IMG/VR virus record: IMGVR_UViG_3300028198_000003
Coordinates: 1-61,047 of that record
DNA length: 61,047 nt
Strand: one strand, 5' to 3'
Origin: a virus
This document shows, one piece after another, positions 1 through 61,047 of this stretch. Positions within the stretch are counted from its first letter, which is position 1; every line of letters starts with the position of its first letter. Below the pieces are notes generated by a model. The model did not search any database. It was not told the DNA's origin and was given only the letters and a program-made list of their open reading frames with translations. The translations under genes were made by a program, and so were the position numbers.

Positions 1-30
1 GTTTTGCAACTTTAGGTTTTGCAACTTTAG
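1..30. repeat. 15-bp tandem repeats at left contig end
   Basis: Two exact copies of gttttgcaactttag. The right end (61009-61047) carries the same unit, then a C-to-T variant, then a 9-nt partial unit. The repeats encode KPKVA/KPKVT on the minus strand and are the probable reason the assembly was opened here. Confidence 0.85.
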
Positions 31-85
31 GCTTTTCATCTGGGTGTTTACAACTGTCGTCACATTTATGGAACTTTTTAGTCAT
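1..85 (-). CDS. KPKV-repeat protein, N-terminal part (cut by window edge)
   Basis: This reads MTKKFHKCDDSCKHPDE followed by KPKVA repeats and runs off the window at position 1. The ATG at 85-83 overlaps the portal stop codon (ATGACTAA arrangement); an upstream in-frame ATG at 94-92 is possible. The reading frame continues at the other window end (61047-60881), so this is one gene split by the contig break. The Cys/His cluster near the N-terminus resembles other microproteins of this genome. The basic Lys-Pro-Lys-Val repeats suggest a disordered, possibly nucleic-acid-binding linker; function unknown. Confidence 0.75.
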   Translation of the reverse strand, partial: MTKKFHKCDDSCKHPDEKPKVAKPKVAK

Positions 86-1943
86 TTTGTTCATCGTCCC
101 ATCTTTGTATATGACCAAACTCTTCGTTAACTATATCTCTTGCATTTCTTACTGTCATACCTGCATATTTTCTTAACTCTTCAACGGTCTTTGTCTTTTT
201 CCAACCAAAGTCCATTGCTGTTTGCAATGTTTTCTTTACTACGTCAAAGTTAGTTGGTGTTATACCATTAGGGAAATTCTTTTGTGACATTGATGTTCCA
301 CTACCAGATGAAGGGTGTCCTTGTGCAACTCCTCCCATGTCAGAAGGTCTACTTTCAACATGTTCGCCTTGTGCGTTTTGTCTTCCCTCTTCAGGTGCAG
401 CAGTTGACCTGCCTCTACCGTTTTTAAGTTCCTCGTTTTCATATTCCTGAACCTCTTTAGATATATTGTATTCTCCAGTGTGGGTTCTTTCTATTTTGAA
501 TCCCATCTGTTGTAGTTTTGCCATGTTGTCAATCTCTACACCTTCTCTTTGTAGTTCTGAAAGTTTGTCGTTCTCTTCTCCTGCTACAAGTTTAAGATCC
601 CAATCGTCAACTCCCATGACTTCTGCAAATTTCTTAAAGAATGATTTGTATAAAATATCCTGTCCCCATTTAACTGCTCTGTTTGTAATTGTAACTTGTA
701 ATCCTTCTTGTGACCAACCACCTACCATCTCTCCGTAGTATAATGGAAGTACACCATATACTGCACCAATGATTTGTCTTAACTCTTTTCTTACTTCAAT
801 GAATTGTAACTCTTGTAATGAACCAGTAAAGTCTATCCAGTTAGCCATGTTCTTTCCACCTTTGTCAGATTCAACCATAAGTGGGTGTATCATGTATGGA
901 TCTTCAGTTGCTTTTTGTTCTAATGCGTCCCATGATTTTCTGAATGTCTCGTAGTTTCTTGATGCAACAACAAGTAATCCTCGTGGTGGTCGCATTTTAT
1001 CAAAGTATTTTCTGACATATTCGTCCATGTGTGACAATGACATTGCCTTACTCCATATAGCGAATATAGGAGATAGACCATAAATTAAACTTGGTTTGTA
1101 TTTACCTGCTTTCCAAATAACTTCACCTTCACCGTAAATTACTCTCTTTGGGTGTGGAATACCTATAGAATATACAGAGTTTACTTCAATTATTGCCTTT
1201 AGGCATTTAGCGTTACATATATCACATCTGTCAGTGTATTGTCTCTTATCTCTGTGTTCAAATCTAGGACATACCCAAATCTTTTGTCTCTTATCATCAT
1301 AACCTATTCTACCATCAGAGTCAGCAATCATTGCAACTTGTGGTGGATCAATTCTTAAAAGTTCTTTAATTTCAGTTTTCAATGGATCTATTTCTCCTGA
1401 TATATCATCAATAAAATAATTCTTCAACAATAACATGTAAGCGTTATCTGCAATCTCCAAATCCCTTTCCAACTGTCTTGAAAGGTCTTCCATGTTTTGC
1501 ATGTTTCCATTTACAGGCTTGCTCATAATGTCTTCAAGAATCTTTCTGTGTTCTGGTACAGGTCTTCTCATATCATAACTTCCACATGAATCACACTGTA
1601 CTTTTTTCATATCTATTTTGTCTTCACTTTCATCGTGAATGTTTGGTGCATATTGGAATGTCTTTGCACAGTTTTCACATTTGTATTTGAATCTCTCTAC
1701 TATCTCAAAACCGTTCTTAAACATCTCACGGTTAAGTGTCTCAATAGGAATTCTAATAGCATCAATGTTATCTGCCAACTCATAGATCATAATGAGTGGG
1801 AATGGGAAAATTGGTAGTTTGGCACCTGTATCGGTACTCATATAAGGTTGTGCTATACTAGGTCTAGTCGTAGCATCAGTGTATCCTTTGTTTACTGGGG
1901 TTAGTGCTTTTCTTAATCCACTAAGAGAATCTCTAATACCCAT
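78..1943 (-). CDS. portal protein with inserted zinc-binding modules
   Basis: This 621-residue protein has the layout of a caudovirus portal, the dodecameric ring at the capsid vertex through which DNA is packaged. A conserved helical core precedes the motif GVLPLYYGEM near residue 400, followed by the stem/crown region and a disordered Gly/Ser/Gln-rich C-terminus. Unusually, two Cys clusters interrupt the fold: C89/C92/C117/C120, and C225/H230/C240/C243/C247, both good zinc sites. It is the first large gene of the virion operon, and the small KPKV-repeat gene overlaps its stop. The distant terminase leaves the portal without its usual neighbour. The portal call is from overall pattern rather than one diagnostic motif. 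Confidence 0.8.
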   Translation of the reverse strand: MGIRDSLSGLRKALTPVNKGYTDATTRPSIAQPYMSTDTGAKLPIFPFPLIMIYELADNIDAIRIPIETLNREMFKNGFEIVERFKYKCENCAKTFQYAPNIHDESEDKIDMKKVQCDSCGSYDMRRPVPEHRKILEDIMSKPVNGNMQNMEDLSRQLERDLEIADNAYMLLLKNYFIDDISGEIDPLKTEIKELLRIDPPQVAMIADSDGRIGYDDKRQKIWVCPRFEHRDKRQYTDRCDICNAKCLKAIIEVNSVYSIGIPHPKRVIYGEGEVIWKAGKYKPSLIYGLSPIFAIWSKAMSLSHMDEYVRKYFDKMRPPRGLLVVASRNYETFRKSWDALEQKATEDPYMIHPLMVESDKGGKNMANWIDFTGSLQELQFIEVRKELRQIIGAVYGVLPLYYGEMVGGWSQEGLQVTITNRAVKWGQDILYKSFFKKFAEVMGVDDWDLKLVAGEENDKLSELQREGVEIDNMAKLQQMGFKIERTHTGEYNISKEVQEYENEELKNGRGRSTAAPEEGRQNAQGEHVESRPSDMGGVAQGHPSSGSGTSMSQKNFPNGITPTNFDVVKKTLQTAMDFGWKKTKTVEELRKYAGMTVRNARDIVNEEFGHIQRWDDEQND

Positions 1944-2008
1944 GATATATCAGTAATTTGTTAGTTAATAAACTTTGTCTAATATTGTTAAAATTATGTC
2001 AGATTGTG

Positions 2009-2119
2009 TTATAGACTATGTTCAGGACATTTTGGGTGTTTACCAATTTCAGGGGTACACAAGCATTTTTTAACAGGTTTTTTTACCTCTTTTGGCTCAT
2101 TAAAGGACTTTTCTTCCAT
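2009..2119 (-). CDS. Cys/His microprotein upstream of portal
   Basis: A 36-residue reading frame beginning MEEKSF and ending CLCTPEIGKHPKCPEHSL. The C-x-C ... H-x-x-C-P-x-H spacing recurs in the microproteins at 30116-30325 and in the KPKV-repeat protein, which suggests a small family of metal-binding peptides. An earlier in-frame start exists upstream, but that extension would run into the divergent plus-strand gene. Function unknown. Confidence 0.5.
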   Translation of the reverse strand: MEEKSFNEPKEVKKPVKKCLCTPEIGKHPKCPEHSL

Positions 2120-2126
2120 TATAACA

Positions 2127-2135
2127 CTTATATTA
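2127..2135 (+). promoter_or_regulatory. TATA box of the early plus-strand region
   Basis: CTTATATTA lies 29 nt before the ATG at 2156, the same box and spacing as at 16281-16289 before the ATG at 16310. Confidence 0.65.
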
Positions 2136-2155
2136 CGACAAATATATAGTTTATT

Positions 2156-2353
2156 ATGCATCATTGTAAAGGAGTATGTCAGAGATATAGAGCACCACAT
2201 GGTAATAGAATGTATATACATGGTGGTAAGAGATGTACATTATGTGCATTGTTTGTAAAATGGGAAGGAATACACTGTCCTTGCTGTGGAACCAAATTAC
2301 GTGTCAAAATTCGTTCTAGGGCTATACCAATGTGTACATACAAAAGAATTTAA
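2156..2353 (+). CDS. zinc-ribbon microprotein, KWEG-CPCCG family (copy 1)
   Basis: A 65-residue protein with two Cys pairs at the N-terminal half (CKGVC, CTLC), the block FVKWEGIHCPCCGTKL, and a basic C-terminus. It is paralogous to the proteins at 3059-3277 and 5276-5491: all share C-K-x-x-C, C-x-x-C and CPCC in the same order. Eight cysteines would bind two zinc ions. Such short zinc ribbons usually contact nucleic acid or protein; the role here is unknown. The ATG is placed by a TATA box 29 nt upstream. Confidence 0.75.
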   Translation: MHHCKGVCQRYRAPHGNRMYIHGGKRCTLCALFVKWEGIHCPCCGTKLRVKIRSRAIPMCTYKRI

Positions 2354-2375
2354 ACTACCTATTTAAAGAGATTAT

Positions 2376-2555
2376 ATGGTTGACTTTACTGTAACCGACT
2401 ATAAAACCCTATTAGTATGGTTTGAGTTGGCATTTGCTAAACTACCTAAATCATCAATATCTACTGATGATAAGAAAACATTTTGGAAACTTACATTTTT
2501 ATCCGAAGACGCTGTCAAAGAAGCAAGAGAAAAAGAAGAAGAAGATGAGAGTTAA
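2376..2555 (+). CDS. 59-residue hypothetical protein
   Basis: Begins MVDFTVTDYKTLLVWFELAF and ends in a highly charged Lys/Glu/Asp tail. It follows the zinc-ribbon gene closely on the same strand. The hydrophobic/aromatic first half and acidic tail suggest a small helical protein; no family recognised. Confidence 0.55.
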   Translation: MVDFTVTDYKTLLVWFELAFAKLPKSSISTDDKKTFWKLTFLSEDAVKEAREKEEEDES

Positions 2556-2589
2556 ACCTATAAATAAGGTAGTGTATTAATATAATTGG

Positions 2590-2681
2590 TTGTCAGGGAT
2601 TACCCACCGTTAAGTCGGGAATAATAAGGTAGCCCTCTTAAACCACCTAATAATAACTCGATAAGGGAACGGTTGTTATTA
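2590..2681 (+). ncRNA. candidate structured RNA A
   Basis: This lies in a 263-nt stretch without a gene. A TATA-like CTATAAATA at 2559-2567 would place a transcript start near 2590. From there AGGG-AT-TACC (2595-2604) pairs with GGTA-G-CCCT (2628-2636), enclosing a small CCG/CGG hairpin. A second stem pairs TAATAAC (2651-2657) with GTTATTA (2675-2681). A further hairpin, CTATC/GATAG, sits at 2736-2750. The 10-mer CAGGGATTAC recurs in the structured locus near 16127. Evidence is structural only. Confidence 0.4.
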
Positions 2682-2818
2682 GTGTTTACTTTATATAGTA
2701 GTGTCATGTATATATGTTACTAGGTAACTAGCGTTCTATCAGGTCGATAGTGGACAAACACGTAAGATTTGTCCCGACCTATAATAAGATTAATATAGGG
2801 TGTGTTCATAACATAATT

Positions 2819-3016
2819 ATGAATATACCTTTATTCTTTATAGGTTTGTTTTTAACTTTTACATTATTCCTAACTCCAGTAGGATTGATATTATTGTATG
2901 TATCTTTCAAACTTAACAATAAGACAGAAACAGTTGAAAGAAGATGCAAATACAAAGATGAAAATGGATATGAAATGAATACATACGATGAAGAACTGTT
3001 AGAAAATTTGCGTTAG
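2819..3016 (+). CDS. small membrane protein
   Basis: A 65-residue protein with one long hydrophobic span (about residues 3-32, rich in Phe and Leu, with a central Pro-Val-Gly), then a charged tail. This predicts an inner-membrane anchor or hairpin with a cytoplasmic tail. The start at 2819 is preferred over an upstream GTG because TTAATATAG lies exactly 29 nt before it. Function unknown; a small lysis or membrane-remodelling protein is conceivable. Confidence 0.65.
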   Translation: MNIPLFFIGLFLTFTLFLTPVGLILLYVSFKLNNKTETVERRCKYKDENGYEMNTYDEELLENLR

Positions 3017-3058
3017 ATATGCAAACATTTAATTAAGGCTAACATAGTATAACTACTT

Positions 3059-3277
3059 ATGAAAGGCTGCAAAGGATTATGTGACAGAATACCTGATAAT
3101 AGACCATTTGGAAACGCATACAAAACACATGTATTATGTAGACGTTGCGACAAATGGATAGAGAAAATTTACTTAGTTAATGAAAACTGTCCTTGCTGTA
3201 AACGTAGACCAAAAACAGTTTCAAGAAAAAATAAGAGAGAGACAGCAGTTAGATATGACATTCCAATACATGTTTAA
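3059..3277 (+). CDS. zinc-ribbon microprotein, CPCC family (copy 2)
   Basis: A 72-residue paralogue of the 2156 and 5276 proteins: CKGLC near the start, CRRC in the middle, and NCPCCKRRPK before a basic tail. It lacks the KWEG block but keeps W-I-E-K at the same place. It has its own weak TATA-like TTTAATTAA about 30 nt upstream. Probably a metal-stabilised nucleic-acid- or protein-binding protein. Confidence 0.7.
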   Translation: MKGCKGLCDRIPDNRPFGNAYKTHVLCRRCDKWIEKIYLVNENCPCCKRRPKTVSRKNKRETAVRYDIPIHV

Positions 3278-3317
3278 TTCGATACGTTTATATTAGATAT
3301 ATATATCATACTATGTA

Positions 3318-4109
3318 ATGATAGGAATGACAACAATAGCACCAATAGTAGTTATGCTAGTTATCTTTGTAACTCTAATTGGATTTGCTTATGCAGAAAC
3401 ACCAGATCGTGTTACGGTTGACACTTTTCCTTTTGAAATCACAATGATGGAAGAGGGGGAACTTACAATAATTAACACTGGCAGTGTAACACACACGTTT
3501 AATCTAAGTGGTGGATTTTCTCATACAGTTGAAGCTGGAGAAGGATTGGTATTTAATTTACCTGATTACATGACAGCAGATAACACTGACGGTTGGTATC
3601 TATTTGACGAGGCTACGGGGGGATATAACATTATTCATACCGAAGCAGTCTATGTAGCACCACCACAACCAGTGTATGTCGCACCAGTGTACGTTGAACC
3701 GACACCAGAGCCAGTAGTAGCGAAGCCTTTAGAGGTGGTAACTACAAGCACTGGTATCAACAATGTCGCAACATACGACGGGGACGTTGACGCAAAGGCT
3801 TTACAAATAGCACTTGCAGATGTTACGGCAAACTTTAACAAGTCAGTTGAGAAGATAGCAGAGCAAAGAACGGAAATTGAGTTGCTTAACGCAAACGTAA
3901 CTTTGTTGCAAGTACAACAACAAGTCGTAACAGTTGACACAACAGAACTGGACAACAAAGTGTTGGCACTACAGGCAAACAATACGAGCCTAGCAAATGA
4001 AATAACCACCATCACAAACGACAGAGATGAGTGGAAGGCATTGGCAGAGAACTGGTATGGCGTTGCAATGGCACAACTAAAAGTCATGGTTAATATCTTA
4101 GGATTATAA
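3318..4109 (+). CDS. secreted cupredoxin-like protein with coiled coil
   Basis: A 263-residue exported protein. Residues 1-26 form a signal peptide or anchor ending AYA-E. Residues about 30-112 look like a cupredoxin/plastocyanin-type beta sandwich (NTGSVTHTFNLSGG, then VEAGEGLVFNLPD). The canonical Cys-x(n)-His-x(n)-Met copper loop is absent, so copper binding is doubtful. A Pro/Val-rich linker (VAPPQPVYVAPVYVEPTPEP) leads to a C-terminal coiled coil (about 165-245). A TATA-like TTTATATTA is at 3287-3295. The layout suggests a surface-displayed protein tethered by a helical stalk. Host ammonia oxidisers have many cupredoxins, so host origin is plausible. Confidence 0.65.
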   Translation: MIGMTTIAPIVVMLVIFVTLIGFAYAETPDRVTVDTFPFEITMMEEGELTIINTGSVTHTFNLSGGFSHTVEAGEGLVFNLPDYMTADNTDGWYLFDEATGGYNIIHTEAVYVAPPQPVYVAPVYVEPTPEPVVAKPLEVVTTSTGINNVATYDGDVDAKALQIALADVTANFNKSVEKIAEQRTEIELLNANVTLLQVQQQVVTVDTTELDNKVLALQANNTSLANEITTITNDRDEWKALAENWYGVAMAQLKVMVNILGL

Positions 4110-4169
4110 CCTAACTTTCTTTTTATTTTTTCAGTTACGTTTATATAGATGGTTATTAGTGGTAATGTA

Positions 4170-4286
4170 TGGTAACAAAAGACATATCAGAACAATACTT
4201 TGATTTTTGTGATAGTGTATATGAGAACTGGAAACTAGCCAGTCAGTCATATTATATCTCATACATCAAACCATACGTCAAATAGA
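4170..4286 (+). CDS. 38-residue hypothetical protein
   Basis: MVTKDISEQYFDFCDSVY, then an aromatic-rich end with several Tyr residues. TTTATATAG at 4141-4149 is exactly 29 nt upstream of the ATG, and a hairpin/T-run terminator overlaps the stop, so this is a complete one-gene transcription unit despite its size. Function unknown. Confidence 0.7.
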
Positions 4287-4299
4287 CGTCTTTTTTTTT
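4275..4299 (+). terminator. hairpin plus T9 terminator
   Basis: ACGTC (4275-4279) pairs with GACGT (4285-4289), followed by nine T. The stop codon of the 4170 gene lies in the loop/stem region, an arrangement repeated at 15872 and 59352. Confidence 0.75.
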
Positions 4300-4309
4300 A
4301 TTAGATAGA

Positions 4310-4318
4310 TTTATATAA
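4310..4318 (+). promoter_or_regulatory. TATA box of the 4339 gene cluster
   Basis: TTTATATAA, 29 nt upstream of the ATG at 4339. It directly follows the preceding terminator, so it probably drives the overlapping run of small genes to 5491. Confidence 0.7.
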
Positions 4319-4338
4319 CGTTTGGGTGTAATAATAAC

Positions 4339-4563
4339 ATGATAGGATCAAAACAAATACAAATGATGATGTGTATTGCGTGTCAAAAATTAATCGCTGT
4401 ACATAGTAAACGTGACTTAGGACGCTGCCTATTTCGAGTGCAGGGAACTTTGATAGCCGAAGGCAAAAAACGAGTTGACGGGGACATTGAGAAATACAAA
4501 TCAAAATCCTTACCAGAATTGAATGAAGGCTTTGTAAAACAAGGCGAGGAGAAAATGCAATGA
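4339..4563 (+). CDS. 74-residue hypothetical protein
   Basis: First gene of an overlapping operon. The N-terminal half has one CIAC pair and basic residues; the C-terminal half is charged and probably helical. A TATA box 29 nt upstream fixes the start. The stop overlaps the next ATG (ATGA). No family recognised. Confidence 0.6.
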   Translation: MIGSKQIQMMMCIACQKLIAVHSKRDLGRCLFRVQGTLIAEGKKRVDGDIEKYKSKSLPELNEGFVKQGEEKMQ

Positions 4564-4772
4564 CTTGGGACTGTGACGAGTGCTATTCGCAAAAACAACT
4601 TTGCGAGGATTGCGAAAGCAAGGACTGTCCTTCATGCAAGAACATTAAAAATTTGCTTTTTAACACAAGCATTATAGCCTACGCATTAGATGATAATAAA
4701 AGTATAACGTGCAACAACGGACATACAATCTTCAAGCCTGAAGAGACTACCACGTTTGGAGTCATGCTGTGA
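4560..4772 (+). CDS. Cys-rich zinc protein
   Basis: A 70-residue protein opening MTWDCDECYSQKQLCEDCES, then CPSCKN: eight cysteines in C-x-x-C pairs within 35 residues, followed by a less ordered half containing one more Cys and a His. A two-zinc domain is likely. Translationally coupled to the previous gene by ATGA. Function unknown. Confidence 0.65.
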   Translation: MTWDCDECYSQKQLCEDCESKDCPSCKNIKNLLFNTSIIAYALDDNKSITCNNGHTIFKPEETTTFGVML

Positions 4773-4776
4773 GGGA

Positions 4777-4890
4777 ATGAAAATGACCAGAACAATAAGA
4801 AAACGTGATACCAAACACCCTACTAGGGACGGTAATCACAACCCTGTATGCAAAGATCCAGATAACTGTGAGGATTGTAAAAATGAATAA
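4777..4890 (+). CDS. 37-residue protein with C-terminal CxxC pairs
   Basis: MKMTRTIRKRDTKHPTRDGN, basic, ending in CKDPDNCEDCKNE. GAGGGA just upstream may serve as ribosome-binding site. Overlaps the next gene. A metal-binding microprotein of unknown role. Confidence 0.5.
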   Translation: MKMTRTIRKRDTKHPTRDGNHNPVCKDPDNCEDCKNE

Positions 4891-5005
4891 AGTAATGACT
4901 GGTACGCCAAGACTTCATCCTTACTGTTTGATATGTAAAGAGTCATACATGGACTTTTGTGTTCTACATCATCATATTAAGGGCAGTTGGGAGATGAGGG
5001 AATGA
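4883..5005 (+). CDS. 40-residue zinc-finger-like protein
   Basis: Contains CLICKESYMDFCVLHHHIKG, giving a C-x-x-C and C-x3-H-H arrangement that could bind one zinc as a small finger. It starts inside the end of the preceding gene and ends over the next ATG. Function unknown. Confidence 0.55.
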   Translation: MNKVMTGTPRLHPYCLICKESYMDFCVLHHHIKGSWEMRE

Positions 5006-5199
5006 AACTAACCAAAGACAGATTCACTACATGGGAAGACATAAACGATAATGACTATGAAAAAGAATATGACGATGAGTTAATGATCAAAGTTTATCCA
5101 AACGAATCAAGTGTAGAGATAGCAGATTATATCTTATCGTTACAAGAACAAGTAGACAAGTTAAAAGCGGAATTAGCAAAGCATGAGGGTAAAGCATGA
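5002..5199 (+). CDS. 65-residue acidic helical protein
   Basis: Starts MKLTKDRFTTWEDI after a GAGGGA ribosome-binding site and ends in a heptad-like segment (SLQEQVDKLKAELAKHEGKA), so a short coiled coil is likely. Coupled by overlap to both neighbours. Function unknown. Confidence 0.55.
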   Translation: MKLTKDRFTTWEDINDNDYEKEYDDELMIKVYPNESSVEIADYILSLQEQVDKLKAELAKHEGKA

Positions 5200-5276
5200 G
5201 GGAGTGTGTGTGGTGCGTGATAGAACTAAAGTACCAAATGCAACTACCCAACCATACATGTGACGGGAGAAAATAA
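5196..5276 (+). CDS. 26-residue Cys/His peptide
   Basis: MRECVWCVIELKYQMQ, then HTCDGRK. CxxC plus a distant H-x-C gives one possible zinc site. It overlaps the previous stop by ATGA and the next start by TAATG, which supports translation despite the tiny size. Confidence 0.45.
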   Translation: MRECVWCVIELKYQMQLPNHTCDGRK

Positions 5277-5491
5277 TGGCTTTAATTTGTAAAAACACAT
5301 GCCTAGAGCCTATATATGAACATAGGAAAACTGTAAGGCATATAGCAGAAACAGATTATAAAAAATGCAGCAAGTGCTGTGTATTTATAAAGTGGGAAGG
5401 TATATTTTGTCCTTGTTGTGGCGTACGCCTATCCAATAGAGCAAAGAATAACAAGGCTAGGCAGAGAAGGAATATAAAAATTGTCTTATAG
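5276..5491 (+). CDS. zinc-ribbon microprotein, KWEG-CPCCG family (copy 3)
   Basis: A 71-residue paralogue of the 2156 protein: CKNTC, CSKCC, FIKWEGIFCPCCGVRL, and a strongly basic tail. The identical order of Cys pairs and the near-identical KWEG-CPCCG core show recent duplication of the same domain. Probable nucleic-acid- or protein-binding zinc ribbon. Confidence 0.75.
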   Translation: MALICKNTCLEPIYEHRKTVRHIAETDYKKCSKCCVFIKWEGIFCPCCGVRLSNRAKNNKARQRRNIKIVL

Positions 5492-5574
5492 ACCTGAAGA
5501 AGAAAAAGACTTGGAGGAGGAAGACTATGACTGTTAAACGAAAGACTTTTATATATAAATGAATTAATCATATT

Positions 5575-5712
5575 ATGTATCAAGACAAAAAATTGAGACA
5601 AGATCATTTGGTTGAATTTAAGCGTGTATACGATAGGGTTTCTAAAGAGCCTAATCCTAACGAGTATAGACTTAAAAGGATACAGGAATGTATAAAAAGA
5701 TGTCAAGACTAA
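5575..5712 (+). CDS. 45-residue basic helical protein
   Basis: MYQDKKLRQDHLVEFKRVYD, then a Lys/Arg-rich helix ending ECIKRCQD. TTTATATAT at 5548-5556 is about 27 nt upstream, so a new transcript starts here. Function unknown. Confidence 0.55.
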   Translation: MYQDKKLRQDHLVEFKRVYDRVSKEPNPNEYRLKRIQECIKRCQD

Positions 5713-5846
5713 TTAAGTTCATGACTAGCCTGTTTCATAAACATAATGATAATATTACAGGCATGTGTCATAGTTGTTGGAAGAGTAATGTTACTATTGA
5801 GGATAGGAGATTGATATTATGTCATGGTTGCTGTCAGGCTTCTTAA
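5688..5846 (+). CDS. 52-residue zinc-knuckle protein
   Basis: A basic N-terminus (MYKKMSRLIKFMTSLF) leads to CHSCWKSN and CHGCCQAS, so two C-x-x-C/His knuckles about 17 residues apart can bind one zinc. It overlaps both neighbours in other frames. Unknown function. Confidence 0.5.
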   Translation: MYKKMSRLIKFMTSLFHKHNDNITGMCHSCWKSNVTIEDRRLILCHGCCQAS

Positions 5847-5995
5847 CTGGGCTCAAAAAATCCTTCTCAGGCAGGGATTTTCTTAGAGATATAAATCAAT
5901 GCGTAAAGTGTGGTAAGCCCTCCTTTTTTTCATCGTGCCTAAAATGTGAAGTTGATGATGCTTATAAAGGTTGGAATAAACAAAATGAACGATAA
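5819..5995 (+). CDS. 58-residue zinc-ribbon protein
   Basis: N-terminal hydrophobic/basic stretch MSWLLSGFLTGLKKS, then CVKCGKPSFFSSCLKCE, a compact C-x-x-C-x(8)-C-x-x-C zinc ribbon. It overlaps the upstream gene and the downstream membrane protein. Possibly membrane-associated. Function unknown. Confidence 0.55.
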   Translation: MSWLLSGFLTGLKKSFSGRDFLRDINQCVKCGKPSFFSSCLKCEVDDAYKGWNKQNER

Positions 5996-6203
5996 GGTAC
6001 AGCATTTTATAGTAGGCTTGTGCCTAAGTCTTACAGGCGTGTTTTTCTTCCCGTTAATAATAACAGGGTTTATATTTGGTATAGGCAAGGAACTCTACGA
6101 CTATGTTACTGGCAGAGGCGTAGCAGAATGGAAAGATATGTATGCCACTTTTTATGGTGCAGCCCTAGGCTCAGTAATAGTATGGATAGTATTGATACTA
6201 TGA
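5985..6203 (+). CDS. small membrane protein, YfiM/DUF2279-like
   Basis: A 72-residue protein, MNDKVQHFIVGLCLSLTG followed by two predicted membrane spans around the motif GKELYDYVTGRGVAEWKD and an ATFYGAALG segment. That D-K-x-x-H-F ... G-K-E-x-x-D ... D-x-x-A-x-x-x-G-A-x-x-G pattern matches YfiM-like (DUF2279) proteins seen in phages. Family members are small membrane or lipoproteins of unclear function. The ATG at 5985 is chosen over an upstream start because the family pattern begins there. Confidence 0.6.
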   Translation: MNDKVQHFIVGLCLSLTGVFFFPLIITGFIFGIGKELYDYVTGRGVAEWKDMYATFYGAALGSVIVWIVLIL

Positions 6204-6289
6204 CCAAATGTCCTCGTTGTAAAAAGGTTTATGACTCCCCTTGGCAAGAGTGTTATAAATGTATCGAAACAGTGTACCCCGAAACCTGA
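6200..6289 (+). CDS. 29-residue zinc ribbon
   Basis: MTKCPRCKKVYDSPWQECYK followed by CIETVYPET: a minimal C-x-x-C-x(11)-C-x-x-C zinc ribbon. It overlaps the preceding stop. Last gene before a long non-coding region. Confidence 0.55.
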   Translation: MTKCPRCKKVYDSPWQECYKCIETVYPET

Positions 6290-6384
6290 GCCTATTTGAG
6301 CCTAGTTGTATCCGTATTTTTTTCCGATTGAGTTGTAATTTTTTTCCGATTTCGTATATATAGGTTTCCTAAAATTCGTTTTTT

Positions 6385-6996
6385 TTCCATAGCCACTAGG
6401 CACGCTATTAACGTTCCTAAACAGTGTGGAAATGTTATATGTCTCGGACGCCTACTAATATTGTAGATTACTACGGCTTCACGCCTACGGGCGTCGGGCA
6501 GTAGTGATTAGCACACACGCCATACCAACTCGGTAGGCGTCTTATAGTTAGCATTGTATAGTGGACGCTCATTAGTAGGCTTACCTAGCCTGTACTAACT
6601 ACGTTCAAAGTTAATCTCAACAAAGATTATTGAGAGAGCACAGCAGTGTGTGAAGCCAATAGTCGAGAGTGTCAACTGAGAGCACCCATTGATAGTATTA
6701 ATGACCTAGAACGCTTAGTGTCGAGTGTGAGTGCCACTGCTCGTGGACGAGAGTGAATGAAGCGAGTAATTCAGAGAATAGACTGGACTCTGTTTATACA
6801 ACGTAGTGATACGACGAAACTGTTGAGAATCTGAACATTTATGACATTGTTCGGTAAATCAAAAATGGACTCCCTTAGTGGATAGAACATTCTCAACAAT
6901 CAAGACGCAAGCAAACTCGGTAGGAAAGGTTAGCAATAACTATAACTATCGAGGGCAAAATCTTTTACTAATACCCCTTTCGTGCCTGCTTTTTTT
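6385..6996 (+). ncRNA. candidate large structured RNA B
   Basis: An 859-nt stretch (6290-7148) without credible genes. TATATATA at 6355-6362 would start a transcript near 6385; T7 at 6990-6996, inside a GTGCC/GGCAC hairpin, could end it. A perfect 10-bp stem (6450-6459 with 6571-6580) encloses two arms. One is ACGCC-TACG-GGCGT (6481-6494) with a UACG tetraloop, stacked on 6467-6474/6501-6508. The other is 6517-6521/6536-6540 with inner stem TACC/GGTA. Another perfect 10-bp stem (6821-6830 with 6889-6898) encloses a CTGAACA/TGTTCGG hairpin. Smaller hairpins are at 6615-6635 and 6735-6755. T-rich TTTTTTTCCGATT repeats at 6317-6352 precede it. A DNA-level role such as an origin is not excluded. 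Confidence 0.5.
6808..6910 (+). repeat. split copy of the 31-nt element shared with 15914-15944
   Basis: ACGAAACTGTTGAG (6814-6827) and CAACAATCAAGACGCAA (6894-6910) flank a 66-nt stem-loop domain. Both halves match perfectly, joined without a gap, the reverse complement of 15914-15944. GATAC before the left half is shared as well. Confidence 0.8.
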
Positions 6997-7111
6997 AATT
7001 GGCACATTCCCCTAGCACTTGTAGTGATAGAATTAGAAAGGGTTATATACCACGTGCTCGCCCAGTATTCCAACAGAATAACTAGGCATAAGATAGCAAA
7101 CAAAGCGTGAG

Positions 7112-7120
7112 TTTATATAA
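7112..7120 (+). promoter_or_regulatory. TATA box of the amidoligase gene cluster
   Basis: TTTATATAA downstream of the structured region. It argues against the upstream GTG at 7107 as start codon, because the box lies after it; the ATG at 7149 is then 37 nt away with a short leader. Confidence 0.5.
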
Positions 7121-7148
7121 CAATACTTCTATTTCTATTGATTACTCT

Positions 7149-7727
7149 ATGTGTGGGGAAAGAATGGAGTCAACCATTAGTAAATCTAAGATAGTCACAA
7201 ATATGGAAGCCATTAAGAACATAATGACTGACATACATAACGGTGACTCAACTATTATCAAAGGTTATCAAGCGATTGGTGACTATTCCGATAATAAATC
7301 CCCTGATTTTTTCAAAGGTGGTAGGTGTAGTTTCGATATTATTATCGAACCACCGACCGAACGCCTAGACTATTGGTCTTTGGGTGTGTTCGCAACTAGA
7401 AAGGCTATTGATATGCTAGCAATGGCGTGTCAATCCAATTCTGTTGCCTATGATGATATACTTGCTATGTCACATAGAACTGATAGGCACTATCACGGCT
7501 CTGAAGATAACTTCAAAGCTGAGACAGGTTTCTTATCAGCACTCATTACTCAATCAACAAGGCGTGCAAGACATGGTTTTGTATTGAAAACCACCCATTT
7601 CCCTGCCTCGAAAGAGATGATGGATAAGGTGTTTATTACAGTACAAGACGTCTTAGTGCAAGCAATACAAGAAGCTTCTACTTTGTCATTGTACAAACAG
7701 AGAAGATTCATGGAGTCATTATCTTGA
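7149..7727 (+). CDS. 192-residue protein preceding the amidoligase
   Basis: No family recognised. The protein is mixed alpha/beta with a central segment (GGRCSFDIIIEPPTERLDYW) and a helical C-terminal half. An in-frame GTG at 7107 would add 14 residues, but the TATA box lies inside that extension. It overlaps the amidoligase start by TTGA, so the two are probably co-translated and may form a complex or share a pathway. Confidence 0.6.
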   Translation: MCGERMESTISKSKIVTNMEAIKNIMTDIHNGDSTIIKGYQAIGDYSDNKSPDFFKGGRCSFDIIIEPPTERLDYWSLGVFATRKAIDMLAMACQSNSVAYDDILAMSHRTDRHYHGSEDNFKAETGFLSALITQSTRRARHGFVLKTTHFPASKEMMDKVFITVQDVLVQAIQEASTLSLYKQRRFMESLS

Positions 7728-8758
7728 TAGTGACTGCAACAAAACGAAAGACGGTAAAAGATGACTACGCATACAAACATGTCAACCGTATAGGAGAGGA
7801 AGACGAGGGAGCACACCCTGCTCACCGTAGAGAATCCTCTTCATTTCATGGCGACTCATCAGTAGAGGTGAGTGGTAATGAAGGATACGAATGTGATGGC
7901 GATTGCGATTACGATTGTGATTGTGATGGTTGTCGTGTGTGTGATAACTGTGATACTTCACATGAAGATTGTGAATGTATAGATTGTAAACGTTGTAACG
8001 ACTGTGATAGAAGATTAGATAACTGTAGCTGTTATATAACTTCAGCAGTTGCTGATGATTGTGATGAATGTAGATTCATTCACCCAAGTTGTGCATGTGA
8101 TGAGGAATCAGAAGCATGTGGACAACATCAACGTGACGCATTTGAAGACAACTGTTATACTGACTGTGATAGCACATACCAACATTGTGAAGGCGACTGT
8201 GGTTGTGAGATATATCACGAATGTGGTATGAATGACGACAGTGGTTTAGTTGATGGCGAGATGGTTAGTCCACCATTATTACCTGCCCAGATGGCAGAAT
8301 GGTCTAGAGAAAACTATCCATCAGAAGTTAATACTTCATGTGGTAGTCACCAACATACATCATTCAAACTCATGAAAGACTATTGTATAGCATTAGATAG
8401 AGAATTAGAAACCTATCTAATACAAAGATTAGCCTCATGGGGCAAGAAAAATAATATAAATGCAGGCAGTGCATTGTATAATAGACTTGCAGGCGACAAG
8501 CATTGGTGTAGGAAAGGTTATAGAGGATATGACCAGCTAATTACATCAGAGAAATCAGATTGTAGGTATCAGATAATTAATTACTGCTACCTATTACATG
8601 GCACAGTTGAAGTGCGTGTACTACCAGCATTTGCTCAGGTAGAATTGAATGTATCTGCTCACAAAGAACTTACGAGAGCTATTGAGCAGTTTATAGAAGA
8701 CAACAAAGACTCGTTACAACAACGCAGAAAGACAATAACAATGGAGGTGATGGTCTAA
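7724..8758 (+). CDS. amidoligase-like protein with Cys/Asp-rich metal-binding region
   Basis: A 344-residue protein. The C-terminal part carries features of the phage amidoligase family (glutamine-synthetase-like carboxylate-amine ligases): a VNTSCGSHQHTSFK motif like the usual S-C-G-x-H-x-H, then INYCYLLHGTVEVRVLP like the conserved T-x-E-x-R strand. Such enzymes use ATP to form amide bonds on peptides or small molecules. Between about residues 50 and 165 lies a striking region in which most residues are Cys, Asp or Glu (over thirty cysteines, many in C-x-x-C), suggesting several bound metal ions. Start is TTG at 7724 (overlapping the previous stop) or GTG at 7730. The next gene encodes a glutamine amidotransferase, a recognised partner of phage amidoligases. 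Confidence 0.65.
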   Translation: MIVTATKRKTVKDDYAYKHVNRIGEEDEGAHPAHRRESSSFHGDSSVEVSGNEGYECDGDCDYDCDCDGCRVCDNCDTSHEDCECIDCKRCNDCDRRLDNCSCYITSAVADDCDECRFIHPSCACDEESEACGQHQRDAFEDNCYTDCDSTYQHCEGDCGCEIYHECGMNDDSGLVDGEMVSPPLLPAQMAEWSRENYPSEVNTSCGSHQHTSFKLMKDYCIALDRELETYLIQRLASWGKKNNINAGSALYNRLAGDKHWCRKGYRGYDQLITSEKSDCRYQIINYCYLLHGTVEVRVLPAFAQVELNVSAHKELTRAIEQFIEDNKDSLQQRRKTITMEVMV

Positions 8759-8759
8759 A

Positions 8760-9725
8760 ATGTGTGTAATAATATGTATAGAAGATGGTAAATACCCAAG
8801 TAAGTCCACGCTTGAAGACGCAGAAAGTATGAATTGTCATGGTGGTTCAATAGCATGGCTTGATAAGAATGGTAAAAAGTATTACCAAAAAGGTATCAAG
8901 GCTAAAGCAATCACTAAGATAATCAAGAAGCAACTCAAGCCCAAAGGTATTAAGACAGCAATCATTCACTTTAGGATTGCAAGTGTAGGAAATGTTAACA
9001 AGAAACTATGCCACCCGTTTGAGATATCTAATAGAGTTGATCTTAATCTAAGTGGCGAACGCATGACTACTGACTTACTATTCCACAACGGAACATGGTC
9101 AGAGTATGCAGAGGAAATGTTAGAGTTCTTAGGCAAACATAACAAGCCACTAAAAATACCATACGGTGAGTTTAGTGACAGTAGAGTGATGGCATACCTA
9201 GCTAAACGCATGGGTGTCAGAAAGATGGCTAAGAAAGTAACAGGTTGGAATAAGATAGCAGTACTCACGAGTGATGGTATCAAACGATACGGCACAGGTT
9301 GGGTTAACTTCAAAGGTAACAAGTGTAGTAATGATTACTTTGTACCAACATTAACCTCATGGAGTTATGGGGGCATGGGTGACTATAATTTTGGGGATAA
9401 GTCAGGTAGTAAAGAGTATGGTGGTGGCGAGTATCTCAATGATGAAGAAACTCTTGTAGCTGATACATTAAAAAACGTCTACGACGTTACTGATGAAGAA
9501 ATCAATGACTACTTAGCAGGTGGCATGAGTATATTTGATGTTGAAGCTATGTATGAAGCAGCAGAATTAACAGTAGCGTATGAAGATGATGGTCAGATAG
9601 GAATGGAAGAGGAACGATTGATACCTGTTGATACAGATAAACAACTGAGTTATCAAAAGAGATTAGATGAAGAGTGTGCATTGAGTGAAGCGATAGAACA
9701 TACAAGGAGAGGAGCAATATGGTAA
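8760..9725 (+). CDS. class II glutamine amidotransferase-like protein
   Basis: A 321-residue protein beginning MCVIICIEDG, placing a Cys at position 2 as the N-terminal nucleophile after Met removal. HFRIASVGN near residue 70 and LLFHNGTW near 110 match the Arg and Asn-Gly positions that bind glutamine in class II (Ntn) amidotransferases. The C-terminal third is acidic and unassigned. A strong ribosome-binding site (GGAGGTGATGG) sits just upstream. Next to the amidoligase it probably supplies ammonia from glutamine, or hydrolyses a related amide. Confidence 0.75.
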   Translation: MCVIICIEDGKYPSKSTLEDAESMNCHGGSIAWLDKNGKKYYQKGIKAKAITKIIKKQLKPKGIKTAIIHFRIASVGNVNKKLCHPFEISNRVDLNLSGERMTTDLLFHNGTWSEYAEEMLEFLGKHNKPLKIPYGEFSDSRVMAYLAKRMGVRKMAKKVTGWNKIAVLTSDGIKRYGTGWVNFKGNKCSNDYFVPTLTSWSYGGMGDYNFGDKSGSKEYGGGEYLNDEETLVADTLKNVYDVTDEEINDYLAGGMSIFDVEAMYEAAELTVAYEDDGQIGMEEERLIPVDTDKQLSYQKRLDEECALSEAIEHTRRGAIW

Positions 9726-10003
9726 CTAACATACAATCAATATACCCACAAAGTATGATAAGTAGAACACTATTAAAGGCACACAACAACCAACAAAATA
9801 GTATACTATGTCCGTACTTGGCTATTGCATTGGAAACAAACTTCATTAATGAGGATTACATTAGAATGTTCCCTAGTCAATTTGGTAGAATGTCAATGAG
9901 AAAAATCATAGACCACTTAGGTATGACTGAGTTTAATTCCAATAAGATTTGGCGTATGATTGAAGATGGTTATACTCTTGAACAAATATCGAGGAGTTTT
10001 TAA
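9719..10003 (+). CDS. 94-residue helical hypothetical protein
   Basis: Starts MVTNIQSIYPQSMISRTLLK after GGAGAGGAG and overlaps the upstream stop. The C-terminal half (MRKIIDHLGMTEFNSNKIW, then GYTLEQISRSF) resembles a helix-turn-helix. Possible small DNA-binding regulator; no family recognised. Confidence 0.55.
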   Translation: MVTNIQSIYPQSMISRTLLKAHNNQQNSILCPYLAIALETNFINEDYIRMFPSQFGRMSMRKIIDHLGMTEFNSNKIWRMIEDGYTLEQISRSF

Positions 10004-10117
10004 ATGAAGATGAATAACATAAGAATGATAACATTGCTACATAACTATGGGTATAGTCATAGACAAATTGATAGAATGATAGCATGGAATAAATCAGGAG
10101 TGACTGATGATTGTTAG
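10004..10117 (+). CDS. 37-residue HTH-like peptide
   Basis: MKMNNIRMITLLHNYGYSHR, then QIDRMIAWN. The pattern LLHNYGYSHRQIDRMI resembles a recognition-helix pair, similar to the end of the preceding protein. The ATG immediately follows the preceding stop. Function unknown. Confidence 0.45.
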   Translation: MKMNNIRMITLLHNYGYSHRQIDRMIAWNKSGVTDDC

Positions 10118-10250
10118 GTGTTCGCTTTGTGGTATGGAATTACCTATCGAACCACCCAGATTATCTAGGCACAATGAATGGCATCGTAAGGCGTGGGTAC
10201 AGCATAGGAATACTACTAACGGTACTCCTGAATGGTATGTAGTAGATTAA
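10107..10250 (+). CDS. 47-residue zinc-finger-like protein
   Basis: MIVRCSLCGMELPIEPPRLS, then two His-containing segments (RHNEWHRKAW, QHRN). C-x-x-C followed by H-x4-H would give one C2H2-type zinc site. It overlaps the previous gene's end. Last gene before a non-coding stretch. Confidence 0.55.
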   Translation: MIVRCSLCGMELPIEPPRLSRHNEWHRKAWVQHRNTTNGTPEWYVVD

Positions 10251-10279
10251 ATATTATATTAAATTGCAATGTAGGTAAA

Positions 10280-10740
10280 GTATGTAGATACATCATGCCT
10301 ATGTTTATGACAACGGTAGGGTATATTATTTGGGGAAACATATACCCTGCCTACTTTTACCATAGTTCATGACGTGAACCTCTCAGGAGTAAGAACATAA
10401 AGTCATGACCTACTTAACACCCAGAGTTGTACACGACTACTGGGGGGGAGTAGAGTATAGCCCATGTGTAAGTTGAGGAATGGGTTTTACATATTATAGT
10501 TAACTAAGGAGATCTGAAACATCTTGGGAGTGGAACAACGACAGTTGTGTAACAACACTACAAGCGATAACAGTTGCCTTGTTAAACAACGTATTAGGAT
10601 AGGATTAGGAAGATATACTTGAGGTGTCTTACCAACTAAGTTTGGAACCAATGATAGTAATGACCTGATCAACATGCATAGACGTTAGTTAGTACATGGG
10701 CTTCCCATAAGAATAGCATAACTGAGATTAACAACGGTGC
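10280..10740 (+). ncRNA. candidate structured RNA C
   Basis: A 493-nt stretch (10251-10743) without a credible gene, opened by a TATA-like AATATTATATTAAA near 10252. Strong stems: GGTAGGGTATAT (10315-10326) with ATATACCCTGCC (10340-10351), 12 pairs including one G-U; TCATGAC/GTCATGA at about 10368-10408; CCCAG-AGTTG-TACA-CGACT-A-CTGGG (10420-10444); and a long-range perfect 8-bp stem GCCCATGT (10460-10467) with ACATGGGC (10694-10701) enclosing about 225 nt. A minus-strand reading frame here is short, has no promoter and cuts across these stems. Evidence is structural only. Confidence 0.45.
10420..10444 (+). ncRNA. AGTTGTACACGACT hairpin, copy 1
   Basis: Stem CCCAG/CTGGG with a bulged A, inner stem AGTTG/CGACT and tetraloop TACA. 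The same 14-nt apical sequence sits on a different outer stem at 12078-12106. Confidence 0.6.
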
Positions 10741-10743
10741 AAC

Positions 10744-11127
10744 ATGATGAAACATGATAAAGAAACTGTCAAAGACAGGCATATATTTAGTCATCAAGAG
10801 TGTGGCTGTATAAATTGTTACAGGCATACTCGTGACATATTGATTGCTGAATTAGAAAGCCTTTGTATCATTGACGTACAAAAAGACCCCAATATAATGA
10901 GGTTGAGTGAGAAATTTGCTGACGCACTACCAAATAGTGAAAACGCTGACATTCCTCACATATCAAACGAAGATATTTGGGGAACACTGATAATGCGTTT
11001 CAATCAAACTGAACCTGACGCCATTCAAGACTATGGCATAATTATACGAATGGTGATAGATGTTTTGATTGAGACTCACAGAAACAATACTACAAACAAA
11101 CATGGAGGTGATATGTATGGAGTATAA
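10744..11127 (+). CDS. 127-residue hypothetical protein
   Basis: Begins MMKHDKETVKDRHIFSHQEC, with a Cys/His cluster (CGCINCYRH) near residues 20-28 that may bind zinc, followed by a helical body. It opens a tightly packed plus-strand operon running to CobS/CobT. No family recognised. Confidence 0.6.
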   Translation: MMKHDKETVKDRHIFSHQECGCINCYRHTRDILIAELESLCIIDVQKDPNIMRLSEKFADALPNSENADIPHISNEDIWGTLIMRFNQTEPDAIQDYGIIIRMVIDVLIETHRNNTTNKHGGDMYGV

Positions 11128-11248
11128 AACAAAAAAACCAACTTACAAACAAGCCAAGAAAGCATACGAAGTATATCAATCAGGTATGAGTAATGGTGGA
11201 GAATTTTGGGATACGTTAGCACAGTATTTCAAAGGAGAAGAAGCATGA
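11117..11248 (+). CDS. 43-residue hypothetical protein
   Basis: MEYKTKKPTYKQAKKAYEVY, then a short Gly/aromatic helix. Overlaps both neighbours, and a GGAG-type ribosome-binding site near its end serves the next gene. Function unknown. Confidence 0.5.
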   Translation: MEYKTKKPTYKQAKKAYEVYQSGMSNGGEFWDTLAQYFKGEEA

Positions 11249-11523
11249 ACCACGAACAATGGGTAAACGCTATCAAATCTAAGAAATCAGTCAGATTTAC
11301 TGAGGAGTTTTTGACTTCATTAACTCAGATTGGTATGGATAAAATAGAACCGTTCAAATATCTTGGAAGCAGTATGACAACAAGAGAAATGCATTTAGTA
11401 GAATGTAAGATGGTTGATTTCTTATCAAACAAACCAACACTAACTAACTCAGAACTATCAGTGTTACAATCATTGTTATGGGACGAGAAGAAGTTTGGTA
11501 TAATGAAAGAGGTGAAAGAATAA
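11245..11523 (+). CDS. 92-residue hypothetical protein
   Basis: MNHEQWVNAIKSKKSVRFTE followed by a helical domain without Cys. The ATG overlaps the preceding stop (ATGA) and follows AAAGGAGAAG. No family recognised. Confidence 0.6.
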   Translation: MNHEQWVNAIKSKKSVRFTEEFLTSLTQIGMDKIEPFKYLGSSMTTREMHLVECKMVDFLSNKPTLTNSELSVLQSLLWDEKKFGIMKEVKE

Positions 11524-11702
11524 TGCAAATACAAAGTTGCAATACAAACACACCTGAAAAGGTATACGAGACTACGTTAGAATCGTGTACCTGTGGTGAC
11601 TGGCGATACAAAAAGTCAGTAACAGGAGAGTTGTGTAAACACCAAAAGATGTTGTGTGATGAAGCCCCACCAACAGTATCAGAAAGAACATGGAGGGAAT
11701 AA
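11523..11702 (+). CDS. SWIM-type zinc finger protein
   Basis: A 59-residue protein in which CTCGDWRYKKSVTGELCKH fits the SWIM signature C-x-C-x(n)-C-x-H. SWIM fingers bind DNA or proteins and accompany recombination and transposition proteins, including Rad51-family partners. The start at 11523 overlaps the previous stop (TAATG) behind GAGGTGA. A link to the virus RadA is possible but not shown. Confidence 0.7.
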   Translation: MQIQSCNTNTPEKVYETTLESCTCGDWRYKKSVTGELCKHQKMLCDEAPPTVSERTWRE

Positions 11703-11905
11703 TGACTGAGAAATGTTATGTGGTTGTAAGAGATACTGAAATTCTTCAATGTCTTGAAGAATATTACACATTAGATAATAAAGACGAGGCTAATGGTTTC
11801 ATTCTTGGCTTGAAAGTTGCAAGTAAGTATTATAATGACAAACTGGTGAGAGTTGAGGTAAATGAACCAGTAGAACCAGTAGAAGAGGAGATAGACAGAA
11901 CATGA
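11702..11905 (+). CDS. 67-residue acidic hypothetical protein
   Basis: MTEKCYVVVRDTEILQCLEE, a small alpha/beta domain ending in a Val/Glu/Pro-rich tail. Start overlaps the preceding stop behind GGAGGG. Function unknown. Confidence 0.55.
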   Translation: MTEKCYVVVRDTEILQCLEEYYTLDNKDEANGFILGLKVASKYYNDKLVRVEVNEPVEPVEEEIDRT

Positions 11906-12075
11906 CTGAGACATTCAAGTGCACCAACTGTGAAGAGTTGTTTAACATTGATGATGAGAATTACAGCAACGAACTTGACAACTCATACTGTGACTCATGC
12001 TGTGATGCAATGGAAGAAGACGAGCATGCGGCAAAGGTTGACCACATGATGGGTGTGATGGAGGACAGGGATTAA
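11902..12075 (+). CDS. 57-residue zinc-ribbon protein
   Basis: CTNC at residues 7-10 and CDSCC at 30-34 form a four-Cys zinc ribbon with an acidic loop; a His/Met-rich helix follows. Coupled to the previous gene by ATGA. Function unknown. Confidence 0.6.
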   Translation: MTETFKCTNCEELFNIDDENYSNELDNSYCDSCCDAMEEDEHAAKVDHMMGVMEDRD

Positions 12076-12077
12076 CA

Positions 12078-12106
12078 TGTGCAGAGTTGTACACGACTGC
12101 TGCACA
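12078..12106 (+). ncRNA. AGTTGTACACGACT hairpin, copy 2
   Basis: TGTGCAG (12078-12084) pairs with CTGCACA (12100-12106), one bulged G, inner AGTTG/CGACT and loop TACA. Identical apical part to 10420-10444 but a different, still fully paired, outer stem. It lies in the 66-nt gap between genes of the CobS/CobT operon. Confidence 0.6.
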
Positions 12107-12141
12107 CATACCCACACTGACATACGTGTTAGGTGGAAAGT

Positions 12142-12390
12142 ATGACTGATATAACAAAACAAAAGACATGCCCTAACTGTGAAGACCAAGACTGTGAGAT
12201 AGATATGGACTTATGTGAAGGCTGTGAAAGATGTAAAACCTGTTTTGGTACAGGTATACAAGAGTATCAAATAGCAGTAGACGACTTTAAAGAAATGGGT
12301 TGTGAAGACTGTGGATATGATCCTAATGATAGTGACGATGCGTATGACGCATGGAAAGATGATCAACTTACGGAGAGTAAAGATGATTAG
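12142..12390 (+). CDS. 82-residue zinc protein
   Basis: MTDITKQKTCPNCEDQDCEI, then CEGCERCKTC and CEDCG: at least ten cysteines followed by an acidic tail. The ATG at 12142 is preferred over the GTG at 12133, which is part of an AGGTGG ribosome-binding site. Probably two zinc sites. The CxxC and CxxCxGTG spacing loosely recalls the DnaJ zinc centre. Function unknown. Confidence 0.6.
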   Translation: MTDITKQKTCPNCEDQDCEIDMDLCEGCERCKTCFGTGIQEYQIAVDDFKEMGCEDCGYDPNDSDDAYDAWKDDQLTESKDD

Positions 12391-12481
12391 ATACATGTTC
12401 ATGGACATACTTGACATGTCACCTCGTGGTAGATTCCAAGATGAAGATGATGAGGAAGATGAAGATGAGGAAGATGATTGA
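12383..12481 (+). CDS. 32-residue acidic peptide
   Basis: MIRYMFMDILDMSPRGRFQD ending in a run of Asp/Glu. It overlaps both neighbours. Weakly supported apart from its coupling. Confidence 0.35.
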   Translation: MIRYMFMDILDMSPRGRFQDEDDEEDEDEEDD

Positions 12482-12605
12482 TATGGATAAATGTGTAGAA
12501 TGTGGAAATGAAAAACCAATAGAAGAAATATTATGTTTACATTGTTGGTGTTTACAAAATAATTTTCCTTGTGAATGTAGGGAGGAAGATGAGGAAGATG
12601 AGTAA
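12474..12605 (+). CDS. 43-residue Cys-rich protein with acidic tail
   Basis: Contains CVECGNEKP, CLHCWCLQN and CEC, giving seven cysteines in a 32-residue span, then an acidic tail. Start at 12474 or 12483. Overlaps the next gene. A metal-binding microprotein of unknown role. Confidence 0.5.
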   Translation: MIDMDKCVECGNEKPIEEILCLHCWCLQNNFPCECREEDEEDE

Positions 12606-12807
12606 ACATATAGATATTTCTTTACCCAAATATAAATGGGGTAAATGTCATTGTCATGATTGTGATGAAGATGATATTATGTGGCAAAAGTCTAAAGTAT
12701 ACATTCCTTTACCTGATAACGTAAGACCAAAGAGTTCTTTAAAAATGGTTGATGAATTGAGTAGTAATAATCGTACCCACACCAATTATATTGGGTGGAG
12801 AGTATGA
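12598..12807 (+). CDS. 69-residue protein with CHCHDCDED metal motif
   Basis: MSKHIDISLPKYKWGKCHCH then DCDEDD: a compact C-x-C-H-x-C cluster next to acidic residues, followed by a conserved-looking basic/aromatic part. Its GTATGA end overlaps the CobS-like start. The ATG at 12598 follows a GAGG ribosome-binding site. Confidence 0.55.
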   Translation: MSKHIDISLPKYKWGKCHCHDCDEDDIMWQKSKVYIPLPDNVRPKSSLKMVDELSSNNRTHTNYIGWRV

Positions 12808-13748
12808 CAGATACTATGGAAAAACAATTTATCGAGTCCATAAAACCGACTCAAGTAGATCCATCAGCTAGGACATATAAAGTTCCTACTGCTGAGATAG
12901 ATTACACTAACTATCTTCCTACAAAATGGGGAGTGGAATACGTGCAACTATCTGACGAAGCAGATGAACTGGAAGCCTGTCTTTTAAAAGGCATGAACTA
13001 TCTGATTGAAGGAGACAAAGGTTTGGGTAAAACCCAATTAGTACATAACCTATGTTTCAAACATACATTACCAATCGTCCCCATTAATTGTTCTGAAGGA
13101 ACAAAGATAGGAGACTTGATAGGTAGACCTCAGATTAATGAGTTCGGAAGTTACTTCCAACTTGGTGTACTACCAACAGCTATCGAGGTAGCAAATAAAT
13201 CTGAGCATAAGATAGCAGTTTTATACATGGACGAGTTCAATGCAATGCGTCATGAGATACAGAAGGCAACCAACTCTGTGACTGATGATAGAAGATCAAT
13301 CGTTGCAAACGGTACGACATACCGACTCAATAAAGGTGTAAAACTTGCAGTGGTTGCAACAATTAACCCAAGTACCTACGCAGGTGTCAACACATTAACT
13401 GAAGACACTAAGAGTAGATTCATTGGGGCTACGTGGGACTATCCATCTAGTGAAGACATGGAAAGAATTATTAACTGGAGTGGCATACCTGTTGATACGG
13501 TTAAAGAACCAATGTTAACACTCGTACAAAACATTCATAACTTGAGGATCAACGCAGATGTTGAGTACTCATTGTCACCTAGAGATGTGGCACAGTTTAC
13601 TGACTGTTATAGAATGTGGACAGATTCACCACTCAAAAAACCACTTGAAAGAAGTTTGAATAACGCAGTACTTTCAAAGTTTGGTGACACAACACAAAGA
13701 ACATTGATTAAGAAACAGATCATTGAGATATTTGGAGTGACCGTATAA
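12804..13748 (+). CDS. cobS-like: CobS-like / MoxR-type AAA+ ATPase
   Basis: A 314-residue ATPase. Walker A is EGDKGLGKTQ near residue 70; Walker B is VLYMDEFNAM near 145; a sensor segment VATINPSTYAGV near 190 precedes an Arg finger in TKSRF. The order fits the MoxR/CobS group, which works with VWA-domain partners as metal-insertion or protein-remodelling chaperones. CobS with CobT drives cobalt chelation in cobalamin synthesis, but viral copies need not do so, and no CobN is present. The ATG at 12804 is used because the upstream GTG is within the GGTGG ribosome-binding site. The CobT-like partner starts at the next base after the stop. Confidence 0.8.
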   Translation: MTDTMEKQFIESIKPTQVDPSARTYKVPTAEIDYTNYLPTKWGVEYVQLSDEADELEACLLKGMNYLIEGDKGLGKTQLVHNLCFKHTLPIVPINCSEGTKIGDLIGRPQINEFGSYFQLGVLPTAIEVANKSEHKIAVLYMDEFNAMRHEIQKATNSVTDDRRSIVANGTTYRLNKGVKLAVVATINPSTYAGVNTLTEDTKSRFIGATWDYPSSEDMERIINWSGIPVDTVKEPMLTLVQNIHNLRINADVEYSLSPRDVAQFTDCYRMWTDSPLKKPLERSLNNAVLSKFGDTTQRTLIKKQIIEIFGVTV

Positions 13749-15551
13749 ATGGTTCTACCATCATCTACTGATGTCACTCTTAATGTCAATGACTTTTTAT
13801 CTGAGCAGGAATATGACAGAAAGAAAGCAGGGATTATATCTCGTGTAGTTAACACGCCTATTGAAGTTGACTATCAAAGAGATCTAAACTGTGCTTACGA
13901 ATTAAATGATAAAGTAACAGGAAAAAGATCAGGGTTCAAAGTTATCAAAGCAAAACCTAAACTAAAAGGTATTGATGGTAACACAGCAATGAATCATGAA
14001 TTGGCACACGTTCTGTTCGATTCATTTGATCCCAAAGCACTTCAAACATTAAAAGACTGGGCATTTCAATGGGGTGCAGAAAACTCAAACGAGTATAGAA
14101 GAGCCTTTAATATATATCATACAGCAATGAATGTGATTGAAGACCAACGCATTGAGTCATTGTGGGGCAAGATATACTTGGGTAACTTTAGAGACTTTCA
14201 AAGAGTGAGAAAGAAGTTAGGTAAAGAACTAACATTCATTGACCACCCATCTGCTGTACTATTGGCAGAGAGATTCTTTAGACCTGACTTGGTAACACCA
14301 AGCAAGTATGCACACGTGGCACCGTTCATACATGATGTTGAAGGTAAGGATCTTAAAGCCACTATGATTGTCATGAATCGTATAAAACAATACCTTGATG
14401 ATAAGATTAAAGACATGGAAAAAGATGCTGAAGAATACAAAGACCAATCTGACAAGTATAACAAATGCAGCAGTGATGTATCAGATTCTTCTGATGAAGA
14501 ACAGAGAGCAAGAAGAGTTAAGGAAAGAGACTTTGAATATGACAAAGTAAAAACGATGAACAAAGAGATATCTAAGGACAATAATCCTGTTCAAATAGAA
14601 AGACGGGCAACACCTAGATTATCAAAACATGCACAAAATGCAGAATCACTGTATGGACTTGAAGATCTTGGAGCAGGAAAATATGAAGAGGCATTGGAGG
14701 AGGAACAAGAAAATGCACAACAAAAACTACAAGCAATCAAACAGAGTATGGAAGGATCAGATATGGTTAAAGTCCCATCATATATTAGAGACAAACCAGT
14801 AGACAAAACAGGTGGATTTAAACCTGTTATTGACAACCATATTGTTGCACAATTTAAAAGATTGTTGCGATCCTTCAAAGAAAAGACGCATGAAGACGCA
14901 AGTGATGAGGGATATGACTTGGACATTGGCGAATACATTAACATGAAAGCCAATGGATATGGTGATTGCTTCATAGAGGACAAAGACACCAATGGTCTAT
15001 CAATAATGTTAAGTATTGATGGCTCAGGTAGTATGAGAGATCACAACCCAATGGTTGCAAACATGGTAGCAACTATGCAAGAAGCAACCAAAGACCAAAA
15101 AGATATAGAAATAAAGACTATGGTTTGGTCGTCAGATCGTACAGGTAATGTAGCGATACAAAGGTATGAATCAGAAGATATTAAATATCTACCCACTCAA
15201 CGAGGTGGATACACACCTACACACTTTGGTATTGAAGCAGGCTCAAGAGAACTTGCAAAGATGAATGGTAGAAGAAAACTATTGATAGTAATTACCGATG
15301 GATTTCCAAACTATCATAACAACGGTACCAAAGTTAGAACAGATGCAACAGTGAGTGCAACAATTAAAGCCTACAAGAAATCAATGAGAACAACACCAAA
15401 CATAGCAATAGTTGGAGTTGGATTCTTAAATGTTGAATACATGAGAAGAATGTTTGGAAACAAATATATATCCTGTAGGTCTATGAAAGAAGTAGGACAC
15501 TTTATGACCACAACACTTAGTAGAGAAATAGTCCGAGTTATGAAACGATAG
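13749..15551 (+). CDS. cobT-like: CobT-like VWA-domain protein with HELAH motif
   Basis: A 600-residue partner of the AAA+ ATPase. Near residue 80 is NHELAHVLF and further on NVIEDQRIES, the His-Glu-x-x-His and E-D-x-R-x-E motifs common in CobT-like proteins and related to metallopeptidase folds. A charged coiled-coil region follows (about 215-340). The C-terminal VWA domain has a complete MIDAS site: DGSGSM near 425, a Thr in GGYTPTH near 490, and Asp in VITDGFPN near 515. Together with the ATPase it should form a metal-dependent remodelling machine; the substrate is unknown. Adjacent stop and start imply co-translation. Confidence 0.8.
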   Translation: MVLPSSTDVTLNVNDFLSEQEYDRKKAGIISRVVNTPIEVDYQRDLNCAYELNDKVTGKRSGFKVIKAKPKLKGIDGNTAMNHELAHVLFDSFDPKALQTLKDWAFQWGAENSNEYRRAFNIYHTAMNVIEDQRIESLWGKIYLGNFRDFQRVRKKLGKELTFIDHPSAVLLAERFFRPDLVTPSKYAHVAPFIHDVEGKDLKATMIVMNRIKQYLDDKIKDMEKDAEEYKDQSDKYNKCSSDVSDSSDEEQRARRVKERDFEYDKVKTMNKEISKDNNPVQIERRATPRLSKHAQNAESLYGLEDLGAGKYEEALEEEQENAQQKLQAIKQSMEGSDMVKVPSYIRDKPVDKTGGFKPVIDNHIVAQFKRLLRSFKEKTHEDASDEGYDLDIGEYINMKANGYGDCFIEDKDTNGLSIMLSIDGSGSMRDHNPMVANMVATMQEATKDQKDIEIKTMVWSSDRTGNVAIQRYESEDIKYLPTQRGGYTPTHFGIEAGSRELAKMNGRRKLLIVITDGFPNYHNNGTKVRTDATVSATIKAYKKSMRTTPNIAIVGVGFLNVEYMRRMFGNKYISCRSMKEVGHFMTTTLSREIVRVMKR

Positions 15552-15565
15552 GAGGTGATAATGAC

Positions 15566-15889
15566 ATGGATAAAATAGAAATCAAAAAACAAGAAGATAG
15601 GTTACGAAAGAAATTAGTAACACAGTTAGGTAACATGCAGTACATGTGGATACCAAAACATAGAATGACTACTGAAGAAATACAAGGGTTAGATCAACTT
15701 GAACTGGAATCACAACATAGAAAACATTCAACTCTATGGGTTGAGTACAAAGTTAAACCAGTAGCACCAGTAGTATGTTTGTCTTGTGGGGTACAAACAG
15801 GTAAGTATGAGAATCACTTACTTAACGACCAAGACAAAATGGAATGGTATAATGATGAGTGCCAAGAATGTATGAGTGATAATTATTAG
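15566..15889 (+). CDS. 107-residue zinc protein
   Basis: A helical, charged N-terminal half leads to CLSCGVQTGKYENH and CQEC, a four-Cys zinc ribbon. It follows a perfect GGAGGTGAT ribosome-binding site. Last gene of the CobS/CobT operon; a terminator hairpin spans its stop codon. Function unknown. Confidence 0.6.
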   Translation: MDKIEIKKQEDRLRKKLVTQLGNMQYMWIPKHRMTTEEIQGLDQLELESQHRKHSTLWVEYKVKPVAPVVCLSCGVQTGKYENHLLNDQDKMEWYNDECQECMSDNY

Positions 15890-15905
15890 TCACTCATATT
15901 TTTTT
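15872..15905 (+). terminator. 8-bp hairpin plus T7 over stop codon
   Basis: ATGAGTGA (15872-15879) pairs perfectly with TCACTCAT (15890-15897), followed by A and seven T. The stop codon at 15887-15889 is in the loop. Confidence 0.8.
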
Positions 15906-15913
15906 ATATTTAA

Positions 15914-15950
15914 TTGCGTCTTGATTGTTGCTCAACAGTTTCGTAGTATC
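15914..15950 (-). repeat. contiguous copy of the 31-nt element (inverted relative to 6814-6910)
   Basis: The reverse complement of 15914-15944 equals the 14-nt and 17-nt halves found at 6814-6827 and 6894-6910 joined without a gap. Five of the next six bases also match. Confidence 0.8.
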
Positions 15951-16216
15951 AATTTGTAGGGGCTAATCAGTGTGTGAATTGACACAATCTTAGAAATCTA
16001 AATAAGATGAAAAGATACGGTGACTGATCATCACCAAGCTGGTGTATCTCCTTTATATGAGTTAGAACCTTCGGGTAAAGTACTCTTGTGCTGCTTAGAT
16101 AAAGGAGTTCCCAGTCTTTTAGCTACAGGGATTACATATCCCACATGAACGAGGCGTTTTCAGAATGGGCTTGAGGCTCATTGTAGAACAGGCACGCCTA
16201 CCTACATACAACAAAA

Positions 16217-16243
16217 AGTTGTACACGAAAATTTGTACACAAC
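16217..16243 (+). ncRNA. AGTTGTACACG hairpin, related third copy
   Basis: AGTTGTACA (16217-16225) faces TGTAC-AC-AACT (16233-16243) with a two-base bulge and an AT-rich loop. It repeats the first eleven bases of the apical motif at 10425 and 12085. Confidence 0.45.
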
Positions 16244-16244
16244 T

Positions 16245-16268
16245 CTATTTGGCAAAATAGGGTTTTTT
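16245..16268 (+). terminator. hairpin plus T6 terminator
   Basis: CTATTT (16245-16250), loop GGCA, AAATAG (16255-16260), then GG and six T. It would end a plus-strand RNA across 15906-16244. Confidence 0.6.
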
Positions 16269-16309
16269 CTAAGCGAAACGCTTATATTACATTTATGTAT
16301 ATAGCAAAT

Positions 16310-16615
16310 ATGACTAACATATTTGTTTATGGAACTTTATTAGATGATACAGTAAGAGGTAGGGTATTAGGTAAAGATATTAAAGGAAAATCCGATACCT
16401 TAGAGGATTATATCATTGATACTCACAGTGTACTTACAAGTTATCCTACTATTGTACAACAAAACAGAGGATTTGTTAATGGCAAGTATTTTGACGTTGA
16501 CATGGAAGATATTAAGAAATTAGACCGTTATGAAAGTGAATACTATAAAAAAATAGAAGTTAAGTTAAAAAGTGGTGTTGATACTTTGGTATACACTGAA
16601 CGTATTTACATGTAA
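16310..16615 (+). CDS. gamma-glutamylcyclotransferase-like (AIG2/GGCT) protein
   Basis: A 101-residue protein starting MTNIFVYGTLLDD. The F-V-Y-G-T-L-L strand and loop, a central GFVNGKYFDVD segment, and LDRYESEYYKKIEV fit the GGCT/AIG2 fold, whose members cyclise gamma-glutamyl groups and release 5-oxoproline. The L-D-x-Y-E segment carries the likely catalytic Glu. CTTATATTA at 16281-16289 lies 29 nt before this ATG, so it is preferred over the ATG at 16295. In a genome with an amidoligase and a glutamine amidotransferase, a gamma-glutamyl-handling enzyme may belong to the same chemistry. Confidence 0.75.
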   Translation: MTNIFVYGTLLDDTVRGRVLGKDIKGKSDTLEDYIIDTHSVLTSYPTIVQQNRGFVNGKYFDVDMEDIKKLDRYESEYYKKIEVKLKSGVDTLVYTERIYM

Positions 16616-16827
16616 TTAGCCCAAGACATAGCATAAATTAATTTTTCCTCTTGATCTTCATCTAAATTTTCATCTTCTATTGCTGCATGAATCAATTCAT
16701 GTTGAATTGTACTTAAAATATCCTCTAAACACTCATGTCTATCCAAATATATGACTATTCTCTTGTTTTCAGAGTAATATATCCCTCTTTCTCCATGTCC
16801 TAACACTTGCATGCTTACTGTGACCAT
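16606..16827 (-). CDS. minimal HExxH metalloprotease-like protein
   Basis: A 73-residue protein with STIQHELIHAAIEDENLDED: His-Glu-x-x-His followed by an acidic helix. It resembles the core helices of small phage zinc peptidases but is very short. TTTATAATT 28 nt upstream supports the start. Its 3' end overlaps the convergent GGCT-like gene by ten bases. Could be an active minimal peptidase or a metal-binding remnant. Confidence 0.6.
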   Translation of the reverse strand: MVTVSMQVLGHGERGIYYSENKRIVIYLDRHECLEDILSTIQHELIHAAIEDENLDEDQEEKLIYAMSWANYM

Positions 16828-16882
16828 AATATTACTATCTCTATAAAATTATAAAGATTTTGATTGATATAGAGTATATATA

Positions 16883-17284
16883 CTAATGTATACCTGCATG
16901 TTTAAATGCTTCCAGTACTTCACGCATGGATTCATCACATCTATTGTCTTTAAATACGTTAATACAGTCATAATGATTAATATCAACTACTTTAATATCA
17001 TTCCATTCCAATGTCTTTTTTTGAACCGTATCACGCTGACTCATACCTATTCCAGTATGTCTAGCGTCCTGCACACGTACAGCGATTATAGGATCAGTAT
17101 AAATTACTATATCTATGGTTTCTTTTTCTTGTCTACCTGATACTGTATCTTTCCATTCACCTTTTAACAGGTCTTTGAACTTGACCTGAATCTTTACTTC
17201 TGCCTCTGGAAACAACTGTACTACATGATCAAATACAACATACTCACCATGTCCTATGAAATTACCCTGTTTATCTATTTCCAT
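16883..17284 (-). CDS. nuclease-fold-like protein
   Basis: A 133-residue protein with TIDIVIYTDPIIAVRVQDARH, then SQRDTVQKKTLEWNDIKVVD. This order (Asp on a strand, a second strand, His/Arg-Asp helix, final strand) resembles small PD-(D/E)XK proteins of the Vsr/DUF559 type. The usual Glu of the second strand is Arg or Gln here, so activity is uncertain. CTTATATTG is 28 nt upstream. Alternative: an unrelated alpha/beta protein. Confidence 0.45.
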   Translation of the reverse strand: MEIDKQGNFIGHGEYVVFDHVVQLFPEAEVKIQVKFKDLLKGEWKDTVSGRQEKETIDIVIYTDPIIAVRVQDARHTGIGMSQRDTVQKKTLEWNDIKVVDINHYDCINVFKDNRCDESMREVLEAFKHAGIH

Positions 17285-17314
17285 AATTATAATTTGTTTG
17301 TTACAATATAAGTC

Positions 17315-17653
17315 TTAGTACTCTCTTGTGTAAACGTTCCACTTGCCTTTCTCTCCCTTTACATTCATTGACAGTACCTTGATGTTCTTGTGATCCTTTG
17401 CAAACTGTTTCAAAGGTTTTTCCTTTGCCCATGCGTTTGTTTTTATCTGCAGCATGATTATATTATTGTCATGGTCAAAACATATACCGTCAAAAAGATT
17501 CCACAAGTCCAGTGCCCTGTACCATTCGCCCACAGTATATACCAAGTCACTGCGTCTAGTGTGTGACTTTAGCCATATCTCGTCATATCCGTTCTTTAAC
17601 AGCCACATGACAGATTTCCTGTTAGATGCTCTCATACGTTGTCTAGGGTTCAT
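17315..17653 (-). CDS. PD-(D/E)XK nuclease-like protein
   Basis: A 112-residue protein with a basic N-terminus (NPRQRMRASNRKSVMW), then LFDGICFDHDNNIIMLQIKT: an Asp, a turn, and Q-I-K in place of E-x-K. Together these suggest a Holliday-junction-resolvase- or VRR-NUC-like nuclease. The size fits resolvases. Context with RadA and MCM supports a role in DNA processing. Confidence 0.5.
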   Translation of the reverse strand: MNPRQRMRASNRKSVMWLLKNGYDEIWLKSHTRRSDLVYTVGEWYRALDLWNLFDGICFDHDNNIIMLQIKTNAWAKEKPLKQFAKDHKNIKVLSMNVKGEKGKWNVYTREY

Positions 17654-18003
17654 TAATCTACCAATGATCTTAAATGTTCAATTCTTAATATTAACCTGTC
17701 TATATGTTCTTCTGATCTTATTATATCTTTTGGTATATTCCAAAACTTACTTCTACAAGTATCAGAACAATACATTTTTTGACGGGTTTTGCTTATAAAA
17801 TCATTTTTACAAAATTTACAGTTTATTACATATTCTGATATACGATTTTCTGCTCGTTTTCTTTTTAACTCCTGTCTCTTATCTTCATGTCTTTTATCCA
17901 TACATGGTGTACATACCCTTTTGGCTGTTAGAAGAGTTTCATCAAAATTACCCTTACATTTTACACATTTTATAATGAACGGCTCAGCCAACTCTTTCCC
18001 CAC
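17653..18003 (-). CDS. double zinc-finger protein
   Basis: A 116-residue protein with CVKCKGNF...CTPC (one ribbon) and CKFCKNDF...YCSDTCR (a second, TRASH/HNH-like C-x-x-C ... C-x3-C). A basic Lys/Arg helix links them. The GTG start is weak. The second finger resembles that of the 24813 protein. Likely nucleic-acid binding. Confidence 0.55.
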   Translation of the reverse strand: MGKELAEPFIIKCVKCKGNFDETLLTAKRVCTPCMDKRHEDKRQELKRKRAENRISEYVINCKFCKNDFISKTRQKMYCSDTCRSKFWNIPKDIIRSEEHIDRLILRIEHLRSLVD

Positions 18004-18193
18004 AGTTTCTACAAGTCTCTACTCTGATTTCAAAATTATCTTCGTCCAAATCATATCCCTCATCTATAGGATAACCTATATGAAAGCATGGAAGTCTTGA
18101 TAATTGTTCCTCCAATGCTTCTATCCTATGAAGCATGTCATTAAGAAGTTCTTCAGTCTTATCCTGTTGTATGTCGTCCATATTTGCACTCAT
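17984..18193 (-). CDS. 69-residue coiled-coil/zinc protein
   Basis: A helical N-terminal half (LLNDMLHRIEALEEQLSRL) with heptad spacing, then a possible zinc site from C36, H38 and CRNC near the end. Its start overlaps the RadA stop (ATGA), so it is co-translated with RadA and may be an accessory factor. Confidence 0.55.
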   Translation of the reverse strand: MSANMDDIQQDKTEELLNDMLHRIEALEEQLSRLPCFHIGYPIDEGYDLDEDNFEIRVETCRNCGERVG

Positions 18194-19221
18194 GCTTTTT
18201 CAGCGTCCTCTATGCCTTTTACTGTTAGTTGATATGCAGCGTCCTTCTGTTCATGTTCAGGACTGTCTATCATTCTAGCAATTCGTTTCTTGCCTGATTT
18301 CTTCAAGTATACCCTGTAAGTACTTGCATGTGCTACTATGTTGCCACCTATAGGTTTTACAGGATCACCAAACATTACTGACGGATCTGATTGAACTTGA
18401 TTGGTAAATAATACCACACATCTAAAGTAAAACGATATGTTTTTGATATGAGTCATTAGTCTTGCTATCTGGTTTTGTCTCTCAGATAGAGTTCCTCTAC
18501 CTAGGTATTCTTCCCTAAATTGACCTATTGCACCGTCTAATATTACTATTCTTGGGTGTATCTCTAACATTAGTTTTGATAGAGAGTCAACAGTACCTAA
18601 CAGTTGTTCTGTATTAGGAGTATAGAAATATTTTACATTTGCAAGTTTTTCATCAACATTTTCTTCTGTAGCCAATTCTCTTGCTAGCATGATTTCTTTA
18701 AGTCTTCTAGGTTTGAATGTATCTTCACAGTCAATCCATACGACAGGTTCGTCATTTGCTAATGCTTCTGCTGCCAATGACAAACATAACTGTGTCTTGC
18801 CACAGCCAAATTCACCATATACCTCATATACGGCTTCTGATACAAGACCACCATTAAACAGGTCGTCTACCTCAGTACATTTAGATGCCAATCTAGGCTG
18901 TGCCTCTTGATAAGCCATAAGCTCCATTATGTCCATATCAGTTTTTCTGATAAGACCGTTTTCTTCAAGTATTCGCTGAGAGTTGAATACCCAAGCATTT
19001 GACTTTATCTTGTCAACACCTGAAATAATTGATACCTCTTTGCCACCCCTTACACAAATGTCTATTATATTGGTTATACCAAATGATTCAAGTTTCTTTG
19101 TAGTTACAGCACCAACACCTTCCAGTTGACCTACTGAAAGGTCTAGTTGTATTTCTGGGGCTTTCAAATCTGTAGTTTTTTCATTTTCAATGTCTTCATT
19201 TTTAATTTCTAAAGTACTCAT
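18190..19221 (-). CDS. radA: RadA-family recombinase
   Basis: A 343-residue archaeal-type RadA. An N-terminal helix-hairpin-helix domain (VGQLEGVGAVTTKKLESFGI, about 30-55) precedes a RecA core with Walker A GEFGCGKTQ (about 137-145), Walker B RIVILDGAIGQ (about 224) and loop motifs including FTNQVQSDP and GGNIVAHAS. RadA forms filaments on ssDNA for strand exchange. Viral copies probably support recombination-dependent replication or repair. It lies downstream of MCM and upstream of nuclease-like and zinc proteins. Confidence 0.92.
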   Translation of the reverse strand: MSTLEIKNEDIENEKTTDLKAPEIQLDLSVGQLEGVGAVTTKKLESFGITNIIDICVRGGKEVSIISGVDKIKSNAWVFNSQRILEENGLIRKTDMDIMELMAYQEAQPRLASKCTEVDDLFNGGLVSEAVYEVYGEFGCGKTQLCLSLAAEALANDEPVVWIDCEDTFKPRRLKEIMLARELATEENVDEKLANVKYFYTPNTEQLLGTVDSLSKLMLEIHPRIVILDGAIGQFREEYLGRGTLSERQNQIARLMTHIKNISFYFRCVVLFTNQVQSDPSVMFGDPVKPIGGNIVAHASTYRVYLKKSGKKRIARMIDSPEHEQKDAAYQLTVKGIEDAEKA

Positions 19222-19259
19222 ATTATCTATAAACTCTCCCTCTATATGAGTCTTTGGTT

Positions 19260-21251
19260 TTACAGTTTTCGGTATGTCCCATCACCATTTAGTTTTATTA
19301 CACATTGTTGTTCCCAGTTGCCAAAGAGTTTCTTTGCAGAGTTCTCGTCAAACAGAGGACTCTCCCCTAGTTTTTTTATAAAGCCCTCATACATTACGTT
19401 CCCTTTCTCGTTCATACACTCTGTCCATACTGAGTGTGCTGACTGTTCCTTGTTCTCTTTCTTACCAACTATGAATGTTGCTTGATTGAATTTATTGTCA
19501 GTGTTTACTCCGAGTGAGCCAAACATTCTTTTCAAGAGTGCTTCCACAATGAGGACATCTGATACGTCGACTTTATCTTTGAATAAAATTTTTGCGTGTG
19601 CTGTCGCTAAACGAGCAAGGGCTTCGAGTTGTCGTACTCCGATAGCGAGTGAGTCGTTTGATACTGACAACGCACGCATTGTTTTATATATTTCAGCAAG
19701 TTTTTGTTTTGCCTCGATAGTTATGATTGGTTTATACTCTCGTATGTAATTAAGATATGATGTAAGTTCATTTCTTGAAAGGTATGTTGTCCCTGACATA
19801 TCATTGCCAGTAAATGTATCAAGTACGTGCTGTGCTTTCTTACTGTCTTCATCAACATTAACTACGTCCCTGATCAACCAGATTAAATCGAACCTTGATA
19901 CTAATGGCACAGGTATGTTAATGTTATCTATTAATGATGATTCAATATCATACTTACCATACTTTGGATTTGCTGCTGCAAGTATGCTAGCCTTTGCAGG
20001 TAATGTCATTCTAAATCCTGCCTTTGCAATAGATACTGTTTGTTGTTCCATACCTTCATGCATTGCACTTCTGTCATCAGGATTCATCTTGTCAAACTCA
20101 TCTATACATGCATGTCCCTCGTTACATAGTGGTAGTACCCCTGCTTGTGCTACTTGTGTACCGTTTTCCATCTTAACTATACCTATTGTAAGTCCTGCTG
20201 CACTTGCTCCTCTGCCTGAGGTGTACATGGACTTGTTAGAAATCTTTGAACATTCCTTTAGTAGTTCTGACTTTGCTAATGAAGGATCACCTACCAACAG
20301 TATGTTAATATCATTACGTTTTACTGTGGAATATCCACCTGCTAACATTAATAATATAGAAAATTTAATATCCTCATAGCCTATGATAAGTGGTGCAAAA
20401 CTATTGGTTAATTTATCAGTAAAACCATCTTCCTTTGAGGCTTTCTTTAGTTTGTCTATCTCTTCTTCTGTCATACATACGTCATTCTTTTTCTCCAAGT
20501 CTTGAGCAGATATTATCTCTATAACTATATCATGTATGTTACCTTCCTTGCCTAGCTTTACTACTGATTTGTATATACCTGTGATTCTTTTCTTCTGTCC
20601 AACAAATATTTTACCTGACAATTCATCAACTGCTACTGCCCTGAACATTATAGGTGTGCTGTTTTTTGCATCAGATAATTGCTGTTGAACATAGATGTAT
20701 TGTATATTATCTGTAACCAATCCCTCTTTAGATACAGTTAGTTTATGTCTCTTACACTTGATATTATTACACATGATGGTAGTAATATCTCTCTCATAGT
20801 CACATTTAATCTTCTGTGTTTGGAAACATAAAGGACACACACCATTACACTCTTTGATATATGATCTCTCTTTCTCAACTGCTACTATCTCACAGTCAAA
20901 TGTTACTGTTGTAAGCTCATGTTCTTTTGCATTTAATTCATGCATTTGAACAACACTATCCGATATAAGATTGATCTTTAAGTTTCTAAACGAATGTCTT
21001 ACCTCTGTGTAGTCAGCATATTTTGTCTCAAGATATTTAAGAACTGCTTGTTTAATAATATGTTTGAACTCATGTTCCTGTGTTAAAAAGTATTTGTATA
21101 TACCATCTTCCATTATATTAATACTGAATGTACTGTTAGGAGTAAGTGCATTAAGTACATCAAAGTATTTTTTACCTTGTAATATACCAGTACCACTGAT
21201 GTTTACAAAAACATCAATCATTGCTGACTCAGTATAAGTTTGCTCTTCCAT
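19260..21251 (-). CDS. mcm: MCM replicative helicase
   Basis: A 663-residue MCM. The N-terminal part has a zinc ribbon (CPLCFQTQ ... CNNIKCKRH, about 138-170) and OB-like strands. The AAA+ core has Walker A VGDPSLAKS (about 315), Walker B CIDEFDKM (about 374), sensor 1 LAAANPKYG and arginine finger SRFDLIW. A winged-helix-like C-terminus ends the protein. It unwinds DNA as a hexamer; with no viral DNA polymerase in view, the virus probably recruits the host polymerase. Its start overlaps the upstream 113-residue gene. Confidence 0.95.
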   Translation of the reverse strand: MEEQTYTESAMIDVFVNISGTGILQGKKYFDVLNALTPNSTFSINIMEDGIYKYFLTQEHEFKHIIKQAVLKYLETKYADYTEVRHSFRNLKINLISDSVVQMHELNAKEHELTTVTFDCEIVAVEKERSYIKECNGVCPLCFQTQKIKCDYERDITTIMCNNIKCKRHKLTVSKEGLVTDNIQYIYVQQQLSDAKNSTPIMFRAVAVDELSGKIFVGQKKRITGIYKSVVKLGKEGNIHDIVIEIISAQDLEKKNDVCMTEEEIDKLKKASKEDGFTDKLTNSFAPLIIGYEDIKFSILLMLAGGYSTVKRNDINILLVGDPSLAKSELLKECSKISNKSMYTSGRGASAAGLTIGIVKMENGTQVAQAGVLPLCNEGHACIDEFDKMNPDDRSAMHEGMEQQTVSIAKAGFRMTLPAKASILAAANPKYGKYDIESSLIDNINIPVPLVSRFDLIWLIRDVVNVDEDSKKAQHVLDTFTGNDMSGTTYLSRNELTSYLNYIREYKPIITIEAKQKLAEIYKTMRALSVSNDSLAIGVRQLEALARLATAHAKILFKDKVDVSDVLIVEALLKRMFGSLGVNTDNKFNQATFIVGKKENKEQSAHSVWTECMNEKGNVMYEGFIKKLGESPLFDENSAKKLFGNWEQQCVIKLNGDGTYRKL

Positions 21252-21570
21252 CTCTCTGATCCATTATGTTTTGTAACTGTAGTATTCTTTGCTGCAATAG
21301 TTTTACTTCTTCATCATCTATACTTGTAATATAACCTGCCCAATCCTCTATGTCAGATAAGAAGTTTGGTATATTAGAACTAACTTCGTCAGTAGTGAAG
21401 TGATCTAGTTTTACTAAACCTTTCTTATGGTTTTTAATATATTCATCTGCTGTGATAGCCAACATTAAGCTGAAAGAAATATGCTTAGGGCGTATAATAT
21501 CAAGTTCCTCATACACTTTCTTGGCATTGGAACTTATTGATATTGATTTGATTCCACAATTAAAATTCAT
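21229..21570 (-). CDS. 113-residue protein upstream of MCM
   Basis: A helical protein ending in a coiled-coil-like segment (EEVKLLQQRILQLQNIMDQR). It overlaps the MCM start by 23 bases and has TTTATATTA 30 nt upstream, so it is the first gene of the MCM transcript. It could be a helicase loader or adaptor by position only; no family recognised. Confidence 0.55.
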   Translation of the reverse strand: MNFNCGIKSISISSNAKKVYEELDIIRPKHISFSLMLAITADEYIKNHKKGLVKLDHFTTDEVSSNIPNFLSDIEDWAGYITSIDDEEVKLLQQRILQLQNIMDQRDGRANLY

Positions 21571-21618
21571 ATATTCTATATGAATATGTTATAATATAAA
21601 TGTAACTGAAAAAAATTA

Positions 21619-21744
21619 CTAGCAGATTTTTCCTAGACGGAAACGTTTGCCTCGCTTTTCTAACTGTTCAGCAAGTTGACCTGCTTTCTCAATAGCAACA
21701 ATTTGTGGATCTTTAAGATCTTCAATATGAATTTCTATAAACAT
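21619..21744 (-). CDS. 41-residue hypothetical protein
   Basis: MFIEIHIEDLKDPQIVAIEK, then a basic helix ending RGKRFRLGKIC. A TATA-like TTTAAATAG is 31 nt upstream. Function unknown. Confidence 0.5.
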   Translation of the reverse strand: MFIEIHIEDLKDPQIVAIEKAGQLAEQLEKRGKRFRLGKIC

Positions 21745-21815
21745 AAGATACTGTTATCAAGAACCCTATTTAAATTATTCTATTGAAAGAAATATAAAAA
21801 GAGATATAAATATTA

Positions 21816-22094
21816 TTATATAGAAAGTTTATATATTTCGGTTCGACCACAATGAGTACATGGTGTTAATGTTACTTCATTTCTTCTCAACATACGTTTC
21901 ATTACTGTGTGTAGATTACCTTGACTTGGTATGTCAGCGTCCTCACCTATTGCAATTAAAGACATTCCTGTCTTGTTCTTTTTTAAACTTTTTATAACCT
22001 TGTCTCTGGTCTTCATTTTTCTAGGAGTTGTATCCACATTAATATAATTAGGAATAGTTTTTTTCTTTGAACGAACAGGTTTAGATATGACCAT
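21816..22094 (-). CDS. winged-helix-like DNA-binding protein with CxxC
   Basis: A 92-residue basic protein. After a Lys-rich N-terminus, residues about 30-75 (VIKSLKKNKTGMSLIAIGED ... GNLHTVMKRMLRRNEVT) look like a winged helix-turn-helix; CTHCGRTE ends it. Likely a transcription regulator. The start overlaps the phosphoesterase stop region, implying co-transcription. Confidence 0.6.
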   Translation of the reverse strand: MVISKPVRSKKKTIPNYINVDTTPRKMKTRDKVIKSLKKNKTGMSLIAIGEDADIPSQGNLHTVMKRMLRRNEVTLTPCTHCGRTEIYKLSI

Positions 22095-22881
22095 TTATAG
22101 TTGCCTCCTGAGCATTGAATGATAGTGTTAGTGTTCCTATCTGTGAACCTATGATTTCATTCTTTCTATCCATGTATCCATCTGTATTTTCTACCAAAGT
22201 CTTACAGAATGTGCCTGTATTACCTAGATGAATGTCTCTTTCCCATGTCTTGCCACTCTCCCAGTCAAAATCATATACTAATTCAGGTTGGTATCTCTTT
22301 TGATGTAAGTGTCCACATAAGAACACATCATAGTAAGCATTATGTTTCATTTGTTCCATCATTCTTTCTGGTTTACCCCCACCAGATCCATGCATGAATA
22401 GTATAGACCACTGTGCTAATATTTTTTTATTGTATTTAATTTCTAATCCTAATACCCCACGGCTGCCCAAAAAGGTTAGGTTGTTAGGAGTACACATGGT
22501 ATTTTGTAGGTATGCCCTACTGATTTGAGGTATTTTATAGTCATGATTTCCATGAAAGAATCCCCACACCTTTTCATTCTTTTGTGTAGCATGAATATCT
22601 AATAGTTTTTGAGTGAGGTTTTGCCATCTCATTCTTTGATTATCTATGTCATGTTCTAAACTCATGTCAGGATTAAATCTTTTATCGTAAGTTGTGATTG
22701 CATCTAAGGCATCTCCACCAAAGAATGTATATCTATTCTTGTCTCTACAAATTGCTTTGATTCTTTTCTTATAATGTTCTTCATCAAAACCTGCGTGACC
22801 AATATGTATATCACTGATAGGTTCTAGATGTATAATATCATCTGGTTTATCTAAATTTATTGTTATTTTCTTTGAAAACAT
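22081..22881 (-). CDS. calcineurin-like metallophosphoesterase
   Basis: A 266-residue enzyme with all five signature blocks in order: SDIHIGH (about 23), FFGGDALD (about 54), FHGNHDY (about 109), LFMHGSGG (about 163) and LCGHLHQ (about 193). These bind two metal ions and hydrolyse phosphoesters. In DNA viruses such proteins may be exonucleases of the Mre11/SbcD type or nucleotide phosphatases. The short length, without an obvious DNA-binding cap, leaves the substrate open. Confidence 0.85.
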   Translation of the reverse strand: MFSKKITINLDKPDDIIHLEPISDIHIGHAGFDEEHYKKRIKAICRDKNRYTFFGGDALDAITTYDKRFNPDMSLEHDIDNQRMRWQNLTQKLLDIHATQKNEKVWGFFHGNHDYKIPQISRAYLQNTMCTPNNLTFLGSRGVLGLEIKYNKKILAQWSILFMHGSGGGKPERMMEQMKHNAYYDVFLCGHLHQKRYQPELVYDFDWESGKTWERDIHLGNTGTFCKTLVENTDGYMDRKNEIIGSQIGTLTLSFNAQEATINGHI

Positions 22882-22914
22882 GATACTATATTATAATATA
22901 ACCATTATATAAAT

Positions 22915-23280
22915 CTACTTATTTATTTTACTCTCGTATTTATAATAGTGTTTATCATTTTTCCAAAACTTTAACCAGTAACTTGATGATGTAGTTATTT
23001 TCATAATCCAATCTAACTCTGTTAACATCTCTCCGTTAGGGTGATACTTTCTTAGGTGTTCTTCCTTATCTTCCTTCTTACATTTACCAAAGTTTGATTC
23101 GCTGCACAGTTCACATAAATCATAGTCAGTTTTACTTGCCATCAACTTTTCCTGAGGTTTGTTGCACCACTTACCATTAACTTTGTGATTATCTAGTTTC
23201 CATTTACCCATCTTCTTATGAAATTCTAGATCCCAATCAAGTCCTCTCTTACCACAACGGTTACATGTTTTATTATTCAT
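22915..23280 (-). CDS. 121-residue zinc protein
   Basis: CNRCGKRG near the N-terminus, CELCSESNFGKCKKEDKEEH in the middle, and a Trp/Lys-rich C-terminus. The middle block resembles a C2H2-type finger ending H-L-R-K-Y-H. The start overlaps the preceding stop (TAATG). Probably nucleic-acid binding. Confidence 0.55.
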   Translation of the reverse strand: MNNKTCNRCGKRGLDWDLEFHKKMGKWKLDNHKVNGKWCNKPQEKLMASKTDYDLCELCSESNFGKCKKEDKEEHLRKYHPNGEMLTELDWIMKITTSSSYWLKFWKNDKHYYKYESKINK

Positions 23281-23387
23281 TAGTCAAATACTCCATCACT
23301 ACAATCTACTACTGCTCCACAGTTGGGACAGATCTGGTGGCACACTGTCATTTTATCCATTTCATAATCACATCTTATACAAATCAA
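23280..23387 (-). CDS. 35-residue zinc ribbon
   Basis: TTG start, then ICIRCDYEMDK and CPNCGAVVDC: a compact four-Cys ribbon. The stop overlaps the next gene's ATG (TAATG), which supports translation. An internal ATG would lose the first Cys pair. Confidence 0.5.
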   Translation of the reverse strand: MICIRCDYEMDKMTVCHQICPNCGAVVDCSDGVFD

Positions 23388-23401
23388 AATAAAAAAAAAG
23401 A

Positions 23402-23734
23402 TTAAGCTTTGGGTGGAAACATAGAGAGACTTAACATTGTACGTCCTGTACCTTCGGCTAGTTTCTCAACTACCCATACATCAAGTCCATCACTTGCGTC
23501 CTTATCCAAACACTTTTCTACTACATCATTCCAATAGTCACTCTTAGCTTGACCGATAACGGCTTTACCAAAAGAGTGTCGTAGACCTTCTGTAGTTTTG
23601 ATCTCTGCGACATCGGCATCAGTAGATTCTACATGTTTAACTAAGAAGCCTTGAACTGTGATCTTATCACCAGCTTCTAGTTTAACTGAGTTACTACCAG
23701 ATGTTTCAATATCTAATACTTCACTTACTAGCAT
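23402..23734 (-). CDS. 110-residue beta-rich protein (OB-like?)
   Basis: A soluble, strand-rich protein with several Gly-Asp turns. The beginning (KLEAGDKITVQGFLVKHVES) reads like an OB-fold strand pair, so an ssDNA-binding role next to replication genes is conceivable but unproven. TTTATATGG is 31 nt upstream. Confidence 0.5.
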   Translation of the reverse strand: MLVSEVLDIETSGSNSVKLEAGDKITVQGFLVKHVESTDADVAEIKTTEGLRHSFGKAVIGQAKSDYWNDVVEKCLDKDASDGLDVWVVEKLAEGTGRTMLSLSMFPPKA

Positions 23735-23781
23735 TAGATACTATAGAATAGTGACACCATATAAATGTTGTGATAAAAAAA

Positions 23782-24168
23782 TTATTGTCTCTGTAACTCT
23801 GAACATTTTTGTAACTGATCAATTATTTTTGAACGGATCTGTCCAAACGTATGCGTGTTAACATCTAACTCAGGATACAGAGACTTTGTTAAATGATGTG
23901 CGACCACTATGTATTGCTGCAATGATTCTGCTATCTGTTTAACAGAGTCACTAACATCAACATCAGGAATCTTTGTAATTATAACATCACTTCCCTTAGG
24001 TTTGAAGGAACCGAATGAACTTATGGTTCCACCTTGACCAGTGAAACATTTCTCATCTGCACAGATTGCTTTAGGTGTTTTTTGATAACATAAGTTATCT
24101 CCTACTACCCATTCTTCTCCACAGATTCTACAGTTACCATCATACTTTGCTTTAATTTTAGTACCCAT
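23782..24168 (-). CDS. 128-residue zinc protein
   Basis: MGTKIKAKYDGNCRICGEEW, then CYQKTPKAICADEKC: a four- or five-Cys zinc site resembling fingers found in DNA-end-binding proteins. The C-terminal half is helical. The ATG at 24168 is preferred over an upstream start because TTTATATAG lies exactly 29 nt before it. Confidence 0.6.
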   Translation of the reverse strand: MGTKIKAKYDGNCRICGEEWVVGDNLCYQKTPKAICADEKCFTGQGGTISSFGSFKPKGSDVIITKIPDVDVSDSVKQIAESLQQYIVVAHHLTKSLYPELDVNTHTFGQIRSKIIDQLQKCSELQRQ

Positions 24169-24188
24169 AATTGTTAATATTATAAACC

Positions 24189-24224
24189 CTATATAAATCA
24201 TACTCCTTCATAACATTTATATAA
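24189..24224. promoter_or_regulatory. divergent promoter pair
   Basis: Back-to-back TATA boxes: TTTATATAG on the minus strand (24197-24189), 29 nt before the ATG at 24168, and TTTATATAA on the plus strand (24216-24224), 29 nt before the ATG at 24245. Confidence 0.8.
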
Positions 24225-24244
24225 ATGTTATTTATTATAGTAGT

Positions 24245-24487
24245 ATGGCAAAGAGAAAAATTGGAAACTCTCACACTACCATCTGTATAACTTGGAACGA
24301 TAAAGATATGTTTAGAACGTTTGCTAAACTTGTAAAGAAAACAAAGAATGGTAACATGTATGAAAGTGACTCTGTTATATTTAATAGAATGTTGGAATCA
24401 TTTAAACAAACAAATGAAAGTGGTGATACTTCCCATGAAACATACCCTAGAAAAACTACTTCTCAAGAACATGACCAGCAAGGTTAA
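24245..24487 (+). CDS. small basic protein, possible regulator
   Basis: An 80-residue protein, MAKRKIGNSHTTICITWNDK, then a helical segment (FRTFAKLVKKTK ... SVIFNRMLESFK) that could be a ribbon-helix-helix-like DNA-binding unit. It is a lone plus-strand gene inside the minus-strand replication region, with a well-placed TATA box; its 3' end overlaps the convergent RNase H gene. A repressor of the divergent promoter is plausible. Confidence 0.6.
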   Translation: MAKRKIGNSHTTICITWNDKDMFRTFAKLVKKTKNGNMYESDSVIFNRMLESFKQTNESGDTSHETYPRKTTSQEHDQQG

Positions 24488-24800
24488 ACTTTCTTGAAAT
24501 CCATATTAATTTTATTTTTTTAGTCATCATAGGTTTACATTTATTATAAAGTACTAATAAATTATCAGTTGTCACACGATAGTTACCATTGATCTGATTG
24601 ACTATTAACTTAGAGTCACTATATATTCTGACATATTTATCAGGATAATTATCCCTCACATATCCCAATGCATATAATACTGCCAAGTATTCAAGTTCGT
24701 TGTTGGTAGGCTCACCTCTTCTATATTTTACAATACATTTATCTTTATTTACAAGACAGATATTGGAGTTCCTTGTTCCACCGTCAACATAGATGTCCAC
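24456..24800 (-). CDS. rnhA-like: RNase HI-like protein
   Basis: A 114-residue protein from a GTG start: MDIYVDGGTRN (first catalytic Asp), NNELEYLAVLYAL (Glu), IYSDSKLIVNQ (Asp), and NLAGHVLEK near the end, where a His replaces or neighbours the fourth acidic residue. RNase H enzymes cut RNA in RNA-DNA hybrids, removing primers. It is shorter than bacterial RNase HI (about 155). Confidence 0.8.
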   Translation of the reverse strand: MDIYVDGGTRNSNICLVNKDKCIVKYRRGEPTNNELEYLAVLYALGYVRDNYPDKYVRIYSDSKLIVNQINGNYRVTTDNLLVLYNKCKPMMTKKIKLIWISRKFNLAGHVLEK

Positions 24801-24812
24801 ATATATATTATG

Positions 24813-24932
24813 CTAGTCTTTTTTATAACTCTTTCGACATAAATCAGAACAATATATTCTTTGTCTACCTTTATATCTATAGGGTAAAGATGTACCACAA
24901 TGTATGCATTTCTTTGGTTCGTCCTTACGCAT
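24813..24932 (-). CDS. 39-residue zinc finger
   Basis: MRKDEPKKCIHCGTSLPYRY, then YCSDLCRKSYK: C-x-x-C and C-x3-C, a TRASH-like finger, closely similar to the second finger of the 17653 protein. CTTTTATAG 29 nt upstream fixes the start. Confidence 0.6.
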   Translation of the reverse strand: MRKDEPKKCIHCGTSLPYRYKGRQRIYCSDLCRKSYKKD

Positions 24933-24968
24933 ATTAAAAGTTTATATATTTACTATAAAAGGCTTTTG

Positions 24969-25904
24969 TTATGATTGCATTACTTGTTGATCTGATCTTG
25001 TTGTACCCATTGCAGGTGGTGTTGCTTGTGTATCTCCACCTAATGATCCTCTTCCTCTTCTACCTGTATTAGTAATCTTTGGTTTCTTACCCTTACCTTC
25101 TGCTTCATTAAACTTATCATCTTCATAAGTTTTGTACAAGTCTTGGAAATTATCAAGTAAAGTATTAAATGTTTCATTAAGTTCTGTCTTCCATAAACGA
25201 CATGTTGTTGCTTTTAATGTTGATGCTCCACCTGTAGTTGTTTGATAATTTAACCTTCCTGCTTTTCTTTCTTTAGGTTTGCCAGTTGGATCTCTAATAA
25301 CTGTTCTATCACCTCTATTTCTCTCCATTATTTGTGTTCCTTCAAACTGAGTATTGCCACCTTTTACTCCTTTACCACTGTGTTCTCCTTCAGTTGTTAG
25401 TTTTCTGGAAGTTTTATGAGGTGCTCTATTTAATTTTAATATTGTTAACATGCCTTGGAATGTTCCTTGTAACGTATCTAATGATTTTCTAGTTCTTCTT
25501 CCTGAAGAAGTGTAACTATCTCTAGAAGTTATTCTTCCACTTGTGTTACCTCTTCCTGATGCATTGTCTATTGCATTGCGTGCATTTGAAGGAGTTTGTT
25601 CACTAAGATATTTATCAAATGATGGTTTTTCTTTTGTTGGTTTAACTTTTTTAGTTGGTTGTTTTTTCTTCTGTGGCTGTGCTGTTCCTGTAGGACTTTT
25701 TGGTTTTGCCTTAGGTTTTTTCTTTGCTTCGGCTGCTGCTACTCTTGCTCTTGAAAATGCTTGTCCTCTATCTGATGCTGCTTGTGCTCTAATTTGTTCA
25801 TCAGTAGGAGTTTCTGAACCGTATCTTCTTCTTGCTCTTTGATTTCTTAATGATCTTTGTGAATTTCTACTGTTTGCTGCAGGTGTACGAGAACGTTTAA
25901 CCAT
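24969..25904 (-). CDS. basic, disordered virion-region protein
   Basis: A 311-residue protein very rich in Arg, Lys, Ser and Thr (for example SRTPAANSRNSQRSLRNQRA and a Lys/Pro-rich stretch at about 60-95), with a short predicted helical patch near residue 245. Low complexity suggests a DNA-binding or internal virion protein. It is the last gene of the packaging operon, just after an acidic partner-like protein. Confidence 0.55.
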   Translation of the reverse strand: MVKRSRTPAANSRNSQRSLRNQRARRRYGSETPTDEQIRAQAASDRGQAFSRARVAAAEAKKKPKAKPKSPTGTAQPQKKKQPTKKVKPTKEKPSFDKYLSEQTPSNARNAIDNASGRGNTSGRITSRDSYTSSGRRTRKSLDTLQGTFQGMLTILKLNRAPHKTSRKLTTEGEHSGKGVKGGNTQFEGTQIMERNRGDRTVIRDPTGKPKERKAGRLNYQTTTGGASTLKATTCRLWKTELNETFNTLLDNFQDLYKTYEDDKFNEAEGKGKKPKITNTGRRGRGSLGGDTQATPPAMGTTRSDQQVMQS

Positions 25905-25906
25905 AT

Positions 25907-27388
25907 CTAATTATCCTCCTCTTCATTTATATATTTTACCCCATATCTCATACCATATCCCTTTTGTTTTGTTTGTGGTGGGAGTTTATATCCTTGTGGG
26001 TTATCTGAATATACGAATGAAGGGTTGGCTTTGATAAGACCTTGTTCATCTAATTTGACTTCAGGTGCTTTTGGTTCATTGCCTACTTCAGGTTTCTCAT
26101 CTTCATATTCAAATTGTGTAGGTCTAGTGTCATGGGTTGTTCCCTCATAATCTTCAGTGGCATCAAAAGGAATCTTGGTTGATACTCCTGTGGTTGGGCT
26201 GCTACCTGTGTTACCTAATGCACCGTCTTCGATAGATGAATGTTTTGTATATTCTAAATCATTATGTTCTGGATCATAACTATTATGTTTTGGTTCTTTA
26301 TATGGTTCTCCATGTTCATAATCATCTTCTACTCCCCCTAACTGTGGAGTTGATTCTGAATTATGTGAAGTGTGTTGTTTATCAGGTTCTCCTGTAGCCT
26401 TCATTGAATCCCACTCGGCTTTAGTTATTTTTACTTTTTTAGGAATACGTTTTGGTTTAGGTGGTTCTTCATTACCAATAGAGAATGGTTCACTTTCATC
26501 ATCATCACTAAAATAATGTGATTGTTCTCTCTTTGCACCTCTTTCATCTTGCTCTGTATCTTTCATTAAATCCCATTCGGCTTTAGATATTCTAGATTTT
26601 AAAGTTGAATTTGCTTGTCTCTCATAAATCTCCTTATATTCTTCATCATCTTCACCAAATGTTTGTTTCTTTGGATCTATATTTTCTGTTCCATAACCTT
26701 GTCCTGCTGCACCATTAGATGAACCTTGATGATGTAACATTTCTTGAACGTCTTTAAAACTACGGGAATGATCATCACTCTTATCTCCATCACCTCTACC
26801 TCCACGACCACTTCTTCTTTCATTATCTCTTTCATTTTTATCCCAATCATCTTTTTTCATTACATCTTTGAGTTCTCTTGGTAATTGATCCCAAGTCTTA
26901 GACAAGAATCGTGGTGAATATGCTTTGATCTTTAAGAGTTGATCCGTTCTCTCTTCCAAATTCATAGCGTCCCAAGTCTTGTTAATGAGTATATCTGATA
27001 CGTGGAAGGTATCGTTAATGTTTATATTATAAAATTTACCATCATCTTTGAATATCTGAATGAATTGACCTGACATTTTAGAGACTATGCCGTTACCAGA
27101 TACACCGTTATCGTAATAGTTTATATGATCTCCTAGCTTGGTGTTCTTTAGTTTGTTCTGATCTGTCATTCCCATACTATAACTTTTACGTTCCTGTATA
27201 TAAGTTTCGCTCTTAACTGGTGCAGGTCTACCTACATAAGTCTCTGCATCACGGTTAGTATCATCAGGTTGTGCATTTAAAGACTGTAAATCCCCATATC
27301 CTGCACCATCTTTTTCAATAACTTCTTCTATTTCTGACTCTTCTTCTAATTCTTTGTCAGAAACTGGCTTACTATCAGTCTTATCCAT
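25907..27388 (-). CDS. acidic, disordered protein with WD motifs
   Basis: A 493-residue, strongly acidic protein after the large terminase. A short ordered domain (about 80-180) contains INYYDNGVSGNGIVSKM, an SH3-like turn. At least four W-D-x-[ML] motifs occur (KTWDAM, KTWDQL, KAEWDLM, KAEWDSM), two within a repeated K-A-E-W-D block. The remainder is low complexity. Function unknown; a chaperone or binding partner for the basic neighbour is possible. Confidence 0.55.
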   Translation of the reverse strand: MDKTDSKPVSDKELEEESEIEEVIEKDGAGYGDLQSLNAQPDDTNRDAETYVGRPAPVKSETYIQERKSYSMGMTDQNKLKNTKLGDHINYYDNGVSGNGIVSKMSGQFIQIFKDDGKFYNININDTFHVSDILINKTWDAMNLEERTDQLLKIKAYSPRFLSKTWDQLPRELKDVMKKDDWDKNERDNERRSGRGGRGDGDKSDDHSRSFKDVQEMLHHQGSSNGAAGQGYGTENIDPKKQTFGEDDEEYKEIYERQANSTLKSRISKAEWDLMKDTEQDERGAKREQSHYFSDDDESEPFSIGNEEPPKPKRIPKKVKITKAEWDSMKATGEPDKQHTSHNSESTPQLGGVEDDYEHGEPYKEPKHNSYDPEHNDLEYTKHSSIEDGALGNTGSSPTTGVSTKIPFDATEDYEGTTHDTRPTQFEYEDEKPEVGNEPKAPEVKLDEQGLIKANPSFVYSDNPQGYKLPPQTKQKGYGMRYGVKYINEEEDN

Positions 27389-27418
27389 ATATAACTACTA
27401 TATTTATTGTATTTATAG

Positions 27419-28804
27419 TTAACCGAACAGTGCTTTTCTTATATTATCACCGATTTCCATAACATGCCAGCCACCATCATTGGATACTGCCCTACATGCA
27501 AGAGCCAAACTGTCAGGATAGTCGTCATGATCATCTGATTTGATTTTCATTATGCCTGACTCTGTATACTCTCTTCGTAGATATGATAATTGATATATTA
27601 GTTTGTTAAATTGTTTAAGTTTAATCTTATGGTTCTCAAATATCAGTCTTAGATTCTTATACATTTCTGCTTTCTCTTGGAGAGTGAACACAACTCCTCT
27701 TACTGGTAGTTGTCTCTCATTACACATGTCTACTAGACCTCCACCCAACCCTGTCTCGTCTATAAATACTGTCTCTATTCTATAATCTCTAACCATATCC
27801 TGTATTCTTCCTGCCACATCTACCACATTAGACTGACCTTCTGCCTCTACATGTTCTACAAATACCGTATCATCATCATCTACTTTTATCACAGTGAATA
27901 CAGTTTCATCTCTACCTGTCCTAGCTATGTCCACACCCATGTAACATCTTACATTATTACCCTTTGGTCTTTTATCTGATATGGCATCTGTGATCAAACT
28001 GTTTGGAATTAATGCATCACCAATATCCAAGAACTCTCCTTCAACTTCTTGAACAAATTCTTCTTTGGTTAATCTTTTAATCTCTTCTATGAATGTAGGA
28101 TCTGATTGAATCAGTGGGTTTTCCATTGACTTTACATGGAACTCTGTCCACATGCCTTCTGGGTTTCTAGGTGATGAGTTCTGACACGCTTCATAAAAGT
28201 ATCCATTCTTACTGAACGGTGTTGAGGTAAGCCATACCTTTGCCTGTGTTGCCATACCAGATGGCAAAAATGCTCTGAGTATATCTGTCTTAATGAAAGA
28301 ACATTCGTCAGCAATGATTACATGGGGAGAATAACCTCTGAGTCCTGTACCAGTTTCACCTGTTGCCCTTGTAATTATCTTGCTCATTCCTGTATTGTCT
28401 AAAAAGTTTAACCATAATTCTGTTTGTGTATTTCTTACCACATATCCTTTAAGGAAATCATTCTTCATCACTAGGGTTCTAATCCTATCAAACATGATAC
28501 TAGCCTGATTTTGAGTAGGTGCTGCTATAACTATGATACATTCATTATTTACTGTCTCGGATAATAACGGAGCAAAGAAAGCAAAGTGTACTGTCTTCAC
28601 TGCAGTTGACATTGTTTTACCCACCTGTCTTCCCGATCTATATACTATGAATCTATCTTTACAGTCAACATACTTTCTGTTATACTCAAATAACTTATGA
28701 CCTAAGAATACCTCACTAAATACACTTGGTTTATGAACACAGTCAACTATACTCTGCATGAAGTTTGCCCTCTCTGCTATGATTTCTTTAGTAGGTTGTG
28801 GCAT
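27419..28804 (-). CDS. terL: terminase large subunit
   Basis: A 461-residue packaging motor. The ATPase part has Walker A SGRQVGKT (57-64) and Walker B VIIADE (162-167), with the coupling motif LTSTPF near 193. The RNase H-like nuclease part has Asp292 in MGVDIARTG, Asp349 in FIDETG and DDYPDS at 427-432, giving the acidic triad. It overlaps the upstream gene by one base (TAATG). It is placed at the end of the virion operon rather than next to the portal. Confidence 0.95.
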   Translation of the reverse strand: MPQPTKEIIAERANFMQSIVDCVHKPSVFSEVFLGHKLFEYNRKYVDCKDRFIVYRSGRQVGKTMSTAVKTVHFAFFAPLLSETVNNECIIVIAAPTQNQASIMFDRIRTLVMKNDFLKGYVVRNTQTELWLNFLDNTGMSKIITRATGETGTGLRGYSPHVIIADECSFIKTDILRAFLPSGMATQAKVWLTSTPFSKNGYFYEACQNSSPRNPEGMWTEFHVKSMENPLIQSDPTFIEEIKRLTKEEFVQEVEGEFLDIGDALIPNSLITDAISDKRPKGNNVRCYMGVDIARTGRDETVFTVIKVDDDDTVFVEHVEAEGQSNVVDVAGRIQDMVRDYRIETVFIDETGLGGGLVDMCNERQLPVRGVVFTLQEKAEMYKNLRLIFENHKIKLKQFNKLIYQLSYLRREYTESGIMKIKSDDHDDYPDSLALACRAVSNDGGWHVMEIGDNIRKALFG

Positions 28805-29322
28805 TAGTCCCCTGTCTTTTGTGCTTTGATCTGTCGGAATATAGATTCTATATCACCCAGTTTGTTGAACCTCTGTTCTTCACTGACAACTATCTTACTA
28901 GATATTTCACCTATGGTTGATATGATTTTAAGTAAAGTATTGACTTCTGATTTAGTATTTCTATCTGGTATGTTACCATCAAATTTACTTTCAGTCAATG
29001 CCATGAGTACATTTTCAAATGATAGTTTGGCTAACATATCTAGCATAGTTTTAACATGTTCTGGGTTACGTGTATCAAGTTCATTAATTAATGCAATGAA
29101 ATCTTTTCGTATGGCACACATTGCACCCTCTTCATACTTTGGACACTTGCCATTACCACCTGAATCAATAGAACGGTATACACATTGATCACATAGTGCA
29201 GGTATGTTTGCAGTTTTAAGATGTTTGGCTGAGTTGAATGGTGATACAGTCTTGTGTCCATCAACTACCACCTTTGAAGCATGCTTATCTAAAGGTTTAA
29301 TCTTAAATATATCTCCTTCCAT
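28804..29322 (-). CDS. terS-like: probable terminase small subunit with Cys cluster
   Basis: A 172-residue protein directly upstream of, and overlapping, the large terminase, the usual place for the small subunit that recognises viral DNA. A four-Cys cluster (CDQC ... GKCPKYEEGAMC, about 44-71) could hold zinc or an iron-sulphur cluster and is unusual for this role. The rest is helical, ending in a coiled-coil-like stretch. Assigned by position, not by a family motif. Confidence 0.6.
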   Translation of the reverse strand: MEGDIFKIKPLDKHASKVVVDGHKTVSPFNSAKHLKTANIPALCDQCVYRSIDSGGNGKCPKYEEGAMCAIRKDFIALINELDTRNPEHVKTMLDMLAKLSFENVLMALTESKFDGNIPDRNTKSEVNTLLKIISTIGEISSKIVVSEEQRFNKLGDIESIFRQIKAQKTGD

Positions 29323-29348
29323 ATATAACTTTAACTAAAACAAAGTAT

Positions 29349-30119
29349 TTAAAGATTAAAATTATCTTTCAATATGTTTAATTGTTTACACATTGGTAAG
29401 TATAGTAAAGCGAACGGTGCTTTTAATAATGCTTTGTAATCACCATCAATTATGTCCTGCTTATTTAAATTAATTAACTCAAGATATTCCTTATGTACCT
29501 CACATGCATGATTTAGCATGGGTATCATAGTCTTTCCTTTGTCTCCAAAGAACATAAAGTTAGTAGAGTTGTTATTCCATACCTCACATTTCTTTGACAT
29601 GGCTGCAGAAATCCACCCTGATGTATCCAATGATTCAAACAGTTTAGTTTTTGTTGTGTATCTTCCTTTTGCCAACCCATGATATTTTAAGTTGGGAGGA
29701 AGTTTTCTTATCTGATCTTCTGTTTCATCTCTTCCATGTACCTCGCCTAGACATACATAGGTATCTGGTTCTAGTCTTAACTGTGAAAGATGATTAAGAT
29801 AGTTCTCTTGTAGTACAGGTATTGTCCAATCTATACCCATCTCTCTTTCTTTTCTATAATGTTTTAATGTCTCATTCATATTATACATTACATCATACTG
29901 TATGGCATAGTCATATACTCCTCTATGTTTCTTTAACAGTTCATAGTATCTTTCTGGTTCGGTTTTAGTACCTGCCACAACGAATAACTTATCAAACCTA
30001 TCCCTAAACTTGGTGATATTGGCATAAGAATACTTGAAAGAGAGGACTACATTCTTGACTTTACATTCTTGCAAGGCTTCCATGTGAGCCTTGTTGTTTC
30101 CATTGAAATATATTTTCAA
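29349..30119 (-). CDS. TIM-barrel-like protein, possibly TGT/DpdA-related
   Basis: A 256-residue protein with alternating strands and helices (VVLSFKYSYANI; YDYAIQYDVMYNMNE; IPVLQENYLNHL; TYVCLGEVHGRD; LKYHGLAKGR; LFESLDTSGWI). The late H-G-L-A and S-L-D-T-S-G-W motifs resemble tRNA-guanine-transglycosylase-like proteins, including viral DpdA enzymes that place 7-deazaguanine bases in DNA. No 7-deazaguanine synthesis genes are seen, so precursor would come from the host. TTG start overlaps the upstream stop. The assignment is tentative. Confidence 0.4.
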   Translation of the reverse strand: MKIYFNGNNKAHMEALQECKVKNVVLSFKYSYANITKFRDRFDKLFVVAGTKTEPERYYELLKKHRGVYDYAIQYDVMYNMNETLKHYRKEREMGIDWTIPVLQENYLNHLSQLRLEPDTYVCLGEVHGRDETEDQIRKLPPNLKYHGLAKGRYTTKTKLFESLDTSGWISAAMSKKCEVWNNNSTNFMFFGDKGKTMIPMLNHACEVHKEYLELINLNKQDIIDGDYKALLKAPFALLYLPMCKQLNILKDNFNL

Positions 30120-30208
30120 CTATGACACTCACATTTACATGGCTCTAGTCCAGCATATTGTTGTGGACAAGTTTTATGTTTACTGTCTTTACAAGCAGGA
30201 TAAATCAT
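30116..30208 (-). CDS. 30-residue Cys/His microprotein
   Basis: MIYPACKDSKHKTCPQQYAG, then CKCECHS. H-x-x-C-P and C-x-C-x-C-H recur in the next upstream microprotein and at 2009-2119. It starts immediately after the previous stop and overlaps the next TTG start. Confidence 0.5.
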   Translation of the reverse strand: MIYPACKDSKHKTCPQQYAGLEPCKCECHS

Positions 30209-30325
30209 TTATTCACCTGCTATCTTATGACACATGCATTGGCATTTAATGTTAAGTCTTTCTACAGGACAATCAAAATGCCTATGAGTGTGACACTCAG
30301 GTGATATTATTTTTATTCCTTCCAT
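30209..30325 (-). CDS. 38-residue Cys/His microprotein
   Basis: MEGIKIISPECHTHRHFDCP, then CQCMCHK. Same H-x-x-x-C-P / C-x-C-x-C-H plan as its neighbour, a tandem duplicate. Overlaps the nuclease gene upstream. Probably binds one metal ion. Confidence 0.5.
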   Translation of the reverse strand: MEGIKIISPECHTHRHFDCPVERLNIKCQCMCHKIAGE

Positions 30326-31074
30326 TTTGTCCTGTTATCCTCAAAGCAAGTTGATGCAAAAGGACACATTCCATCACAAAGGAAACATTTAGTTCTCTCT
30401 GGGAGAGTACACTCAGTCATTGCATCTTTAATTATCCTAGATTTCTCAATCATATCAGCAAGAGTTTCTTCTATTGGTTTAAGTTTAAATGCCATAGGTA
30501 TAGGTATGTCACGTTTTTCCTTTTCAATCTTGTTAGAGATATATATTACACAACCAAAAGTTGCATCAATATCATAGCATTTCTTTAGTAATACCCTGTA
30601 TCTATTGATCTGATCTGTGTGACTTTCACTTGGTTTAGAGTTATACCTACTAAAGTAATCAATAGATCCTGTCGTCTTTTTGTCACAAATTATCCATTTT
30701 CCGTCAATTTCTATCAAATCATCTATACTGCCATATATAATATCCAAGTGTTCTGGATCTTCTGCAGGTATTTTTAATGCTTCTTCTCTTGTAAGAGGTT
30801 CATCTTTTACATAGTTATATGCTAAGAACATTTCATTATGTTTTGGTTCTGCTATCATTGAATTTGAATGTACTATCTGTCCAAAGTAAAGTGACTTCAT
30901 ATCCTCAGTACTCATTGAATGAGGAGTTATTTTATTATAAATTACATTTCTCATACATGGTTTAATTACATCTGACACATGTATCACACCAAGTCTCTCT
31001 GTTTTCATGGCTTCCATCTGTGCTCTTCTGTATTCAAAATATACTTTTTCTTTGATATTATCTAATGTTAACAT
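30313..31074 (-). CDS. Cas4/RecB-like PD-(D/E)XK nuclease
   Basis: A 253-residue nuclease. KPCMRNVIY near the N-terminus provides the first Cys; GSIDDLIE then WIICDKKTTG gives the D ... (E/D)-x-K active site (here D-K-K); the C-terminal KCFLCDGMCPFASTC supplies more Cys for an iron-sulphur cluster, as in Cas4 and AddB-type exonucleases. Such enzymes resect DNA ends; a role in recombination or genome-end processing fits. TTTATATG lies 29 nt before the ATG at 31074, so the longer start at 31098 is not used. Confidence 0.75.
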   Translation of the reverse strand: MLTLDNIKEKVYFEYRRAQMEAMKTERLGVIHVSDVIKPCMRNVIYNKITPHSMSTEDMKSLYFGQIVHSNSMIAEPKHNEMFLAYNYVKDEPLTREEALKIPAEDPEHLDIIYGSIDDLIEIDGKWIICDKKTTGSIDYFSRYNSKPSESHTDQINRYRVLLKKCYDIDATFGCVIYISNKIEKEKRDIPIPMAFKLKPIEETLADMIEKSRIIKDAMTECTLPERTKCFLCDGMCPFASTCFEDNRTKWKE

Positions 31075-31106
31075 ACATATACATAATGTATCATACATAT
31101 AAATGT

Positions 31107-31658
31107 TTAGACACTATAATCTTTCTTTGCTTGTTTGATTGGTATGTATGGTATTGTGATTGGCAACCAAATAAATTTATGTCGTATCCAAAACTTGATA
31201 GTTTTCTTTGAACCATACCAGTTATCATGTACAATTACTGTTGCTGCTGCACCCTTAGTACCTGCCCTTCCTTCTGGTGCGTCATATTTTCTAGTGATAT
31301 GATGTGTACCAATACCGTCTTGGTATACTGCATGAAGTAATTCATGTGCAAGAGGCATTATATTAGATCTAAGTATGAATGGATTCTTACTATCATTGAC
31401 AAACATATAGATTACTTTCTTTCCAGTTACACCCCATGCTATACCATCACTGGTTTCAATATCAAGGTGTTCATAGAATTTCTTGAACTCTTCCTGTTTG
31501 GTAGTAGGTATTATGTTAAGTTCCCAATTATCCTTAAAATTCTCCCAAGCATAGTATCCTGATAGATGTTTACCGTTACTGCCGTTAAGCATGATAGTGC
31601 GACAAACAATATCTGTATACCTATTGGTATCAATATTTTTCGTATAGAAATTAATCAT
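31107..31658 (-). CDS. HExxH metalloprotease-like protein
   Basis: A 183-residue protein with PLAHELLHAVYQDGIGTHH: zinc-binding His-Glu-x-x-His with a third His a few residues on. The remainder shows aromatic strands and a basic C-terminal region with a Trp/Pro-rich segment. It lies between fibre and packaging genes. It might process virion or host-surface proteins; no signal peptide is evident. Confidence 0.6.
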   Translation of the reverse strand: MINFYTKNIDTNRYTDIVCRTIMLNGSNGKHLSGYYAWENFKDNWELNIIPTTKQEEFKKFYEHLDIETSDGIAWGVTGKKVIYMFVNDSKNPFILRSNIMPLAHELLHAVYQDGIGTHHITRKYDAPEGRAGTKGAAATVIVHDNWYGSKKTIKFWIRHKFIWLPITIPYIPIKQAKKDYSV

Positions 31659-31664
31659 TTTTAT

Positions 31665-31811
31665 CTAGTAATTTCCTATGTTTGAACATAAACAAGGTTT
31701 GCTTGGATCATCTGCTGAAGGTGCTACACACCCAGTATTTTGATCATGTGCTTCCTGTGAGTGACCACATTCTGCACAAGCCCCTGATGCTACGAATATT
31801 ATATCTGTCAT
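31665..31811 (-). CDS. 48-residue Cys-rich microprotein
   Basis: MTDIIFVASGACAECGHSQE, then GCVAPSADDP and CLCSN: five or six Cys and two His around acidic residues. Starts on the previous stop (TAATG). Function unknown. Confidence 0.5.
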   Translation of the reverse strand: MTDIIFVASGACAECGHSQEAHDQNTGCVAPSADDPSKPCLCSNIGNY

Positions 31812-32164
31812 TAGTAACTCTCCTCAATGGTGAAATTAAAAGTTTGCGTTTGTTCTGATATGACATCAGATGTGTTTCTTAACTCTACTTCCCCTGCCCA
31901 AATACCTGCTTTGGCTGCTGTTATCTCTGTACTACCAAATGTTACAGATACTATTCCACTGGATCTAGTGCCATATACAATGGATTTGTCTATTAAAAGA
32001 GTACCATCTGGTTGCCATACCTTCCATTTGCCTGAATAAAATGTAGTACTATTAGTCAAATCCCTTGCCGTTCCATCAGCGTTCTTAATGGTAAGTTCAA
32101 GCGTAGTAGTACTGCCTACCTTTATGGTAAAAGATGTTGATCTTGGTGTCATATCCATGCTCAT
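31811..32164 (-). CDS. beta-sandwich protein, baseplate/fibre associated
   Basis: A 117-residue strand-rich protein (TSFTIKVGSTTTLELTIKNA; then a WKVWQPDGTLLIDKS turn), resembling the N-terminal domain of BppU-type baseplate or fibre-holding proteins. It overlaps the stop of the giant repeat fibre (ATGA), so the two are probably made together. Confidence 0.55.
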   Translation of the reverse strand: MSMDMTPRSTSFTIKVGSTTTLELTIKNADGTARDLTNSTTFYSGKWKVWQPDGTLLIDKSIVYGTRSSGIVSVTFGSTEITAAKAGIWAGEVELRNTSDVISEQTQTFNFTIEESY

Positions 32165-35100
32165 GTGTCTTCACCCTTTATATCCTGACTTCGTTTATTA
32201 ACTTTCGCATTTTTACTCCTATCATGTACTTCCTGAGAGCCCTTTCTGCTTAGTCTAGTAGTCTTGGATCTGCCTTTGAGGCTAGAGGTTCTGTCTCTTC
32301 TGTTGATTCTTATAGTTCTTCTTACCCTTACAAGTCCATCTCTCAAGTCCTTGATTATTGATTCTACTACCTGAACAGTCTCAGTTATTACTTGTGTAAT
32401 TATGAATAGTCTTGAAATTGGCTCAGATATTCTAATTATACTATTAACAACAATAGATATTACTTTCTTCCTACTTCTAAATGCTAGTATATTAACAGTC
32501 TCAGTTACATTCTTAATACTACCAATTATTGTATTCTTTAATTCAGATATGTTAATTGTATCAGATACTATCTTTGATAAACCTCTTAATCTTGGAATGG
32601 TTTCTGATAATTGTATAGTTTCAGTTATGATTCTGAGTATTTCTCTTGATCTATCTCTGAATGATTGTATGGATATGGTTTCATTTACATGTTTTATCAA
32701 GTCTTTGAGTCTTGAGATTGATTCTGAAATACTTACTGCATCAGTGATTGTTTTTATTACTCCTCTTAATTTGACATTGCCATCACTAATAGATATTGAC
32801 TCAGTAAATGCTCTTGACCAACCTTGTGCAAATGATTCAGATACAGATATGTTTTCAGTTATGATTCTGAGTAGTCCTCTCGCCCTGTCTCTGAATGACT
32901 GTATTGATACTGTCTCATTGATATGTTTTATCAAGTCTTTGAGTCTTGAGACTGTCTCAGATACATTGACGGTATCAGTTATTGTTCTACCTAGTGAACG
33001 TAATGATATTAATCCTGTAGATATATTAACTGTGTTAGATATTATCTTTATGATTTCTTTTAATGTAACTCTGGTTTCTGCTACGTTGACTGTATCAGAT
33101 AAGATTCTACTCAACTCTCTATATAATATATAGACATCTGAGGTTTGAACTGTGTCAGTAATTGTCTTTATTACTCCTCTTGATCTTATTCTTGTTTCAG
33201 ATATACTCATTGATTCAGATATAATTCTTCTGATTACTCTGAGTCTATCTCTAAATGCCAATATGTTTACAGTCTCAGATACTATCTTTCTAATGTCTTT
33301 GAGTTTTGAGATTGATTCAGATATGCTTACTGATTTTGTTATCACTCTGCTCAATATTCTGTAAGTCAATAATGATTCTGCAACATTCATGGTGTTTGTT
33401 ACTACTCTCTTGATTGAAAGTATTCTTGATAATGTTTCAGATATGTTTACAGATTGAGTCAACACTCTTCTCATTGTAAGTAATACCAATGCTTCTTTAT
33501 ACACTGTTTGGAACACATTGTTTTGGAATATGTTCTGGAATATTCCTGATAGGTTAACTGCAACTGTCTCGTTGACACTCTTTATCCAACCCTTGTAGAC
33601 GTTTTCAGATACAGATAACGTGTTGTTGATAATTCTAATTAGTACTCTTAGTCTATCTCTAAATGCCAACACGTTGACTGTCTCGTTGATCAATCTTCTT
33701 AATACTCTTCTTGGTGTCAATGAAGTTACTATCTGTATTGACTCGTTTACATGTTTGGTGTGTGATTTGAGTCTAGTTATTATTTCAGATACGTTGATTG
33801 TATCTGAAACAATCTTTGCAAGTCCTCTGAGTCTTGGTACAGTTTCAGATATGCTTACTGATTTTGTAATCACTCTGCTCAACATTCTTAATCTTGATTT
33901 AGTAGTAGATATGTTGACTTCATCAGTAACTATTCTTCCTAATACTCTGAGTCTAACTCTTACTTCTGTTACACTTACTGTGTCAGATAACACTCTACCT
34001 AACACTCTGTATAACATGTATGAATCTGAGGTTTTAACTGTATCAGTAATTGTCTTTATTACTCCTCTTAATCTTATTCTTGACTCATTCATGTTTACAG
34101 TTTCAGTTACAATTCTTCTGATTACTCTTAATCTGTCTCTAAATACTAGTACATTAACAGTTTCAGATATGGTTCTAGTTAATACACGTAGTCTAACTAT
34201 TGATTCTGATAATTGAATAGTGTTATTCAATATTCTAATCAACACTTTTCTTGGTGTGAATGATGTTGCTATTCGTATTGACTCGTTCACATGCTTGGTG
34301 TGAGATTTGAGTCTAGTTACTATCTCAGATACGCTGACTGTCTCGGATACAATCTTTGCAATTCCTCTGAGTCTTGAAATTGATTCAGATATGCTGACAG
34401 ATTTGGTTATTGTTCTTGTCAAAACTCTGAGTCTTGGGAACGTGGTGGACACACTTACTGACTCAGTGAATGACCTGCTCCAACCCTGTGCGAATGACTC
34501 AGATATAGATGTACTGCTGGTTACTATTCTTCTTAACACTCTTAACACTATGTTTCCATCAGATATGCTTACACTCTCAGTAAATGATCTTGACCATTTC
34601 TTTCCAAATGCTTCTGCTACTTGCACGACATCAGTGATGATTCTTGTTATGGATCTGTTTCTTACTCTAAATGCCAACACGTTGACTGTCTCGTTGACAT
34701 GTTTTATTAGATCTTTAAGTCTTGAAATGTTCTCAGATACAGATAACGTACTGTTGATAATTCTAGTTAGTGCCCTGTATTTTAATACTGATTCAGATAC
34801 ACTCAACGTGTTATTGATGGTTCTTCTCATGCCTCTTATCCTTATAGCCTCTGATATTCCTTGGAACACGTTGTTCTGGAACACGTTTGACTGGAATACC
34901 TTTTTACCTATGTCAACGGTATCGGTAAACACTTTCAACATTACCGTGTATCTTGCGAATGATTCTGATACCTGTATGGTTGATGTTACAACTCTCTTGA
35001 TAGATCTATACCATTTAGAAGCATCTGCAACCTGCATTGATTCTATGAATGATCTAGTTATACCTCTGAGTCTTGGCACTGTCTCAGATATACTAATAGA

Positions 35101-36960
35101 GTTATTTATGATTCTAAGTAATACTCTTAATCTGTCTCTAAATGCTAATATGTTTACAGTCTCAGCAACTAATTTAATTAATACCTTAGATCTGATTATT
35201 GATTCAGATGTACTTATGGTACTGTTGACTCTCTTTATCCAACCTTTGTATAACGACTCAGATAATGATATGGTGCTGTCTATTACCCTTCTCAATGATG
35301 TGAGTCTTACATAAGAGTGTGCTACATTAACAATACTGTTTGCTACCTTTACAAATCCAAGTGCTCTAGCCTGATTATCTGATATGTTTAATGTATTGTT
35401 AATTATTCTACCTAGACCTCTAAAGTCATTAATGATTTCACTATGTTGAATTGTCTCACTTATCACTCTTGTGAACTGTTCTAACTTGGTTCTAAATGCT
35501 AGTATGTTTACTGTCTCGTTATACACTTTCTTCATTATAGATGATCGTATTGCTGAGCCTGCTACTTGAACAGTGTTAGTGAACACTCTCTTGATAACCA
35601 TTAATCTGTTCTCTGACTGTGATACACTTACAGTATCAGATAATATTCTTCCTAATGATACATGTTTATTGAAGGAGTCAGATACACTGACAGTCTTATT
35701 AATTATTCTATTCAATCCTCTTATTACGATAGCCTCTACATTTACATTCTGGAACACATTGGATTGGAATATATTAGACTGGAATAATCCTATTATGTTA
35801 ATAGAAATAGTATTGTTTACTAACATGGTTATGGATTGGAAGTAATTCTTAACCTCTGCTACCTGTACTGAGTCAGTAACTATCTTTCTAAGTGCTCTGA
35901 GCCTGTCTCTAAAGGCTAATATATTGACTGTCTCTGATACAATCTTTCTTATATCCATTAACTTTGCCTTTGATTCGGCTGCCTGTACTGCATGAGTTAC
36001 AACTTTTTTGATTCCTCGTAACATCTTGAAAGCATCACTTGCCTGAACTGTTTCAGATACAACTCTTACCTTTCCTAATAACGCAACAGTTTCATCAATA
36101 GTATTTTGGAATACACTGTTCTGGAATACATTGGACTGGAATACTGCCTTACCTATTGACAATACTTCTGATATGATTTTAGTTATATTGAACACAGGCA
36201 TGTTTACTGCGACAATATTAACAGTATTATTGACTCTCTTAATCCAACCCTTGTATAGAGATTCTGATAGACTAATACCCTCACTTATTACTCTTTTAAT
36301 ACCCCTTGATCTGTCTCTGAATGACTGTATGGATATGGTTTCTGTTACGGTCTTTATTCTTTCTCTTAACAGTATGGATTCATCTAAAGATAACTGGAAC
36401 ACGTTGTTCTGGAATATATTGGATTGGAATACTGCCTTACCCACAGTTACTATCTCACTTATGACCTTTCTAATTCCTCTTGATTTTACTATTGAACTGG
36501 CTACCTGCATGGTCTTGTTTATAATTCTCTTGATAGAAAGTCGTCTTACCTTTGACTCTGATGTTTGTTCAGTCTCTAACAAAGATCTTAGTATGGTCAT
36601 ATATTTCTCCATTGATTCCTGAGTGTTCACGGTTTCATTTAATGCCCTTGACAGTCCTCTTAGTATAATTCTTTGTTCTGTGGTTTGAACGTTATCTGAT
36701 ACGAGTTTAAGGATTGCTCTAAGTCTACTTCTAAATGCCTGTATGGATATTGTCTCATCAAGTGATCTTATTAATGACTGTAATTTTGCTTTAGATTCTA
36801 CTGTGTTTATAGTCTCATTGATAACTCTAAGTATTGTTGTAGGTACGTCAAATACGTTGTTCTGGAACACGTTCTTTTGAAATACAGGAGAACCGTATCC
36901 CTGTTGGAACACACTGTTCTGAAATACATTTGATTGGAATACTTGTGCAATAACTGCCAA
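32161..36960 (-). CDS. giant repeat fibre protein
   Basis: A 1599-residue protein made of tandem units of about 20 residues. A representative unit reads RLRGLAKIVSDTINVSEIIT: R-L-[RK]-x-L-x-[RK]-[IV]-[IV]-x-[ED]-[TS]-[VI]-x-[VI]-[SA]-[ED]. A variant unit contains NILAFRDR. Some six blocks of a second repeat (FQSNVFQNNVFQ and relatives) are interspersed, starting at the N-terminus. The C-terminus is very basic (about 1540-1599). The first codon is TTG. By position (after the tape measure, baseplate and adhesin-like genes) it is probably a long tail or side fibre. Variation in repeat number between relatives would be expected. Confidence 0.65.
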   Translation of the reverse strand: MAVIAQVFQSNVFQNSVFQQGYGSPVFQKNVFQNNVFDVPTTILRVINETINTVESKAKLQSLIRSLDETISIQAFRSRLRAILKLVSDNVQTTEQRIILRGLSRALNETVNTQESMEKYMTILRSLLETEQTSESKVRRLSIKRIINKTMQVASSIVKSRGIRKVISEIVTVGKAVFQSNIFQNNVFQLSLDESILLRERIKTVTETISIQSFRDRSRGIKRVISEGISLSESLYKGWIKRVNNTVNIVAVNMPVFNITKIISEVLSIGKAVFQSNVFQNSVFQNTIDETVALLGKVRVVSETVQASDAFKMLRGIKKVVTHAVQAAESKAKLMDIRKIVSETVNILAFRDRLRALRKIVTDSVQVAEVKNYFQSITMLVNNTISINIIGLFQSNIFQSNVFQNVNVEAIVIRGLNRIINKTVSVSDSFNKHVSLGRILSDTVSVSQSENRLMVIKRVFTNTVQVAGSAIRSSIMKKVYNETVNILAFRTKLEQFTRVISETIQHSEIINDFRGLGRIINNTLNISDNQARALGFVKVANSIVNVAHSYVRLTSLRRVIDSTISLSESLYKGWIKRVNSTISTSESIIRSKVLIKLVAETVNILAFRDRLRVLLRIINNSISISETVPRLRGITRSFIESMQVADASKWYRSIKRVVTSTIQVSESFARYTVMLKVFTDTVDIGKKVFQSNVFQNNVFQGISEAIRIRGMRRTINNTLSVSESVLKYRALTRIINSTLSVSENISRLKDLIKHVNETVNVLAFRVRNRSITRIITDVVQVAEAFGKKWSRSFTESVSISDGNIVLRVLRRIVTSSTSISESFAQGWSRSFTESVSVSTTFPRLRVLTRTITKSVSISESISRLRGIAKIVSETVSVSEIVTRLKSHTKHVNESIRIATSFTPRKVLIRILNNTIQLSESIVRLRVLTRTISETVNVLVFRDRLRVIRRIVTETVNMNESRIRLRGVIKTITDTVKTSDSYMLYRVLGRVLSDTVSVTEVRVRLRVLGRIVTDEVNISTTKSRLRMLSRVITKSVSISETVPRLRGLAKIVSDTINVSEIITRLKSHTKHVNESIQIVTSLTPRRVLRRLINETVNVLAFRDRLRVLIRIINNTLSVSENVYKGWIKSVNETVAVNLSGIFQNIFQNNVFQTVYKEALVLLTMRRVLTQSVNISETLSRILSIKRVVTNTMNVAESLLTYRILSRVITKSVSISESISKLKDIRKIVSETVNILAFRDRLRVIRRIISESMSISETRIRSRGVIKTITDTVQTSDVYILYRELSRILSDTVNVAETRVTLKEIIKIISNTVNISTGLISLRSLGRTITDTVNVSETVSRLKDLIKHINETVSIQSFRDRARGLLRIITENISVSESFAQGWSRAFTESISISDGNVKLRGVIKTITDAVSISESISRLKDLIKHVNETISIQSFRDRSREILRIITETIQLSETIPRLRGLSKIVSDTINISELKNTIIGSIKNVTETVNILAFRSRKKVISIVVNSIIRISEPISRLFIITQVITETVQVVESIIKDLRDGLVRVRRTIRINRRDRTSSLKGRSKTTRLSRKGSQEVHDRSKNAKVNKRSQDIKGEDT

Positions 36961-36970
36961 GTTTGACTAC

Positions 36971-37957
36971 CTATAATTCAGTCCAAGTATTGCTCGAAAG
37001 TACGTAGGATTTGTTAGTATCTTTAGCGTAAAATACTGTTCCGTCTTCTACAGTGATTGCAACTGGTACACCTGTATCAATGGATATTAGTCCTTTCCCA
37101 CCCTGTGCATTAGCTTTTCCCTCTCCAATACCTGCTACATAAGATGAATCTGATGCATTTGGAGCTGCTGTTGTAGCACCACTACCATCATTACCTTGAG
37201 TATTAACAGGATTAGTAACTGCATTAGTTACTGTTCCCCCTGTATAACTTGAACCTCCACCACAAGCAACACCACCTGCAATTCCATTAGAACCATAAGC
37301 AGAACCTCCACCATAATAACCTGAACCTCCACCTCCATGAGAATAATTACCTGCACCTGATGAATTACCACCTTGTAATGCACCACCAGCAGTATTACCT
37401 GCACCACCAGCAGATTGTGTTCCACCATAACCTCTTGTTGTACCCCAAGTACCTGATGCAGGTTCTCCATTTCCTCCAGTCGTTCCACCACCTGCTCCTC
37501 CTGAACTTCCACTTTGAGAACCGCTTGAACCACCGCCACCAGCAATTAATATCGAATTAGCATGACTTACACTTGTTGTAAATATACCTGTATATCCTGA
37601 ACCGTATGACAAAGGACTTGTAGCCCAACTTTCTACTGTACCTGCACCTGCATAATTAGAACCACCAAAGTTACCACCTTGTGCACCACCATCTCCAACT
37701 ACAATTTTAATTACATCTCCTGATGAAACTGCAACTGTTCCTGAAACAAATCCTCCAGAACCTCCGCCATTAGCGTATCCACCTGCACCTGCTCCCCACA
37801 TTTTTACAGCGAGACTTGTAATTCCACTTGGCACTGTATATGATTCATCTGCACCTGTAAATGTATATGTATCAATTCCAGAACTATAGATAAATCCTGT
37901 CGATGAAAGTTCAGAGTCAAGTCCAATGACACGATTACCTGCTAACCATTCCACCAT
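36971..37957 (-). CDS. glycine-rich fibre/adhesin protein
   Basis: A 328-residue protein. A short N-terminal domain and a strand-rich segment (YTFTGADESYTVPSGITSLA) lead into about 200 residues of Gly/Ser/Ala-rich sequence (GGGG, SGGAGG), then a compact C-terminus (EDGTVFYAKDTNKSYVLSSN) shared in style with other tail proteins here. Glycine-rich domains of this kind occur in tail-fibre tips that bind host surfaces. Confidence 0.65.
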   Translation of the reverse strand: MVEWLAGNRVIGLDSELSSTGFIYSSGIDTYTFTGADESYTVPSGITSLAVKMWGAGAGGYANGGGSGGFVSGTVAVSSGDVIKIVVGDGGAQGGNFGGSNYAGAGTVESWATSPLSYGSGYTGIFTTSVSHANSILIAGGGGSSGSQSGSSGGAGGGTTGGNGEPASGTWGTTRGYGGTQSAGGAGNTAGGALQGGNSSGAGNYSHGGGGSGYYGGGSAYGSNGIAGGVACGGGSSYTGGTVTNAVTNPVNTQGNDGSGATTAAPNASDSSYVAGIGEGKANAQGGKGLISIDTGVPVAITVEDGTVFYAKDTNKSYVLSSNTWTEL

Positions 37958-37959
37958 GT

Positions 37960-38031
37960 CTATACGTTCACTCCCATATTAGATAAAGATTCTTTCCCTG
38001 CCTCTGCATGATCTTTAAACTCTTGGCTCAA
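37960..38031 (-). CDS. 23-residue peptide between fibre genes
   Basis: TTG start overlapping the previous stop (TTGA), reading LSQEFKDHAEAGKESLSNMG. The end lies just before the next ATG. Only the tight coupling supports it. Confidence 0.3.
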   Translation of the reverse strand: MSQEFKDHAEAGKESLSNMGVNV

Positions 38032-40043
38032 TTTGGTGTGGTCACTCCGTTGTAAATTTCCAAATCATCTAATGTTCCATTTAATGCACCATTCGCACTA
38101 GATAAGTAATTTTTAATACCAACATACTGTAAACCTGTGACATTTGTTTCTGTAAATGATTTTGTTTCTATTAATGTTGAATAACCAGAATCAGAATAAA
38201 GATTGATTGTAAATACATCTTCATTTCTAACAAGTTCCACATAAATTGTTTCAGCAGTTGGTTTTTTAGTGTAATTTCCACCGTCTCCTGCTGTGTTTGA
38301 AAATCCTGTTGAACCATCTCCCTCAACTCTTATCCTATATTGTTTGTTATTTCCACCTGCTGTATCTGATATTATATACAATGCAAATCCATCTTGTGCT
38401 GTACTTGTTGATGTGCCATGTGAAGCATCAAATAAACCAATATAAATTTGCTGTGAATCACTTGTTGTATTTGTAATCGTATCAATAATTAGTTTGCTTC
38501 TAAAGATAAATTTAGTTGATAACGCATAACCTATATCATAAGTTGTGGCTTGATTGCTAGACGAAGCCGAATCCCAATCTAAAACGTTTGTTGAAGTGTT
38601 TGCAGTAACCAATGTTCCTGTTTTTGTCCACCCACTTGAGAAAGTATCATCTTCAAATGTTGGTTGCATAGTCCAAGTAGCAGGTGTTACTGATGTTGCT
38701 TCGTCATATACTTTTACATCAGTTATTGCTCCTACCATATTATTTGTAGTTGCTTCGGAATATGTCGTTAATTTTACATATTGTAATGCAGTTGCAGTAA
38801 CTCCTGTAACCACTTTAGATTCTAATAATGTAGAGTAAGCAGTATCAGAATACTGATTTACTGTAAACCCTGTTGCAGACGTTCTAATTATCTCAAGGTA
38901 TATTGTTTCAGCAGATGGGGTACGAGTAAAGTTGGAAGTGTTTCCATTTTGTGATGTATCATTTCCCCATGTGGATTTATATTTACTACCTGCTCCATCT
39001 GCTCGTATTAACATACCAATAGAATCCTGAGTTGTATTGTAAGCACCGTTGGTTGATGACAGACCTATGGTAAAATTTTGCATATTTGCACTTGTAGCAC
39101 TAAATGTATCCAATCTTACTTTCATTCTCATAACCCAAGCAGTATCAGATAATGTAGAACCTAAATTCCAATATGCTGACGAACCTGATGTATCGGCATT
39201 AAAATCAATTTCATCATTTGTTGCATCATAAGAAAATGCTCCACTTAATCCTGCCCAGTTAGTTGATGATGATAAATCATCTTCAAATGTTAATGTTGTT
39301 GCTTCATCAAACCAATATCTTCTAGCAGTATCAGTTTCTACAAAGATAGAGTTGTTTTGTACGTTAGTTGGTTTAATATTATCTACATTTCTAGTTAAGA
39401 CTCCAGTTGCACCTGTTCTTGTTCCATTAATACTACCTACTTGATCTGTTAATGTTGATCCTGTTTGTGCGAAATCATAATGATGTGTTAAGTTTGTTTG
39501 TGAAATTGAATCAATTTTAGCAGTATTATAAAGTGTTAATACTTCACTTGCAGTTAATTCTCTTTGCCATAATGAGAAATCTGCAATATTGGATTGTCCA
39601 CTTGCGTGAGTTGCAAATCTAAAATCACTACTAAGATCAATATCAGATGTAGAAGTTCCTGTTGCTCTAGATACACCATTAACATAAATTGTAAATGCAC
39701 CACCACTAGATCGTGTTACTACTATATGATCCCAACCACCGACAGTTGGGGAAACACCTGAATTAATTTGAAGTACACCATAATCTACCCAATAATATCC
39801 AGCAGAACCTTGAGTTCCTGCTAGGAAGAACCCATTATCAGGGCTAGAATTATATTTTTCATAAACAGTTACAGAATTTGTATCATCAGCTTTATGCCAT
39901 ACAGCTTGTGTCCATGCACCTGTTCCCTCATTACCTAAACTACTACCCATATTTACAAGTTTACTTGTATGTAATTGCCAATAACTATCTGCGAATGTGC
40001 TAGTATCTACAATTCGTTTACTATCTTTGTATTCTATGGTCAT
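38028..40043 (-). CDS. LamG-domain tail protein
   Basis: A 671-residue protein. Residues about 15-180 read as a laminin-G/concanavalin-like domain (WTQAVWHKADD; GGWDHIVVTRSSGGAFTIYV; FSLWQRELTASEVLTLYN). Two more related jelly-roll segments follow (each with TIYLE(I/L)(I/V)R and T-x-x-L-x-(S/T)K), and a C-terminal LEIYNGV ending. These lectin-like folds bind glycans, fitting host recognition. The ATG at 40043 follows a GGAGGAAGG ribosome-binding site. Confidence 0.7.
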   Translation of the reverse strand: MTIEYKDSKRIVDTSTFADSYWQLHTSKLVNMGSSLGNEGTGAWTQAVWHKADDTNSVTVYEKYNSSPDNGFFLAGTQGSAGYYWVDYGVLQINSGVSPTVGGWDHIVVTRSSGGAFTIYVNGVSRATGTSTSDIDLSSDFRFATHASGQSNIADFSLWQRELTASEVLTLYNTAKIDSISQTNLTHHYDFAQTGSTLTDQVGSINGTRTGATGVLTRNVDNIKPTNVQNNSIFVETDTARRYWFDEATTLTFEDDLSSSTNWAGLSGAFSYDATNDEIDFNADTSGSSAYWNLGSTLSDTAWVMRMKVRLDTFSATSANMQNFTIGLSSTNGAYNTTQDSIGMLIRADGAGSKYKSTWGNDTSQNGNTSNFTRTPSAETIYLEIIRTSATGFTVNQYSDTAYSTLLESKVVTGVTATALQYVKLTTYSEATTNNMVGAITDVKVYDEATSVTPATWTMQPTFEDDTFSSGWTKTGTLVTANTSTNVLDWDSASSSNQATTYDIGYALSTKFIFRSKLIIDTITNTTSDSQQIYIGLFDASHGTSTSTAQDGFALYIISDTAGGNNKQYRIRVEGDGSTGFSNTAGDGGNYTKKPTAETIYVELVRNEDVFTINLYSDSGYSTLIETKSFTETNVTGLQYVGIKNYLSSANGALNGTLDDLEIYNGVTTPN

Positions 40044-41656
40044 GTTCCTTCCTCCTTCCATACGTTGTCAGTAGATGTTACATCATTGTAAAACTTCAAA
40101 TCATCAATAGTAAAATTTAATGTTCCACTAAAACCTTCAACATATTGAGATACTTTAATATATTTTGTTCCTGTTATATTTGAAAGATTATTTGAAGCTT
40201 CTGTAATTGTAGGTGTATCAGAATAATCTGCATTATTATAAATATATGTTTTAAAACTTGTATTTCCATCTCTAATCAATTTTATGTATTTTGTTCCTGA
40301 TGTTACTGTAACACCTGTTCCAACATATTGTGCTGTTGTATTGTTATTATTGAAAGATTCGTGAGCATTAATATCACTTCTTGGACATATAGTGAAATCT
40401 ACTTCATCAATATTTGCAGGTTCGCCAACTGTTGTTGCACTTGCCAATCCAATATAACATCTATGTTGATTTCCTGAATTGGTATTAACAGCATAAGGGG
40501 AAGCAATATCTAAAGTAAAAGTCATTACCCATGATGTTCCAACTGTTATTGAATCGTTTGCAAGTAGGTCATAAGTCATATTTGTTTGTATATTATCTGT
40601 ATCTGATTTTACATTTAGTTTGTTTGAACCAATATTAAAATAAGTTGGGTTTCCACTAACCCACCCTGTACTGCTTGAGAAATTAAATTCTTTTGTCATT
40701 GGATCAGAATAATGATACATCTTTCGTGTATCGGTTTCTTCAAATCTGCTTCCTACTTGGACATTGGTTGGTTTACCACCTGCTGAAGTATCATAAGTAT
40801 TACCACTTGTAGCAAATTTAATAATTACAATACCTGAACCACCATCACCACCTGTTCCACCAAGTGAGTGTTGTCCACCACCACCACCTGTTCCATCAGT
40901 TCCAGATACCCCTGCTGTACCACCACCATGAGAAGCAGTTCCACTAGGAGTTGAACCTTCACTTCCACCTGAACCACCACCAGCATAACCAACTGACGTT
41001 CCAGTAATTGAAATATCTAACCCTGCACCACCATTACCAACGGTATTGCCACCACTACTTGATGAAGTAATACCGATAGTACCTGCACCACCTGCACCAC
41101 CACCACCTGAACCTGTCCAATATGATGAACTACCAGATGATGTTGATGAAGCTGTACCACCATTGTTTCCTTGTCCAGTAGTTCCTTGTCCAGTAGTTAC
41201 ACTGTTACTTGGAAATGACAATCCAACTCCACCTCCAGAACCTCCATTTTGACCGTCAATATCCCAAGATTCACGACCTCCTCCACCACCAATGGCAGTT
41301 AATGAGTTAATTGATGAATCATTACCATTAGATGCTGATGTTCCAGAAACAGCACCATTTCCCCCATCACCTACAACAACTGAATAAGTGCCACTTGCTA
41401 AATTAGAAAATGTGCCTTGTAACAATCCTCCAGCTCCGCCACCGCCACCTGATTTTGTGCCTCCCCCACCACCACCAGCAACTACGAGATATTCCACATT
41501 GAATGAGGAAGTTGGTGTGAATGTTCCTGACTCTGTAAATGTGATTATAGTATTACCTGCTGATGATGATGTATCTATTGTTCCACGATTAGAAACTACT
41601 GGTACATCAGAACTTGTTGCTTGAATCCTTCTACCTGCGTGATATGTTATTGCCAT
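40040..41656 (-). CDS. glycine-rich and jelly-roll fibre protein
   Basis: A 538-residue protein. After MAITYHAGRRIQATSSDVPV comes a strand motif (FNVEYLVVAGGGGGG) and about 200 residues rich in Gly and Ser; then a domain similar to the jelly-roll units of the next gene (TNVQVGSRFEETDTRKMYHY, and TKYIKLIRDG). It overlaps the LamG gene (ATGA). A tail adhesin with modular exchange is likely. Confidence 0.65.
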   Translation of the reverse strand: MAITYHAGRRIQATSSDVPVVSNRGTIDTSSSAGNTIITFTESGTFTPTSSFNVEYLVVAGGGGGGTKSGGGGGAGGLLQGTFSNLASGTYSVVVGDGGNGAVSGTSASNGNDSSINSLTAIGGGGGRESWDIDGQNGGSGGGVGLSFPSNSVTTGQGTTGQGNNGGTASSTSSGSSSYWTGSGGGGAGGAGTIGITSSSSGGNTVGNGGAGLDISITGTSVGYAGGGSGGSEGSTPSGTASHGGGTAGVSGTDGTGGGGGQHSLGGTGGDGGSGIVIIKFATSGNTYDTSAGGKPTNVQVGSRFEETDTRKMYHYSDPMTKEFNFSSSTGWVSGNPTYFNIGSNKLNVKSDTDNIQTNMTYDLLANDSITVGTSWVMTFTLDIASPYAVNTNSGNQHRCYIGLASATTVGEPANIDEVDFTICPRSDINAHESFNNNNTTAQYVGTGVTVTSGTKYIKLIRDGNTSFKTYIYNNADYSDTPTITEASNNLSNITGTKYIKVSQYVEGFSGTLNFTIDDLKFYNDVTSTDNVWKEEGT

Positions 41657-41672
41657 CAGTCAATCAATCCAC

Positions 41673-43385
41673 CTATGCAATTTGAACCTCGACAGCGGCT
41701 CCGTTCTTCCAGATCTTTGTAAATACGCCTTCGTTGTTGGCATCTATCTTCTTTATGTAAATGTCTCTTGTACCTACACCCACGGTTCCGAAAGATGATG
41801 CTGTGCCTGTATAGGTAGTAGTTTGAGTATTTGAAAATTCGTGAACAATCGTTGCTCCTCCACCTGCTGATTGCCATTGACCATCACCTCTAAGGAATGT
41901 TGTTGAACTTGGTGTTCCTGATGATGTGGCTATTCCTGCTATTGGTAATCCAGTTGCATTTGTTAATACACCTGATGCTGGTGTTCCTAATGTTGGCGTT
42001 GAAAAAGTTGGTGATGTTAATGTTTTATTAGTTAATGTTTGTGATGTTGATAAATCTACTGTTACTGCTGTATCTATTGCTATTGTATTTCCAGTCTTTG
42101 TGATTCCTGTTCCTCCTACAAGATCTCCTACTCCTGAGAATTGTGAGAAAGTTAATACTGTAGTGCCTACTGTAATTGGATCATCTGTAGTTAATACAAA
42201 TCCTTGACCTGCTAAAGTTGTACCCTCAGTAATTAAAGTGTATAAACCTGCTGTTACTTCAACGTTTGCATCTGCATCAGTTGATCTTGCCCATGCTCCT
42301 GCTGCTGAAACATAGATACCGTTTTGTGATCCTGTTGTTTGATTTTTAACTAAAACTCTATCTGTTGTAGTTGTTACTCCATCGATAGTTTGTTCTCCAC
42401 TTAATGTAATGTTTGCAGTAGTTGCTACTCTACATGAATCTTTTGCGTCTAATCCTGCTTGGGCTGCATCTACTTGAGATTTTGTTGCTGCGTCCTGTGC
42501 TGCTGTACCATCTGCCAGTCCTGTTAATTTTTGTGAGTTAAATGCCACTGATGCTGAAGGTGCTGTCATGTTTGCATAACTTAATGGATCTGTTGCTAAT
42601 TTTGCGATTGCAATATCTCCATCTGCGATTGCTGTGGCGTTACCTGTTGAGGTTACGATTCCTGTCAAGTTTGCGTTGGTTGTTACTGTTGCTGAATTAC
42701 CTGTACAACTTGCTGAACTGCCTGTTGTATTTTGATTCAATGTTGCTACACTAACTACACCTGCATTGGTCATTGTAGCATCTCCAGAAAGTGCTGCTGC
42801 TGTAAATCCTGTTCCATCTCCAATTAATAATTCTGTATCTGCTAATGCTACATCTGATGGAACTCCTGTTGAATTTGCATTTCTAACTTTAATTGTATTT
42901 GCTGCCATATCTGCAAGTTTGACATTTGTAACTGATCCATCTGCCGTGGTTCCTCCACCATAACCATACCAATAATTTCCTTTTCTAATTAGGATTGTAG
43001 GTTTGGTTGTAGATAATGTTTCATTTGCATCACTAATAGTTTTTATGTGACCATCTGCTGATGGACTTGAAGTATTTGTTAATGTAATTGTATCTCCTGT
43101 ATCTGCAAAAAGATATATCAAATCATATTGACTTGTGTTTGCTATTGCTAATTTATCTAAAGTATCTGTAATTCCTGCCTCTGCTGCTGCAACTGTAACT
43201 GAATCTGTTACTGTTAATACACCTGAGGCTATTGTTACTGTTGCTGTTGTAGGTGTGTTACCATACATTCCTGATTGTGCAGGATCTTCATTCCACTCAT
43301 TAGTTCCTACTGGAGAAGAGCCATCATCAGGATAAGTGGTAGTATTGACTTCTGTTGCGTGCTTGTAGATTGCTTTACGTGCCAT
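41673..43385 (-). CDS. tail fibre protein
   Basis: A 570-residue Thr/Ala/Val-rich protein with repetitive beta structure, including a Gly-Asp-Ala-Thr stretch (ALSGDATMTNAGVVSVATLN), a segment with SQVDAAQAGLDAKDSCRVAT typical of phage tail fibre modules, and YVSAAGAWARSTDADANVEV. The C-terminal part has an intramolecular domain-like end (STTFLRGDGQWQS). Such fibres are trimeric. The start overlaps the preceding small gene (ATGA). Confidence 0.7.
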   Translation of the reverse strand: MARKAIYKHATEVNTTTYPDDGSSPVGTNEWNEDPAQSGMYGNTPTTATVTIASGVLTVTDSVTVAAAEAGITDTLDKLAIANTSQYDLIYLFADTGDTITLTNTSSPSADGHIKTISDANETLSTTKPTILIRKGNYWYGYGGGTTADGSVTNVKLADMAANTIKVRNANSTGVPSDVALADTELLIGDGTGFTAAALSGDATMTNAGVVSVATLNQNTTGSSASCTGNSATVTTNANLTGIVTSTGNATAIADGDIAIAKLATDPLSYANMTAPSASVAFNSQKLTGLADGTAAQDAATKSQVDAAQAGLDAKDSCRVATTANITLSGEQTIDGVTTTTDRVLVKNQTTGSQNGIYVSAAGAWARSTDADANVEVTAGLYTLITEGTTLAGQGFVLTTDDPITVGTTVLTFSQFSGVGDLVGGTGITKTGNTIAIDTAVTVDLSTSQTLTNKTLTSPTFSTPTLGTPASGVLTNATGLPIAGIATSSGTPSSTTFLRGDGQWQSAGGGATIVHEFSNTQTTTYTGTASSFGTVGVGTRDIYIKKIDANNEGVFTKIWKNGAAVEVQIA

Positions 43386-43531
43386 CAGTTATTACCTCGT
43401 ATCTCTTCCTTATTAACCTTTGTTAATACAAAATTAACCTTCTCATCAAATCTTACTTTATCATCAAGTCCACCTGTTGCTTTTGGGAACTTCATACTAA
43501 TTCTTTCTAACAAATTAAATATGCCTCCCAT
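43385..43531 (-). CDS. 48-residue hypothetical tail-operon protein
   Basis: MGGIFNLLERISMKFPKATG, then a charged end. Its stop overlaps the fibre start. A TTG upstream could extend it. Function unknown; possibly an assembly factor. Confidence 0.5.
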   Translation of the reverse strand: MGGIFNLLERISMKFPKATGGLDDKVRFDEKVNFVLTKVNKEEIRGNN

Positions 43532-43553
43532 AGATAAGCCTTTAGGCAAAGGG

Positions 43554-44132
43554 TTATACTCCGTTAAATGTATGATTTACGAAGAGTTTTAGTGTATCAG
43601 TGCTTGTTTTATGGAATGTTGCAGGTGATGTAAAGTTCCAGTGTGTCAAGATTTTGGTTGCACTTACTGGTGATGTTTGTCCAACATCATAAATTGCTCC
43701 ACCTGTAATTGGGTTTCCTGCTGATGTGTCAATTTGGTTGGTTGCCCAATCAAATCTATAAGATATTGCATCTGCTGAAGCACCTGTATTATCGGAATCC
43801 TGATCATTGGTTAATGGGTAGGTTGCTGTTAGTCCTCTAACTGCACCTGTAGTTGTAATTGGACTGCTTACTTGACCATATGCATCTGTTTTTGCAATGG
43901 TATCTGCTGAAGCAGGGTTTTGTAGAACGCATGCTGAAGCATGAAAGTTTTCATTTGTTGCAGGATTTTCTTCTGCTGACTGTTTAGCGTAAAATATATC
44001 ACCGTCATTAGTGACTAGGTTTGAGCCATACCACCAGTCTTTTGAACCGTCTTGATGAGTGACTACTACACAAATATTATTTTTTGGATCTATTTCTGTT
44101 GGAAGTTGTTTGCCGTTACCGTGAATTAACAT
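43554..44132 (-). CDS. tail-associated protein
   Basis: A 192-residue strand-rich protein (ICVVVTHQDGSKDWWYGSNL; KILTHWNFTSPATFHKTSTD). TTTAAATAC 29 nt upstream indicates its own promoter, so a fibre-gene transcript may start here. It probably contributes to the baseplate-fibre junction; no family recognised. Confidence 0.55.
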   Translation of the reverse strand: MLIHGNGKQLPTEIDPKNNICVVVTHQDGSKDWWYGSNLVTNDGDIFYAKQSAEENPATNENFHASACVLQNPASADTIAKTDAYGQVSSPITTTGAVRGLTATYPLTNDQDSDNTGASADAISYRFDWATNQIDTSAGNPITGGAIYDVGQTSPVSATKILTHWNFTSPATFHKTSTDTLKLFVNHTFNGV

Positions 44133-44194
44133 GTAATATGTTTAATATTGAAGTATTTAAATATTATTGTCTTTGAATAAGACAGTAATCTTTA

Positions 44195-46132
44195 TTATGG
44201 GTTCAAATTGGTATCTGTGACTAGGTTACTGATTGCCTCTGCTGAGGTCTTTTCAATATCAAATGCGTCCAATAGGAAGTCACCTGTCTCTATGGTTGTT
44301 TTACCTTCTGGGTAAGTCCAAGTTATTGATTTTATTGTGGTACTGACATCAAGATTTTTAGTGGTATTTGTTACCTTTACCTTGAAATTCTCTCTAACAA
44401 AATCTATCAAAGCAGGAGCAACTATAGTATATCTGGTATTAATAACTGCATGTTTTGTAAGAAATTTATTTCTAAAAATTATTGCTGCTGCTGCATCAGT
44501 AATTTGTGGTGTAAATATTCTTTTTGAGTATAATCCTATAAGATTAATAGAAGTTGTATCAGAATCGTGTATTATATTAAAACTACCTGATATTCTGGTT
44601 GATACATATAAATCGTTTACAGTCATACTATCATCATATCCATCAGCAGTTACATCATATAGTTTACCAAATTTCAATGTATCAGTTAAATCAATATCAT
44701 TATCTTCTATAATACATTTACCTCTTGGTGATACATAAAATGATTTATCTACTATAGTCATTAACTGATTAATAATTTCTAAGAAATTACCTGATCCTTC
44801 ATAAGAGTTTATTGTATTTGATACTGAAGTTAGATCTCTTACACTTAATTTAAAATTAGGTGAATTTATAAGTGTTTGATTAAGGTGAGCAAATATTGAT
44901 CTTATAATTTCTACAGAGGAACAAATAGTGAAAGTTTTACCAGATCTACTTGGACTTGTTGCAGGACTTAAATTTCTATACCATTCACCAGTAACATAAG
45001 TACTTCCACTAGGTAATATTATATCACTTATAACTGAATCTATTATGACTTTACCAAATCCTTTTACATATATTTTCTTTTGATCTATACTAGATTCTAT
45101 TTTCCATACTGTTCCTGCAAGTTTCATGATCAAAGGTATAGGTCTTGATGAAAATATTTGTTTGGAACTTTCTGAGTCAAGTACATTAGAATATATTCTT
45201 ATAGAATATAATTTTCCTTCAAATTTACTATTTGTTGATGTAACAGTATTAGTACTCCATGCTGATGCTTTTGATCCTATAGTTGCATCAGTTGGAACTG
45301 AAAAAGAGCCTGATGATTTTGGATATGAAGCAGTTCCAGTATAAGTTCCATTGGGTGCTCCAAAAGGAATACTCTCTGAACCATTAACTAACCATAAATT
45401 AAATGTTATACCTTTTCTTTGTAATCTCACAAGACATGGTGTATCAGCTTGACAGTATGATGCAGAGCCACCATCACTACCTGAAGTAGAAAATGATTTA
45501 GATCCTACTCCTGAAGTAGTATTCTCAATGGTTGCGATTGCATAAAATTGATTAGAAGTCATACCTAATTTAATTGTTATGCCTTCACCAGAACTATTAA
45601 TTTTTGAAAATATAACTCCACCTTGTTCACCGTCTTCTGGTTCAACCCAACAAAATATATCAAAATCTCCTGAGAAATCTAATGTATTGGTAGTACCGTC
45701 TTTAAGAAACTTGTTTGGAATTATAGCACCTTTACCATTACTTGTTGCAGTAGCACCGTAAAATCCTTTGAATTTATTATTTGCAGTTGTAGTTAAAGTA
45801 TAATCCAATCCATCATAATCTGTAAATCCAGATAAAGTACTATGTGTTTGATTTACAGGATCATTGTTATATCCACTTTCATCAAGACATGAGCCTTGAA
45901 ACAAATAAGCACCTCTCAAATGTGTTGCATCTGCTACGTCTTGTATGTATTTATATTCATCTCCTATAAGTGATGATATTCTTGAAGGAACTTTGAATAT
46001 ACCAGAATCTACTGCTCTTAACCCATCTCTTGCTATTTCTGCATGATCCATAGGAACAGTGGATACTACTCTTACATCAGAACCTCCAATATCTTGAGTG
46101 TCTTCTTTAACAAGTTTAGCAAAAGATTTCAA
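44195..46132 (-). CDS. baseplate hub-like protein with LamG insertion
   Basis: A 645-residue protein. Residues about 75-330 form a LamG-like carbohydrate-binding module (LRGAYLFQGSCLDESGYNND; FDIFCWVEPEDGEQGGVIFS; LYSIRIYSNVLDSESS). The last 300 residues resemble a siphophage tail-hub or Gp37-like domain (WKIESSIDQKKIYVKGFGKV; SFYVSPRGKCIIEDNDIDLT; VKSITWTYPEGKTTIETGDF-type ending). A fusion of hub and lectin suggests direct glycan binding at the tail tip. Overlaps the upstream gene. Confidence 0.6.
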   Translation of the reverse strand: MKSFAKLVKEDTQDIGGSDVRVVSTVPMDHAEIARDGLRAVDSGIFKVPSRISSLIGDEYKYIQDVADATHLRGAYLFQGSCLDESGYNNDPVNQTHSTLSGFTDYDGLDYTLTTTANNKFKGFYGATATSNGKGAIIPNKFLKDGTTNTLDFSGDFDIFCWVEPEDGEQGGVIFSKINSSGEGITIKLGMTSNQFYAIATIENTTSGVGSKSFSTSGSDGGSASYCQADTPCLVRLQRKGITFNLWLVNGSESIPFGAPNGTYTGTASYPKSSGSFSVPTDATIGSKASAWSTNTVTSTNSKFEGKLYSIRIYSNVLDSESSKQIFSSRPIPLIMKLAGTVWKIESSIDQKKIYVKGFGKVIIDSVISDIILPSGSTYVTGEWYRNLSPATSPSRSGKTFTICSSVEIIRSIFAHLNQTLINSPNFKLSVRDLTSVSNTINSYEGSGNFLEIINQLMTIVDKSFYVSPRGKCIIEDNDIDLTDTLKFGKLYDVTADGYDDSMTVNDLYVSTRISGSFNIIHDSDTTSINLIGLYSKRIFTPQITDAAAAIIFRNKFLTKHAVINTRYTIVAPALIDFVRENFKVKVTNTTKNLDVSTTIKSITWTYPEGKTTIETGDFLLDAFDIEKTSAEAISNLVTDTNLNP

Positions 46133-47043
46133 GTAGAATCAACTCTTACTCTCTCTGAACGTATGCCTGAACCACCTGTATTTTTAGCAACTATGAAGAC
46201 ATAATATTGACCTGTTAATGATGTTGCAGTAAATTGATATTTACCATTTGTTATACTAGCAGTTGCAGCAGCCTGCGTAACTTTATGATAACTTGTAACA
46301 GCATCACCAACTTTTTGATAACCCAAAGAAAATGATATAATATTAGTTCCACCTGATCTTACAGGATCAGTCCATCTATATCTTATACTTCCTGATGCAG
46401 GACTACTTATCTCTAAACCTGTTACCATTTCAGGAGTATCTGCATCATATATTGACATTACATTTCCTACTAAATAGTCTACATTAACAGTCCATACTAC
46501 AGGAGAACCTGAATCTACAGATGTTGAGATTGATTGTATAGATCCTGCACCTTCATAAAATATTGAGTCAGTGGTAGTGTCTATAATTCTTAATAGAAAT
46601 GTATCTGTAATTGATCTTGATTCAAAGTTACTAAGAAAAGAATCTACTAACTTTATATTATTGGCTTCAACTTGGTCAACATAAACATAATCAGTTTCAG
46701 TTCCATTATTATCATACTTATCAACGTCTATATGATCATCTTCTTCCAATATTTCATCTAATGCTATACCAGTTACATTAGCTAATGTGACCAAGTTAGA
46801 ATCAAATTTACAACCAAATCTTATCTGTTGTGAGTTACCTTCCATTTTTACCAATATATTTTCTGTTGATTTATCTTCAGGTAATGGCATAGGTGATATG
46901 GGTGTGTTTAAATCTATCCCTATAGTTTCAAATGTTTTAGCTTGAAATCTATCTATTCTATAAGTATTTGTTTGAGTTGTGCCACCTTGAGGAAGATATG
47001 ATTCAGGGTGAATCTTATACAACTCTATCATTATATCAGTCAT
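46129..47043 (-). CDS. distal tail-like protein with FN3 domain
   Basis: A 304-residue protein. The N-terminal 200 residues are strand-rich, in the place of a distal tail protein directly after the tape measure; the C-terminal part is a fibronectin type III-like domain (VTGLEISSPASGSIRYRWTD ... GQYYVFIVAKNTGGSG). FN3 modules are common on phage tails. Start and stop overlap both neighbours (ATGA). Confidence 0.6.
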   Translation of the reverse strand: MTDIMIELYKIHPESYLPQGGTTQTNTYRIDRFQAKTFETIGIDLNTPISPMPLPEDKSTENILVKMEGNSQQIRFGCKFDSNLVTLANVTGIALDEILEEDDHIDVDKYDNNGTETDYVYVDQVEANNIKLVDSFLSNFESRSITDTFLLRIIDTTTDSIFYEGAGSIQSISTSVDSGSPVVWTVNVDYLVGNVMSIYDADTPEMVTGLEISSPASGSIRYRWTDPVRSGGTNIISFSLGYQKVGDAVTSYHKVTQAAATASITNGKYQFTATSLTGQYYVFIVAKNTGGSGIRSERVRVDST

Positions 47044-48980
47044 AATTTAGCCTTCCTCGTACTACTTGTCTCTATTGCTTTCATTATTGTTCTTTGAAAT
47101 TTAAGCATATCTCTATCTGAGTATATGTTACCATTAACTGTTACGTTTACTGTTACGCCTGAGTCACCTCCACCACTACGTCTTCCCATTTTAGACATAG
47201 GTGTAACCATTTCAGATCCTCCTTCTCCAAATACATATCTTCTACCTGATTTACCGAAACCTCTAACCTCTTCACTTATCATTCCACCAAATGCATGTCT
47301 TCTACCACTATTATTCCTTCCTCCTGTAACTGGTGCTGCTAATGTTTCAGCTAAACCGACTAACTGTTGACCTGTTGACTGTTCACCAAATCCTACAAAG
47401 TCTAAAGCACCTTCAGTCAACCAATCAGGAATACCTATTGCTGATCCACCTTCACGAACACCCTTGTTAAAAGATTTGTAATGATCAGGTGCTATGGCTT
47501 GTATTGCAGTTCCTAATGCGTCTATTCCCAATAACACTTGACCTACTATAGGTATAGCTCTTGTTGCTATTTTTGCTGTTGTTGTGGCTGCTATTTTACT
47601 TACTGCTTTTGTTGCTGCACCTGCAACTGGTTTTGTTATAGGGCTAGCAGCACTTTTAGCTACATTTGCTACTTTAGCATTAGTTCCAAGAGACACTGCA
47701 TTGGCTGCTGCAATAGCTTTATCTGCTAATTTAAGACCACCTTTACCAACTTTTACTGCAAGTTGTGCAGGTAAACTCATAACAGCATCTACTGCCTTTA
47801 TACTTTTAAGTGCAACATTAACAGCTTTTGTAGATGCCTTGATAACGGGTGCAGGACTAGGTACTTTTGTATTTAACCACGGGGTTCTTGGTTTTGTAGT
47901 TTTAGGCAAAGTTGGTGGTGGTTTAGTAGCTGCATTAATTGCTGCCTTACCCTGTGCTCCTGTTAAAGTTTTAGTACCTAAACCTGCTTGTTTAAGAATT
48001 GACTTACCCTGTGCTCCTGTTATAGGAGTTTTAACTTTAGGAGTAGGAGTTTTAACTTTAGGAGTAGGAGTAGGAGTAGCAGTAGCAGCAAATGCCTTTG
48101 GAAATCTTTTAGTAATAATATCTGTAAGAGATTGAATTTTTAACCCTACTTTAGTTGTTCCATCTGGTGTTCCTATTGGAGTTTTATTTGGAGTAAGTGT
48201 AGGATCAAGTTTTCCAACAATAAACTTACCACTTGTTTCTACTGATTTAACAATACCCTCTCCTATATCTTCAATAGCTTTGGTTGAATTATTTAATTGA
48301 TTTGCAGCATTTAAGAACCACGGATATACAGTTTGATAAAATGGTATGATAAACTTTCGTAACAACAATATTAATATTGGTCGCATGAGCATGCCGAAAA
48401 AGTCACCTATAGGTCTAAGTACAAGCATAATACCAAAGTTAAGTAATTTTAACATCTGTTGCATTAACGGAGATGAATCAATGATTTTAGCACCTAATCC
48501 TATTCCTGCTCCTGCAGCACCTATTCCCATTCCTACTGCTGCCATTTTACCTCTTCCAGCAAACATCTTATTCCATTTAGAATCACCACCAAAATTTTTC
48601 TCAAATATTTTATCTAATTTTGAAAACACACCAACAGTTCCACTTTGTTGTAACATACCAAATCTTTTACGTTCTGCAGGATCTTTATGAAATTGTCCAC
48701 CTTGATTTGCTAATGCTTGTTTATCTTTCATGTTTTGGAATCCCATTCCACCTACAGATTGTAACATTGCCATTGCTGTTCCAAGAACTCCACCACCACC
48801 CATAGATTTAGTCATAACTTCTAGCATACGTCTTTGACCTTTCAAAGCATGGTCAGTTTGTAAAGCACCTTGTTTTTGTAACATATAAATCTTTGATTGT
48901 GATGTTGCAACCTCTATTTTTTTTCTTGCTTCAAGTTCAATAAGTTCTTTCTCTTGCTCAAATGAAATTTCTGTTACCAT
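47040..48980 (-). CDS. tail tape measure protein
   Basis: A 646-residue protein. An N-terminal coiled coil (about 1-40) is followed by hydrophobic stretches (LLNFGIMLVLRPIGDFFGML) and a Thr/Pro/Lys-rich repeat region (TPTPKVKTPTPKVK; GAQGK repeats). A second Ala-rich helical region precedes the C-terminal GEGGSEMVTPMSKMG, the usual end motif of tape measures. At about 0.15 nm per residue this predicts a tail near 95-100 nm. It follows the frameshifted chaperones, the standard order of siphovirus tails. Confidence 0.85.
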   Translation of the reverse strand: MVTEISFEQEKELIELEARKKIEVATSQSKIYMLQKQGALQTDHALKGQRRMLEVMTKSMGGGGVLGTAMAMLQSVGGMGFQNMKDKQALANQGGQFHKDPAERKRFGMLQQSGTVGVFSKLDKIFEKNFGGDSKWNKMFAGRGKMAAVGMGIGAAGAGIGLGAKIIDSSPLMQQMLKLLNFGIMLVLRPIGDFFGMLMRPILILLLRKFIIPFYQTVYPWFLNAANQLNNSTKAIEDIGEGIVKSVETSGKFIVGKLDPTLTPNKTPIGTPDGTTKVGLKIQSLTDIITKRFPKAFAATATPTPTPKVKTPTPKVKTPITGAQGKSILKQAGLGTKTLTGAQGKAAINAATKPPPTLPKTTKPRTPWLNTKVPSPAPVIKASTKAVNVALKSIKAVDAVMSLPAQLAVKVGKGGLKLADKAIAAANAVSLGTNAKVANVAKSAASPITKPVAGAATKAVSKIAATTTAKIATRAIPIVGQVLLGIDALGTAIQAIAPDHYKSFNKGVREGGSAIGIPDWLTEGALDFVGFGEQSTGQQLVGLAETLAAPVTGGRNNSGRRHAFGGMISEEVRGFGKSGRRYVFGEGGSEMVTPMSKMGRRSGGGDSGVTVNVTVNGNIYSDRDMLKFQRTIMKAIETSSTRKAKL

Positions 48981-48993
48981 GATATATAACCTA

Positions 48994-49200
48994 TTACTTA
49001 GATCTATTTAAATTTACACGTTCTTTACGTTGTTCGTCTTTATATTCAGATATAATTGTATTAAGATAGCCTATTGGCTGCGAGTCGACTTGGTCTTTCG
49101 TCCAACCGTATTCCCTTGCGAAGAAGTAGTAGAGATTTCCTGTGCCTCTGCTATATCCTGTCCCACGAAAGTCTCCACCCACTCTTCCAAATATTTCGCT
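48994..49200 (-). CDS. tail assembly chaperone T domain (by -1 frameshift)
   Basis: This frame is in -1 relation to the upstream chaperone and has no good start of its own. Entered at the C CCT TTA site (49206-49200), it adds 68 residues beginning SEIFGRVGGDF and including LYYFFAREYGWTKDQVDSQP, typical of T domains that bind the tape measure. The fusion would be 162 residues. A GTG at 49182 is a weaker alternative start. Confidence 0.8.
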   Translation of the reverse strand, partial: SEIFGRVGGDFRGTGYSRGTGNLYYFFAREYGWTKDQVDSQPIGYLNTIISEYKDEQRKERVNLNRSK

Positions 49201-49481
49201 AAAGGGTAGTCTTTCATGACCTCCTTCATGATGGTCTTTGCTACACTTGATTTAAGATTTCTAATTGAAGCAACTTCTTTTACTTTAAAAGGTGCTTTTG
49301 TAATTACTGCTGTTAATATTAACTGTCTATAAAGTGGCAAGTTAACCTTAGGTTCATTTACCTGAGTCATATCTAAACATTGATTTAGAATTGCTTCTAA
49401 TTCACCAAATGTAATATCATCTTCGTATGATACAGTTTCTTTTGTATTATTGTCCCACGGGATCTCAAACGATTTAATCAT
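49071..49481 (-). CDS. tail assembly chaperone G
   Basis: A 136-residue protein between the tail tube and the tape measure, acidic N-terminus (IPWDNNTKETVSYEDDITFG) and helical body. Residue 94 is the Leu of the slippery TTA codon; most ribosomes continue to Gln136. It should coat the tape measure during tail assembly and be absent from virions. TTTAATATA is 28 nt upstream. Confidence 0.8.
   Translation of the reverse strand: MIKSFEIPWDNNTKETVSYEDDITFGELEAILNQCLDMTQVNEPKVNLPLYRQLILTAVITKAPFKVKEVASIRNLKSSVAKTIMKEVMKDYPLAKYLEEWVETFVGQDIAEAQEISTTSSQGNTVGRKTKSTRSQ
49200..49206 (-). promoter_or_regulatory. programmed -1 frameshift site C CCT TTA
   Basis: In the G frame the codons are TAC CCT TTA GCG. 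C CCT TTA fits X-XXY-YYZ exactly and allows re-pairing as CCC TTT. The -1 frame is open from a TAA near 49255 down to 48994. It is the only canonical heptamer found in that window. Confidence 0.8.
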
Positions 49482-49512
49482 ATATATTGTGTATAATTGT
49501 TATATTAAAGTG

Positions 49513-50493
49513 TTATTGTTCTGCTGTTGCTGCAGAGGTTGCTACTACAGATATGGTCTTTGCTGTCCAACTAATGTCTTCAAATACTGGTTCTACTGGT
49601 TCAAGACCTGAGACACCATGATCATTTATTGCCAATCCTGTCAAGGTTATTACTATTTTTTCAGCAGAAGATTTTTCAAATGTTAATCTAAATTCTGTTG
49701 CTCCTCCACCAACTGTTTCTTGAGGAACTGCTGCTATCTGTGCAAGTAAATCATCTAGTAAATTTTTATTTAACCATGAGGCTTTGAATGAACCAGTTAT
49801 ATCCAAGACTCGTTTGTATGCTGCTGCACCTGAATGACTACCTAAACCATAAAGTAGTTCTGCATTTTGTGTAAGACTTAAACTTGCATCTTGACACTGT
49901 GCAACTAATGCTCCTGCAAAATATAACTCTGCGTGAGCGAATGTATATGGAAATTCTTCTGCTGGTTTTGTAGGTGTTGCTGTCAAGGTTGTTGATGGTG
50001 CTGTTTCTATACCGTAAGTAATATCTGCACTACAGTCTACTAATCCACCTACTGAAGCACTTATGGAAAGTGATCCTACAATTCCACCTTTTAATGTTCT
50101 GACTATATCTGCTGATAATCCGTCATAACCAACTTCTATTTGAATTGTTCTAGCTGTCTTAGGTAGTCCTGCACTTGCAGGATATGTATATGTAAATGGT
50201 GTTGTACCTGCTTTAGTTGGAGATCCTAAAATTGAACCAATTATCCACGGGCTTGAAAGTGTAAATGACATTGAAGCAGATCCTTGTTGTTGACCGTATG
50301 CAAATTTATCTACTGTATTTTGATTAAGTTTAGCTAAATTAACTTTATTATTTGTGAGTGTAAGACTAGACATTTTGTCTTGAAGACCGAATTTTTTATC
50401 TGCTACTTGACCTGAACCAGTTGCGTCTAAAACACCGTAAGTGTCTCCTTCCCAGCCGTATTTTACATATACATGAGCACCAGTTCGTACCAT
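49513..50493 (-). CDS. major tail (tube) protein
   Basis: A 326-residue beta-rich protein directly upstream of the chaperones. It starts MVRTGAHVYVKYGWEGDTYG and has alternating strands (SLSISASVGGLVDCSADITY; AELYFAGALVAQCQDASLSL) typical of tail tube proteins of about this size. It forms stacked hexamers through which DNA exits. A TATA-like TTTATAAGG is 27 nt upstream, suggesting an own promoter for this abundant protein. Confidence 0.75.
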   Translation of the reverse strand: MVRTGAHVYVKYGWEGDTYGVLDATGSGQVADKKFGLQDKMSSLTLTNNKVNLAKLNQNTVDKFAYGQQQGSASMSFTLSSPWIIGSILGSPTKAGTTPFTYTYPASAGLPKTARTIQIEVGYDGLSADIVRTLKGGIVGSLSISASVGGLVDCSADITYGIETAPSTTLTATPTKPAEEFPYTFAHAELYFAGALVAQCQDASLSLTQNAELLYGLGSHSGAAAYKRVLDITGSFKASWLNKNLLDDLLAQIAAVPQETVGGGATEFRLTFEKSSAEKIVITLTGLAINDHGVSGLEPVEPVFEDISWTAKTISVVATSAATAEQ

Positions 50494-50523
50494 GATATTA
50501 TTTAAACTATTACCTTATAAATA

Positions 50524-50940
50524 TTATGGATTAAGTTTTCTGTACTTCATAACGATGGTATGCCTATAAATATTCCTATATAAATCATTATCATGGTTAG
50601 ATTGGGTTAACATTAGATCCACATAATCAGTTCCTCGTATGTTTGCTTTCACTATTCTAAACACTTCATCTACCAAATTTTCATGATGTTGTAGATTTTT
50701 AAATGAATGTACCTCTATTTTAACATAAATAGTATGTAGAAAATCTTCACCATGTAGACCAAAATATTGTGGATCTTCATTGGTAGGAGTCACTAATATG
50801 AAATCACGCCTATCGTCCATAAAACCAGTGGTTCTTTCTTCCCATACGAAAGTTATATCTGGTTGAGATGATAAAGTCCAATTATCTACAATAAGATTCT
50901 TTGCAGTTTCTGCACTTTGATACATGTTGGAATTACCCAT
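50524..50940 (-). CDS. tail terminator/completion protein
   Basis: A 138-residue alpha/beta protein (FVWEERTTGFMDDRRDFILV; IYVKIEVHSFKNLQHHENLV) in the usual place of the tail terminator, before the tube gene. The composition fits gpU/gp11-like proteins that cap the tail for joining to the head. Position-based call. Confidence 0.6.
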   Translation of the reverse strand: MGNSNMYQSAETAKNLIVDNWTLSSQPDITFVWEERTTGFMDDRRDFILVTPTNEDPQYFGLHGEDFLHTIYVKIEVHSFKNLQHHENLVDEVFRIVKANIRGTDYVDLMLTQSNHDNDLYRNIYRHTIVMKYRKLNP

Positions 50941-50977
50941 ACTTTATATAGATTTTACAAAGTTATTAAGTTTGTCT

Positions 50978-52291
50978 TTATACACGGTCGTCAGTACGAC
51001 TACTCGTAGGTTTTTTTCTTCTACCCTTATCATATCTATTATACCAACCACGAGCAATAGTAGTATTTGCTTTTCTCCAAACTTCATATTTAATCTGTCT
51101 TTCTGTTTGATATTTGGATCTATCCCCACGTTCTTTATACAAATCTGATTTTACTTGTCTTTTATTTTTTCTTGCCTTAGATATAGGTATTTTAGCACCT
51201 GCATTTTGTTTATATTTACCACTCCAACTTGCTGTATTCTGTCCTAAAGCATTAGCATATACTCCATTTGCTATCAAAAACACTGATCTGTCTATAAAAT
51301 TCATTCTTCCTTTTACTGTTTTAATATTTAAGAAATCATCAAATTTATAAGATTTGAAAATACCTGTTCTAATAAACCAGTCTCTAATATTGTTTATATT
51401 TGGAAATTTAGGTGTTTTTATCTGTTGTTGTTTTATCTCATCAATCTCACTTAAAAATTCTTTATGTTTGTCAGATGTTTTTTTCTGAGATTCTATCTCT
51501 TCTTTTGAAGCAACTGTTTCTGTTAGATCAAGATTTAGAAATGCCTCATTAAACTTTTCCAATGCTGCTGTTAATACACTTTGTATTCTTTCATCACTAT
51601 TTTCATCTAAATAAGATTTTATATTACCTTTGAATAAAAAACCTTCTCCTTCAAAAAACTTTTCAACATCTCTACCAGTAAATGATTTGAAATCTTTTTG
51701 TCCATGTTCTGTAGTACTTTGCTTTTCTCTAACATACCCTAAAATGGTTGATGCTTTTTGATCAATTCTTCCACTTTTTGTTTTGATTTTATTAGGTAAT
51801 ATATCTGGTCGTTGTAATTGATGTGGAACTTCTGCATGATATTGTTTTTTTAATGATTCATATTGTGGACTATCAGGGTGGTCTAACTTAACATGTTTCC
51901 AATGAGCCCGTGATATTTGAGGGTGATTACTAGAAAGCCAAGAATCATATCCTATTTTATCCTGAAAATAATACTCAAGAAATTTTGAATCAAGATTTAA
52001 AGTTACATTTTTTACTGATTTCCATACTTCCCCTTCTGTTCCATCTTTTTTATAAGGGGTTTTAGTAGGATCATATAAATTATTATAAGATCCACGAACT
52101 GAATATGTATTATATTCTAATTTAAATGGTACATAATCCAAACCTTGTCCTCTAAACATTTCTAATATATCTTGATTTGTTTGATCTACCAATGAATTTA
52201 TTTTACTTCCAATTAATCTTGCATGCATTACTTTTTTTGTTTTAGAAGTAAGAGATCTATCACCTCTTCTAGATCCTTTAATTCTTACCAT
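50978..52291 (-). CDS. neck/minor head protein, enlarged
   Basis: A 437-residue basic protein between the connector and tail terminator genes, where siphoviruses encode an HK97 gp10-like neck protein of about 150 residues. The N-terminal start (KGSRRGDRSLTSKTKKVMHA) and C-terminal part (SVFLIANGVYANALGQN, then many Lys/Arg) would fit that family, with a long insertion of charged helices (about 90-330). Function inferred from position. Confidence 0.5.
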   Translation of the reverse strand: MVRIKGSRRGDRSLTSKTKKVMHARLIGSKINSLVDQTNQDILEMFRGQGLDYVPFKLEYNTYSVRGSYNNLYDPTKTPYKKDGTEGEVWKSVKNVTLNLDSKFLEYYFQDKIGYDSWLSSNHPQISRAHWKHVKLDHPDSPQYESLKKQYHAEVPHQLQRPDILPNKIKTKSGRIDQKASTILGYVREKQSTTEHGQKDFKSFTGRDVEKFFEGEGFLFKGNIKSYLDENSDERIQSVLTAALEKFNEAFLNLDLTETVASKEEIESQKKTSDKHKEFLSEIDEIKQQQIKTPKFPNINNIRDWFIRTGIFKSYKFDDFLNIKTVKGRMNFIDRSVFLIANGVYANALGQNTASWSGKYKQNAGAKIPISKARKNKRQVKSDLYKERGDRSKYQTERQIKYEVWRKANTTIARGWYNRYDKGRRKKPTSSRTDDRV

Positions 52292-52292
52292 A

Positions 52293-52907
52293 CTAAGGTA
52301 TAAAGAATATTTCTTGTCGATTGTCTATACAGTTTTCAATATCAGCTCTCCAATCTGACTTAGATGCAGATATGTCTACACCGTTTGCACCAGTTGGTAG
52401 AATATCCATTCTGAAACTAGAGTTGATCAAATCTATTGCTGTTAGTTTAATACATGCGTCTTGTATATCATAAGGAACCGTTGGATCTCCATAACGATAT
52501 GTTACTCTTATTCTGTTCTTTCTCATAATTGTAAATATATAACCACGAAAATATAACTTTCCATACTCCCCTTCAAGGTTATGAACTCCTGTATCATTTG
52601 TATGATCAATATAACTGTCACCTGTCCATATTTCTATTTTATCTCCTTCATCGGGATCTAAATCTGCAATCTGTCTATGTTTTAAAAATATTGGTGAACC
52701 CCAACCATAAGAATATAATAATGGTAAATCATGAATTTCCTTACCTGATGATATAACTCCTCCAAAATGGTGTCCTATTCTTCTGTCAAGTTCTTTCTCT
52801 TTCCTGAGGATAATTTTCTCGACCTGAGCCTTATTTGGAGTAGTAGTAGCAGTGATTGGAACACGAAGAAAATCAGAAACATCGGCTACTGTACAGTATG
52901 TGACCAT
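52293..52907 (-). CDS. head-tail connector protein
   Basis: A 204-residue protein starting MVTYCTVADVSDFLRVPITA, followed by an N-terminal helical part with KIILRKEKELDRRIGHHF and a C-terminal IQDACIKLTAIDLINSSFRM, matching gp6/gp15-like adaptors that sit under the portal. TTTAAATAC lies exactly 29 nt upstream. Confidence 0.7.
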   Translation of the reverse strand: MVTYCTVADVSDFLRVPITATTTPNKAQVEKIILRKEKELDRRIGHHFGGVISSGKEIHDLPLLYSYGWGSPIFLKHRQIADLDPDEGDKIEIWTGDSYIDHTNDTGVHNLEGEYGKLYFRGYIFTIMRKNRIRVTYRYGDPTVPYDIQDACIKLTAIDLINSSFRMDILPTGANGVDISASKSDWRADIENCIDNRQEIFFIP

Positions 52908-52940
52908 AGTTTTATAAAGGTTACTTTGTATTTAAATTTT

Positions 52941-53207
52941 CTATTTGAAAACTACTATCCATTCGGCTGCATTAGTCACTTTTAGGAAAATACCATCTTC
53001 TAAACGTCTATTTATGTTAAAGACTGATTGAGTTGATGATCCAAATACCTCAAATTCAACTGTGCCTGCTGCATTAGTACCATTAATTACTTCTAATTTT
53101 GCTCCTGCATGTTCCTTAGTACAATATATAGCGACTATGACACCATGAGATCCTTTTGCCAAAGTATTAGCATTGAAGGAAACAACATTATGATTCTCTG
53201 TACCCAT
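52941..53207 (-). CDS. 88-residue beta-rich virion protein
   Basis: Strand-rich (GVIVAIYCTKEHAGAKLEVI; GIFLKVTNAAEWIVVFK), similar in size to capsid decoration proteins. TTTATATAA 29 nt upstream and a terminator just before make it an independent transcript start. Role inferred from position. Confidence 0.55.
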   Translation of the reverse strand: MGTENHNVVSFNANTLAKGSHGVIVAIYCTKEHAGAKLEVINGTNAAGTVEFEVFGSSTQSVFNINRRLEDGIFLKVTNAAEWIVVFK

Positions 53208-53263
53208 ATTATATCATATATGAGGAATTATATAAACTTTATCAACTATAGAAATACATAGTA

Positions 53264-53346
53264 TTAATTAACTGTTAGCTAACGTATGTAAAGTTAGCTA
53301 ACTTAGCTTAATTAAGTTAATTAACTTTATAAAAAATAGAAAAAAA
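53264..53346. promoter_or_regulatory. palindrome cluster and T-run terminator
   Basis: Within 62 bp: TTAATTAAC (53264-53272), palindrome GTTAGCTAAC twice (53274-53283 and 53293-53302), palindrome CTTAATTAAG (53307-53316), and palindrome GTTAATTAAC (53316-53325). On the minus strand T7 and T6 runs (53346-53331) directly follow the stop of the preceding capsid-associated gene. It may terminate the head transcript and act as an operator for the next promoter at 53236-53228. Confidence 0.55.
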
Positions 53347-53350
53347 GAGA

Positions 53351-53743
53351 CTAGAAACCTAGTACTCGGATTTTACAGGTCATACTGTTTGTTGCAGTTG
53401 ATGCGTTTGCTAATTCTGCAAATGCTCTTGCTGCTGAACCTTTGGCAGTATGATCTTCACCATAACATTTAATCTTACCTGTTGCTGCTGCATTTGTTGC
53501 AGAAGGAACATATTGCAAAAGTAAACCTTTATTGCCATCGAAGATTTGTGCTCCGATAACAGTACCGATTCTACTACCTAATGAAAGATCTACGACATTA
53601 CCGTTTGTAGCATAGTTATCACCTGCTGCATAGGTTATATCTACTACTACTGATTTCAATTTTGATGTCAGCTCACTTTGTATAGATAGTGTCTTGCCTG
53701 AAAGACTTTTATGTAAGGCATTTTGTGCGATTGTTATTGCCAT
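53351..53743 (-). CDS. capsid-associated protein, possible decoration
   Basis: A 130-residue protein starting MAITIAQNALHKSLSGKTLS, strand-rich with many Gly and Ala (GSRIGTVIGAQIFDGNKGLL). It lies after the capsid and metalloprotease genes and has TATATATAA 30 nt upstream, then a strong T-run terminator: a monocistronic unit, as expected for an abundant head protein. Identity inferred. Confidence 0.55.
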   Translation of the reverse strand: MAITIAQNALHKSLSGKTLSIQSELTSKLKSVVVDITYAAGDNYATNGNVVDLSLGSRIGTVIGAQIFDGNKGLLLQYVPSATNAAATGKIKCYGEDHTAKGSAARAFAELANASTATNSMTCKIRVLGF

Positions 53744-53775
53744 CAACTTATATAAAAAAGACTATTATATATACT

Positions 53776-54564
53776 TTAATAACATCTAAAAATATAACTA
53801 TCTGATATATAACACCCTTTAATATGGAATACTGGTACTGGTTTATTCCAACCATTTTCTCCATATATTTTACCAATCATGACTAAATCTAGATATGTGA
53901 CAGATAAAATCTGATTTTCATCAAATGGACTTATTGTTGGTGCCATTACAGATTGTGTGTAACCTTGCATTGACCTGTTTAAGTTAAAATGTGCCAAACC
54001 TAAACCATGTCCAAATTCATGCACTATGATATTTTTTATTGTGTTCTCTGATAAAGGATAACTTTCTTGCACCATGTTAACTGTAGATGTAGATATATCA
54101 TCACCTATAACAATCTTAGTTATGTTTTTTTGACTTTCTAAAAATACATTGATGAACATAAATTTATGCCAAGATGCATTAAAATTTAAACCTGTGTTTC
54201 CTAATGTTTTACTGTTTGATGTTTTTTCATAATTTATCATAATATTACATTGAGGATAATCTAATGCACTTGCAGTTTTATGGTCTTCCCAAGGTATTGT
54301 TTCTACAAGAACAGCCCAACTACCGTTAGGATAAGCATATTCTAATTTTAATATCCATTCTTCTATTGCAGATATTGTTATGTATTTTAACTTATACCAA
54401 TCATATAACTCAGGATTGACCTCAAACAAACAAACATGAGGATTAGTAGCATGTCTTAATTTTAATGAATTATATTTACTATATTCCCCATTTTCTGCAA
54501 ATGAATTTAAAGGTACATTCATGAACAAAACCATAAATACAAGGATTATAACAGCATACTTCAT
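53776..54564 (-). CDS. secreted matrixin-like zinc metalloprotease
   Basis: A 262-residue exported protein: signal peptide residues 1-23 (ending NSFA-E), then a metzincin catalytic domain with HEFGHGLGLAH at 182-192, the full H-E-x-x-H-x-x-G-x-x-H zinc motif, and a Met-turn (SVMAPT, M207). Metzincins cut extracellular proteins; the fold here is matrixin-like. It sits between capsid and decoration genes under its own TATA-like box (TTTATAGG, about 27 nt upstream). Likely roles are cleavage of the host S-layer or pili during release or entry. Confidence 0.8.
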   Translation of the reverse strand: MKYAVIILVFMVLFMNVPLNSFAENGEYSKYNSLKLRHATNPHVCLFEVNPELYDWYKLKYITISAIEEWILKLEYAYPNGSWAVLVETIPWEDHKTASALDYPQCNIMINYEKTSNSKTLGNTGLNFNASWHKFMFINVFLESQKNITKIVIGDDISTSTVNMVQESYPLSENTIKNIIVHEFGHGLGLAHFNLNRSMQGYTQSVMAPTISPFDENQILSVTYLDLVMIGKIYGENGWNKPVPVFHIKGCYISDSYIFRCY

Positions 54565-54628
54565 ATTAAAATAATGGGTTAAACCTATAAATATATTCTT
54601 AGTTTAGGGAGTTACTTGATATATATCT

Positions 54629-54642
54629 AAAAAAGTAAAAAA
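54629..54642 (-). terminator. T-run terminator after the major capsid gene
   Basis: On the minus strand, six T, AC, six T lies 17 nt after the capsid stop codon. The same T-run/AC/T-run pattern is found after the 59377 gene. Confidence 0.6.
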
Positions 54643-54658
54643 TTGGATTTTGGTTTGA

Positions 54659-55876
54659 CTAGAGTTTAATATCTCTGATCTTGCCTTGAGATTTGAAGTG
54701 ACGACATACAGTTTCACCCATAGTTCTGTATACACCTTTCTCAACAAATGCATTGTTGACAAATGGATATGCAGGAGTTCTTCGGGTTGCTTCGTAATAT
54801 TCGGTAGGAATTGCTACTTGGATTCCGATTCTTGGATAACCATAACCTTCTGCATCAGATGTATCTAATGCAAATAGTCTTCCAACTTCAGTGTTACCGT
54901 ATGACGGTGCATCTTTTGTTGGAATGAATGGGACTCCATAGATAGAATCTACGTGAATACCTACTCCAGTGCCTTTGAAAGTTTGGATTCCGTTTACGTC
55001 GATTTGTACTAAGCTCTCACCGTAAGGGTTTGCAACTCTTACAGAAGGCATATACAAGCCTTGGATTTCGGAATAAACTTCGTGGGAACCTAAGAATACG
55101 TTTGGATCTTTACCTGCTGCAATACGGATCTTTCTAAGGAAAGTTCGTAATGTATCATCGGTAAGAACACCATCTGTTCCTATTGCTCCACCAGCGGATT
55201 CTACAGTACAATCAAATTCAGGCATTGCGTTGGTATCTCTATTGATATCAGCACTTGCTGCCCAAGGATTGTAGTGTTTTGAACCTGCACCACCGACAAC
55301 TGTTTCTTCAGCGTTTGAAGAAATAATTCTGTCTAGTGACTCAAAGTCCAGTGTGCCTGCGAAGGCACCACCTGCTGCTGCACCAACCTCTGAATCTTTT
55401 AGCAATGCTCTATTGAGGAATTCTTTATGCTGTACAGCCATAAATAGTCTAAGACTACCTAAGCCTCCCCAAATATCATCTTTAGAGTGTGTTGCAAGCC
55501 ATTCCATTACTTCAGATGCACTGAATGGCAACTGAGCTGTTTTTGGTTTTACATCAATCTCTTTAAGTTGAGGTTTGGTTGTTTCAGCAATTAATCCACC
55601 TTCTGCAGTTCCACCTAATACTGTATTAGAGTTTGTGGTATTAAGGACAGCTTTGTCAGTAATAACCCTCCAACCAGATTTGTCCCAAGGGACTTTTGGT
55701 AGAATACCGAAAGCGTTTGCCTCTAAGTTAAGTTGAGCCCATGCATAAGCACCAAATACGGCATTAAAAGTGCCTGCAGTTGATGTTGTGATTGGAGCGT
55801 CAGCTTTTCTGATGAGGTTTCTATTATATCCATAATAGAGTGCTTCAAGTTCGTCGATTGTTTGGATTTTAGGCAT
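54659..55876 (-). CDS. major capsid protein (HK97-like)
   Basis: A 405-residue protein starting MPKIQTIDELEALYYGYNRN, after scaffold and protease genes in the canonical order. The N-arm is followed by the fold-typical acidic and Gly/Ala-rich segments (NTVLGGTAEGGLIAETTKPQ; KTAQLPFSASEVMEWLATHS) and a C-terminal A-domain part (GVGIHVDSIYGVPFIPTKDA; PRIGIQVAIPTEYYEATRRT). The ATG at 55876 follows GGAGGG and directly follows the scaffold stop; a longer upstream start would overlap the scaffold gene. A separate scaffold implies that no delta domain is needed. Confidence 0.85.
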   Translation of the reverse strand: MPKIQTIDELEALYYGYNRNLIRKADAPITTSTAGTFNAVFGAYAWAQLNLEANAFGILPKVPWDKSGWRVITDKAVLNTTNSNTVLGGTAEGGLIAETTKPQLKEIDVKPKTAQLPFSASEVMEWLATHSKDDIWGGLGSLRLFMAVQHKEFLNRALLKDSEVGAAAGGAFAGTLDFESLDRIISSNAEETVVGGAGSKHYNPWAASADINRDTNAMPEFDCTVESAGGAIGTDGVLTDDTLRTFLRKIRIAAGKDPNVFLGSHEVYSEIQGLYMPSVRVANPYGESLVQIDVNGIQTFKGTGVGIHVDSIYGVPFIPTKDAPSYGNTEVGRLFALDTSDAEGYGYPRIGIQVAIPTEYYEATRRTPAYPFVNNAFVEKGVYRTMGETVCRHFKSQGKIRDIKL

Positions 55877-55877
55877 T

Positions 55878-56453
55878 TTAATAATACCCTCCGTTTTGTT
55901 GTGTCGTTTCTGGGCTTCCATAATCGCCTGCTAAGATTCTTTTTGCAACATGGGATAGACCTTCATAACCTTGACTTCTTGCGTCTTTCAAAACCATATT
56001 CAATTCTACGTCAGCAGATTTGTTTATGTTTTCAACAGAAGCACTTGGTCTTGGTGTTTCAGTGGTGAAATTGAAATTAGCTTTTTGTTGCATAGCTAAT
56101 CCTGAATCATCACTTTCAGGTTTATCTTGACCAGATTTATCGTCATCTAATCCTGCTTGCACAGAATTGGATTGTAATGTATCTGGTACAGTTACATCAG
56201 CACCAATGTCCTCAGAATCTGATTCTTTTGGTTTGATATTTAACTGTGTTTTTGGTTCTTCAAAGAGAGCTTTTTCAACTCGTTCTTCGAGATTTGCTTG
56301 AGAATCTGACAGAGCTTTTACGTGCTCAGTTAGAGTAGACAAAGTTTCAATTAAAGCTTCGTCAAAAGATTTTTCTTTTGATTCATATTCTTCTTCTTCT
56401 TCTTCGTCTTTCTCGTCTTCATGATCTTCTTTTCTAAGTTCTTCTAAAGTCAT
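55878..56453 (-). CDS. scaffold-like acidic protein
   Basis: A 191-residue protein, strongly acidic at the N-terminus (Glu/Asp-rich about 5-30), a predicted coiled coil (about 33-62), then a low-complexity region, ending ILAGDYGSPETTQQNGGYY. Its position between the protease and capsid genes and its composition fit a capsid scaffold removed during maturation. Confidence 0.7.
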   Translation of the reverse strand: MTLEELRKEDHEDEKDEEEEEEYESKEKSFDEALIETLSTLTEHVKALSDSQANLEERVEKALFEEPKTQLNIKPKESDSEDIGADVTVPDTLQSNSVQAGLDDDKSGQDKPESDDSGLAMQQKANFNFTTETPRPSASVENINKSADVELNMVLKDARSQGYEGLSHVAKRILAGDYGSPETTQQNGGYY

Positions 56454-56508
56454 GTATATTGAATTACATATAACAGGGTTTATAAAGATTGTGGGAACAT
56501 TTATATTG

Positions 56509-59313
56509 TTATTCTTTTAGTCTATCGCCTATAGTTTGTCTAGTATCTGCTCTATAAGCATTTCTTCTATCACGTGCTAGTCTTCTATTCATACGTTTTC
56601 TTGCAGGAACTGCATCTGCTTCTGCCTGTGTTTTCCAAGCTTTTCCATTATGATCAATATATCTGGTATTTTCATCGGCAACAGGTGCTTCATTTTTAGA
56701 TCCATCAGGTAAATCACTACCAAATGCTCCTACACCTCTGTTTGCTCTTATCTTTTTTACAACTTTAGGTTCTTGTGTTGTTCTTTTTGATTGTACCCTA
56801 TCATCTTCAGGTCTTGGTTGTACTAATGTTACTTGAGTACTGTCGCCTGAGCCTTGAGTATGTCCATGATCTGATCCTAGACCTCTTGAGCCTAAACCAC
56901 CTGAAATTTGTAGTTTTTTAAGTTCATATAATGCTTTTTCTAATGCCATTGTTCTTTTTGGTGTCTTGGTTTCTTTAACACGTTTTTGTTGTTTTGAATC
57001 CCATACTTCTTCACCTACTGTTGGATATTTCATTTCTACGTTACCTCTTGTTTTTCTATATGTCATAGCTTTTTTTTTATTGAGTTCATCTAATGACATT
57101 TTAAGTTGTCTTGCAGCAGTATCTCCACCTCTACTGTAACGTATCTTTGGAGTTGGTGGATCATTATTATCATCTCTATCATCACGATCTCTTGGAGGTT
57201 TAGGACTAGATCTACCATCTATTTCAACTGATGAATCTGAGTAAAAATTAGGATCTTTATCATGTTTTGGTAGTGATCTTGGTTTTTTACCCTCTGAATC
57301 TTTGTTTTCATAATTACTTCCATCTTCAAAACCATCTTCAAACCTCATATTACTATATGCATCTCGAACTACTTTATCTTGCTTTCTTGTTTTTCTACTT
57401 CTATACACTGGAAGTGTATCTCCTTCATTTCTCATTCCTCTTGCTTTTAAACCACAGTTTTTACATGCTTTTACTCTTACTTTGTTTAATTTTAATAAAG
57501 CATGAACCTTGTTTACCTCTCTAATTGCCTTTGATTTATGTCTATTCATTAACCAATCCCATTCAGGTCTTTCTTCTTCAACCTCTTGTGGTGCTGCTAC
57601 TTCTTCGTCTTCCTCATCATCTGCCTTCTTTTTAGCATTTTGTCCAGATGTTAATCTTGTAGCAAGTGATCTATGTCCACCTCCACCTTTCTTACCTTTA
57701 ATATTTTCAGTCTCTTCTTCAATAATTTTATCTAAATCTACATCATCTGCTTTGTTATTCAATCTTTGTGCGTTAGGTGCATCTTGATTAAATGCTCCTT
57801 CTGTTGTTCCACCTGAACCAGTATTACTAATATCTGCTGCTTTAGGTTTTCTTGGATCTTTAAAACCATGACCACAATTAGGACAGGCTCCACCCATAGA
57901 TGTCATATCACCCATATCCCTTCCATTATCTGCAACACCAAGTTTTTTATGTTTTCCACAGTTAGGACAATAATCTCCTTTTGCTTTTTCTAATCCCTTA
58001 CTTCTACATTTATCACATTGACATTTATTATTATGTATTGGGTTATTTGCACCACCAGTTTGTGTTGTTAAAGTTCCACCGTTAGTCATATTTGCTCCAC
58101 CAATACCTGCACCACCTGAGCCTGAACTTGCTTCGACCTTGTGTACAAATGAACCAACAATCTTTTCTGCTGATTCTCTTGACTTACCTTCTGCCATCAA
58201 TGCTTGTACTTTTTGTTCAAATGTTTGTGATTCGTTTAGATCTGCTTGTTGAATTTGAGTTGGAAGTTCTTGTGATAGTGATCCTTTTATTGGAAGTTTC
58301 TTTTCAGGTATTTCTCTTTTTGTATCATTGATTTCTGTACCATTATTTCTATCTTCAGTATCAACTCTATATCCTGCTTTATTAATAATTTCAATAGCTT
58401 TTTCTAGATCTGGTGTATAACCTGATGTTTCAGTTTCTCTCATATCACTTTCAGGTTGTGTTGGGCGTTTCTCTTCCTTATTACCTAATGTTGCGTCCAA
58501 CATCTCTTTTTTCTCCATAAATTTATTATAATATTGATTATCAGAATCTTCTTTATCATCTTCCTGTATTTCTTTCCATAATTTTAATTGTCTAGCAGTT
58601 AAACCTGTTGGTTCAGTTTTATCAATGGCTCTACCACGTTGTTTTCCTGCCTCAACTTCATTATAATTTTCTGGTTTGTCACCTTCCATAACAGTTAAGA
58701 GATCTCCTCCTCCAGTTTTATTGACATAACAACCCATCTTGTCACATTGAATTACCATCTTACCATCATCTCTAACAGATGAGTTAAAATTTGCTTTAGC
58801 AATCTGATTAAAATCAGTAATGATAGCCATTGGTACTGCAGGATCTGCACATACAGCAACTTCATAATGTTCAAGATCACTTAATGCATAAGCAGTACTT
58901 CCGTCTTTCATTTTAATTGGGGATCTTGCTGATCTCGTTGCACCACCAAATGATAATCCCTTGTATTCATTATTTTTAATTTTATTCCAAATAACATTAT
59001 CTAATTCATAATTCTTGAAAATTTTACCAGTTATTTTAATTGCAGGTAACTCATGACCCTCACCATTTTTTACAGTTGTTCTAGAATAATTGATACCTTT
59101 GCCTACAATTCTGTTAGAGTGAGTATCACTGATTGGTGCTCCTCTGTCTATCCATACAGGCAATACCTTGTATAACTCATCAACTATGGTAACTTCACCT
59201 TGCTTATCTTTCATTTGAACAGTCAAAAGACCTTCAAAGTATCTTTCATCTGAAGATATACCTTCCATGCTTTTTAACGTACTTGTAAGCTTATGGAAAC
59301 CATAAATTGTCAT
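56509..59313 (-). CDS. prohead protease fused to long zinc-ribbon/disordered region
   Basis: A 934-residue protein. Residues 1-180 form an HK97-type prohead serine protease: His65 in PISDTHSN, Ser121 in YKGLSFGGATRS, and YEVAVCADPAVP near 155. The remaining 750 residues are unusual: a Cys pair (CDKMGC), two or three zinc ribbons (CQCDKC; YCPNCGKH; GACPNCGHGF; CKNCGL) and long charged, probably disordered stretches with RNA/DNA-binding-like Arg richness at the end. The tail may act as an internal scaffold, be cleaved on maturation, or bind DNA. Confidence 0.7.
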   Translation of the reverse strand: MTIYGFHKLTSTLKSMEGISSDERYFEGLLTVQMKDKQGEVTIVDELYKVLPVWIDRGAPISDTHSNRIVGKGINYSRTTVKNGEGHELPAIKITGKIFKNYELDNVIWNKIKNNEYKGLSFGGATRSARSPIKMKDGSTAYALSDLEHYEVAVCADPAVPMAIITDFNQIAKANFNSSVRDDGKMVIQCDKMGCYVNKTGGGDLLTVMEGDKPENYNEVEAGKQRGRAIDKTEPTGLTARQLKLWKEIQEDDKEDSDNQYYNKFMEKKEMLDATLGNKEEKRPTQPESDMRETETSGYTPDLEKAIEIINKAGYRVDTEDRNNGTEINDTKREIPEKKLPIKGSLSQELPTQIQQADLNESQTFEQKVQALMAEGKSRESAEKIVGSFVHKVEASSGSGGAGIGGANMTNGGTLTTQTGGANNPIHNNKCQCDKCRSKGLEKAKGDYCPNCGKHKKLGVADNGRDMGDMTSMGGACPNCGHGFKDPRKPKAADISNTGSGGTTEGAFNQDAPNAQRLNNKADDVDLDKIIEEETENIKGKKGGGGHRSLATRLTSGQNAKKKADDEEDEEVAAPQEVEEERPEWDWLMNRHKSKAIREVNKVHALLKLNKVRVKACKNCGLKARGMRNEGDTLPVYRSRKTRKQDKVVRDAYSNMRFEDGFEDGSNYENKDSEGKKPRSLPKHDKDPNFYSDSSVEIDGRSSPKPPRDRDDRDDNNDPPTPKIRYSRGGDTAARQLKMSLDELNKKKAMTYRKTRGNVEMKYPTVGEEVWDSKQQKRVKETKTPKRTMALEKALYELKKLQISGGLGSRGLGSDHGHTQGSGDSTQVTLVQPRPEDDRVQSKRTTQEPKVVKKIRANRGVGAFGSDLPDGSKNEAPVADENTRYIDHNGKAWKTQAEADAVPARKRMNRRLARDRRNAYRADTRQTIGDRLKE

Positions 59314-59351
59314 ATATAAATTGAACGTAACAAGGTTAATAAATATTATGA

Positions 59352-59386
59352 TAAAAAAGTAAAAACTAGAGGTTTTTTAGTCCTCT
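59352..59386 (-). terminator. hairpin plus T-runs over stop codon
   Basis: On the minus strand AGAGG (59386-59382) pairs with CCTCT (59372-59368), followed by TTTTTACTTTTTT. The stop codon (59379-59377) lies in the loop. Confidence 0.75.
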
Positions 59387-59643
59387 GTTAATTTTTTGGC
59401 TTTTGAAACAGCATAATCTACAGAGAAACCTGCTGTAAGACCTATCAATGCTAGACCTAATGTGTCTATGCCTGATAATCCTATTGTTTGTGCTATAGCA
59501 ATACCTGCAAAGCCTGAAACAATTACTGCACCAAAGAATTTCTTAATATCATAGGAACTTTCAGAACCTAGAAATCCTCTTATGGTGTTTAAGATTGCAC
59601 CAGATACTGTTGCGATTACTACCACGAGTAATGGATCTACCAT
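59377..59643 (-). CDS. holin-like membrane protein
   Basis: An 88-residue protein from MVDPLLVVVIATVSGAILNT, with two or three predicted membrane spans (residues 3-20, 33-52, 56-78) and a charged end, the size and layout of a class II/III holin. TAAATATAG about 28 nt upstream supports the ATG at 59643. Located between neck/portal and protease genes. Could permeabilise the host membrane. Confidence 0.6.
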   Translation of the reverse strand: MVDPLLVVVIATVSGAILNTIRGFLGSESSYDIKKFFGAVIVSGFAGIAIAQTIGLSGIDTLGLALIGLTAGFSVDYAVSKAKKLTED

Positions 59644-59681
59644 AAATGAAAGACAATCCATCTATATTTAACTATTACTAC

Positions 59682-59930
59682 TCATTTGTCGAGTAATTCC
59701 TTGACTAGGTCGTCAAGATCTGATTTTGCCTCTTCTGGGTGTAATCTATTTGACTGCCTATCAACTGCTTTAGCTAAAATAATAATGGTTTTTTGTAATC
59801 TTTCTACTGTCTCACATAGACTTTTCTGTGTTTTTTGTACTTTTTTAAAATATGTGACTACTGCTGCCCCTGTACCAAGAGCAATAGCCATAACTACTTC
59901 TTCATATATTGAATCTAACAATTCAAGCAT
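59682..59930 (-). CDS. membrane-anchored coiled-coil protein
   Basis: An 82-residue protein with one membrane span (about 12-27) followed by a coiled coil (VQKTQKSLCETVERLQKTII). Adjacent to the holin-like gene, it may be an antiholin or spanin-like accessory. Function inferred only from layout. Confidence 0.5.
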   Translation of the reverse strand: MLELLDSIYEEVVMAIALGTGAAVVTYFKKVQKTQKSLCETVERLQKTIIILAKAVDRQSNRLHPEEAKSDLDDLVKELLDK

Positions 59931-59991
59931 ATTAATTAATAATATTTATGCTTTTTATTTATATCGGTTGATTTATTAATGGGTGATATAT

Positions 59992-60438
59992 ATGAATATT
60001 ATGGCTTCTTCCATATATTTATACAATAATTATGAAGAATTTGAGTTATTTAACAAGGATAATTTCAATGAAAAATTCAAAACAATTAAGATAATAGACA
60101 TGTATATCCATCAAAAAACTAAATTATGGGTGGTAACTGACACAAATGACCTCATAGAAAAGCCATATTTGCAAAAATCTTTGGTTCATTTTAGAAATGC
60201 AACTGTAGAAGAGTACATAACTGATGAAACTAAGCTTATATTGCATGATAAGATCAAATTTAACCCTAAAAAGATGTTTATTGATATATTTCCAAGATTT
60301 TTAAGAAAACCAGAACTTAGATGGAGAGTTGACAAATATATTAACGATGGTAATAATATGGAAACTAGAATGGTTGATTATGACAACAGATATTATGATT
60401 TTGAAAATAATAGAATAAATTTTGTGTTAAAAAACTAA
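59992..60438 (+). CDS. 148-residue hypothetical protein, lone plus-strand gene
   Basis: A Tyr/Asn/Lys-rich, mixed alpha/beta protein (YEEFELFNKDNFNEKFKTIK; FPRFLRKPELRWRVDKYIND). It is the only plus-strand gene in the virion region, facing the 60881 gene with a 4-nt overlap at the 3' ends. TTTATATCG near 59957 could start it. Composition differs from its neighbours, which suggests a recently inserted accessory gene. Start at 59992 or 60001. Confidence 0.6.
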   Translation: MNIMASSIYLYNNYEEFELFNKDNFNEKFKTIKIIDMYIHQKTKLWVVTDTNDLIEKPYLQKSLVHFRNATVEEYITDETKLILHDKIKFNPKKMFIDIFPRFLRKPELRWRVDKYINDGNNMETRMVDYDNRYYDFENNRINFVLKN

Positions 60439-60881
60439 CGTTTGTTACCTAAATTTTTACCCAGTATGTGTTGCCAGTCTTTTCCGTGTTTTCTTCTCAT
60501 ACTCTTCCAAAACGGATCAACTTCAAACATTCCACCTTTTGCATTGTATGATTTCATTATATTTGAAACCTTTCTGTGACACTTTTGACAAAGTCTTGCG
60601 TTTATTTGTTCCATGCCATGTTTATATTCTCCACAGAAATGACACATGCCATAAACAATCTCTTTAATTGGGACTAGAATGGTTTCTCTGCCTTTTTTAC
60701 CTGCACAGTCACCACAAATGTCGTTTACACCTGCACCTACTGGAATACCGTTACCAAAGCAACTAAAACACATTCCTTCTTTATAGTTGTTCACTCTTGT
60801 ATATTCATTTTTTTGATGTATATCTACAATTTTACTACCAATTTTTGTTTGTCCAGAGTCTATTTTAACTTTTTCTGCCAC
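60435..60881 (-). CDS. zinc-finger protein, HNH-like end
   Basis: A 148-residue protein from a GTG start. CFSCFGNG and CGDCAGKKG form a first metal site reminiscent of DnaJ-type zinc centres; CHFCGEYKHGMEQINARLCQ and CHRKV form a second with the look of an HNH/His-Me finger but without a clear catalytic Asn-His pair. The C-terminus is basic. The start overlaps the stop of the KPKV-repeat gene (TAGTG), so they are co-translated. Confidence 0.55.
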   Translation of the reverse strand: MAEKVKIDSGQTKIGSKIVDIHQKNEYTRVNNYKEGMCFSCFGNGIPVGAGVNDICGDCAGKKGRETILVPIKEIVYGMCHFCGEYKHGMEQINARLCQKCHRKVSNIMKSYNAKGGMFEVDPFWKSMRRKHGKDWQHILGKNLGNKR

Positions 60882-61047
60882 TATTTGTCCCTATTCTCCA
60901 TGTTTCTTAAACACTCCATTAGTATTCCAAGTGACCTGTTGTCTTTTTTAATATCTAACAAATCAACAATACGTCCTAAATATATATCCCATTCATCTAA
61001 TTTTTTAGGTTTTGCAACTTTAGGTTTTGTAACTTTAGGTTTTGTAA
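60881..61047 (-). CDS. KPKV-repeat protein, C-terminal part (cut by window edge)
   Basis: Enters from the window end in the frame TKPKVTKPKVAKPKKLDEWD, then a helical domain (YLGRIVDLLDIKKDNRSLGI) and a stop overlapping the next start. It joins in frame with positions 85-1. Whether the number of KPKV repeats is correct cannot be known from this assembly. Confidence 0.75.
   Translation of the reverse strand, partial: TKPKVTKPKVAKPKKLDEWDIYLGRIVDLLDIKKDNRSLGILMECLRNMENRDK
61009..61047. repeat. 15-bp repeats at right contig end
   Basis: Units gttttgcaactttag, gttttgtaactttag and a partial gttttgtaa, matching positions 1-30. Confidence 0.85.

Follow-up and report, generated by a model that had tools for sequence, protein, structure and literature searches.

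A short conserved sequence at both ends of the CobST operon of marthavirus-like viruses: a possible transcription-unit boundary element

The virus and its CobST block

The window, i.e. the whole stretch of DNA analysed here, is a 61,047-bp IMG/VR virus record that encodes TerL, a major head protein and a portal related to that of haloarchaeal tailed viruses, as well as MCM and RadA (Rad51/RadA). The module of interest contains a CobS-like AAA+ ATPase (12795..13748, + strand; PHROG 249, E 2e-19; Pfam AAA_5) followed directly by a CobT-like vWA protein (13749..15551, + strand; Pfam VWA, E 5e-7). CobST is present in several archaeal tailed viruses (PMC8651126), while RadA and CobS together in a tailed virus are described as typical of the marthaviruses of marine Thaumarchaeota (PMC7678222). 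The window has the set of genes by which such viruses are recognised, radA and ATPases alongside CobS within a single tailed-virus genome (PMC7678222). The virus thus appears to be a marthavirus-like tailed virus of marine Thaumarchaeota, its host being assigned by resemblance and not by a direct match.

Relatives were collected by scans with the CobS-like protein, a GATase-like protein (8760-9725) and DNA patterns. They comprise L025, L086/L099, L101/L102/L104/L105, L140 and L141, with L103 more distant, so that the independent relatives are few (~6 viruses). Three further candidates, L110, L114 and L136, were judged to be chance pattern matches, and one scan of genome contigs for copies in a host or provirus returned only an unrelated Lentisphaerae match.

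Two hairpins with an identical apex

Two hairpins on the + strand share the apex AGTTG-TACA-CGACT. Hairpin A (10420..10444) reads CCCAG-AGTTGTACACGACT-A-CTGGG with A10439 unpaired, and is extended in the predicted fold by an additional stem, CTACT/AGTAG (10410-10414/10449-10453). Hairpin B (12078..12106) reads TGTGCAG-AGTTGTACACGACT-G-CTGCACA with G12099 unpaired. The outer stems differ in sequence and in length (5 bp in A, 7 bp in B), and in both hairpins one unpaired base lies 3' of the apex. As bare hairpins they fold with z-scores of -3.5 and -3.4, respectively. The sequence-only reading of this locus had described exactly such a pair, with identical apex, a bulge at the same place and different outer stems, and the description is accurate. 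An identical 14-nt apex pair with outer stems of at least 5 bp on both copies occurs once in the window and in none of 200 dinucleotide shuffles (0/200). An identical 14-mer pair by itself is unsurprising in 61 kb. An exact 14-mer scan of viral contigs returned 83 stretches, about the level expected by chance, with L025 as the only true relative among them.

Hairpin B is located inside the operon, between two small genes, and has neither a T-run nor TATRG at +18-20. A second copy of the shared sequence is also found ~1.6-2.0 kb after site A in L102, and in L025, where it is cut by the contig end. The ~60 bases that hold hairpin B (12085-12144) are extra in the window; in L086 the neighbouring genes touch (GATTGACTGA).

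Conservation of the core sequence rather than the local hairpin

The conserved core of site A, TTGTACACGA (10427..10436, + strand), is part of AGTTGTACACGA, a 12-nt run that is invariant in a MAFFT alignment of site A from the window, L025, L086 and L102, the intergenic flanks of which have diverged. In this alignment AGTTGTACACGA is followed by GGGGG and then by AGTATRG. In the window, L025 and L086 the site follows one and the same C2H2-type small gene, and in L102 it occupies the corresponding place. At the equivalent place before the small-gene/CobST block, L141 carries GTTGTACACGA, with the same core as the window, and L140 carries CTGTACACGA. In the related viruses the core is always in sense orientation to the operon. 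The proposal that a functional element exists here is therefore supported by the invariance of AGTTGTACACGA at one position in four related viruses and the presence of GTTGTACACGA also in L141.

The earlier reading had further proposed that the outer stems are under selection for structure. In its favour, the core forms the apex of a hairpin at window A, window B and L025 A, and at these three sites the differing outer stems remain paired with a bulge of 1-2 nt. Folding revealed no significant local hairpin at L086 A (z -0.33), L102 A (0.09) or L102 B (0.90), and none like A or B at L140 A despite its core. L141 A has another, strong hairpin (z -3.43) whose loop contains the core and which is directly followed by C-TTTTTT. 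Folding of all 14 core copies in their contexts gave no structure common at the core, and a search of the window against Rfam returned 0 matches above the gathering threshold and two sub-threshold chance matches, neither of them at the hairpins. Given the folds lost at L086 A, L102 A and L102 B and the lack of a common structure, it is the core sequence that is conserved and not the local hairpin. The hairpin as the conserved feature is thus weakly supported, as among the relatives it is largely the primary sequence alone that persists, the outcome that the earlier reading had itself set as a refutation. By that rule, selection would act on an 11-12 nt sequence and on the constant spacing between it and a T-rich or TAT signal (see below), rather than on a stem-bulge-apex descriptor.

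Upstream of site A, the window folds into two further hairpins on the + strand, P1 (10268..10305) and P2 (10315..10351). L025, L086 and L102 have corresponding P1 hairpins with re-paired arms and, at the position of P2, a strong hairpin of other sequence. In pairwise alignments of P1 and P2, a few base pairs are altered on both sides.

A downstream signal at a fixed distance from the core

At site A of the window, TATAG (10456..10460, + strand) is found 19 nt after the core, and TATRG occurs at +18/+19 in L025, L086 and L102 as well. In L140 A and L141 A, TTTTTT takes up position +19. There is no T6 within 140 nt of window A or B.

Site C (16219..16242, + strand) consists of TTGTACACGA and TTGTACACAA in tandem, and AAAANNTGTACACAA is invariant at this place in five genomes. 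A relaxed third copy of the hairpin had been claimed at 16217-16243; the copy is real as sequence, but instead of the same hairpin the site holds two direct copies of TTGTACAC, at 16219-16228 and 16233-16242, and is part of another arrangement that is better conserved. Site C has TGTACACAA, followed after 19-20 nt by TTTTTT, and a T6 run is present at +19/+20 in all five genomes (the window, L086, L102, L141 and L140). In the window this run (16263..16268, + strand) begins 20 nt after the core and is preceded by a short CTATTT/AAATAG hairpin. The probability of a T-run at +18-20 in shuffled flanks is ~0.005, a figure to be read with the homology of the sites, owing to which they are not independent. 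Across 12 related records, the pattern TGTACACN{20,23}TTTTTT matches these sites only (the reversed control gave 0 matches), while GTACACN{20,24}TATRG matches the A sites and one unrelated site.

Further downstream, a TATA-like box (16280..16289, + strand) is situated ~25 nt upstream of the ATG (16310) of a GGACT-family gene (Pfam GGACT, E 2e-13), and is predicted to be a separate downstream promoter of that gene. The distance from core to TATA-like box varies between genomes (~48 to 65 nt), whereas that from core to T-run is fixed.

Sites A and C bracket the CobST operon

In all five genomes in which both ends are visible, A and C are found at opposite ends of the CobST operon as direct repeats, with core-to-core distances of ~5.8 kb in the window, 4.1 kb in L086, 5.5 kb in L102, 6.2 kb in L141 and 5.6 kb in L140. 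The full arrangement was not found elsewhere in those five genomes. L103 lacks the element and has no CobS match, although this CobS search was without a positive control among the records searched; its GGACT-family gene directly follows the small genes in the operon.

As a TATA-like box and a GGACT-family gene follow site C in the window, L086, L102 and L141, the site could in these four genomes either belong to a promoter or stop the CobST operon. The two roles can be told apart in L140, where no GGACT match was found and where site C is flanked by the + operon, which ends at 10415, and by a convergent gene (10632-10859, - strand). With only this convergent gene and no + gene downstream, a terminator would be expected at L140 C and a + promoter would not. 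The core is not present at the other operon ends of these genomes, hence it is not a general terminator of these viruses.

Structured RNA is also predicted near some C sites. In the window, the ~290 nt (15925-16215) that separate site C from the last gene of the CobST block are non-coding and fold strongly (z -2.78), with no Rfam match; such a fold is not seen before L086 C, where there is a small gene instead. Just upstream of site C in L140, positions 10460-10530 are predicted to form a branched RNA structure that has GCCTAG/CTAGGC as its closing stem and TTTTTT behind it, and that looks like a second terminator.

A possible boundary element of transcription units

Our tentative interpretation, which we favour while giving it somewhat less than even chances, is that the core together with T6 or TATRG is a transcription-unit boundary (termination) element of marthavirus-like viruses. 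We prefer it because L140 C lies in a convergent gap, because the distance to the T-run is fixed and that to the TATA-like box is variable, and because all copies are in sense orientation. The element would consist of the core (G/C)TGTACACRA and a run of T6-8 located 18-20 nt downstream, with TATRG instead at site A of the window lineage. Site A would close the transcription unit that precedes the CobST operon, and site C would close the CobST operon itself. The element would act in the nascent transcript: when the polymerase reaches the U-tract, the core would have just left the exit channel, and a factor of the host or the virus could bind the exposed core and so promote or modulate termination or the formation of 3' ends. 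Within this interpretation, recognition of the 9-nt core by a factor is probable. At some copies a hairpin may display the core in its loop, and at others it may be dispensable. The copies lacking a T-run, which are site B and the A sites of the window lineage, could be weak or regulated stops, or mere binding sites.

Further features appear to favour termination, namely the invariance of the core at syntenic positions in 4-6 viruses despite diverging flanks, the strong hairpin at L141 A with the core in its loop and T6 close behind, the lack of both the element and a CobS match in L103, and the structured RNA predicted before site A (P1 and P2) and before some C sites (15925-16215 in the window). 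Against it, four A sites have TATRG and no T-run, and the B sites have neither. The core is also near-palindromic as DNA (GTTGTACACAAC in L140), which would equally suit a DNA-binding dimer. What the comparison shows does not depend on this interpretation: where the sites lie, that their spacing and orientation are constant, that the core and not the stems has been conserved, and that the element is tied to the CobST module.

In the searched passages of PMC7515710 and PMC8716108, archaeal termination is described as relying on a U-tract and aCPSF1 (FttA), and a thaumarchaeal aCPSF1 is described as terminating at U-tracts in Methanococcus. The viral sites resemble the terminators in these passages in having T6-8 at the end of a transcription unit and no strict requirement for a hairpin. 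They differ by a conserved non-U core 19-20 nt upstream, by their occurrence at only two places per genome and by copies that are without a U-tract; no non-U core of this kind appears in those passages. A U-tract of ~4-8 T at the end of a unit is found at site C of the window, L086, L102, L141 and L140 and at site A of L140 and L141, and is missing at window A and B. Relative to termination as described in those passages, a conserved core set at a constant distance before the U-tract would be an extra component. Next to nothing is known of the signals that organise transcription in viruses of ammonia-oxidising archaea; the terminators of archaea have been described as plain U-tracts. If our interpretation is correct, the 9-nt core, set at a constant 19-20 nt from the U-tract and used at the CobST operon only, would suggest that this system has a sequence-specific factor for termination or read-through.

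Other known systems show partial likeness. A hairpin followed by T6, as in a bacterial-type intrinsic terminator, is found at L141 A and window C, where a stable hairpin directly precedes the T-run; there is none at L140 A and no hairpin common to the C sites of L086, L102, L141 and L140. Unlike in that class, other copies are without a hairpin and the loop/core sequence is conserved instead.

The phage nut and put sites are short sense-strand RNA boundary or antitermination signals near terminators that govern operon read-through. The viral element would likewise be a short sense-strand RNA element near terminators, but belongs to an archaeal virus and has no known partner protein, and we saw no relation in sequence. 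Integron attC sites and REP-type elements are repeated imperfect hairpins with an extrahelical base and a variable outer stem, as are hairpins A and B. Here, however, the core is GTTGTAC and not GTTRRRY, and the hairpin is not conserved; neither an IntI integrase nor a Y1 transposase was found among the window proteins searched.

Alternative explanations

The core could instead be a DNA operator, bound as double-stranded DNA by a dimeric regulator of the virus or its host, which would control the promoters downstream (of the CobST operon and the GGACT gene) and, at B, intra-operon expression. The near-palindrome, perfect at L140 C, would suit such a regulator, and the sequence rather than the structure is conserved. 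In most genomes TATA-like boxes follow A and C, at C ~25-27 nt before the start codon as in leaderless genes. This explanation has to contend with L140 C, which has a convergent gene and no + gene downstream, and with a distance to the TATA-like box that varies where that to the T-run is fixed. It also leaves unaccounted for the outer stems that differ and stay paired at A, B and L025 A, as well as the constant sense orientation, which a palindromic operator does not need. Of the three possibilities raised by the sequence-only reading, a protein-binding RNA element and an operator are both conceivable, the operator being on the unlikely side; an element for transcript 3' ends (termination) gives the best fit.

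A second explanation takes up an observation that the termination reading leaves unexplained. Three contigs from different viruses and samples end exactly between GTTGTA and CACGA, within the core (G001 at B; G004 and G005 at A). The ends at this point are those of L099 (contig start), L101 (contig end) and L025 (contig start). Sister contigs of G004 and G005, 99.95% and 100% identical to them over 12 kb, continue through this point. With 24 ends examined and ~13 core positions in ~330 kb, we estimate that far fewer than one such coincidence would be expected. The core might be cut or recombined here, with A, B and C as borders of a mobile CobST module or as a genome-end site. As a site of programmed DNA processing (cutting, recombination or end formation), GTTGTACACGA would mark the borders of a CobST module that thaumarchaeal viruses can exchange, and viral DNA molecules would really end there. 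If the contig ends are cut DNA, this would be a new genome-processing site. The hairpin-forming, near-palindromic core and its arrangement as a direct repeat around a module that has no CobS match in L103 agree with such a role. On the other hand, no contig was found that begins on the other side of the break, and no integrase, transposase or HUH nuclease was found among the window proteins searched. We regard DNA processing as rather improbable. The contig ends may also reflect alternative junctions, or come from assembly or read processing.

More specific accounts of the contig ends were considered and rejected. Taking the core chiefly for a physical genome end or cos site disagrees with the distant terminase genes (~17 kb away), the 2-3 copies per genome and the missing right-side partner contigs. 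After A-B or A-C recombination, the shared sequence would stop after GTTGTACAC or later, at least 3 bases beyond GTTGTA. A restriction site is contradicted by the commonness of GTAC/TGTACA and by contigs that pass through other copies. Finally, the core has ~8 nt in common with a standard Illumina adapter, an overlap too short for the usual trimming rules, and adapter trimming is thus an improbable cause.

A structural RNA hairpin, used for protein binding or processing and defined by stem, bulge and apex, would explain why the outer stems of window A, B and L025 A differ and yet fold, each with a bulge of 1-2 nt at the same place. It is very unlikely as the basis of the element and largely refuted as a general rule, given that L086 A, L102 A, L102 B and L140 A have the same core without the hairpin, that the C sites lie in other contexts and that no Rfam family corresponds. 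The scarcely credible alternative of a short conserved peptide, in which the core reads VVHD/VVHE in one frame and both window A (MTYLTPRVVHDYWGGVEYSPCVS) and window B (MCRVVHDCCTHTHTDIRVRWKV) are spanned by short ORFs, fails on the absence of a start codon at L086 A, the lack of conservation beyond the core and the intergenic C sites, and the conserved last residue is trivial because GAN always encodes D or E.

Other features of the record

No tRNA or tmRNA was found. Both ends of the record (1-50 and 60990-61047) lie in copies of one short repeat (GTTTTGCAACTTTAGG-like), which suggests a nearly complete record with its break inside a tandem repeat. A 94-aa protein (9719-10003; 7223-7504 in L103) is far closer between the window and L103 than is the neighbouring GATase-like protein (~56%), a likeness that suggests a recent exchange of this single gene.
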